DNA from: an uncultured Prochlorococcus sp. | Lineage (GTDB): Bacteria > Cyanobacteriota > Cyanobacteriia > PCC-6307 > Cyanobiaceae | Length of the DNA: 37,791 nt | Assembly (NCBI GenBank): GCA_902536455.1 | Contig: CACAXN010000011.1 | Location: 1-37,791 of the forward strand | Direction: 5' to 3' | Part shown: one piece after another, positions 1 to 37,791 of the stretch | How positions within the stretch are numbered: position 1 is the stretch's first letter | Layout: each line of letters begins with the position of its first letter | Program-made: the position numbers and the translations under genes | The notes under the pieces: generated by a model | Told to the model about the DNA's origin: nothing | Database searches by the model: none | What the model saw: the letters and a program-made list of their open reading frames with translations, nothing else

Positions 1-147
1 GAATTGTCTGAAGATTTTCAAGCCAAAATGACAGTAGAACAATTAAAGACACAGTTAAGTCAATTTGGGATTACTCCTGATCAAATGTTCGATCAGATGA
101 ATAAAACCTTAATAAGAATGAAGGATGAACTTGATAAAACTTCTTAA
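1..147 (+). CDS. DUF1825 family protein, C-terminal fragment
   Basis: An open frame runs from the first base of the window to a TAA at 145-147, giving 48 residues that begin ELSEDFQAKMTVEQLKTQLS. I recognise this as the C-terminus of the small cyanobacterial DUF1825 family, whose members are helical, about 100 residues long and of unknown function. The 5' half lies outside the window. It sits 19 nt upstream of tyrS on the same strand, so the two may share a transcript. The family call is from memory of the family and not from a search. Confidence 0.75.
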   Translation, partial: ELSEDFQAKMTVEQLKTQLSQFGITPDQMFDQMNKTLIRMKDELDKTS

Positions 148-166
148 ATTTAAGGGTTAAAGCAAA

Positions 167-1405
167 ATGTCTGATCAATTATTATTGCCATCATGGCTGT
201 CAAGAGGAATAGAAGAATATTTTCCAATTAAGGGAACAGATCAAACTTTTTCGGAGATAATTGATAATGCGAAAAAAAATAATAAAAAATTAAGGGTTAA
301 ACTCGGAATCGATCCAACTGGAACAGATATTCATCTTGGGCACAGCATATTGTTCAAAAAACTTAGGGCATTCCAAGATAATGGAAATGTTGCAATTTTA
401 ATTATCGGAGATTTTACTGCTCAAATTGGAGACCCAACCGGAAAAAACAAAACAAGAGTGCAGTTATCGGAACAACAAGTTAAAGATAATGCAAAAACAT
501 ACTTAACCCAACTAGGAATGGGTAAACCAGCTAACGAATCTATTTTAGATTTTGATTCAAAAGATAGAATAGAAATTAGGTATAACAGTGAATGGTTAAA
601 AGGATTAGATCTTAATTCGATAATTGAATTAATGGGGAGTGCAACAGTTAGCCAAATGTTAGCTAAGGAGGAATTTAATAAAAGGTACACTTCACAATCA
701 CCAATATCTTTGCATGAATTCTTATATCCACTATTACAAGGTTACGATTCGGTGGTTGTTAAATCAGATATTGAGCTTGGAGGTACAGATCAGAAATTTA
801 ATATTGCAATAGGAAGAGATCTTCAAAGGTACTTTAAACAAGAACCTCAATTTGGTGTTCTATTGCCAATTTTGACAGGTTTAGATGGAATTAAGAAGAT
901 GAGTAAATCTGAATTTAACACCGTAGGTTTGACTGATGATTCTCTTTCAATGTATTCAAAATTAGAAAAAGTACCCGACAATATAATACCTTCTTATTTT
1001 GAATTACTTACTGAATTAGATTTAAATTTCCTTGAAAATTTAAATCCTCGTGAATTACAGAGAAGAATGGCTTTAGAAGTTACTACTTTATTCCACGGGG
1101 CTGAAGAAGCATTAAAAGCGCAATCAAACTGCGAAAAATTATTTCTTGGACACAAAGAAAAAGTTGGAGAAATTCCAGAGATTTCATTAAAAGAAATAGT
1201 TTTTCCAGTTAAGTTTTTTTACTTGCTAAGTGCCCTAAAACTTTTCAAATCAAGCAGCGAATCCAAAAGATCTATTAAAGGTGGCGGCGTAAAAATTGAT
1301 AGTCAGAAATTAATAAATCCTGATTTAGTTTTTGATTCAAAAAATGATTTGGAAGGAAAAATTTTGCAAATTGGAAAAAAAATAATTAAGAGGTTTGAAA
1401 ACTAA
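167..1405 (+). CDS. tyrS: Tyrosyl-tRNA synthetase
   Basis: A class I aminoacyl-tRNA synthetase that charges tRNA-Tyr in the cytoplasm. The 412-residue product has the HIGH-type motif HLGH at residues 56-59 and the KMSKS loop at 244-248. The segment around 194-217, with GGTDQKFN, is the tyrosine-binding region. The C-terminal end (about 355-412) resembles an S4-like RNA-binding module. Length is normal for the bacterial TyrRS group. The start is an ATG with no strong Shine-Dalgarno site, which is common in this lineage. pyrF follows after 6 nt, so the pair is probably co-transcribed. Confidence 0.96.
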
Positions 1406-1411
1406 AAATTG

Positions 1412-2140
1412 ATGCATAACAGATTTAATTCAGAAGATAAAATAATATTGGCAATTGATGGACTAAATGTAAGTCAAACAAAATTACTGCTAGAAAAATG
1501 TCCTAATATTAAGTGGGTGAAAGTGGGTTTAGAGCTTTTTGTTAGAGAAGGTCCAAGAGTTATTGAAATTTTAAAAAGTTTAAATAAAAAAATTTTTTTA
1601 GACTTAAAATTTCATGATATTCCAAATACCATGAGTGCGGCATGTTTCCAAGTTTCAAAATTAGGTGTTGATATTATTTCTATTCATGCTTCAGCAGGTC
1701 TAAAAGCTCTTATGGATTCGAAAAAAGCATCTTTAGAAGGAGCCACCTCAGTCAGTATAAAACCTCCATTTGTCGTAGGAATAACAGTTCTAACAAGCTT
1801 TTCTCTTAAAGATTTTCAAACTGATCTTGATAGAAATAATTCAATTGAAGAAAATGTATTGAGACTTGCAAAGTTATCTTTTGATGCTGGATTAGATGGA
1901 TGTGTTTGTTCTCCTTGGGAGGTAAAAATGCTGAGATCTATTTATAAAGATAATTTTGAACTAATTACACCAGGTATCAGGTTAAAGATTGAAAATAAAG
2001 ATGATCAAAATAGAATTATGACTCCCCATGAAGCTTTAGATAATGGAGCTTCTAAATTAGTCATTGGTAGATCAATATCAAAAGCTATTGATCCTAATAA
2101 AGCTCTTGCTGAAATATTTAAATCTATTAAGTCTAGTTAA
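1412..2140 (+). CDS. pyrF: Orotidine 5'-phosphate decarboxylase
   Basis: Catalyses the last step of UMP synthesis, decarboxylation of orotidine monophosphate. The active-site signature [10 protein letters not shown] is present, with Asp64, Lys66 and Asp69 forming the charged network when counted from the ATG at 1412. A TTG one codon earlier could also serve as the start, but the ATG is the simpler choice. The phosphate-binding end is seen as ITPGIR and LVIGRSI near the C-terminus. The 242 residues are normal for the short group I enzymes. The 3' end overlaps the convergent plsY by 8 bases. Confidence 0.95.
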
Positions 2141-2717
2141 TTTTGGATTCTTCTCCCTTGAGCAGTCTTTTGATGTTTGTTCTATGTTTCCAGATTACTA
2201 ATAATGCCAAAATTAAACTTATAAAAAAATAAGAGTGCATAAAATTGCCGAGGTAAAAAAACATAAAAATAGGTAGTAAGATTGCAGCTGAAATACTAGA
2301 TAAAGAAACATATTTAGTTTTTGTTAGGACTATTAAAAAAATGCCAAGTGATGCTAGTCCAACTTTCCAGGAAAGAGCTAAAAACATACCTAATCCAGAC
2401 GCAACAGCTTTTCCTCCTTTCCCTCTGAGCCATATTGGCCAAATATGTCCAGAGATAGCTGATATGCCTGCTATAACTTCTATTAATCCTTGAGATGTGT
2501 AATATTGAGCAATTTTTACTGCAAGAAGGCCTTTCCCAACGTCAACGATAAATACAAAAAGTGCTGGCCATTTTCCAACATTTCTTAAGACATTTGTGGC
2601 ACCTGTAGATCCAGAACCTGTAGTCCTTAGATCTATATTTTTAAGATATTTTCCAATTAAAAAACCTGTAGGAAATGATCCTAAAAGATAACTTGTAAAA
2701 ATTATTAAAATATTCAT
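2133..2717 (-). CDS. plsY: Acyl-phosphate:glycerol-3-phosphate acyltransferase
   Basis: An integral membrane acyltransferase that moves an acyl group from acyl-phosphate to glycerol-3-phosphate, the first step of phospholipid and glycolipid synthesis. All three PlsY motifs are visible: [10 protein letters not shown] near the N-terminus, [11 protein letters not shown] around residues 35-45, and [16 protein letters not shown] in the middle. About five hydrophobic helices are apparent in 194 residues, the usual length. It lies 5 nt after the DUF3086 gene on the same strand, at the end of a group that starts with an MlaE-type lipid permease. Confidence 0.95.
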
Positions 2718-2722
2718 ATAGA

Positions 2723-3733
2723 TTAGTTTAATTCAAGATCATCGTAAATTTCACTATCTGAACCAGCAAATGCAACCCATAATGGGAATTGAAGTATTGG
2801 AATTTCAACAGAGGTTTCTGCTGCATCAATGATAATAAATGGCAATTCTTCATTGGCTTCTAATCTATCAGCTCTTTCGATGACACCTTCAGGCCTTTCA
2901 AAAAGAACAATCCCACTATTAGGTCCAAAGTCATCCCTTGTGAGACCAAGCGAATCTTGAAGAATTCTTCTCCATTCACCTAATCGTTCAGGCTGCGAAG
3001 CTAAAATAAGGGTCTGAAACTGATCTCCATATAATTCGCCAAGAATAGATATTAAACCCGCTGATAGCAAAGCATTTTTTTGTCGAGATCCTCTACTTTC
3101 AAGAGAACCTCTACCGCCCATGTTAAAGAACCAATCATCCATAATTTCTATATCTGATGGATCAAGGCTCCTTCTTAATTTCCAAGGCTCAGCATAAAAA
3201 TCAGGTTGTTCCGCAAAACTTGAAAAGCAACTTTTTATAATCTTCTCATCTGGCTTAAATGTTTCTGAAAGAGCGAGGACATTGACCACATTATTTGTGC
3301 TATTGTCTTGCCTTTTCTCATCAAGGGGAGATGGCTTTACGATTATTGGTTGAGAAACTAATTCAAGTCTCTCTACGTTTTGTGAAAGATTCTGCAAAGA
3401 TCCAGTTAAGTACTCTTGAAATCCTTTAACTCTTTTAGCAATATTATCTGACTGTCCTTTGAAACTTGAATCAATATCTTTTTCTAACTCATCTTTTTTT
3501 GTTTCCAACTCTTTTATTTCTTTCATTAAAGAGTCTTTTTTTATAACGAGATCTTTAAAAATTTCATTAGAAATTTCATCAAAAGATTTAGTTGATTTGA
3601 CGCTTTTTGGTGTAATTTTTTTATTTTGCGTTGTATCTTTCTTACTAATTTGTTTAGTTTTATCATCTGAAATTGACTTATTTATTATTAATTCATTTTC
3701 AGGATTATTGTCGGAAATTTCTTTATTGGTCAT
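2723..3733 (-). CDS. DUF3086 domain-containing protein
   Basis: A 336-residue soluble-looking protein of unknown function, found in cyanobacteria. Residues 1-55 are low-complexity and rich in Lys, Asn, Ser and Asp. Residues about 56-110 form a strongly charged coiled-coil-like stretch ([20 protein letters not shown]). The C-terminal part from about residue 150 is the compact conserved domain, with [19 protein letters not shown] and [19 protein letters not shown]. Its neighbours (DUF3119, MlaE permease, PlsY) suggest a link to membrane lipids, which is inference from position only. The family name comes from recognition of the sequence. Confidence 0.8.
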
Positions 3734-3768
3734 TTAAATAATTTTGATGATTAGGCAAAGTCTGAATT

Positions 3769-4173
3769 TTAAGAATTTTTAATTTCCAGGGAGTCAACTT
3801 TTTTTATGAGCTCATCTTTTAATTGCTTTGGATTGAATAATATTGGTAATAAATGAGGACTGGAATTTTCTCTAAAATAAAAAATTCCTGGGATTATAGG
3901 GAAAAAGAATTTCCATGATATCCAGTTCTTGAATGGAAAAGTTCTTATTTCTTTCCCTAATTGTAAAACGATAAAATCATCATTTGTTATTTTTATTCTT
4001 AAGGTAAATGACTGAAGTAATAAAAAAAAGCTAAAGGAAGCAAAAACTATTGTTGGCAAAGAACCAATTTTCAAAAACAAAAGCATAAAACTTAAAGCTA
4101 TTAGAATGATTGGCAACTGAAATGATGGAGATATTATTACTGGTTCATCTTTTTTTGATTTAGTGTTAACCAT
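3769..4173 (-). CDS. DUF3119 family membrane protein
   Basis: A 134-residue protein with two hydrophobic helices close together at about residues 16-60, then a small C-terminal domain (IKITNDDFIVLQLGKEIRTF, then a WISWKFFFP segment) that resembles a membrane-anchored PH-like fold. I chose the ATG at 4173, 4 nt after the MlaE permease stop. A TTG at 4185 would add four residues and overlap that gene. The tight spacing implies co-translation with the permease. The function is unknown; a role with the lipid permease is inference. Confidence 0.75.
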   Translation of the reverse strand: MVNTKSKKDEPVIISPSFQLPIILIALSFMLLFLKIGSLPTIVFASFSFFLLLQSFTLRIKITNDDFIVLQLGKEIRTFPFKNWISWKFFFPIIPGIFYFRENSSPHLLPILFNPKQLKDELIKKVDSLEIKNS

Positions 4174-4177
4174 AGAA

Positions 4178-4933
4178 TCATCCAAATAAAATTTGTGTTA
4201 ATAATACATCCATTAAAGATACAGTAACGAGAGTCATTACAACTGCGCCTGTTGTACTTGTTCCAACTTCTTTTGGACCACCTTTGGTTGTGAGCCCATA
4301 TCCACAAGCAATGATTGAAATAAGTAATCCGAACACTACAGATTTTATTAACATTGAAGTTAAGTCTGTACTGGTTAAACTCACATTACCTGATCTTACA
4401 GATGTCCAAAAAACTATTGGAGGAACTTTATAAAATATCGTGCTCCAAATTTGTCCACTCCATAAAGCTACAGATAAAAACAAAAGACACTGTATCGGAG
4501 ACATTATTACCATAGATAGTAACCTTGGAACCACCAAATATTGGACTGGCTCTGTCCTTAACATTGTTATTGCCTCAATTTGTTCTGTGACTTTCATAGT
4601 GCCCAGTTGAGCAGCATAAGCAGTGGCAACCTTACCAGTCATTAAAGTCGCAGTTAGAAGAGGAGCCATTTCTCTCGCCATTCCTACGGCTAATAACCCT
4701 CCAATTTCACTTGAAACACCCATACTTGTAAGTTGTGATGCTACTTGAATATTGAATACTGTACCTGCGGCAACTCCTGTAATTAATACAATTAATAAAC
4801 TACCAGGACCTGACTCCATAAGTTGTTCAAAAAGATCATTTTTGGAAATTTTACCCTTTAAGATAAAATTAATTGCTTGCCCGCCAATGATTAAGCTGCT
4901 AAGAAGTCTTTTAAGAAAGTTAAGGTAATACAT
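4178..4933 (-). CDS. MlaE/YrbE (Ycf63) family ABC permease
   Basis: The permease subunit of an MCE-type lipid ABC importer, related to E. coli MlaE, plastid TGD1 and Ycf63. The 251 residues contain about five to six membrane helices, and the diagnostic central block is visible: GMAREMAPLLTATLMTGKVA followed by the cytoplasmic coupling sequence EQIEAITMLRTEPVQYLVVP. The C-terminus has the family's helix ending GTSTTGAVVMTLVTVSLMDV. Neither the ATPase nor the MCE substrate-binding subunit is encoded in this window. The ATG start is clear. Confidence 0.92.
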   Translation of the reverse strand: MYYLNFLKRLLSSLIIGGQAINFILKGKISKNDLFEQLMESGPGSLLIVLITGVAAGTVFNIQVASQLTSMGVSSEIGGLLAVGMAREMAPLLTATLMTGKVATAYAAQLGTMKVTEQIEAITMLRTEPVQYLVVPRLLSMVIMSPIQCLLFLSVALWSGQIWSTIFYKVPPIVFWTSVRSGNVSLTSTDLTSMLIKSVVFGLLISIIACGYGLTTKGGPKEVGTSTTGAVVMTLVTVSLMDVLLTQILFG

Positions 4934-4942
4934 ATCTTTATA

Positions 4943-6340
4943 TTAGTTCGTAATTAATTTTCGATCCCATTCCCTCATTATTAAGAGACCAATTATCACT
5001 AATATTGATGGTATAAAACCTATACATAATCTAATAGTTAATTGTGCTGATATGCATTGTTCAATAATATTTGAACTATCTTTATCAACAAAACATGATT
5101 GATAACCTGATAAATACAACAAAAATCCTAATAATTGAACACTGAATGCAATGCCAATCTTCTGAATAAGAACCATCCAAGCGGTATATAGTCCTGCTGG
5201 TTTCTCTGGATCTTCATCTATTGCATCAGGAAGTAGTGACCAAGGGATAAGAAAAGCAGTTGAAGCTCCAATACCAATAAGACAGATTATAAAAATTAAA
5301 AGAATAAACAAAATTATATTTCCTGAATTTAGAAATAAATCATCCCCAACTCCTGAAACCCTTGATAAAGAGGGTAAAAACAAAGTTGCGGTACATGAAA
5401 GAATCCAAATCATCGCTCCATAGTTTAAAGCTGAAATCCTATTCAATTTATTTGATACTCTGGCCCATATTTGTAAACCGACTAAAGCGCTAATTTGGAA
5501 AGGTATCGGTATCCACTTAGCAATATATGATGGAACATTCAGTACATCTTCTACATAAATTAAAGCTACAGTTTGCATCAATTGTAAGGCGCACCAGAGA
5601 AGAATATAAAGCGTAATAACTTTTAGAAATTTTTTATTTCTGAAGATTCTTTTGAATTGAAGTGTTATAGCTTCCACTTTTCCTGAAGGCCTTCGTGCTT
5701 TTTTTGCAAATGGAGCTAATCCCCAACAAGAAATTAATGTAGCAGCAACTGCAATACATCCACTTATTTTACCCATTAAAAAATATTCATTATTTTCTGA
5801 TCCTTCAGAACCTAATGCAACTCCAGCAATTATTAAACCAGTAAGTCCTGCAATTATTGAGCCAGTAAATCTAGATGCGTTTAGTCTTGTTCTTATTACG
5901 GTTTTTTCAGAAATTTCAGTAGATAGAGCTGCAAAAGGAAGATTAATACTTGTATAAGCAGTCATTACGACTATAGAAATTATGGCATAGTAAATAGTCT
6001 TGGTAAGCACGGAACCAGTGGGCGTCCACCATATCGCAGCTAAAGAGAAACCAAGAGGAACAGATGCTGCCACCATCCAAGGGATTCTAGGCCCCCATCT
6101 TGATTTGGTACGATCACTTAACCATCCAATTAACGGATCATTTACTGCGTCCCATATCTTTATTAACATTAATAATGAACCTGCAATTATTACTGGTAAA
6201 CCAGCAGAAATAAAGAATTTGAACAGAAAAAAACCAAATTGCGTTGCGACCAAACCCGTGCCTGCATCTCCTAGTCCATAAGAGAACATTAATCTTGTTG
6301 TTGATTTAGTAATATTTTTTTTCGAGTGTGAATTTTCCAA
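4943..6340 (-). CDS. GPH-family (MelB-like) sugar:cation symporter
   Basis: A 12-helix major facilitator of the glycoside-pentoside-hexuronide family. The family signature lies at residues 64-82: DAVNDPLIGWLSDRTKSRWG, with the paired Asp residues that bind cation and sugar in MelB. It begins SYGLGDAGTGL after a short basic tail. The start shown is TTG; an ATG at 6289 (residue 18) would remove the tail but leave little before helix 1. Prochlorococcus is known to import glucose through a transporter called GlcH, and this could be its counterpart, but I cannot confirm that by eye. The gene points away from tRNA-Gly; glgX lies beyond the tRNA. Confidence 0.85.
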   Translation of the reverse strand: MENSHSKKNITKSTTRLMFSYGLGDAGTGLVATQFGFFLFKFFISAGLPVIIAGSLLMLIKIWDAVNDPLIGWLSDRTKSRWGPRIPWMVAASVPLGFSLAAIWWTPTGSVLTKTIYYAIISIVVMTAYTSINLPFAALSTEISEKTVIRTRLNASRFTGSIIAGLTGLIIAGVALGSEGSENNEYFLMGKISGCIAVAATLISCWGLAPFAKKARRPSGKVEAITLQFKRIFRNKKFLKVITLYILLWCALQLMQTVALIYVEDVLNVPSYIAKWIPIPFQISALVGLQIWARVSNKLNRISALNYGAMIWILSCTATLFLPSLSRVSGVGDDLFLNSGNIILFILLIFIICLIGIGASTAFLIPWSLLPDAIDEDPEKPAGLYTAWMVLIQKIGIAFSVQLLGFLLYLSGYQSCFVDKDSSNIIEQCISAQLTIRLCIGFIPSILVIIGLLIMREWDRKLITN

Positions 6341-6401
6341 TCTTTTTACTTTGTTGATTGTTTGATAATGTATTATTGCAATGGTAATTCTATTACTTAA
6401 T

Positions 6402-6472
6402 GCGGGCGTGGTTTAGTGGTAAAACCTCAGCCTTCCAAGCTGAAGATGCGGGTTCGATTCCCGCCGCCCGCT
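6402..6472 (+). tRNA. tRNA-Gly (UCC)
   Basis: A full cloverleaf of 71 nt. The acceptor stem GCGGGCG pairs with CGCCCGC at 6465-6471, and T6472 is the discriminator. The D stem is GTTT with AAAC. The anticodon stem TCAGC/GCTGA encloses the loop CTTCCAA with anticodon TCC at 6434-6436. The T arm contains GGTTCGATTCC. CCA is not encoded. The 3' end lies one base from the stop codon of the convergent glgX, and no clear T-rich terminator is seen before glgX is entered. Confidence 0.97.
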
Positions 6473-6473
6473 T

Positions 6474-8507
6474 TTAGAATATATTGTTTTTTGACCCAAA
6501 TACCTCTTCTGAAATGATTAATAAAGAGCTTCTACTCTTTATTGAAACAGATTTTTTATTAATAGTTAAGGGTTCAAAAATCTCAGACATGCTAGTGTCA
6601 ATAACTTTTAACCAATTATATTTACATTCCGGTAAGGGGAAATCGATACTTTTTGAATACGCATTTAAACCTATCCAGACCAGCGGATTATTATTGTCTT
6701 TGTTTATGCTAAAGGTAACTGTGTGAGACCAACTACTCCAATCTGGGCTATCTATCTTTGTTCCATGCCAATGATATCTTGGAATATTTTCATTGGTTTG
6801 ATTATTAGGGAAGAATGATGGATTAAAAATGTTTATTAGTTTTTTTCGGATTTTTATAACGTATTTAAAATATTCTAATAATTCCAAATCTTGTTGATCA
6901 TGTTCCCAATTCATCCAGCCTAATAAATTATTTTGGCACCAAGAATTATTGTTACCGCCTTGGGACCTTCCTATCTCATCACCCATAAGTATCATGGGAA
7001 CACCTTTAGATATAAGTAAACTAAGAATAAGATTTTTTTGTTGTCTTTTTCTCAAATCATTAATTAATGAGTTTGTAGTAGGCCCCTCTGTACCATGATT
7101 CCAAGAATTGTTATGGTTATCACCATCTCTATTTTGTTCTCTATTGGCAAAATTGTGTTTTGTATTGAAAGTTACTAAATCTTTTAGAGTGAATCCATCA
7201 TGTGAAGTAATAAAATTTATTGTTTTTGGGAAAATACTTTCTTCTTTATAAATAGATGGTGACCCTTTTATTTTATCGCTCATATTCCAAGCTGTATCTT
7301 TATCTCCCTTCCAAAATCTCCGTAAGTCATCTCTAAAATGACCATTCCAAGTGAAAGTATTCTTAGATGGGAAATCACCTAATTTATATAAACCTCCACA
7401 ATCCCATGGTTCACTTATGAACTTGATATCAATAAGTTCTGGTTCACATTCTATATCTTCAAAAATTGGAGGATTATCAAGCGGTGAAAGATTTTCTCCT
7501 CTTGATAGGGCAATTCCTAAATCAAATCTAAAACCATCAACTCCTAATTCACTCGCCCAACATTTTAATGATTCAATTATTAGTTTTCTAACTAATCCTC
7601 TGTTTGCTGCAATAGTATTACCACATCCGGAGACGTCCTGATAATTTTTATCATTTCCAATAAAGTAATAAAGATTTTCATCTATACCTTTCCAAGATAT
7701 TGCGGGCCCTTTTGTATCGCCTTCGGAAGTGTGATTGAAAACAACATCTAAGATGACTTCAATGCCTGCTTTATGACATTCCTCCACAAATCTTCTAAAT
7801 TCCTCTCTATTGCTTTCCGCTGATTCATTCGAAAGATATTCATAATGCGGAGTAAACCAATTGATTGGACTATAACCCCAAAAATTTTTTAGACCATTTG
7901 GGGCATCAGTAGGATCAAAACAAAAAATTGGAAGTAATTCAATTGTTGTAATACCCAGTTCTTTGAGATAAGGAATTTTTTTTAAAAATTTCTTAAAACA
8001 ACTTTCATCTTTATCAGTTGATTCAGTGAAAGCTTTGATATGGAGTTCATAAATAATTGTTTCTTCCCAAGAATGTTTCGGTCTTGGATAATCTTTAAAA
8101 TTAAATAATTTTCTATCACAAACAACGCTTTTAAGACAAGAATTAGTATTTTCTTGCGTTTTTAATGCATTTTTTCTTTTATAACTCCCCCATCCGGTAA
8201 TACCCCTTGAACATGGATCAAGTAATACTTTTTTTTCATAGTTATTATTAATTCCATTATTTTTTTGTTTTACTCTGAAAGCATAAATACACCCCTCATT
8301 TAGATTTTTTATTTCCGCATGCCAGTAAGGACCTTTATTATGATTCTGATCTAATTTGAATATACTTTTTGGGGAAATAGAGTCCTCTTTCTCAAATATT
8401 AAGATTTCTATATGTTCTGCATTTGTGGCTATTAAGGAAAAATTAACCCCTTCTGAAGTTATAGAACTCCCTAAAGGAAATGGTTTACCTTTATTGAGAT
8501 GAATCAC
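6474..8507 (-). CDS. glgX: Glycogen debranching enzyme, isoamylase type
   Basis: Hydrolyses alpha-1,6 branch points of glycogen or limit dextrin. The 677-residue protein has an N-terminal CBM48-like domain (about 1-110) and a GH13 barrel. GH13 motifs are all visible: DVVFNHT at 254-260, GFRFDLGIA with nucleophile Asp329, ISEPWDCGG with acid/base Glu366, and ITSHDGF with His436 and Asp437. Length fits cyanobacterial GlgX. A sugar symporter lies nearby on the same strand beyond tRNA-Gly. The upstream region is a long gene-free gap that probably holds its promoter. Confidence 0.95.
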   Translation of the reverse strand: MIHLNKGKPFPLGSSITSEGVNFSLIATNAEHIEILIFEKEDSISPKSIFKLDQNHNKGPYWHAEIKNLNEGCIYAFRVKQKNNGINNNYEKKVLLDPCSRGITGWGSYKRKNALKTQENTNSCLKSVVCDRKLFNFKDYPRPKHSWEETIIYELHIKAFTESTDKDESCFKKFLKKIPYLKELGITTIELLPIFCFDPTDAPNGLKNFWGYSPINWFTPHYEYLSNESAESNREEFRRFVEECHKAGIEVILDVVFNHTSEGDTKGPAISWKGIDENLYYFIGNDKNYQDVSGCGNTIAANRGLVRKLIIESLKCWASELGVDGFRFDLGIALSRGENLSPLDNPPIFEDIECEPELIDIKFISEPWDCGGLYKLGDFPSKNTFTWNGHFRDDLRRFWKGDKDTAWNMSDKIKGSPSIYKEESIFPKTINFITSHDGFTLKDLVTFNTKHNFANREQNRDGDNHNNSWNHGTEGPTTNSLINDLRKRQQKNLILSLLISKGVPMILMGDEIGRSQGGNNNSWCQNNLLGWMNWEHDQQDLELLEYFKYVIKIRKKLINIFNPSFFPNNQTNENIPRYHWHGTKIDSPDWSSWSHTVTFSINKDNNNPLVWIGLNAYSKSIDFPLPECKYNWLKVIDTSMSEIFEPLTINKKSVSIKSRSSLLIISEEVFGSKNNIF

Positions 8508-8861
8508 TTTCTCTTTATCATTGATTAGTTAAATATTGAGATAATTTATTTAAATTATTGATATTTGAATAATAGATGCAAAATTAAAAAAAAAACTTAA
8601 ATTTAAGGCTTCACTAATTAACTTTATTAGATCTTGGAGAGTATTAATTTCCTAATTAATTACTATTTCTTCATCCATCTGCTCAGTGCATAAAACGATT
8701 TATAGAGAAAGTTCAGTGAAGAGAAAACCAGATTTTTCTTGATTTCAAAATACAAATTATGTTTTTTCATGTGATGAGAAGGAAATATATCTGAAAATTA
8801 ATAAAACATAATAAATAGCTCAAATTTTTAATTTCATGCCCCTTTGATATTTTTCACCTTT

Positions 8862-8883
8862 GCAAAATGAAGTTTGCTTTTTT
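8862..8883 (+). terminator. Possible Rho-independent terminator of an unknown transcript
   Basis: GCAAA (8862-8866 region) pairs with TTTGC (8873-8877) around a six-base loop, followed directly by TTTTTT at 8878-8883. The stem is only five pairs and AT-rich, so chance is a real alternative. No + strand gene lies upstream within the gap, so if it is real it would end a small RNA. Confidence 0.3.
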
Positions 8884-9024
8884 AACGATTAATCTAGTTA
8901 CACCAACGGTTTTGCCTGTTTTCTACTTTTAAAAGTCATTTTTGATATAAGAAAAATGTGTGGCCATAAAAATAAATAATCTAGCTAAAAATGACCCTAT
9001 GATTTGTATAAAGCTTTGCGCTGC

Positions 9025-9042
9025 CGGCATTTTCGGTTGCCG
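9025..9042. repeat. Inverted repeat overlapping the HU -35 box
   Basis: CGGCA at 9025-9029 and TGCCG at 9038-9042 form a 5-bp dyad with an eight-base spacer. The right arm covers most of the -35 hexamer TTGCCG. It could be an operator or a chance dyad; these GC-rich arms stand out in AT-rich surroundings. Confidence 0.35.
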
Positions 9043-9065
9043 TATTTGTATTTGCTCCATATGAT
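9037..9065 (+). promoter_or_regulatory. Sigma-70-type promoter of the HU gene
   Basis: TTGCCG at 9037-9042 and TATGAT at 9060-9065 are separated by exactly 17 bases, each with good agreement to the consensus. Transcription would start near 9072, leaving a 5' leader of about 60 nt before the ATG at 9135. Confidence 0.6.
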
Positions 9066-9134
9066 ATGCAAGTTCGAGGTTTTTAGGCTTGATTAAAACT
9101 CTTGTCTTTAAATCTCTGCTTTACAAACAATTCA

Positions 9135-9410
9135 ATGAACAAAGCTGATTTAGTAAATCTTGTTGCTGCTCGTACAGAGCTCACAAAAACGGATGTTTCT
9201 TTAGTTGTTGATGCAGCTATTGAAACTATTGTTGATTCAGTAGTGGAAGGCAAAAAAGTCTCCATACTAGGATTTGGTTCTTTTGAACCAAGAGATCGTT
9301 CTGCAAGACAGGGATTAAACCCTAAGACAGGCGAAAAAATAGCAATACCTGCTAAAAGAGTTCCAACATTCTCTGCAGGTAAACTTTTTAAGGATAGAGT
9401 TCAAGGGTAA
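9135..9410 (+). CDS. hup: HU family DNA-binding protein
   Basis: A small nucleoid protein that bends and compacts DNA as a dimer. The 91 residues match HU/IHF length. The family signature is at about residues 47-85: GFGSFEPRDRSARQGLNPKT, then the DNA-minor-groove arm with the conserved RxxxNPKTGE and IPAKRVPTFSAGK. The start is the ATG at 9135 (MNKADLVNLV, the usual HU N-terminus). A TTG 33 bases earlier in the same frame would add an unrelated extension and is rejected. It is monocistronic, with a promoter at 9037-9065 and a strong terminator just downstream. Confidence 0.96.
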   Translation: MNKADLVNLVAARTELTKTDVSLVVDAAIETIVDSVVEGKKVSILGFGSFEPRDRSARQGLNPKTGEKIAIPAKRVPTFSAGKLFKDRVQG

Positions 9411-9437
9411 TCTTTTTAATCTATTTCTTCCTTGCAC

Positions 9438-9470
9438 AAAAGGGTGCTCTTCTAGGGCATCTTTTTTTTT
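9438..9470 (+). terminator. Rho-independent terminator after the HU gene
   Basis: A stem of AAAAG plus GTGCTC pairs with GGGCAT plus CTTTT, with one bulged G and a TTCTA loop. It runs straight into a run of nine T residues at 9462-9470. It starts 27 nt after the HU stop codon. Confidence 0.8.
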
Positions 9471-9544
9471 AGTAATAAAATGCAATTAGCTCAATGATCA
9501 AAACTACTGCCGAAGTATCCAAAATTTTGAAATTTTAAAAAGTA

Positions 9545-9856
9545 ATGAAATTTTTAACTATTTTATTCTTGAAATTTTTATTATTATCAAATTTTCTTAT
9601 GGCAGAAACAATACCAACGAAGACTAAGATTCTAAAACAATCTAATGATTGTTTTAAAGATACTAGAATCCAATCATGTAAAGAATTAGTTTCTGAAATA
9701 GAAAAACTTCAATTAGTGGTCTTCGACCAAAATAGATTCAAATGTCAATCTAGTTTATTGGGGCTGCAAACGGAAATTATTGAAGCTTATTTTTTTAATA
9801 ATTCCTCAAATGAGAAAATTTCAATAATGGTCCCATATGTGATTAAAAATTGTTAA
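9545..9856 (+). CDS. Small secreted protein with four cysteines, unknown function
   Basis: A 103-residue product with a clear signal peptide: a Lys, then a hydrophobic run to about residue 19, then MAE, with cleavage likely after the Ala at about 20-21. The mature part is about 80 residues and has four Cys (in NDCFKD, QSCKEL, FKCQSS and the last residue), which could form two disulfides in the periplasm or lumen. I do not recognise the family. It is the first of three small + strand genes after HU. The ATG start has no strong Shine-Dalgarno site. Confidence 0.65.
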   Translation: MKFLTILFLKFLLLSNFLMAETIPTKTKILKQSNDCFKDTRIQSCKELVSEIEKLQLVVFDQNRFKCQSSLLGLQTEIIEAYFFNNSSNEKISIMVPYVIKNC

Positions 9857-9910
9857 TTATTAAAAAAATTTATTTTTTTGGAATATTATAAATTTGATAT
9901 TGAATTTGTA

Positions 9911-10165
9911 ATGGTAAAAGGTTTTTCTGATAATGAAGTTAAGAATAATAACCAAAATACTCAAGTAAAAGAACAAAAAAAAGAAAAAAAGGGCTTAGCT
10001 GGTTTTCTTAAAGGCAAGAAATTTACTTACACTTTGCCTGGTAAAAAACAAATAAATATTTTTGGATCAATAGTAATAGGATTAAATATGATTTTAGTAT
10101 TGCTAATCATCCTTTATTTAAATAATCAAGAATTTCATGACTTTGTATTTAATGTTGGTCGTTAG
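9911..10165 (+). CDS. Small single-helix membrane protein, unknown function
   Basis: Eighty-four residues from the ATG at 9911. An in-frame TTG at 9878 would add eleven residues, but the ATG gives a cleaner product. The N-terminal half is hydrophilic and Lys/Asn rich (NNNQNTQVKEQKKEKKG). This is followed by a GFLKGKKFTYTLPGKKQ segment, then one membrane helix at about residues 52-71 (GSIVIGLNMILVLLIILYL) and a short tail. The positive charges before the helix suggest a cytoplasmic N-terminus. No family recognised; it may be restricted to marine picocyanobacteria. Confidence 0.6.
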   Translation: MVKGFSDNEVKNNNQNTQVKEQKKEKKGLAGFLKGKKFTYTLPGKKQINIFGSIVIGLNMILVLLIILYLNNQEFHDFVFNVGR

Positions 10166-10223
10166 ATATATTTTTAGATCGAAAAATTTTATTAGATGAT
10201 ATATTTAAATTTTAGAATATTTT

Positions 10224-10481
10224 ATGAAAGTAATTAATTTAGTTTCTCAAGTATTTTTTTTGTTAATAACTCTTCTATTTTTGATATATTTTCTAACAGG
10301 TTATGACTCTGCTTTTGAGGCAGACCAAAATTGCCATTCATATCTTTCAAGTTACGATAACCTATCTGGAAATTATAGTTGTGATCATGATACTGAGACA
10401 CATCAGTGGATACTTTACGAGTCCAAAGACAGTAAAGAACCAGCAAAAATTATTAAGAAATTTAGGTACAAGTTTTTATAA
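10224..10481 (+). CDS. Small anchored or secreted protein, unknown function
   Basis: Eighty-five residues that begin with a hydrophobic segment at about 7-25 (VSQVFFLLITLLFLIYFLTG), acting as a signal or anchor. A polar domain of about 60 residues follows with two Cys (QNCHSY, NYSCDH) that could pair outside the cytoplasm. The C-terminus is basic (IIKKFRYKFL). The 3' end overlaps the convergent 70-residue gene by 6 bases. Not recognised; coding is supported by intact ATG, signal-like N-terminus and fit between neighbours. Confidence 0.55.
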   Translation: MKVINLVSQVFFLLITLLFLIYFLTGYDSAFEADQNCHSYLSSYDNLSGNYSCDHDTETHQWILYESKDSKEPAKIIKKFRYKFL

Positions 10482-10688
10482 ATCAATTTTCTTATAAAAA
10501 AACTTTGCAAATATAATAGAAATAATCGCTGTAAATGTGAAAGTAAGATATTGGTATATACTTCCCTCTAAGTAGATTTTATTTTTATAGAGAGGATAAT
10601 CTATCAAAGAACCTAATGTTCCCCAAATTATTACCCATATAGATATGTATAAGAATACCTTTATTGGATTAGATTTTTTTGCTTCCAT
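10476..10688 (-). CDS. Small two-helix membrane protein, unknown function
   Basis: Seventy residues with two predicted membrane helices, about 10-28 (VFLYISIWVIIWGTLGSLI) and 45-63 (YLTFTFTAIISIIFAKFF), joined by a short loop containing DYPLYKNK. The ends are basic, so both termini are probably cytoplasmic. It begins 2 nt after the stop of the Hli gene, so the two are almost certainly co-transcribed and may act together at the thylakoid. The family is not recognised. Confidence 0.65.
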   Translation of the reverse strand: MEAKKSNPIKVFLYISIWVIIWGTLGSLIDYPLYKNKIYLEGSIYQYLTFTFTAIISIIFAKFFYKKIDL

Positions 10689-10690
10689 TT

Positions 10691-10936
10691 TTAATTGATA
10701 CCAAAAATTGAAGAAGTAACAGGTCTTCCGCTAAAAACTAACTCGGTTAAAATGAGCATTAAGAATCCGATCATTGCTGCTCTACCATTTACAAGTTCAG
10801 CACTGCTATTAAATCCAAAAACATTCTTTACTTCATCTCCCTGATTGTCTACCCATTTTGAGTATTCTTTTTCAGTTGATGAAGTATTAGTAAAATCATC
10901 ATTTTGATTTTCTATTGGAGAGCCTTTTTCTTGCAT
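10691..10936 (-). CDS. hli: High-light-inducible protein (Hli/SCP, chlorophyll a/b-binding-like)
   Basis: A one-helix thylakoid protein that binds chlorophyll and carotenoid and protects photosystems under excess light. The chlorophyll-binding signature ELVNGRAAMIGFL is at residues 47-59, with the helix continuing to about 69. The 81 residues include a 45-residue polar N-terminus, longer than the minimal Hli proteins. It lies 39 nt downstream of cobD and 2 nt upstream of a two-helix protein. Multiple Hli genes are typical of high-light Prochlorococcus. Light induction is known for the family, not visible here. Confidence 0.92.
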   Translation of the reverse strand: MQEKGSPIENQNDDFTNTSSTEKEYSKWVDNQGDEVKNVFGFNSSAELVNGRAAMIGFLMLILTELVFSGRPVTSSIFGIN

Positions 10937-10975
10937 AGAGTTTTTATTTATTTTAGTATTTTTAAAACTAATTTA

Positions 10976-12004
10976 TTATGAAATTAAAGTCGAAATTATA
11001 AAATAAATAAATAAAAAAATTATTATCCATAAAAATTGTAATCTCAAAATTAATTGACAAATTAATTTAATTTTCTCTCCAGTGCAATTATCTCCATTCG
11101 AATTGATCATTGGCTTTTCAATAATCTCATTTTTATATTTACTTTTCCCACCCAATCTTATACCAGAAATATAAGCAAATATAGCTTCTGAAATACCAGC
11201 ATTAGGCGAATCATATTTTTTCCCATCAAGATAGCTTTTTTTTATGATTGATCCATACTCATTAATTTTGGGACTAACTAAAGGTAATGTGATTAAAACT
11301 AATCTTGAAGGAACAAACGTAAAAATATCTTCGATTTTTGCACTGAAAAAACCTAAATATCTAAAATAATCATATTTGTAACCTATCATTGAATCTAAGG
11401 TACTTATGGCTTTATAAGAAAAACCAAGTGATAAAGGCCCTGGCAGAAAAATTGAAAATTTCATAGAAAAAATTCCAACAAAAATCCAAAATAATGGCCC
11501 AAACACTCCATCAACAGAATTTTCGGTAAGACTCTCTGTACTTGATCTCAAAAGATGTTCTAAAGAAGATGAACTTACATCCCTACTTACTATCCTTTGT
11601 ACCTTCTCTTTAATTATTCTTTTATTTTGGTCATTAATTTCTTTGTATTCTATTAGATCTGCGATCTCTTTCACACTTGAAATAAGTCCCTTAGTCGCAA
11701 TGCAACTTGAAAGTCCAAAAAAAATCAACAATCCGCTAAAAAAATTATTCCCTAATTGTACGTAACTGAGTTCTATCAATTTTCCTAAACCAAAACTTAT
11801 TCCAATAGTGGATATAGCTACGATGAAACCTCCCCAAAACAATATATTTTTATTTCCCCTAAAATTATTTATGAGGAAATCAGATATTTTTTTTATGTAA
11901 AAGCCAATTATTTGAACAGGGTGGATTAAAAATCTGGGATCTCCGGTCAATAAATCAAAACCAATCGATCCAAGAAATATTAAAAATAAATTTATTTCAG
12001 CCAA
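10976..12004 (-). CDS. cobD: Adenosylcobinamide-phosphate synthase (CobD/CbiB)
   Basis: An integral membrane enzyme that attaches the aminopropanol arm to adenosylcobyric acid in cobalamin (in cyanobacteria, pseudocobalamin) synthesis. The conserved N-terminus [19 protein letters not shown] and the central block [20 protein letters not shown] followed by GVFGPLFW are clear. Several membrane helices are present in 342 residues. The start is a TTG inside the last codons of ilvC, a 13-base overlap, with no better ATG. The overlap implies translational coupling to ilvC. Confidence 0.92.
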
Positions 12005-12981
12005 CTGAACATCGAGCGCAGACCTTTACCTACTTTTTCAATTTCATGTTTTGAGTTCTCTTCTCTTAATTTTGTCATTAGGGGTTTGTTTTTATCGCAT
12101 TCTTCTACAAAATTCTTAGCGAAAGTCCCATCTTGAATGTCTTTAAGAATTTTTTGCATTTCTTTCTTTGTATCGTTATTTATAAGTCTTTTACCACTTA
12201 CATAATCTCCATATTCAGCAGTATTTGAAATGGAATCTCTCATTTGAGATAAGCCTCCCTTCACCATCAGATCAACAATAAGCTTGACTTCATGTAAGCA
12301 TTCGAAATAAGCAAGTTCGGGCTGATATCCTGCCTCTACAAGAGTTTCAAAGCCTGATTTGACTAGTTCTGATAAGCCTCCGCATAAAACTGCTTGTTCT
12401 CCAAATAAATCAGTTTCTGTTTCTTCTTTGAAATTTGTTTCAAGTATCCCAGCTCTCGTTCCGCCAATCCCTTTAGCATAAGCCATTGCCAATGATCTTG
12501 CACTTCCAGAATAATCTTGCTCTACTGCGAATAATGCAGGGACTCCTTGACCGTTTTGATATTCCCAACGAACAGTATGGCCAGGTCCTTTTGGAGCAAT
12601 CATCACAACATCCACAAAACTAGGAGGTTTTACAAGTCCGAATCTTATATTAAAGCCGTGAGCAAAACTTAATATCTTCCCTTCTTTTAGGTTTGGTTCT
12701 ATATCTTCAAGGTAAACATCTTTCTGAAACTCATCTGGGAGGAGAATCATAATCCAGTCTGCTTTTTCGCAAGCTTCAGAAACACTAAAAACTTGTAGAC
12801 CATCGCTAATAGCTTTGCTTTCAGACTTGCTTCCTTTATATAATCCTACAATTACATCCATACCACTATCTTTGAGGTTTAGGGCATGTGCGTGGCCTTG
12901 TGAACCATATCCTATTATAGCTATTGTTTTATTGTTTAAAAGGCTTAGATCTGCATCTGCGTCGTAAAAGAGTTGAGTCAT
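11992..12981 (-). CDS. ilvC: Ketol-acid reductoisomerase
   Basis: NADPH- and Mg-dependent enzyme of valine, leucine and isoleucine synthesis that converts acetohydroxy acids to dihydroxy acids. The start is the ATG at 12981 ([12 protein letters not shown], the usual N-terminus); a TTG at 13008 would add nine unrelated residues. The Rossmann motif [17 protein letters not shown] and the sequence [13 protein letters not shown] are visible, as is the metal-binding region [11 protein letters not shown]. The 329 residues fit the short class I enzymes. cobD begins within its last codons. Confidence 0.96.
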
Positions 12982-13091
12982 TAGTTGTAGCTTCTTTGCA
13001 TTTGACAATTAGTATTTTAGACATTAAACGTGTAAATAAACCAATTAATTATTAATTTAAAAAAGAAAATTAAAATATTTATTTAGAAAAT

Positions 13092-13703
13092 TTAAGACTG
13101 ATTTGCTTCGCTTGGATGTGTAATTACTCTATCTATCAGGCCATAGTTTTTTGCCTCTTCTGCACTTAGAAAATAATCTCTATCGGTATCTTTTTCGATT
13201 TTTTCAAATGATTGACCTGTCATATCCGCCATAGACATGTTTAACATATCTTTAATTCTTAAAATTTCTTTAGCCTCTATTTCAATATCACTAGCTTGAC
13301 GTTGAGATGTCCCTCCAAGGGGTTGATGAATCATTATTCTGCTGTGGGGTAAAGCAACTCTTTTCCCTTTGGTTCCAGCGGCTAATAGGAATGCACCCAT
13401 GGAGGCTGCTAGGCCTACGCATATGGTTACAACATCACTTTTTACGTATTTTATAGTGTCATATATTGCCAAGCCAGCAGTTACTGATCCTCCGGGGCTA
13501 TTTATATATAGATAAATAGGTTTGGAATTGTCATCAGAATCAAGATAAAGCATTTGGGCAACAAGGCTATTAGCAATACCATCATTAACTTCTTGTCCCA
13601 GAAAAAGAATTCTTTCAACTCCTAGTCTTGTATATATATCAACCCATCTTTCGTATTGACTTCCAGGAAGTCTATAAGGCACGCTTGGAGTTCCTATTGG
13701 CAT
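13092..13703 (-). CDS. clpP: ATP-dependent Clp protease proteolytic subunit (ClpP3 type)
   Basis: A serine peptidase that forms the proteolytic chamber with a Clp ATPase. The catalytic triad is complete: Ser101 in AASMGA, His126 in MIHQP and Asp176 in DRDYFL. The 203 residues have no propeptide beyond a short [10 protein letters not shown] start. It follows clpR by 26-27 bases on the same strand, the arrangement known for the cyanobacterial ClpR-ClpP3 mixed core, so it is probably the active partner of that ring. Paralogue numbering is inferred from this context. Confidence 0.95.
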
Positions 13704-13729
13704 GATTTTAAAGTAGTTGTTTGTGAGGG

Positions 13730-14392
13730 TTAAATTTTGTTTGGTAAATCTTTTTGACTTGTGAGTATTCTATCGATAACTCCATAATCTAGGGCTTCTT
13801 GAGGGTTGAGATAACTCATCCTGTCTGAGTCTTTAGATAGTTCTTCAATAGTCTTTCCAGTATTACGAGAGAGAATTTCTAGCATGGATTTTTTATTTTT
13901 CAAAACTTCCTCAGCCCTTATTTGGATATCAGTTGCTTGACCTCTTGCTCCGCTTATTGGTTGATGTAAAACAATTGACGCGTGGGGAAGCGCAGCCCTT
14001 TGCCCTTTTGTTCCAGATGAGAGGATAACAGCAGCAGTCCCCATCGCTTGTCCTATACAGATTGTATGTACTGGAGGCTTTATGTAGCTTATTGTGTCAC
14101 AGATTGCAAAAGCTTCTGTTTCGAAACCAACTGCGTCTCCTGTATACCAACTCGTACCTGTTGAATTTATATAGAAAAAGATGGGTTTTTCTGGGTCTTC
14201 AAACTCTAGATAAAGAAGTTGGGCAATAATTAGCTCAGTAACGTCCATTCCTAGTTGTCTTTTCGCATCGTCATCAGAAAATAATGGTAAACCAAGATAG
14301 ACGATTCTCTCTTTTAGTAGAAGAGAGGGCAGATCAGGGGGCGGGGTCCTCATAACGGTATTTTCGCCGTAATAAGGAGCAGATACAGTCAT
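13730..14392 (-). CDS. clpR: ClpR, catalytically degenerate Clp protease subunit
   Basis: A ClpP-like subunit that builds mixed heptamers with ClpP3 in cyanobacteria and plastids. Aligned by eye with the neighbouring ClpP, the catalytic Ser position is Gly118 (GQAMGTA) and the Asp position is Met192 (DRMSYL), while His143 is kept. It carries the ClpR insertion near residues 80-95 ([16 protein letters not shown]). The start is the ATG at 14392; a GTG three codons upstream is possible. The 220 residues are typical. The loss of catalytic residues is a property of the family and not a defect. Confidence 0.94.
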
Positions 14393-14432
14393 TTGTATCA
14401 CAAAATTAAGATTGATTTGATTCTAGCTAGAT

Positions 14433-15542
14433 TTAGCCTTGTGTCGCTGGTGATTTAAAAGATTTGTTTGACTCAGGATTATTTATCAGTTTTCCAAAGA
14501 CCATCCTTCCTGTGGGAGTTTGTAGTGCTCCTGTTATGACAATATCTAATCTGCTTCCCACAAAATTCCTTGCTTCATCAATAACAACCATTGTTCCATC
14601 ATCTAAATATCCAATACCTTGCATTTTTTCTTTGCCTTCTCTAACAATTTTGATGTTAAGTGATTCGCCTGGCTGTACTTCTGGTCGTAAAGCAATAACC
14701 AAATCACTCAAATTCATAACTTTTAGTTCTTTAACTTCAGCAATCTGAGAGAGATTATAATCAGCTGTTATTAAAGTTCCTGTCATATCTTCAGTAATTT
14801 TTAAGAGTTTTTCATCTACTCCATTACCTTCGTACTTTGTTGGGTTTATTACAAGTCTTCTCCCGTATAGATCTCTTAATTCTTTCAACAATTTAAGACC
14901 TCTTCTGCCTTTCGATCTTTTTTCATTACTGCTTGAGTCAGCTAAAGTTTGTAATTCATCAATTACACTTTGGGCAACAATTAACTGCCCTTCCAATAAG
15001 CCGCAACTTAATAGGCCATTTATTCTGCCATCAATAATTACACTAGTATCTAGTATTTTTGGACTTGCAGCAGGGAGTATTCCCTCATTAACTAGATATG
15101 CATCAGTATTATTTGGATTGAATATTCTCAATAAAGTCCTCCCATGAGTGTCTGCCAACTTATAACCAAGTACACCAAAGAAAATATTGCTTAATATAGC
15201 TGCTAAAGGTTTTGCAAAAAATACTTCTCTCGGAAAGGGAATTAAGAGTATTGGAGCTAGAAGTAGATTCGCAACAAGTAATCCTAAAATCAATCCTACT
15301 GACCTGCTTATTAATAAGTCTGTAGGCATTGTCCTTATTTGATCAAGAAAAGTTTTTCTTAGTTGAAGGAATACAAAACCAGCTGCTAATCCAATAAAAA
15401 AACCTATTATTGCTAAAACAATTCTAAAACCCTCTACATTAGACACCTGTTTGAGTATGTCTACTGGCAATAAATCAACTCCAAGCCAACCTGAAGCAGC
15501 ACCAGACAATACAAATAAAATTAATACGAGGATATCTGTCAT
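14433..15542 (-). CDS. Membrane-anchored PIN/TRAM domain protein (YacL-like)
   Basis: A 369-residue protein with about four membrane helices in the first 145 residues, a PIN nuclease-type domain (about 155-275) starting ILDTSVIIDGRI, and a TRAM domain near the C-terminus (about 280-345, with GESLNIKIVREGKEKMQGIG and YLDDGTMVVI). PIN acidic residues Asp in DTSVIID and in LITADYNL are present, so RNase activity is plausible. Homologues are widespread in cyanobacteria and Bacillus (YacL); the function is poorly defined. It lies 40 nt upstream of clpR and is divergent from hemW. Confidence 0.9.
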   Translation of the reverse strand: MTDILVLILFVLSGAASGWLGVDLLPVDILKQVSNVEGFRIVLAIIGFFIGLAAGFVFLQLRKTFLDQIRTMPTDLLISRSVGLILGLLVANLLLAPILLIPFPREVFFAKPLAAILSNIFFGVLGYKLADTHGRTLLRIFNPNNTDAYLVNEGILPAASPKILDTSVIIDGRINGLLSCGLLEGQLIVAQSVIDELQTLADSSSNEKRSKGRRGLKLLKELRDLYGRRLVINPTKYEGNGVDEKLLKITEDMTGTLITADYNLSQIAEVKELKVMNLSDLVIALRPEVQPGESLNIKIVREGKEKMQGIGYLDDGTMVVIDEARNFVGSRLDIVITGALQTPTGRMVFGKLINNPESNKSFKSPATQG

Positions 15543-15639
15543 ATCTATAATCTACTAGGATTTATTAATTGAGTAAATAAAGATTTTATTTTTTTCGATC
15601 CTTATTACTTTTTTTGGGGCTTTAAAATATTCTTATATT

Positions 15640-16863
15640 ATGAATAAGTTTCCAAGAAGTGCTTATGTACACATCCCTTTTTGCCACAGAAGGTGTTTTT
15701 ATTGTGATTTTGCAGTCATTCCATTAGGAAAAAAAGTTGAGCCTTTAGGAGGGTATGGGAGCAAAACTATTAAGGAATATTTGCACTTTTTACATAAAGA
15801 AATATTGTCAATTAAGCATAAATCACCTCTTTCGACAATTTATGTGGGTGGTGGTACCCCATCAATTTTGGATCCCAAACAAATTAGGGAGTTAATTCAT
15901 ATTTTTAAAGAAAATTATGGAATTGACTATGGTGCTGAAATCACTATGGAGGTTGACCCAGCAAGTTTTAATGAAGAGGATCTTTATGGATTCATAAAAG
16001 CTGGGATAAATAGATTTAGTCTTGGAGTACAAAGTTTTAATAATCATATACTTCAAAAGTCTGGGAGGAGACACTTAAGAGAAGATGCTGAAAAATCTTG
16101 TTCATGGTTGAAAAGAGTATATGATTCAGGATTAATAAAAAGTTGGAGTTTAGATTTAATTCAAAACTTGCCACTGAGTGGCTTTAAAGAATGGCAAGAT
16201 GACTTAAAAAAAGCAATATCATTTTCACCACCACACATATCCATTTACGATTTAAGTATTGAAAACGGAACTGTTTTTAAAAAATTAGTTAATATTGGAA
16301 AATTAAAGCTTCCAAGTGATGAAGAGGCTTTTAAAAATAGTGAATTAACTCATTTAATACTAAAAAACTCGGGGTACTCAAGATATGAAATTTCAAACTA
16401 TTGTCTCCCTAGACATCAATCTAGACATAATCGCGTTTATTGGAGTGGGTTAGGTTGGTGGAGTTTTGGTCAAGGTTCGACTAGTTCACCTTGGGGAGAA
16501 AAGTTAACTAGACCAAGAGTTAGTAAAGATTATAAAGAATGGGTAATTAGACAATACAAATTTAATTTAGATTTTTCCCTAACTAATAAGGACTTTATCT
16601 ACAAAGAACTTGATGAGAAAATAATGTTGGGATTGAGACTAAAAGAGGGTATAGATATCCAAAAAGTGTTTAAAGATCAAAACTGGGAAACCACAAAATC
16701 TGAAACTACCTTTAGTAAATTGATAGAGGAATGGGAAAGATTTCTTGATGATGGACTTTTAATAAAAAAAGGGAATAGATTCTTTTTAAGCGACCCTAGA
16801 GGAATGGAGCTTAGCAATCAAATTCTTATTTCCATGTTTAAGTGGTGGGATAAGATTAATTAA
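15640..16863 (+). CDS. hemW: HemW-type radical SAM protein (heme chaperone, coproporphyrinogen oxidase-like)
   Basis: Contains the radical SAM cluster motif CHRRCFYC with Cys15, Cys19 and Cys22, and GGGTPSIL for SAM binding. The HNRVYW sequence matches the HNxxYW motif that marks HemW rather than HemN. The C-terminal HemN-like domain is present (MLGLRLKEGID). The 407 residues are normal. It probably delivers heme to membrane cytochromes and is not a coproporphyrinogen dehydrogenase, by family knowledge. The 3' end overlaps the convergent panB by 8 bases. Confidence 0.9.
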   Translation: MNKFPRSAYVHIPFCHRRCFYCDFAVIPLGKKVEPLGGYGSKTIKEYLHFLHKEILSIKHKSPLSTIYVGGGTPSILDPKQIRELIHIFKENYGIDYGAEITMEVDPASFNEEDLYGFIKAGINRFSLGVQSFNNHILQKSGRRHLREDAEKSCSWLKRVYDSGLIKSWSLDLIQNLPLSGFKEWQDDLKKAISFSPPHISIYDLSIENGTVFKKLVNIGKLKLPSDEEAFKNSELTHLILKNSGYSRYEISNYCLPRHQSRHNRVYWSGLGWWSFGQGSTSSPWGEKLTRPRVSKDYKEWVIRQYKFNLDFSLTNKDFIYKELDEKIMLGLRLKEGIDIQKVFKDQNWETTKSETTFSKLIEEWERFLDDGLLIKKGNRFFLSDPRGMELSNQILISMFKWWDKIN

Positions 16864-17629
16864 GTCTTTCAGAGTCTACCCATCCTTTTAATTTTTCCTT
16901 AAATAATTCCTTACCTTGAATAATCGGTTGGCAAAATGGTGGTTGATCGTCATTGAGGCCTAACAAATCTGCAGTAACTCTAACTTGCCCATCACAATAA
17001 TTTCCTGCACCGATACCTATTGTGGGAATTGTTAAAGTCTTTTGTATTTCTTCAGCAAGCAAATCAGGAATATGTTCAAGAACTACTGAAAAACACCCTA
17101 ATTTTTCAAGAATCGAAGCCTCTCTCTTGATTTTTTCCTGGCTTTCTAAGCTATCTCCTTGTTTCTTTAATCCAAGATTTAGATAGCTTTGTGGTGTAAG
17201 ACCTATATGACCCATAACAGGTATTCCCATTCTTATTAATCTAGAAATAACTTTCTGTATTTCTGGTTCAGCCCCTTCTACCTTTACAGCCTTTGCATAA
17301 GTGCTCTGAATAATTTTCCCTGCATACTCCACAGCTTTGTCTTCTCCACATTGGTAAGTCAGAAAAGGCATATCTGCAACGACTAAAGGTTGTTCTTCAA
17401 TTCTCTTTTTGAACCCTCTTGAAACAGCATTAGTATGATAAATTATGTTTTCTAAAGTTAATGGCAATGTCGATTTGTATCCTAAACAGACCATTGCTAA
17501 GGAATCTCCCACCAAGATGAGATCTACATTAGCTTGTTCTGCAATGGATCCTGATATGGAGTCCCATGCAGTTAATGCAATAATTTTTTGAGATTTTTTT
17601 TTATACTTAACGAGGTCAGAAGGTAACAT
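16856..17629 (-). CDS. panB: 3-methyl-2-oxobutanoate hydroxymethyltransferase
   Basis: Adds a hydroxymethyl group from methylene-tetrahydrofolate to ketoisovalerate in pantothenate (coenzyme A) synthesis. The metal and substrate residues are visible: LVGDSLAM with Asp42, VADMPF with Asp86, VKVEGA with Lys116 and Glu118, and the catalytic Glu in VVLEHIP. GHIGLTPQS and IGIGAG are also family hallmarks. The 257 residues are the usual length. The ATG start lies about 47 bases from the 5' end of the divergent SRP RNA gene. Confidence 0.95.
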   Translation of the reverse strand: MLPSDLVKYKKKSQKIIALTAWDSISGSIAEQANVDLILVGDSLAMVCLGYKSTLPLTLENIIYHTNAVSRGFKKRIEEQPLVVADMPFLTYQCGEDKAVEYAGKIIQSTYAKAVKVEGAEPEIQKVISRLIRMGIPVMGHIGLTPQSYLNLGLKKQGDSLESQEKIKREASILEKLGCFSVVLEHIPDLLAEEIQKTLTIPTIGIGAGNYCDGQVRVTADLLGLNDDQPPFCQPIIQGKELFKEKLKGWVDSERLN

Positions 17630-17664
17630 AAGAAATTTATGTATCTTTTTTAATCAAGAATTGC

Positions 17665-17670
17665 TATTAT
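17665..17670 (+). promoter_or_regulatory. -10 box of the SRP RNA gene
   Basis: TATTAT at 17665-17670 ends seven bases before the inferred 5' end of the SRP RNA at 17677, the right distance for a start there. No convincing -35 box is seen, only AT-rich sequence around 17642. Confidence 0.45.
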
Positions 17671-17676
17671 TATCCT

Positions 17677-17770
17677 GACTCGGCCTTTCGCGGTTTTAAC
17701 GCCTAAACCTGGTCAGGACCGGAAGGTAGCAGCCACAAGGGATGCTTGAGGCAGGCGAGATAACCGAGTC
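17677..17770 (+). ncRNA. ffs: Signal recognition particle RNA, small bacterial 4.5S type
   Basis: The RNA scaffold that binds Ffh and guides membrane and secreted proteins. The conserved apical loop region GGTCAGGACCGGAAGGTAGC followed by AGCC is present, closely matching the 4.5S RNA core that contacts the Ffh M domain. The ends pair: GACTCGG at 17677-17683 with CCGAGTC at 17764-17770, so the whole molecule folds as one rod of about 94 nt. It converges on ftsZ, with 15 bases between them. Confidence 0.93.
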
Positions 17771-17785
17771 ACTTTATTTTACCTT

Positions 17786-18901
17786 TTAACTTATATCTTT
17801 TTTATTTTGCCTTAATCTAAGAAACTCAGGAATACTTGCTCCTGACTCTTTATTTTCCGACAAATTATATAACGGTTGATTGGATAATCTGTTTTTTATT
17901 CTTTGCTGATTTAATGGTTGATTTGTTTCGAATCCCGTTGCAATAACAGTAACTTGTATTTCCCCTTCCATTGCCTCGTCAACCACTGCACCAACAATAA
18001 TATTTGCTTCTTGATCAACTACATCGTAAATAATTTCAGATGCGGAGGTCATGTCTTCTAAAGTCATGTCTTTACCACCAGTAATATTTATAACGCAGCC
18101 TTTGGCGCCATCTATTCTCGCTGCTTCCAATAAAGGACTATTCATTGCTGCCTGGGCTGCCTCTAATGCTCGCGATCTTCCTGAACCTATACCTATTCCA
18201 AGAAGGGCCGTACCTGCCTCTGTCATGACCGATCTTATATCTGCGAAATCAACATTAACTAGTCCTGGGCAAGTAATTATGTCACTGATTCCTTTGACTC
18301 CCATCCTTAAAACATCATCAGCATTCCTAAATGCTTCTTGAAGGGGAGCTCCTGAAATTACATCTTTTAACCTATCGTTTGGAATGACTATCAAGGTATC
18401 TACATTTTCAGCTAATCTTGCTATTCCTTCTTCTGCTTGACGCATTCTTCTTTTCCCTTCAAAAGAAAATGGTTTGGTTACTATACCTACCGTTAACGCC
18501 CCACTTTGTTTGGCAACTTCAGCGACTACCGGAGCTGCACCTGTACCAGTTCCACCACCCATCCCAGCGGCTATAAAAACTAGATCGGAACCCTCTAATG
18601 CTTGTTGAAGTTCTTCTTTTGATTCTTCAGCAGCTTTTTGGCCAATACTTGGATTACCTCCTGCACCTAAACCTCTTGTAAGGTTTTGACCTAGTTGGAC
18701 TCTACTTTCTGCAGAGGATTGTAAGAGTGCTTGTGCATCAGTATTAAGAACTCTGAATGATACACCCTCTAGATCACTATTTATCATTCTGTTAACTGCG
18801 TTACTTCCTCCACCGCCAACGCCAATAACTTCTATTTTGGCGTTTTGACTTGGAAGGATTTCACTCGATTGATCAAAGTTTGGATTGTTACCGAAGCTCA
18901 T
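17786..18901 (-). CDS. ftsZ: Cell division protein FtsZ
   Basis: The tubulin-like GTPase that forms the division ring. The tubulin signature GGGTGTG is at residues 115-121, with the N-terminal nucleotide loop [10 protein letters not shown] at about 28-37 and the T7 loop region NVDFADIR. The conserved C-terminal peptide IPEFLR at 357-362 is present, the site bound by ring-anchoring proteins, followed by a short basic tail. The 371 residues have a short linker between core and tail, as expected in Prochlorococcus. It is 179 bases downstream of ftsQ, with an inverted repeat between them. Confidence 0.97.
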
Positions 18902-18986
18902 CTCTTAATAAGGATCTAATACTAGTCTTGGGTGCATTATGAACTCACTAAGCTCATATGTAGGAGTTTGTTGAGGAAAATCCTTA

Positions 18987-19011
18987 AAAATATTTATTTC
19001 ATAAATATTTT
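18987..19011. repeat. Perfect 11-bp inverted repeat between ftsQ and ftsZ
   Basis: AAAATATTTAT at 18987-18997 and ATAAATATTTT at 19001-19011 are exact reverse complements with a 3-base spacer. Read on the minus strand the hairpin ends in five T residues, so it might weaken transcription from ftsQ into ftsZ. It could equally be a protein-binding site upstream of ftsZ. It is purely AT, so chance has some weight. Confidence 0.5.
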
Positions 19012-19080
19012 GTTTAACTGCTAAACCCTCATCAACACTACAATAATTAAAAAAAATTATTTAAAATAAATTTCCTAATA

Positions 19081-19806
19081 TTAGGGTTTGAACACTTTTA
19101 TTTTTGGTTTGTTTGGGTCAGTAAGATCAAGATTATCTATTTTTTCAGAAAAATTATTTTTCTTTAATTCATTTTTTAGGTTATCGATTATTTGTAATTG
19201 ATAGTTTATTAAATTTAGATTAAATCCTAAGTATATTGTTTTTAAATCTTTTTCCTCAAGAGTTAGAAAACCATTTGGTGAAAAAGTGATGGCAATCAAT
19301 TCAAAATCATAATTCTTTTGGGCAATTAGAATTTCAGATAATACATTTTTAAATTTTTCTTTCCAACCAAAAACTTGTAAAGTTAGGTTGTCTAAATTTT
19401 CATAATCTATATTTTGTTTGCTGATAAAAATTCCTTCTTCATCAATAAATCCTGATATTTTTTTGTTATCTAATATTCTTTCACCGTAAGCTATTGGAGT
19501 TCTTGTATTAAGGTGAACCCTTAATCCAAAAGGTAATATTTGTCTGCTTACTGAAATATTCTTGAGAGATAAATTTTGTTTTAACTCTTTTTCTAAAAAA
19601 TTAGTATTAATTAAAATTAATCTGATTGGAAGTTTTAAAGATGAATTTTTTAATACATCACTTTGCTCGAATAATTTACTTCCAGAGATTATGATTTCAT
19701 GAACATTCACCTTTTTTAGTGTTTTTAGGGTTATAAAGCTTGTTGAAAATAAAAATACAATTAATAAAAAAAATCTTCTATTTTCGATTTTTTTTTGGTT
19801 TTTCAC
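19081..19806 (-). CDS. ftsQ: FtsQ-like division protein with POTRA domain
   Basis: A bitopic membrane protein of the divisome. It has a short basic N-terminus, one membrane helix at about residues 12-27, then a POTRA-like domain that begins with VNVHEIIISGSKLFEQSDVL, and a beta-rich FtsQ domain. The 241 residues are normal. Identity rests on this layout and on the ddl-ftsQ-ftsZ order, because FtsQ sequences diverge strongly. The start is GTG, overlapping the stop of the gene before it as GTGA, a coupled junction. Confidence 0.85.
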   Translation of the reverse strand: MKNQKKIENRRFFLLIVFLFSTSFITLKTLKKVNVHEIIISGSKLFEQSDVLKNSSLKLPIRLILINTNFLEKELKQNLSLKNISVSRQILPFGLRVHLNTRTPIAYGERILDNKKISGFIDEEGIFISKQNIDYENLDNLTLQVFGWKEKFKNVLSEILIAQKNYDFELIAITFSPNGFLTLEEKDLKTIYLGFNLNLINYQLQIIDNLKNELKKNNFSEKIDNLDLTDPNKPKIKVFKP

Positions 19807-20213
19807 AAATCACATCTAGCTTTTTCCATTAATTGGTCCATCCATTTTCTCGCTTGCTCTGCATCTGAAAATGGTACATCCATCTCTTTCCCATCACCTA
19901 CTAATCTTAACCTGCACTTACCTTGAGATTCGTTAGTTAAAGGCGCTTCTCCAGAAGTTAGTGCCATTAATTCTACTAATTCTAATTTCTTTATTGTAAA
20001 ACTATCTTTTTCTTCAAATTTGCCAGCTTCAAATGCGCTCCACTTTAACTTTCCATCTTTTAAGGATGCTGCACCTGAACTATCTAACTTACACAATTCA
20101 GAATCACACGCCCAGCTCCTAAAAAGATTTTGCCTTCTCCTTTCTAACCATCCCAGGGCAGTTAATAAAATGAAGATTAAAAGTATTGGTAACCAAAGAA
20201 GTCCATGCAACAT
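19803..20213 (-). CDS. Conserved membrane-anchored protein between ddl and ftsQ
   Basis: A 136-residue protein with one N-terminal helix at about residues 4-20 (GLLWLPILLIFILLTALGW), a basic stop-transfer LERRR, then a soluble domain of about 110 residues. The soluble part reads like a small beta-rich module ending in an amphipathic helix (DAEQARKWMDQLMEKA), reminiscent of a PH-like fold, but I cannot name the family. It starts 10 bases after ddl and overlaps ftsQ by four bases, which points to a division or cell-wall role by context only. Confidence 0.7.
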   Translation of the reverse strand: MLHGLLWLPILLIFILLTALGWLERRRQNLFRSWACDSELCKLDSSGAASLKDGKLKWSAFEAGKFEEKDSFTIKKLELVELMALTSGEAPLTNESQGKCRLRLVGDGKEMDVPFSDAEQARKWMDQLMEKARCDL

Positions 20214-20223
20214 TTGATTTAAA

Positions 20224-21291
20224 CTACAAATCTAAAGATACATCTACCAGTTTAGCCACAAGTTGTTCAATATTTAAACCTGAAGCTTTCCAAAGCATTG
20301 GAAACATACTGTTTTTTGTAAAACCAGGAATTGTATTTATTTCATTTAAAAAAATTTTATTTGAAGATTTTTCTAAAAAGAAATCTACTCTTGCAAAACC
20401 AAAAATATTTAGTGCTCTACAACTTTGTATAGCAATTTCTTTGATTTCTTTTGTGATTTTAGAATCTATTTGGGCTGGGATAATTATTTTATTATTTGAG
20501 TTGTATTTTGAATCGTAATCATACCAATCACTTTCGTACTTTACTTCGCCTATTTCAGAGGTTAAGAGCGTTGAATTCCCCATTATGCCGCATTCAATCT
20601 CCCTTACCTCTAAACCTTCCTCTATTATGATTCTTGGATCAATTTCCCTAGCCTTTTCTAATGCTGGTAAGAGGTCTGATTCATTTATAATTTTGGAGAT
20701 GCCAAGAGATGATCCAGAGTTCGATGGTTTAACAAAAATAGGAAAATTTAATTTTTTTAAAATTTCATTAATTATTTTATTTTTTACTACCTTATCGTTG
20801 AGATCTTCATTTTGAAAAAATAGATAATTAACTTGTGGAAGTTTAAAATTTGAGAAAATTGTTTTCATAAATATTTTATCCATTCCAATTGCAGAGCCAA
20901 TAATTCCGCATCCGACTAAAGGTTTATTTGTAAATCTAAGTAAGCCATGAATTGATCCGTCTTCACCATTAAATCCATGTAAAAGAGGAAACCAAACATC
21001 AACATTTTGAAATTCAATTCCGTCAAGGAAGTTAATTTTTTCTCGATTAACAATTTCTTGTTTTTTTGTTTTATTGTTTTCACTTTCATCAATTAGGATT
21101 TTTTCTGAACTATCGCTATCAAGCCAATCTCCATATTTGTTTATGTAAAAGGATCTAACTATAAAGCGTTCTTTGTTTATTTCTGAATTAAATGCTTGAT
21201 AAACTGTTTTCGCAGAGGATATGGACACTTCATGTTCATTGGAATTCCCGCCAAATATTAACCCAATACTTTTTTTCTTGCACCCGATCAT
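20224..21291 (-). CDS. ddl: D-alanine--D-alanine ligase
   Basis: An ATP-grasp ligase that makes the D-Ala-D-Ala end of the peptidoglycan precursor. Family motifs are present: IFGGNSNEHEVSISSA at the N-terminus, LLHGFNGEDGSIHGLL, the ATP-binding Lys in FPIFVKPSNSGSSLGISK, and the metal-binding FLNEINTIPGFT at the C-terminus. The 355 residues are the usual length. It is 11 bases downstream of miaB and starts the stretch ddl-unknown-ftsQ-ftsZ. Confidence 0.96.
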   Translation of the reverse strand: MIGCKKKSIGLIFGGNSNEHEVSISSAKTVYQAFNSEINKERFIVRSFYINKYGDWLDSDSSEKILIDESENNKTKKQEIVNREKINFLDGIEFQNVDVWFPLLHGFNGEDGSIHGLLRFTNKPLVGCGIIGSAIGMDKIFMKTIFSNFKLPQVNYLFFQNEDLNDKVVKNKIINEILKKLNFPIFVKPSNSGSSLGISKIINESDLLPALEKAREIDPRIIIEEGLEVREIECGIMGNSTLLTSEIGEVKYESDWYDYDSKYNSNNKIIIPAQIDSKITKEIKEIAIQSCRALNIFGFARVDFFLEKSSNKIFLNEINTIPGFTKNSMFPMLWKASGLNIEQLVAKLVDVSLDL

Positions 21292-21302
21292 TTAGAAAAA
21301 TA

Positions 21303-22697
21303 TCATAAATAAAGTTCGCCTGTTAAAGAAAAAGGTCTTGCTTCATTTATCCTGACATTTATCTCATCTCCCAATGAAAAATTAAAGTTAATGTTTTTGG
21401 GAATCTCTACGAAAGTTAATCTATTTGTTCTAGTTCTACCCATAATTTGCGAGGAATTTTTTGGATTTAAACCTTCTATTAAAACGCTTTCGATATTATT
21501 GATGTATCTTTGGTTTCTGCTCCGAGCAGTTTTTTCGACCAAGTCATTAATTTCCTGCAATCTAGCTTTTTTTACCTCTTCCGAAAGTTGATTCGACCAA
21601 ACAGCTGCAGGCGTGTTTGGTCTTGGAGAGTATGCAGCTGTATTCACTTGATCAAAGCCAATTTCTGATATTAGTTTTAATGTATCTTGATATTGTTGTT
21701 CGCTTTCTCCTGGGAAAGCGACTATTGCGTCAGCTGTGATTGATGCATCTGGCATTAATGATCTTATATTCTCGATAATATTTTTATACTTTTTGATAGT
21801 GTATCCTCTGGACATTTGCTTTAAAATTTCATCATTGCCACTTTGGAAGGGAATATGGAAATGTTCACAGACTTTGTCAAGATCATAACAAGCTTGAATC
21901 AACCTTTTTGAAAAATATCTTGGATGACTAGTAGCGAATCTTATTCTGCGAATGCCTTTAACATCATGAATATAGTAAAGGAGATCAGTTAAGGTGTTTT
22001 CTTTTCTCCCCTCTTTTGTAGTTCCTGGAAGATCTCTACCATAAGCATCAATATTCTGGCCCAAAAGAGTAATTTCTTTAAAATTATCATCAGCTAATTT
22101 TTGGATCTCACTTTTTATCGCATATGGATATCTTGATTGCTCTTTTCCTCTGACAGAGGGGACTACGCAATATGAACATCTTTCATTACATCCATAAATG
22201 ATATTAACCCAGCCACAAATAGAGCTTTCTCTTCTTGCACTAGTTATGTCTTCAGAAATGAAGGTTTCTTCTGTTGCAGCAACTTGATTCCCTAAATCAA
22301 CTTTTCCCAGAAGATTCTCAAGGTTATTTACATGTTGAGGTCCCATTACTAAGTCAAGTTCTGGGACTCTTCTTAATAAGGACTCTCCCTCTTGCTGAGC
22401 AAGGCAACCTGCGACAATAAGTTTCAGACTAGGTGTTTTGTGCTTTCTTTTTGCTTGTCTTCCAAGAAAGCTGTAAACTTTTTGCTCCGCATTATCTCTA
22501 ATTGTGCATGTATTGTACAAGACCAGATCGGCATTTAGTTCATTATTTGCTCTGGTATATCCCATTTTCTCTAATGTCCCAGCCATTCTCTCAGAATCAG
22601 CCTTGTTCATTTGGCATCCAAATGTGGTTATCCAATAACTGGAAGTAGTTGAATTCTTTTGAAAATTTTTTTCGTCTGGTTTTGTTTTTAATAGCAC
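21303..22697 (-). CDS. miaB: tRNA-2-methylthio-N6-dimethylallyladenosine synthase
   Basis: A radical SAM methylthiotransferase acting on A37 of tRNAs that read U-initial codons. The radical SAM cysteines are Cys170, Cys174 and Cys177 (GCNERCSYC). The auxiliary cluster cysteines are Cys28, Cys64 and Cys98 in the N-terminal MTTase domain. A TRAM domain closes the protein. The 464 residues are normal. The start is a GTG; the conserved core begins 20 residues later. A tRNA-His gene lies 73 bases upstream on the same strand. Confidence 0.95.
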
Positions 22698-22770
22698 TTT
22701 GCTAGTAATTTTTTTATGATTCTTAAATTCAAAATTACAATTTAAAAAATTTTAATGCAATTTTTTTGAG

Positions 22771-22844
22771 GGCGAGCGAGGGGATTCGAACCCCCGAATA
22801 GCGGCGCCACAAGCCGCTGCCTTAACCACTTGGCGACGCCCGCC
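22771..22844 (-). tRNA. tRNA-His (GUG)
   Basis: Read on the minus strand, GCGGGCG pairs with CGCTCGC, and an extra 5' G faces a C at position 73, the histidine-specific G-1:C73 pair, which is encoded here. The anticodon stem GCGGC/GCCGC holds the loop TTGTGGC with anticodon GTG. The T arm has GGGGGTTCGAATCCCC. CCA is not encoded. The extra G is included in the 74-nt span. Confidence 0.96.
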
Positions 22845-22972
22845 TCACATTTATAAATTTAACAACTCAAGGGTAATTTTTCATAGTTATTTTTATCTTT
22901 TAGCTAAATTTGAATTATTTTCTAATTCAGTAAAGTTTTCTTATGATTTAAAATAAAAGAAAATTTAAAAAT

Positions 22973-24208
22973 TTGAGTAATTCCGGCACAGCTGAGGTTC
23001 TTATTCCCAGAAGCCTTTGTTTAATAGAAGAAATTGATAACCTCATTATTGATGTAGAGGATTTATGTTCTGTTTCCATTAGTTGGGAGGATGGATTTGT
23101 CTCTGAGTTAAAACCTTTAAAAAATAAAGTTACAAAACCAAAAAATATTTTATTCCCAAGATTTGTTGAATCGCATTCGCATTTTGATAAATCTTTTACA
23201 TGGGCGGATTTTCCTAACCTGGAATCAAACTATGAAGGAGCATTATCAGTAAATCTTGAAGAACATAAAACTAGAACTACAGATAAGGTTCTTGAAAGAG
23301 TTGAGAAATCATTAAAACTTGCTATAAGAAATGGATATCGAGCTATTAGAAGTCATATTGATACTTACGAAAGTCAATCAATTGATATTTGGATTGAACT
23401 TTTCAAATTACAAAAAAAATTTTCATCTGAGTTGACTTTACAATTCGTTGCTCTAGCCCCATTGGAATTTTGGGATACTTCTAATGGAGAAGAGTTGGCA
23501 AAAATATTTTCATCTTATGGAGGTATTTTAGGAGGTGTTATTGTTCCTCCTTTCAATAAAAAAAATACAAGCAAATTTATCGCAAATATGCTTCTTCTAG
23601 CGAGTAAATATAAATTAGAAATTGATTTGCACATAGATGAATCGATCATTGAGCCTGGAGCGGGAATAAAAGTTTTATTGGAGACAATCGAAAATTTAAA
23701 AATTAATAGTATTCCGATCACTTGTAGTCATTTGAGTAGTCTTATTTCTCTAAGTAATAGAGAGATTTTAAATTTAGGAGAAAAAATGGCTGAGAAAAAT
23801 ATTAAGGTTATTGCTTTACCCTTAACAAATTTTTGGCTGCTCAATCGAAGTAATAAAACTACTTCATTAAAAAGACCAGTTGCGCCAATAAAGCAATTAC
23901 AAAAATCACATGTGGATGTATCGCTTGGTAGTGATAATGTTCAAGACCCTTGGTACCCATTTGGTAATTTTGACCCTTTTTACATGTTGTCTTGCTCGAT
24001 GCCTATGCTTCAACTAAATCCCTGGGAGAGGATGACTCTATCTTCTATTTTTTTAGCTCCAAGCAGATTATTAAATTTAAAATGGGATGGTCTAATTAAA
24101 AAAGGTTGTCCTGCTGATTTTGTGATTTTAGATGCACAGAGATGGGCAGATGTTTTTTCGAGCAATTTAAAGAGAAAAGTATTTATAAACGGCGATTTAT
24201 ATTGCTAA
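22973..24208 (+). CDS. Amidohydrolase of the cytosine deaminase (CodA-like) group
   Basis: A 411-residue metal-dependent hydrolase. The metal-binding HxH is at 68-70 (ESHSHFDKS). Further along come LHIDES, TCSHLSS and GSDNVQDPWYPFG, which parallel the metal and substrate residues of CodA-like deaminases. It may deaminate cytosine or a related ring, but specificity cannot be read by eye. The only usable start is a TTG; an upstream in-frame ATG at 22943 is followed by a stop two codons later. It is 38 bases upstream of an FAD-linked oxidase on the same strand, probably one transcript. Confidence 0.82.
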   Translation: MSNSGTAEVLIPRSLCLIEEIDNLIIDVEDLCSVSISWEDGFVSELKPLKNKVTKPKNILFPRFVESHSHFDKSFTWADFPNLESNYEGALSVNLEEHKTRTTDKVLERVEKSLKLAIRNGYRAIRSHIDTYESQSIDIWIELFKLQKKFSSELTLQFVALAPLEFWDTSNGEELAKIFSSYGGILGGVIVPPFNKKNTSKFIANMLLLASKYKLEIDLHIDESIIEPGAGIKVLLETIENLKINSIPITCSHLSSLISLSNREILNLGEKMAEKNIKVIALPLTNFWLLNRSNKTTSLKRPVAPIKQLQKSHVDVSLGSDNVQDPWYPFGNFDPFYMLSCSMPMLQLNPWERMTLSSIFLAPSRLLNLKWDGLIKKGCPADFVILDAQRWADVFSSNLKRKVFINGDLYC

Positions 24209-24246
24209 TTGGCTAATTTATATACAAAGCATAAAAATTTTCATTA

Positions 24247-25599
24247 ATGATATCAAAACTTAAATTTATAGACAAATTTAGAAAAGTCAAAAACTTAGAG
24301 ATCATTGAAAATAAATCCGATGTAAAAAGACTTTCAAAAGATTTTTATAACTACTCTCCAATCCTTACTGAAAAATTAGACGAATGTATTGCTGATTTGG
24401 TGGTAAGACCTAGTGATCACAAAGCGGTAAAGGAAGTTGCAGAAATTTGTTGGGAATTATCTATCCCACTTACTTTAAGGGGTTCAGGTACAGGTAATTA
24501 TGGACAAGCTGTCCCATTATTTAAAGGAGTTGTAATGCAGATGAGCCTCTTTAATAAGTTAGAAGAATTTGATCCAGATACAGGCTTTGTAAAAGTACAG
24601 TCTGGCTGTGTTATGGGAGATTTGAATAAACAATTAGAGAAATATGGTAGAGAATTGAGGTTACTTCCTAGTACTTGGAAAACTGCAACAATTGGAGGTT
24701 TTATTGCAGGTGGATCAGGAGGTATTGGTTCCATTAGATGGGGATTTTTAAGAGATCCAGGAAATCTTATTGGTTTAGAGGCAGTAACTATGAATGAAAA
24801 ACCTGCATTATTAAAATTTGATGCTGAAGAATCCGAACCTCTTAATCATGCTTATGGGACTAATGGAATAATTACTTCTTTATTACTTGCTACTGATATC
24901 AAACGTAAGTGGTACTCATTAGTTATCGACTGTATTGAATTTGAAAAAACAATAGAAATATTAAAAACTCTTACTAGCGCAGCAATTGATCTGAAATTAG
25001 GAGCAATTCTTGAAGAAGAAATTGTAGATCAAATGCCAAAATGGTTTAAAGGCAAATCTAGAAGTCACAAGATATTAATACAATCTACTCTTGGAGGAAT
25101 AAAAACCATCGATCTAATTTGTAAAAAATTTAAAGTTGAATCTATCCTATTTGGGGAAGAAGAAAAGCTCGTGAATGGAATTTCTGAAGTCGTATGGAAT
25201 CATACAACTCTTCATATGAGGTCTAGGGACAAAAATTGGACGTATTTACAGATGCTTTTGCCACTTAATAATGAACTAGGATTAATTAATTCTATAAGAA
25301 AAAAATGGGGTAAAAAAGTTCTTTGGCATTTAGAGGCAGTTTCTCAACAAGGATCACCGCGATTAGCGGCTTTGCCTGTATTAAAATGGAATGGGGCAGA
25401 AGAATTAAAAGAAATAATGGAAGATTGCAAGAAACTTGGTGCGTTTATTTTTAATCCTCATGTTTTAACAGTTGAAGGAGGAGGTCTCGGAGTGGTGGAT
25501 GCAGATCAAGTAAAAGCGAAATTAAGATTTGATCCTAAAGGGCTATTAAATCCAGGAAAATTGGAAGGTTGGGAAGTGAAAGAACAATTTAAAATTTAA
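24247..25599 (+). CDS. FAD-linked oxidase (PCMH-type, GlcD-like)
   Basis: A flavoprotein of the vanillyl-alcohol oxidase/PCMH family. FAD-binding motifs are LRGSGTGNYGQ at residues 77-87 and ATIGGFIAGGSGGIGSIRWG at about 147-166. The C-terminus has the family ending LRFDPKGLLNPGKL. The 450 residues resemble GlcD-type glycolate or D-lactate dehydrogenases, but only one subunit is present and the substrate is not evident. It follows the amidohydrolase closely and its last four bases overlap the convergent folC. Confidence 0.85.
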   Translation: MISKLKFIDKFRKVKNLEIIENKSDVKRLSKDFYNYSPILTEKLDECIADLVVRPSDHKAVKEVAEICWELSIPLTLRGSGTGNYGQAVPLFKGVVMQMSLFNKLEEFDPDTGFVKVQSGCVMGDLNKQLEKYGRELRLLPSTWKTATIGGFIAGGSGGIGSIRWGFLRDPGNLIGLEAVTMNEKPALLKFDAEESEPLNHAYGTNGIITSLLLATDIKRKWYSLVIDCIEFEKTIEILKTLTSAAIDLKLGAILEEEIVDQMPKWFKGKSRSHKILIQSTLGGIKTIDLICKKFKVESILFGEEEKLVNGISEVVWNHTTLHMRSRDKNWTYLQMLLPLNNELGLINSIRKKWGKKVLWHLEAVSQQGSPRLAALPVLKWNGAEELKEIMEDCKKLGAFIFNPHVLTVEGGGLGVVDADQVKAKLRFDPKGLLNPGKLEGWEVKEQFKI

Positions 25600-26828
25600 C
25601 ATTTCTGTTTATTCGCAAATTTAATAAATTCAGCAACTAAAAAAATAGAACCTGTTAGAACAGGATGATTAGTCGGCCATTTTTTTAAAGAAAATAAATA
25701 CTCAATGGCAAGTTCAAAAGTTTTAAATTCAATTGTTTTTTGGAAGTCAATTTCTTTTATCTGATAGAGATCATTTAATTGCCAACTAGGTTGGTTTGGA
25801 ACTGGCACAAGTAATAAGTGATCATTTTTCTTTAGAAGTGTTTTTAATATTGCGTAAATATCTTTTTGTCTTTGGACACCTAAAATCCAATAAATTCCTT
25901 TATCTTCATTCTCCCAATTGCTTCGCTCATTAGAGAGTGCTTTTGCAGCAGGATAATTATGCGCACAATCTACAAGAATTTCTTTGCTTAAATAATTTAT
26001 TATTTCTAGCCTTCCATTCCAAGTTGTCTTTTTAAGACCTTCAGATATGTGTTTTTCTTTTATATTAAATCCCAAATTATTCAGCGCTTCAATTGCTCCA
26101 ACAGCTACTGAAGCATTTTGCTTTTGAAAAATTCCTTTTAATCCAAGCTCATAGCTGTTTGAAAATGAATCTTTCCATATAATTTTTGCTCCAACCTCTT
26201 TAACTTTTTTGGTTATTAAATTTTCAACTTGACTATTTTGTTTGCAAGAGATGACTATTGAGTTTTTTTCAATAACTGCTAATTTTTCTTTAGCAATTTT
26301 TTCAATCGTATCTCCAAGAAATTCTTTATGGTCTAAGCCAATATTCCCAATAGCAATTATTGGTCTTGATTTATGGGCTGTTGTCGCGTCTAATCGTCCC
26401 CCTAAGCCAGCTTCAAGAATGAGTAATTCAACTTTTTTATTGTCAAAAAAATTTAGTGCGCAGCAAATTATTTTTTCAAAAGGAGTTAATTCAAATGTTG
26501 AAAAATTTTTTTCTATTAATCTATAGATTTTTTCAAAATCACTTTTGCTAATATTTTTTTTATTAACTCTAATCCTCTCGCATATTTCCAAAAGATGAGG
26601 AGATGTCGTTACACCAAAATTCCTTTTAGCTTCAAAAAGTATACTTTCTAAAAATGCCGCGATTGATCCTTTCCCATTGGTTCCAATAATTTGTATCGCA
26701 GGGATATTTTCGCAAGGATTACCAAGTTTTTGAAGTGCTTTTTTAATTCTTGATAAACCTAACTTGATATTATCCCTTTCATATTTAGGTGATAATAATT
26801 CAAAAATTTTTAAATTTGCATTTTTCAA
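25596..26828 (-). CDS. folC: Folylpolyglutamate synthase / dihydrofolate synthase
   Basis: A Mur-ligase-type ATP-dependent enzyme that adds glutamate to dihydropteroate and folates. The P-loop GTNGKGS is at residues 49-55, and the family segments EAGLGGRLDATT and DCAHNYPAA are present. The 410 residues fit the bifunctional bacterial form. The start is a TTG with no nearby ATG. It lies 11 bases after argD on the same strand, so it is likely part of the tRNA-Leu-argD transcript. Confidence 0.93.
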   Translation of the reverse strand: MKNANLKIFELLSPKYERDNIKLGLSRIKKALQKLGNPCENIPAIQIIGTNGKGSIAAFLESILFEAKRNFGVTTSPHLLEICERIRVNKKNISKSDFEKIYRLIEKNFSTFELTPFEKIICCALNFFDNKKVELLILEAGLGGRLDATTAHKSRPIIAIGNIGLDHKEFLGDTIEKIAKEKLAVIEKNSIVISCKQNSQVENLITKKVKEVGAKIIWKDSFSNSYELGLKGIFQKQNASVAVGAIEALNNLGFNIKEKHISEGLKKTTWNGRLEIINYLSKEILVDCAHNYPAAKALSNERSNWENEDKGIYWILGVQRQKDIYAILKTLLKKNDHLLLVPVPNQPSWQLNDLYQIKEIDFQKTIEFKTFELAIEYLFSLKKWPTNHPVLTGSIFLVAEFIKFANKQKC

Positions 26829-26839
26829 AATTTAAATTG

Positions 26840-28015
26840 CTATAACTCTTCAAAAATCGAATTTAGCTTATTCAAAAGAATATTAATTTCTCTTCGAGAT
26901 ATAACTAATGGTGGGACAATCCTTACAACGTTTCCTCCTGCAGGAACTACCAGTAATCCTTTATCAAAAGCTTTTAATGTAATTTTTTTTGCATCAGCAT
27001 AATCATCATTAATCACAAGGCCTTGTATTAAACCTAAACCTCTTTTCCCATTAATAATATTTGGAAATTTTTTTGACAATTCTTCAAACCCAGCACTTAA
27101 CTGTTCCCCTCTTAGATAAACATTATTGATAAGATTTCTTCTATTTATTTCTTCTAATACAGTTAGGGCAGCTTTACAGGCGAAAGGGTTTCCCCCAAAA
27201 GTGCTTGCATGATCTCCTGGAGAAAAAATGTTGGCTTTCTCATTTACCAATAATGCTCCAATTGCATGACCTCCTCCTAATCCTTTAGCAAGGGTGAATC
27301 CATCAGGTTCAATTCCTACATTCTCATAACCCCACATTTTCCCAGTTCGACCTACTCCACTTTGGACCTCATCTAAAATGAGAAGAGAATTATATTTATC
27401 ACATATATCTCTCAGGTTTTTAAAAAATATTTTACTTCCAGGAATTACGCCACCTTCTCCTTGTATTGGTTCAACTAAAACGCCGGCAATTTTTTGATCA
27501 TTTTTTTTACACTCTTCAAATAATTTTTTTACCGAATCAAAATTGTTAAATTTAAAAAATTTGAAACCTTGAATCATTGGTTCGAAACCTTTTTGATATT
27601 TGGGCTGCCCAGTAGCACTCAAGGCTGCGAGCGTTCTTCCATGAAAGCTGGATTCTGCTGCGAGAATAATTGATTCTTTACCGTTATTTGTTGTATTACC
27701 ATATTTTTTAATTAATTTAATTGCTGATTCATTTGCTTCCGCACCACTGTTGCAGAAGAAAACGCTTTTGGCACAACTCATATTCGTTAAAGTTCTACTT
27801 AATTGTTCTTGTTCTTCAATGTTGTAGAGATTGGAAATGTGCTGAATCTTTTTTAGTTGTGTTGATAGCCTTCTTCTTAAAACTCTATCGCTATGTCCAA
27901 GACTACAAGTTGCTATACCAGCGACTGCATCAAGATACTTTTTACCTGTTTTGTCCCATAGCCAACAACCTTTTCCTTTTTTGAAAGATATATCGAATCG
28001 ACTATAGGTATTCAT
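26840..28015 (-). CDS. argD: Acetylornithine aminotransferase
   Basis: A class III PLP-dependent aminotransferase of arginine synthesis. The PLP lysine is Lys244 in TLAKGLGGGHAIGA, and Asp215 in LLILDEVQSG contacts the pyridine nitrogen. NSGAEANESAIK binds the phosphate. The 391 residues start at the ATG at 28015 (MNTYSRF). The frame stays open upstream through the tRNA-Leu gene, but those codons are the tRNA read as protein and are excluded. The start codon is only 5 nt after the tRNA 3' end, so the mRNA leader is almost absent after tRNA processing. Confidence 0.94.
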   Translation of the reverse strand: MNTYSRFDISFKKGKGCWLWDKTGKKYLDAVAGIATCSLGHSDRVLRRRLSTQLKKIQHISNLYNIEEQEQLSRTLTNMSCAKSVFFCNSGAEANESAIKLIKKYGNTTNNGKESIILAAESSFHGRTLAALSATGQPKYQKGFEPMIQGFKFFKFNNFDSVKKLFEECKKNDQKIAGVLVEPIQGEGGVIPGSKIFFKNLRDICDKYNSLLILDEVQSGVGRTGKMWGYENVGIEPDGFTLAKGLGGGHAIGALLVNEKANIFSPGDHASTFGGNPFACKAALTVLEEINRRNLINNVYLRGEQLSAGFEELSKKFPNIINGKRGLGLIQGLVINDDYADAKKITLKAFDKGLLVVPAGGNVVRIVPPLVISRREINILLNKLNSIFEEL

Positions 28016-28020
28016 TAAAG

Positions 28021-28102
28021 TGGGAGCGGTCGGACTTGAACCGACATACCCGAAGGTGCCGCATTTTGAGTGCGGTGCGTCTACCAATTCCACCACGCTC
28101 CC
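28021..28102 (-). tRNA. tRNA-Leu (CAA)
   Basis: Read on the minus strand, an 82-nt type II tRNA. GGGAGCG pairs with CGCTCCC and the discriminator is A. The anticodon stem CCGCA/TGCGG holds the loop CTCAAAA with anticodon CAA, so it reads UUG. A long variable arm (CACCTTCGGGT) precedes the T arm, whose loop is GGTTCAAGTCC. CCA is not encoded. The next five bases are CTTTA and then the ATG of argD. Confidence 0.96.
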
Positions 28103-28130
28103 AAGGCTTTTGAAAAATTTAACTTTTTTC

Positions 28131-28136
28131 ATTATA
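28131..28136 (-). promoter_or_regulatory. -10 box of the tRNA-Leu-argD transcript
   Basis: On the minus strand this is a perfect TATAAT, 28 bases before the tRNA 5' end, so transcription would start about 20 nt before the tRNA. A TAGTCA 16 bases upstream is a weak -35 candidate. Confidence 0.55.
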
Positions 28137-28363
28137 ACAAAAATCACCTTATTGACTATTGTTTTGCTCAAGGAACAGTGATCAAGATAAAGTTTTTTAA
28201 TAGTTAAATTTTTGGATATAAATAAAGAATTATATTTATTGAATTTGCTGACAAGAAGTGAGTTAAAAAATGAAAATTTAAACATTTATGATACATTTTT
28301 GTAATTAAATGCGAGTAAAAGTCTTTTTTTTTAAGATATAGCTTCATAATTAGTAATATTGTG

Positions 28364-28370
28364 TTATATT
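28364..28370 (+). promoter_or_regulatory. -10 box of the microprotein pair
   Basis: TTATATT at 28364-28370 lies 15 bases before the first microprotein ATG. A start near 28377 would give a leader of under ten bases. No good -35 box is seen. This is an AT-rich region, so the call is tentative. Confidence 0.35.
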
Positions 28371-28385
28371 TAGTAAAAAAAGTAA

Positions 28386-28493
28386 ATGTCTAAAACTCAA
28401 GTAAAAAAATTATCTTTTAAATTTGTCCCTTATCTTTTTGTAGCAGTGACTATATTGACTGCATTTGGAACTTATAATGGAACCTGGGTATGA
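28386..28493 (+). CDS. Single-helix membrane microprotein A (35 residues)
   Basis: ATG to TGA, 35 residues. A basic N-terminus (MSKTQVKKLSFK) precedes one hydrophobic helix at about residues 13-29 (FVPYLFVAVTILTAFGT) and a short polar end (YNGTWV). The size and shape resemble the small one-helix subunits of photosynthetic complexes, but it matches none that I can recall (Psb, Psa, Pet or Ndh). The TGA overlaps the next ATG as ATGA. Coding is supported by the coupled downstream frame and by its place between two convergent genes. Confidence 0.55.
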   Translation: MSKTQVKKLSFKFVPYLFVAVTILTAFGTYNGTWV

Positions 28494-28600
28494 ATGAATT
28501 TAAGTTTAGTGGTTTGAATAAAATTTGGTCTAATCGTTTTTTAGTTTTGTTGCTATTGTTTTTGGGTTGTATTTCACTAATCAATATTGCTTACGTTTGA
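28490..28600 (+). CDS. Single-helix membrane microprotein B (36 residues)
   Basis: ATG at 28490 to TGA at 28598, 36 residues. A polar N-terminus (MNEFKFSGLNKIWSNR) precedes a hydrophobic helix at about residues 17-34 (FLVLLLLFLGCISLINIA) with one Cys at 27. It overlaps microprotein A by four bases (ATGA), the classic arrangement for translational coupling, so the two are probably made in equal amounts and may pair in the membrane. No family recognised. Confidence 0.55.
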   Translation: MNEFKFSGLNKIWSNRFLVLLLLFLGCISLINIAYV

Positions 28601-28616
28601 ATATACAAATAACTTA

Positions 28617-28649
28617 CTTAGTTTAAGATTTTCTTAAGTAAAAACTAAG
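28617..28649. repeat. Inverted repeat between microproteins and murA
   Basis: CTTAGTTT at 28617-28624 and AAACTAAG at 28642-28649 are perfect 8-bp arms, with extra AAG/CTT pairing inside. It sits between two convergent transcription units and covers the murA stop codon. Neither strand has a long T run after it, so a bidirectional terminator is only a guess. Confidence 0.45.
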
Positions 28650-30015
28650 CTACTTTGAGTTTTGAAAGTTTCTCAGATTCAGGTTTAATTTTATATTTAT
28701 TCTCTTCAAAAGTACTTTTACTAATCTCTCTAATAATTTTAATACCTAAATTTTTTAGTTTTAATTCAAAATTTTCATAACCTCTATCTAAATGTTCTAA
28801 TCCATAGATCCTACTACTACCTTTTGCGATGATTCCTGCAATTATTAACGCAGCTGATGACCTTAAATCTGAGCCAACTAGATTCATCCCATTTATTGTT
28901 TTAACACCTTTGATGTGAGCTACGTTCTTGTTTAGTTTTATACTGGCACCCATTTTATTAAGAAGATAAATATGATTCATTCTTTTTTCGAAAATTGTTT
29001 CGGTTATCTTTGATTCACCATTTGCGATTGTCATTAAAGATGTAAATGGTGCCTGCAAATCAGTAGGAAAGCCTGGGAAAGGAGCTGTTTCAATATCTAC
29101 TCCTTTAATCTCTTTACTCTTGATTGAAATCGAATTGCCTTTAATCGTAATTTTACTACCACTCTCTTGAAGCTTATTAGTAACAGCTTCAAGATGATGA
29201 GGGATTACTGGCGAAATTGTTATTGAAGAAGAAGTTGCAGCAGCAGCTATTAGAAAAGTTCCTGCTTCTATTCTGTCTGGAATTACTTTATGGGTACAAC
29301 CGCATAGCTTATTAACACCATCAATAATTATTGTTTCTTTACCGGAATCATAAATTTTTGCCCCCATTTTATTAAGCATTTGGCATAAATCTTGAACTTC
29401 AGGCTCTCTAGCAGCATTTTCAATAGTAGTTCTTCCTTTGGCTAAAGATGCTGCCATTATTAAAGTTTCAGTTGCACCTACACTTGGGCACTTTAATTTA
29501 ATGTGAGTGCCATGAAGTCTATTTTTGTTTTTCCTTATTTTTGCCTTGACAATTCCCTCTTCAATAATAATGTCTGCTCCTAATGCGATTAGTCCATTAA
29601 TGTGCTCGTCTATTGGCCTTGATCCAATATTGCATCCACCTGGTAAGGGTACTTGAGCTTCTCCAAATTTAGTTAATAGTGCACCTATACAAAAAAAACT
29701 AGCTCTTAATCCATTAACAAGTTCATATGGAAGTTCTTTAATGGAAATAGTTTTTGGATCTATTTCAAGTTTGTTGTTTTTATGAACTAAATTCACTCCT
29801 AAATTTTTTAGGATATTCCCCATTTTTTCAATATCAGTAAGAAAAGGTACGTTTTCAAGAATTATTTTTTCATTAGTAAGCAGTGATGAGGCTAATAAAA
29901 CTAAGGCCGAATTCTTCGCACCACTTATCTTAACTGTTCCATTTAACTTGCCTTGGCCAAGAATCTTTAAATTTTGCGATTTAAGATATGACTTCTTTTT
30001 GCTTCCGCAAATCAT
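28645..30015 (-). CDS. murA: UDP-N-acetylglucosamine 1-carboxyvinyltransferase
   Basis: First committed step of peptidoglycan synthesis, transfer of enolpyruvate to UDP-GlcNAc. The active-site loop has the catalytic cysteine: PLPGGCNIG with Cys128, the residue alkylated by fosfomycin in other bacteria. ISGAKNSALVL near the N-terminus and FPTDLQAPF and LRSSAALIIAG are conserved. The 456 residues include an N-terminal extension of about 13 residues before the core and a short basic tail. The ATG start is divergent from the SpoU methyltransferase. Confidence 0.95.
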   Translation of the reverse strand: MICGSKKKSYLKSQNLKILGQGKLNGTVKISGAKNSALVLLASSLLTNEKIILENVPFLTDIEKMGNILKNLGVNLVHKNNKLEIDPKTISIKELPYELVNGLRASFFCIGALLTKFGEAQVPLPGGCNIGSRPIDEHINGLIALGADIIIEEGIVKAKIRKNKNRLHGTHIKLKCPSVGATETLIMAASLAKGRTTIENAAREPEVQDLCQMLNKMGAKIYDSGKETIIIDGVNKLCGCTHKVIPDRIEAGTFLIAAAATSSSITISPVIPHHLEAVTNKLQESGSKITIKGNSISIKSKEIKGVDIETAPFPGFPTDLQAPFTSLMTIANGESKITETIFEKRMNHIYLLNKMGASIKLNKNVAHIKGVKTINGMNLVGSDLRSSAALIIAGIIAKGSSRIYGLEHLDRGYENFELKLKNLGIKIIREISKSTFEENKYKIKPESEKLSKLKVA

Positions 30016-30205
30016 TAAGACTTAATTTATTAGGTTTATCATGACAAACTAATAATATTAAGTCCACCTTATGTAACGTCATGAATATTAATTAAAAGTG
30101 AAAATATATTTTTTTGATTTCTTGGGAAATAAAAATTTAATAAATAATTGATCAAAATGTTTATGTAATTAAAATATAATTGATAACGAATTTTTTAAAT
30201 TACTC

Positions 30206-31048
30206 ATAGAAAATACTTTTTTAAAAATAACTAGTAAAAACAATAATCTAGTTAAAAGATTTAGATCATTTAAACGAGGATCATCTCCAAAAGATCAGGA
30301 CTTTTTTTGCATAGAGGGTACACATCTCATTCAAGAGTTGCTGAAGTCTGGTAAAAACCCCTCTAAGATTTTAGTTACCGAGAAATGGCTAAGAAAGAAT
30401 CAGAATCTAAGCAAAAAATTTCATAAGTCATTAATAAATATTGTCTCAGAGGAGGTCTTGGCATCAGCGATTTCTACAATTAATCCAGATGGGATAGCAG
30501 CTTTAGTAAAGATTTCAGTAATACCTAATTATGAATTTAATAGAAAAGATGATTTTGTTCTTGTACTCGACAGGATTCAAGATCCTGGGAATATGGGTAA
30601 TCTTTTTAGAACTGCTTTAGCTGCTGGTGTTGATTCAATTTTTTTAGCTGGAGGTGCGCATCCATTAAGCCAAAAGGTATTAAGGGCATCTTCTGGTGCA
30701 GTTTTTCATCTGCCATTTTTAAGATTTAGTGGAACTGAAGAAGATATATTAAATTCTTTACTTAAGTCTTTGTCTGAATTATCAAATGTTGGATTTAAGA
30801 TTTTCTCTACTAGTAGCCATAATAAAAGTTCCAAAAACCCTTCAAAACCATACTGGGAAGTTGATTGGTCTAGACGTACTGCATTAATCTTGGGTAATGA
30901 AGGTCAAGGAATACATAAAAAAATCCAAGAAGCTTTTAATGAAACAATTACAATTCCGCATAGTGAGCTTGTAGAATCATTAAATGTGGCTTGTGTTGCA
31001 GTTCCATTATTACTAGAACGGAAAAGAGTCGCATACAACTCTAATTAA
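30206..31048 (+). CDS. SpoU/TrmH-family RNA 2'-O-ribose methyltransferase, unusual start
   Basis: A SPOUT methyltransferase of rRNA or tRNA. The three knot motifs are clear: DRIQDPGNMGNLFRTALAAG, ALILGNEGQGI and SLNVACVAVPLLLERKR. The substrate-binding N-terminus is also recognisable in the same frame (SKNNNLVKRFRSFKRG, then FFCIEGTHLIQELL). The first ATG, GTG or TTG in this frame is a TTG at 30338, after that conserved part. The frame is open from 30173. I place the start at the ATA at 30206 as a compromise; an ATT at 30179 is also possible. Function is secure, the exact start is not. Confidence 0.8.
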   Translation: MENTFLKITSKNNNLVKRFRSFKRGSSPKDQDFFCIEGTHLIQELLKSGKNPSKILVTEKWLRKNQNLSKKFHKSLINIVSEEVLASAISTINPDGIAALVKISVIPNYEFNRKDDFVLVLDRIQDPGNMGNLFRTALAAGVDSIFLAGGAHPLSQKVLRASSGAVFHLPFLRFSGTEEDILNSLLKSLSELSNVGFKIFSTSSHNKSSKNPSKPYWEVDWSRRTALILGNEGQGIHKKIQEAFNETITIPHSELVESLNVACVAVPLLLERKRVAYNSN

Positions 31049-31059
31049 ATAAATAAAAA

Positions 31060-32499
31060 GTGACTGATTCAAATTTTGATTTTGATTTAATCGTAATAGG
31101 AGCAGGGTATGGAGGTTTTGATGCTGCTAAACATGCTGCTGGTAAGGGACTGAAAGTAGCAATAGTAGAATCTTCTGATATGGGAGGTACTTGTGTTAAC
31201 AAGGGTTGTGTTCCATCTAAAGCTCTTTTGGCTGCAAGTGGAAAAGTTAGAGAAATAGCTGATTATGAACATTTAGCTAAATTTGGTATTCATGCTTCCC
31301 CAGTAAGGTTCGAGAGATCAAAAATTGCAGATCATGCAAATAATTTAGTTTCAAATGTTAGAGAAAATTTAACAAAAACTCTTAAAAGGAGTGGAGTTGA
31401 AATTATTTTGGGCATTGGAAGAATTGAAGGAAATCAAAAAGTAGGTGTAAGAGATAAAAACGGAATTGATAAAATTTTCTCATGTAAGAATATTGTTATA
31501 GCAACTGGTTCTTCTCCTTTTGTGCCCCGTGGAATCACTTTAGATAATAGGACTGTATTTACAAGTGATGATGCGGTTAAACTTGAGTGGCTTCCAAGAT
31601 GGATAGCAATTATTGGCAGCGGATATATCGGATTAGAATTTGCGGATGTTTATACCGCACTTGGTTGTGAAGTTACTATGATCGAGGCTCTGGAAAATAT
31701 TATGCCAACATTTGATCCAGACATCACTAAAATTGCTAAGAAGAACCTTATTCAAGCAAGAGATATAGACACAAAATCAAATGTCTTTGCGACAAAAATA
31801 ACACCTGGATGCCCTGTAAAAATAGAACTGACAGATGCAAAATCTAAGGAAGTTGTAGAAACTTTAGAAGTTGACGCTGTATTAGTTGCAACTGGTAGAA
31901 GTCCTAATAGTATTAACTTAAATCTTGAGTCGGTTGGTATAGAAACATTAAAAGGATTCATTCCTGTAGATGATCAAATGAGAGTTAAGAATGGTGATGA
32001 AATAATACCTAACATTTGGGCTGTTGGAGATGTAACAGGCAAACTAATGCTTGCCCATACAGCTGCAGCGCAGGGTACCATTGCTGTTGATAATATTTGC
32101 GGTGGTAATGTCGAAATAAACTATAAAAGTATCCCTGCAGCAACCTTTACTCACCCTGAGATAAGTTCAGTTGGTCTCTCTGAGGCTGAAGCTAAAGAGA
32201 TATCTGCAAAAGAAAATTTTACTTTGGGAGTTGTCAAAAGTTTCTTTAAGGCTAATTCAAAAGCATTGGCTGAATTGGAGAGTGATGGATTGCTTAAGTT
32301 GATTTTCAATAAAGATAATGGGAAAGTTTTAGGAGCTCATATTTTTGGGTTACATGCAGCTGATTTAATTCAAGAAATTTCGAACGCTATTTCAAGGAAC
32401 CAAGATGTAATTGAATTATCTAAAGAAGTTCATACTCATCCCACTCTTAGTGAAGTAGTTGAGGTCGCGTATAAACAAGCGGCTTCTCAAATAAAATAA
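31060..32499 (+). CDS. lpdA: Dihydrolipoamide dehydrogenase
   Basis: The E3 flavoprotein of pyruvate dehydrogenase and related complexes. The FAD-binding VIGAGYGGFDAA starts at about residue 12. The redox-active disulfide is Cys45 and Cys50 (GGTCVNKGCVPSK). The NAD-binding IIGSGYIGLEFADV and the C-terminal HTHPTLSE with the catalytic His-Glu pair are present. The 479 residues are normal. The start is a GTG 11 bases after the SpoU gene; trpC follows after 12 bases. Confidence 0.95.
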   Translation: MTDSNFDFDLIVIGAGYGGFDAAKHAAGKGLKVAIVESSDMGGTCVNKGCVPSKALLAASGKVREIADYEHLAKFGIHASPVRFERSKIADHANNLVSNVRENLTKTLKRSGVEIILGIGRIEGNQKVGVRDKNGIDKIFSCKNIVIATGSSPFVPRGITLDNRTVFTSDDAVKLEWLPRWIAIIGSGYIGLEFADVYTALGCEVTMIEALENIMPTFDPDITKIAKKNLIQARDIDTKSNVFATKITPGCPVKIELTDAKSKEVVETLEVDAVLVATGRSPNSINLNLESVGIETLKGFIPVDDQMRVKNGDEIIPNIWAVGDVTGKLMLAHTAAAQGTIAVDNICGGNVEINYKSIPAATFTHPEISSVGLSEAEAKEISAKENFTLGVVKSFFKANSKALAELESDGLLKLIFNKDNGKVLGAHIFGLHAADLIQEISNAISRNQDVIELSKEVHTHPTLSEVVEVAYKQAASQIK

Positions 32500-32511
32500 T
32501 TTCTAAAATTT

Positions 32512-33399
32512 ATGGAGATAAGACGCAGGCCACCAAATCCAACAGTAAGGGTAGAAAATTTAGAATATGCTGTACCTCATAGAGAAGCACAAGCAAAAAA
32601 TATTCTGGAAGAAATTGTATGGTACAAGGATATTGAAATTAAGAATTTTAAAAAAATAGTTTCTTTAGAAGATCTCATCAAAAAGATTGAAAACCTTCCT
32701 GCTCCCAAAGATTTTTATAAAAATATCTTGGAGTCAAAAATAAAACCAGGAGTAATTGCTGAAATAAAAAAAGCTAGTCCGAGTAAAGGAGTGATTAGAA
32801 AAGATTTTAATCCTGAAGACATAGCAATTTGTTATGAAGGATTAGGTGCATCATGTATATCAGTACTTACCGATAAAAGGTTTTTTCAAGGGAGCTATGA
32901 AATACTCGAAACTGTAAGGAAATCAACTAATCTCCCTCTCCTCTGCAAAGATTTTATTATTTCTGCTTATCAGATTTATAAAGCAAGGGTATCTGGTGCT
33001 GATGCAATATTATTAATCGCTGCGATTTTAAGTGATGATGATTTAATTTATTTAAAGAAAATAGCTGATAATTTAAAGATGAATGTTCTTGTTGAAGTCC
33101 ATAACTCTAATGAATTAGAAAGGATTCTAAAGTTAAAATCTTTTAATTTGATTGGAATAAATAACAGGGACTTAAAGACTTTTAAAACGGATTTAAAAAC
33201 ATCAATAGAATTGATGCATACATATGCAGATATATTTTTAAAACAAAATATTATTCCCATAAGTGAATCCGGAATTCATTCTGCCGAAGATTTAGAATCG
33301 CTTAGATCTATTGGAATCATGGGAGTATTAATTGGTGAAACTTTTATGAGAGAAACTGATATTGAACAATCTTTCAAGAAATTATTTAACTCAATTTAA
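32512..33399 (+). CDS. trpC: Indole-3-glycerol phosphate synthase
   Basis: Closes the indole ring in tryptophan synthesis. TrpC signatures are visible: [14 protein letters not shown] with the catalytic lysines, [21 protein letters not shown], and the C-terminal phosphate site ISESGIHS and [10 protein letters not shown]. The 295 residues include a cyanobacterial N-terminal extension of about 35 residues. The gene is not in a trp cluster; it sits with lpdA, as expected where trp genes are scattered. Confidence 0.95.
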
Positions 33400-33454
33400 T
33401 TTTGACCTCAAATCGTGCTATAAAATTGAATAAACAGAGTTGTACTGAATATAT

Positions 33455-34126
33455 ATGCAGGCTGTAATTTTAACAGGTATAGTCGCAGGTTTTGTGCATG
33501 TAGTTAGTGGCGCTGATCATCTAATTGCTATGGCACCGGCAGCGATTAATAATCCTCAAAAAGCTCTTAAAAATAGTTTCTCATGGGGCTTGGGACATTC
33601 TTCAGGAGTCCTCTTGTTAGCTTTTCTAGCGATTTTTATTAAGGATATTACGCCATTAAACAAATTTTCTAGTATCGCCGAATTCCTAGTTGGAATTTCA
33701 CTTCTAATTGTTGGAGTATTTGCTATAAAAAATTCTTTTCAATTAAGTATTCACTCGCATTCCCATAAGCATGAGAATGGAATTGCCCATCGTCACTTTC
33801 ACTTTCATGTTAAGGAACAAAAAAATAATAATAAGCACTCACATGCTTTGACTGGTTTAGGCTTGCTACACGGTATAGCTGGAGGTTCACATTTTCTTGC
33901 AGTTCTTCCTGCTTTAGCACTACCTCTAACAAGCGCTTGCCTATATTTGATTTCATATTTGATTGGTTCACTCATAAGTATGAATCTTTTTACTTGTTTA
34001 ATATCTTTTACCACCTTTAAAGCAAGTCAAAAATTTATTAAAAGATTAATAGCTGCAGCAGGAGGGCTTTCCTTTTCTTTGGGATTATTTTGGATTCAAA
34101 GAAGTGCTTCTGTTTTTTTGAATTAA
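33455..34126 (+). CDS. Nickel permease linked to nickel superoxide dismutase
   Basis: A 223-residue membrane protein with about six helices in two groups. The first helix carries HVVSGADHLIAMAP (His15, His22), and GLGHSSG follows at about 45-51, motifs of NiCoT/HupE-like transporters. A His-rich cytoplasmic loop lies at about 100-130 with ten His in 31 residues. It lies next to sodX and sodN, so it most likely supplies nickel for that enzyme. Its 3' end overlaps sodX by 42 bases in the opposite direction. Substrate is inferred from neighbours and His content. Confidence 0.85.
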   Translation: MQAVILTGIVAGFVHVVSGADHLIAMAPAAINNPQKALKNSFSWGLGHSSGVLLLAFLAIFIKDITPLNKFSSIAEFLVGISLLIVGVFAIKNSFQLSIHSHSHKHENGIAHRHFHFHVKEQKNNNKHSHALTGLGLLHGIAGGSHFLAVLPALALPLTSACLYLISYLIGSLISMNLFTCLISFTTFKASQKFIKRLIAAAGGLSFSLGLFWIQRSASVFLN

Positions 34127-34486
34127 AAAATTTTTTAATTTAGGAATAATTAATTTAGAGGTGACAATCCCAATTATTTTTTCGTTATTGATTAATCCAA
34201 ATTTATTACTATCTTCGCTGAATTTAATATTGTCTCCTATAACCTCAACGTTATTTTGATTTACTGAATTTATCCTTTTTATTAGATTTTTATTTTTAAA
34301 TGGATGATTAAATATAACTATTTGTCGATTTTTAAGTATTGATTTATTCTTTTTATATTTTTTAAAAAATACAATATCACCTTCTTTTAGGTAAGGAAAC
34401 ATCGATTCACCACTAATAATCGCGGTTTTTCTTAAACCTAAAAAAAATAAAATAAAATCAAAAAAACTTTTGAAAATAACTCTGAT
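34085..34486 (-). CDS. sodX: Nickel-type superoxide dismutase maturation protease SodX, apparent ATC start
   Basis: An S26 signal-peptidase-like membrane protease that removes the propeptide of SodN. With the start at the ATC at 34484-34486 the product is 133 residues: an N-terminal helix (FKSFFDFILFFLGL), then GESMFPYL with catalytic Ser28, and Lys70 in NLIKRINSV as the general base. The only ATG lies right after Ser28 and would remove it. The ATC shares its A with the sodN TAA stop (TAATC), a frame junction that would be the common TAATG if one base differed. The C-terminus overlaps the nickel permease by 42 bases. Confidence 0.8.
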   Translation of the reverse strand: MRVIFKSFFDFILFFLGLRKTAIISGESMFPYLKEGDIVFFKKYKKNKSILKNRQIVIFNHPFKNKNLIKRINSVNQNNVEVIGDNIKFSEDSNKFGLINNEKIIGIVTSKLIIPKLKNFLIQKNRSTSLNPK

Positions 34487-34959
34487 TAACTAGCTTTTAC
34501 AAAAGCGTCTGATCTTCCTTTTGAAGCCCAGAAGATATTATGAATTTTTTCTACATAACTCATGAGTTCTTCAGCTTGGGCTAAGTCAATATTAACTTTG
34601 CATGCACTGCATAATTTGGCCGCTTTCCAAATGGTTTCATGTAGGTCTGGATAAGTTTCTAAGTGAACTGGTTTAAAGTAATCTGTCCACAAAATTAGAA
34701 TCTCTTTCTTTGTTTCTTTTGCTTGCTCTTCTTTAACTGCAACATATCTAGAAAATGTATTACTGTATGCGGCCCACTCTGCTGAATCAGTGCTAGAAGG
34801 AGCTTCTAATGCAATAAGTTTTTTTGTCATTGATAAAACTGCTTCAGCTGCAACCCTCGTAGATGCTGGGTCGTAAACACCACAAGGACCATCGCAGTGA
34901 GCATGGACAGTCATTGGGGATTTGTTATCTAGAAAAGAATTGATGAATTTACTTAACAT
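34486..34959 (-). CDS. sodN: Nickel superoxide dismutase
   Basis: Removes superoxide without using iron. A propeptide of 20 residues precedes the nickel hook HCDGPCGVYDPAS, in which His21, Cys22 and Cys26 bind nickel after SodX cleavage exposes the His. The helical body continues to residue 157, normal for the family. The gene is followed directly by sodX, and the permease is convergent with them. Using nickel fits life in low-iron ocean water. Confidence 0.97.
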   Translation of the reverse strand: MLSKFINSFLDNKSPMTVHAHCDGPCGVYDPASTRVAAEAVLSMTKKLIALEAPSSTDSAEWAAYSNTFSRYVAVKEEQAKETKKEILILWTDYFKPVHLETYPDLHETIWKAAKLCSACKVNIDLAQAEELMSYVEKIHNIFWASKGRSDAFVKAS

Positions 34960-35037
34960 TTCAAATATTTGGTGTTGTATATATATTACTTGGAGATTAA
35001 CTAAATTGAAAAGTCTTAGATATTTTTCTTACTTAAT

Positions 35038-35610
35038 TTAATTGACTTTTAATAATTCAACTTCAAATATTAAAGTCGCATTAGCAGGTATTACATTTCC
35101 AGCTCCTCTTGATCCGTATCCAAGTTCCGGAGGGATTGTTAATTTTCTTTTGCCTCCAACTTTCATGCCTGCTACACCTTCGTCCCAACCTTTTATTACT
35201 CGTCCGGCACCCAAAGGAAAACTGAAGGGAGCTCTGCCGATACTGGTATCAAACTGTGTCCCGTCTTCTAGAGTTCCTGTGTAATTTACAGTAACTGTTT
35301 GCCCAGCACTAGCTTCATCTCCTTCCCCGTTTACGATATCTGCAATAATTAGACCACTTTCTGTAGTCATTGAATTGTTGTCTGATGGTGTTTCTTCTGC
35401 CATAGCGAAAAGTATAGGATTTGGATCTGATGGGTCTAGTTCAAATAGATTATTATTTGAGACATTTGATGATTTTGCTACAGGTGTTCTTTGAACTGAC
35501 TGAGTTTCTGATTCAGCAGCATTAACAACTTGAGGTGAATTAAATTGACTGAAAAGAGTTAATGAAACACAAAAAACAAAAACTGCAAAACTAATAAAGA
35601 CTTCTTTCAC
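35038..35610 (-). CDS. FKBP-type peptidyl-prolyl cis-trans isomerase, exported
   Basis: A folding catalyst acting on proline bonds outside the cytoplasm. A signal peptide occupies about residues 1-31 (hydrophobic [17 protein letters not shown], then VVNA). A low-complexity linker of about 50 residues follows, then one FKBP domain at about 80-190 with [36 protein letters not shown] and [11 protein letters not shown]. The 190 residues are usual for cyanobacterial lumenal or periplasmic FKBPs. The start is a GTG. It is divergent from lnt. Confidence 0.93.
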
Positions 35611-35696
35611 TTAAATTTTGAAAGTTACTAAAACTTAGTCTACAGAATGAAGGTACAATAAATGGGTGATTATAAATTTAATTTCGAAATTTTAGA

Positions 35697-37184
35697 TTGT
35701 TAATCCCAACTCAAATTAAAAGTCTAAGACAATATTTTTACCCTTGTTTAGGAGGGATTTTAGGAGGAATTTCAGTTTCAACTCATTTTTGGCTGATTTT
35801 TATGCCGATATCTTTATTTATTTTATGGAAGGGAAGTGAAAGGAGATTAGCAAATTTTTGTTGGGGTTTTTTCTTTATCTTGATAAGTCATTCTTGGCTT
35901 TATGATCTTCATCCATTGACATGGCTTGGGTTTTCATGGCTAGCAAGTTTAATAATTACCATTTTAATATTATTATTTTGCGCTTTTCTTGGTGGGATAT
36001 TAGTTTATTTATGGGGATTGTTAGTTGAAATTATTCTCTGGAAAGAGGATGTTTTCAAAATGAAAATATTATCTTTAACAGTAAAAGTATTTTTTTTATC
36101 CTTGACTTGGGGTATTGGTGAACTGATACTTTCTCAAACTCCTTTTTTTTGGATAGGTTTAGGAGAGAGTCTTATCCCAGGTGATATTTATCTTGCTGGT
36201 TTAGCAAGATGGATTGGTGCAAGTGGTTTATGCGTATTACAAATATTGATTGGATTTTGGATTTTTTATATTCAAGGTAGATGGGAAAGAAAACTTCACT
36301 TTAAAAAAATATTTCTTTTAGGACTTTTAGTTTTTATTTTCTTACATTTATTTGGAGGTTTAACAAGTCCAGTAAAAAGAAATTATGAGTATCCAGTAGC
36401 TATTTGGCAAACTAATATACCAACAAGAGAAAAATTAAAAATAAATGATGAATTTATTGAAGAAAAGCTATCCATCGCTCAAAAATATGCTTTATCAAAC
36501 AAAGCGAAACTTCTTGTTGCGCCTGAAGGAACTCTATCTAATAATTTTTATTTTTCTAAAGGCATTAAGGTTAATACCTTGTCAGGAGGTTTCAGAAATT
36601 CAAATAATGAGTTAAGAAGTTCTTTACTCGGATTTCAAATTGGAGATAAATCTTTTACCACATTTATAGATAAAAATAGACTTGTTCCAATAGGTGAAAA
36701 AATACCTAGATTTCTAGATATTTTCTCAAGAGGATTATCTGCAGTAGGAGGAATTCAACCAGGCTCTAATTCAAGATTTTTTGATACTAAATTTACACCC
36801 CCTCTCGCAGTAGCTATATGTTACGAAATTAGTGATGGACTAGAAATAAGAAAGGCTATTAATAGCGGTGCAAAACTAATAATAACTGCAGCAAATTTAG
36901 ATCCATATCCAGCTAAGCTTTATAATCAATTCCTATCTTTGGCTAGATTAAGAAGTATTGAAAATAAGAAAAATAATTTACTAGTATCAAATACAGGCCC
37001 TTCGGGCTTAGTTCAAGATGATGGAAAAATAATTAGACTTTTAGATTATGATGTTGAGCGAAATGAAATAGTGTTCCCTAACTTTTCATCCGAAAAGACT
37101 TTCTATACAAAATTTGGAGATAAACCTATTTTGTTTTTGTTTATATTTTTTATGGGATTAAATATCTTTTGGAAAATTAATTAA
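35697..37184 (+). CDS. lnt: Apolipoprotein N-acyltransferase
   Basis: Membrane enzyme that adds the third acyl chain to bacterial lipoproteins. About six to seven hydrophobic segments fill residues 1-225, followed by a nitrilase-type domain. Catalytic residues are visible: Glu in APEGTLSN, Lys in [11 protein letters not shown] and Cys in [10 protein letters not shown]. The 495 residues are normal. The start is a TTG with no in-frame ATG nearby. Its last bases overlap the convergent mnmA by 8. Confidence 0.93.
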
Positions 37185-37791
37185 TTAACCCTCCACCTAA
37201 TAAAATTTCTCCTTTATAAAAAACTGCAGCTTGTCCGGGCGTTACCGAACTTTGACTATCTTCAAAAATTAATTTAAATGTTTTAGTAGGATTATCTTTA
37301 TTTTTTAAAGGGATTAAAGTTCCTTTTACTGGATGACTTCTATATCTGATTTGTGCTTCTACTTCAATCTCTTGCTTAGGTTCTTCGATTGAAACCCAGT
37401 TAACCTCACTAATTATTGCTTCTTTATGAAAGAGATCACTTTTATCTGCTACATAAACTATGTTTTTTTCCCTGTCTAAACTTTTTACATATAAAGGTTC
37501 CGGCCAAGCAATGCCCAACCCTTTTCTCTGGCCTATAGTAAAGTGCTGAATTCCATTGTGCGTCCCAAGGACTTTCCCATTTACATGCACAATTTCTCCT
37601 TCTTTGGGTTCTATGTGTTTGTCGATAAATATCTGCATTGAACCATAATGCTCAACTAAACATAAATCTTGACTTTCTGGTTTTTGAGCAGTTCTAAGGC
37701 CTAATCTGAGGGCTTCCCTTCTTGTATCTTCTTTTTTCATTTCACCAAGAGGAAATTCTAATCTGCTTAGTACTTCTTGAGAAAGAGAATA
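37177..37791 (-). CDS. mnmA: tRNA-specific 2-thiouridylase, C-terminal part
   Basis: Thiolates U34 of Lys, Glu and Gln tRNAs. The frame runs off the right edge of the window: the codons upstream of the ATG at 37740 encode [11 protein letters not shown], which is conserved MnmA sequence, so that Met is internal. Visible features are SQDLCLV with the second catalytic Cys, [15 protein letters not shown], and the C-terminal beta domain ending [19 protein letters not shown]. About 204 residues are present; the N-terminal ATP-binding domain is outside. Confidence 0.95.

Follow-up and report, generated by a model that had tools for sequence, protein, structure and literature searches.

Sequence comparison points to a near-cognate start codon for sodX, the NiSOD maturation protease gene of Prochlorococcus

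Ni superoxide dismutase (NiSOD) requires its maturation protease. In the window, the whole 37,791-nt stretch of DNA from an uncultured Prochlorococcus sp. analysed here (contig CACAXN010000011.1), the gene for the NiSOD precursor, sodN (34486–34959, minus strand; TIGR02753, 241.6 bits; PF09055, 167 bits), is directly followed on the same strand by a frame for this protease, sodX, which offers no conventional start codon for its full length. The locus thus raises the question of where translation of SodX begins.

Codons of sodX are given negative numbers here, counted from the Ser codon (TCG, 34405–34403) of the translated motif GES-M; this Ser we take to be the catalytic residue, by the Ser-Met motif of S26 signal peptidases. 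The frame is closed upstream by a TAG at codon -29 (34492–34490; TAG in this column in 152 of 215 genomes), after which it reads TTA ATC AGA GTT ATT TTC AAA ... GGT GAA TCG ATG. Between the TAG and the Ser codon there is not one ATG, GTG or TTG, as the original prediction had stated for the window. The translation contains a hydrophobic segment with conserved columns, FFDFILFFLGL (codons -20 to -10, 34465–34433), which is probably a membrane anchor. The full frame scored 72.2 bits against TIGR02754 (curated cut-off 63.25) and 50.5 bits against PF10502, again above the cut-off, also exceeded the cut-off of TIGR02227 (signal peptidase I), and adjoins sodN, as is expected of the SodX family. By these features its product would be the NiSOD maturation protease, a member of the S26 family with putative cleavage of the SodN propeptide. 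A mechanical, start-codon-based ORF finder reported instead a 105-amino-acid ORF from the ATG that follows the Ser codon (34402–34085; TIGR02754, 64.0 bits). This ORF has neither the Ser nor the hydrophobic segment, which bears out the earlier remark that the downstream ATG would yield a protease devoid of nucleophile and anchor.

Of the 266 genomes searched in the genus, 219 gave a SodX match, as did 82 of the 87 most complete ones. Loci were obtained for 218 genomes, the match in G255 (19.3 bits) being left out, and 216 were readable, the Ser region not being found in G238 and G154; junction codons were counted in 215 (G184 lacks the sodN end). Matches with an internal stop were kept in the counts; these are G137, G232 and G244, each with one in-frame stop within the match, possibly through decay or assembly error. 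No ATG, GTG or TTG preceded the Ser codon in 201 of the 216 genomes, and none of the 216 had a canonical start at or upstream of codon -18; the 15 exceptions carry TTG, ATG or GTG at scattered positions from codon -17 onwards. Among the best 80 of 158 titled sodX loci, which probably overlap the 216 genomes, 78 could be parsed, of which 75 lacked a canonical start and all 78 had ATT at codon -24. These loci include the records of MIT 9302 and MIT 9201, presumably cultured isolates, with the same bases at the sodX start region. Ten genomes of the genus were compared across the region of the window, and in all 10 the sodX frame has no canonical codon before the ATG that follows the Ser codon. 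The absence of a canonical sodX start across the genus is therefore a solid observation, and it supports the view, raised as one possibility in the original prediction, that a non-AUG start is needed.

The pattern of substitutions was used to locate the beginning of the protein, in 199 genomes with near-equal spacing (82–84 nt; 147 distinct). For codons -24 to -1, dN/dS was 0.34 in frame versus 1.35 and 1.20 in the shifted frames, and for codons -24 to -13 alone 0.47 versus 1.12 and 0.88. The part of SodX behind the Met gave 0.29, and the 5' leader of sodN, taken as a control, 1.05. On this evidence the segment ahead of the Ser is judged to be translated. Codons -30 to -25 showed no constraint at the protein level (0.91), and because constraint sets in just behind them, SodX would begin near codon -25 or -24.

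Both of these codons are largely of the near-cognate type. Codon -24 is ATT in 198 of 215 genomes, ATC in 11, ATA in 1, ACC in 2, AAC in 2 and GAA in 1, so that ATT, ATC or ATA stands there in 210 genomes; codon -25 is GTT in 99, ATT in 98, ATC in 5 and various others in the remainder. At one or the other position ATT, ATC or ATA occurs in 214 of 215 genomes. Four of the five genomes without an Ile codon at -24 have ATT at -25; the fifth, G016, has an ATT-type codon at neither position, and shows a changed N-terminus with TTG at codon -17. The sodX N-terminus of G016 (locus L071) reads KELFSKVFLILFFLGL, which an indel or a variant start might explain. The invariance of ATT at codon -24 is not diagnostic in itself, because the internal Ile codon -16 is equally fixed (ATT in 197 of 215). 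For the same reason the scarcity of ATA at codon -24 (ATA in one of 210 Ile codons, versus 1006 of 3227 after the Ser) was dropped as proof of a start. Seven genomes (G088, G006, G136, G108, G147, G069 and G079) carry a second in-frame stop before sodX, which begins 4–5 nt after the beginning of the sodN stop (1–2 bases between them) and is directly followed by ATT ATT, ATT ATC or ATC ATC and an open SodX frame, codon -24 being the second codon of the tandem.

We consider it probable that sodX starts at a near-cognate codon, most likely the AUU at 34477–34475 (codon -24), by reinitiation after sodN; AUU itself is the likely start on comparative grounds, in which case sodX would extend from 34477 to 34085. 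The original prediction had instead chosen the ATC at codon -27 (34486–34484), which does share one base with the sodN TAA, and at which initiation appears improbable. This ATC lies in the right frame and position in the window, and 116 of 215 genomes share TAATC in the same frame, but the others carry ACC (21), AGT (17), CTC (13), ATT (12), TAA (7) or other codons there, or a different frame, and the surrounding codons -30 to -25 are the unconstrained ones. Moreover, in the seven genomes with a second stop, that stop is downstream of the ATC position, which therefore cannot serve there. Nor was an ATG at this site, which the original prediction had named as part of a refuting result, found in any of the 216 genomes of the genus, although ATG just behind sodN is present in some other genera. 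Initiation at codon -25 (34480–34478), which directly precedes the AUU and is GTT in the window but ATT in roughly half of the genomes, would agree with the ATT or ATC found at this codon in the seven second-stop genomes, and finds a parallel in Streptomyces sigR, reported with a conserved GTC start that is GTT in two species (PMC5472188). Yet codon -25, split between GTT and ATT, is less conserved than codon -24, and diverged genomes have TCT, TAT or AGA there while retaining ATT or ATA at -24. Such a start is unlikely in our estimate; as start codons, -25 and -24 are inseparable on the present sequence data.

The remaining explanations dispense with a near-cognate start altogether. Low-rate readthrough of the sodN stop, or frameshifting, could produce a SodN-SodX fusion, and sodX does lie in the sodN frame in 27 of 215 genomes. 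All three frame relations occur, however, and in the seven second-stop genomes the extra in-frame stop makes sodX unreachable by one readthrough or shift, which argues against a fusion and makes it very improbable. Translation of a shorter SodX, begun at the ATG after the Ser or at some canonical codon within the hydrophobic segment, would fit the 105-amino-acid ORF and the canonical codons scattered from codon -17 onwards in 15 of 216 genomes, but is hardly credible given that codons -24 to -1 are constrained as protein and that the ATG product lacks the Ser. The one-base change or sequencing error that the original prediction had allowed for has in its favour that the window's assembly consists of 41 contigs and has a completeness of 63%; an error of sequencing or amplification in this one genome is nevertheless excluded for practical purposes, because the canonical start is missing in 201 of 216 genomes, and in the MIT 9302 and MIT 9201 records as well.

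According to the preferred reading, initiation at AUU, a ribosome would end translation of sodN at the TAA (34488–34486), remain on the mRNA and reinitiate at sodX 8 nt downstream, without a Shine-Dalgarno site and whatever the frame relation. With the sodN stop as reference, sodX lies in frame 2 in 166 of 215 genomes, in frame 0 in 27 and in frame 1 in 22. A quick tree built for 213 genomes requires at least 16 switches between these frames, a number that may be too high because the tree is short and perhaps poorly resolved. On the assumption that codon -24 is the start, the distance to it from the sodN stop is 6–11 nt in 213 of 215 genomes and 2 and 3 nt in the other two. Being indifferent to frame and held at a nearly fixed short distance from the sodN stop, sodX fits termination-reinitiation. 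None of the motifs GGAG, GAGG, AGGA and AAGG was found in the 15 nt tested in any of the 215 genomes. A hairpin predicted in the window over the sodN stop and the ATT (z -1.25) was dropped from consideration, since no consensus pair was obtained across the junctions in 17 picked from 134 distinct ones. As AUU is a weak start, it would give a low output, that is, a small, catalytic amount of membrane-anchored SodX protease per SodN. The original prediction had supposed that weak initiation keeps the protease scarce relative to SodN; a weak, sodN-coupled start is a likely consequence of the present reading, and scarcity of SodX itself might follow from it. Which codon is used, the route by reinitiation, the weak output and any benefit of such a start are all inferred.

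Beyond the genus, the sodN-sodX pairs of other picocyanobacterial genera and of other cyanobacteria belong to the same families and, wherever a sodX was located downstream of sodN, share its gene order; their starts give a different picture. In 40 genomes from other genera of the family, 11 had no canonical triplet before the sodX Ser codon and 16 none at or upstream of codon -20; where one was present in the open frame (29 of 40), it often lay within the last part of sodN. Of 30 further genomes from other genera, 28 could be parsed by the SodX motif; 27 of these had a canonical triplet in the open frame, often within the hydrophobic part or inside sodN, and one had none. An ATG follows the sodN stop by no more than a few codons in G334, G293 and G271 among the 40 genomes, and in G405 and G318 among the 30. 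A common near-cognate sodX start was not seen in the genomes of other genera. In the genera g5 and g34 of these 30 genomes (loci among L414–L438), which appear to resemble Synechococcus, CTG in the sodX frame overlaps the sodN TGA (CTGA) in 16 of 19 genomes, the remaining three comprising one with GTG (GTGA) and two in a different frame. This CTG may be a start or may merely be the end of a TCC Ser codon. Were the final codon of sodN TCA rather than TCC, CTGA would become ATGA. In other cyanobacterial families, a stretch of about 1.5 kb gave a SodX motif behind sodN in 8 of 18 genomes, seven of the motifs being 111–231 nt from sodN and all eight having a canonical triplet in frame. Across the family the picture is thus mixed; a clean pattern is seen in the window's genus alone.

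Seven frames of the window with a late first start were subjected to a leader dN/dS test with 11 sequences each, the window included. Constraint was found for sodX (0.42 versus 1.17 and 0.93 in the shifted frames) and for a SpoU-family methyltransferase frame on the plus strand (30173–31045; 0.38 versus 1.24 and 1.17), and no clear constraint for sodN (1.18), 13769–13095 (0.81), 22751–21306 (1.12) and 28285–26843 (1.01). The seventh, a GPH/MFS_2 symporter frame (6412–4946, minus strand) whose first canonical codon is a TTG at codon 25, gave 0.49 versus 1.74 and 1.50 from 7 distinct sequences with few changes. It was provisionally taken as ordinary in view of these few changes, its beginning in tRNA-like sequence and an MFS_2 match only from residue 44.

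The SpoU-family gene (PF00588) probably starts at an AUA (30206–30208) and would then extend from 30206 to 31045. In the open frame from 30173, residues 24–110 match PF22435, and the first ATG, GTG or TTG in the window is a TTG at codon 56, inside the conserved substrate-binding domain. With a stretch here labelled the IEGT stretch as reference point, 20 of 25 genomes of the genus have no canonical start ahead of it, versus such a start in 5 of 5 genomes from other genera. At codon -36, counted from this stretch, 23 of the 25 genomes have ATA and the other 2 have ATT, and GAA comes next in all 25. In these genomes codons -35 to -1 gave a dN/dS of 0.37 in frame versus 0.99 and 0.78 in the shifted frames, and codons -47 to -37 gave 1.10, with in-frame stops there in 7 of 25. 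The large upstream frame (30021–28648) is on the opposite strand, so that this start is not accounted for by coupling to an ordinary gene. A short ATG TTT ATG TAA is located just upstream of the AUA.

One window of 38 kb thus holds two candidate genes of this kind, sodX with AUU and the SpoU gene with AUA, the latter with no co-directed gene of ordinary size ahead of it. With this second case, two genes so far, a broader use of AUU, AUC and AUA becomes a real possibility. We propose only tentatively that these codons are evolutionarily maintained starts in these Prochlorococcus, and that, in genomes so small and AT-rich, a few percent of genes may have them and be truncated or overlooked in annotation. 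If such starts are common, the annotated start sites of Prochlorococcus will have to be revised, and the fidelity of start-codon choice could be tested directly in it. For sodX, annotation may already be affected. The products from the first ATG of five sequences scored 61.1 to 64.5 bits, close to the TIGR02754 cut-off of 63.25, and one of them, MIT 9302 (61.1), fell below it, which makes the naming of sodX by pipelines fragile; sodX of Prochlorococcus may thus be mis-annotated. In a 2021 survey, 10 of the 55 cyanobacteria that have sodN were listed as lacking sodX, including four picocyanobacteria without another SOD, and it was suggested that sodX may not have been sequenced there (PMC8346466). 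An unrecognised start codon is possibly another cause of sodX being counted as missing. A search of SodX in phage records found none, and among the open-licence papers listed by a literature search there was no report of such a sodX start.

Among known systems, sodX resembles Streptomyces sigR, in which, as reported, a conserved non-canonical start, GTC, is repressed by IF3, low output matters and the start is misannotated in available genomes (PMC5472188). In contrast to sodX, whose 15 nt tested contain no SD-like 4-mer and thus no strong ribosome-binding site, sigR is described with the conserved ribosome-binding site AGGAGGTG, and it is the upstream gene of its pair, whereas sodX is downstream of sodN (PMC5472188). 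The absence of a canonical start, conserved in relatives, is common to sodX, sigR and infC. Escherichia coli infC has an ATT (AUU) start, according to the same source (PMC5472188). The autoregulated gene of IF3, infC shares AUU with the start proposed for sodX; the infC start is ATG in 16 of 16 genomes tested here, and this precedent is thus absent from them. Pairs described as translated by termination-reinitiation (PMC10666635, PMC12548453) have, like sodN-sodX, a stop and a start that overlap or lie a few nt apart. The starts described for those pairs are ATG, GTG and TTG, with ATT mentioned as rare, at about 0.3% of ATG in E. coli (PMC10666635, citing Hecht 2017), whereas sodX would combine the very short stop-start distance of a coupled pair with an AUU start.
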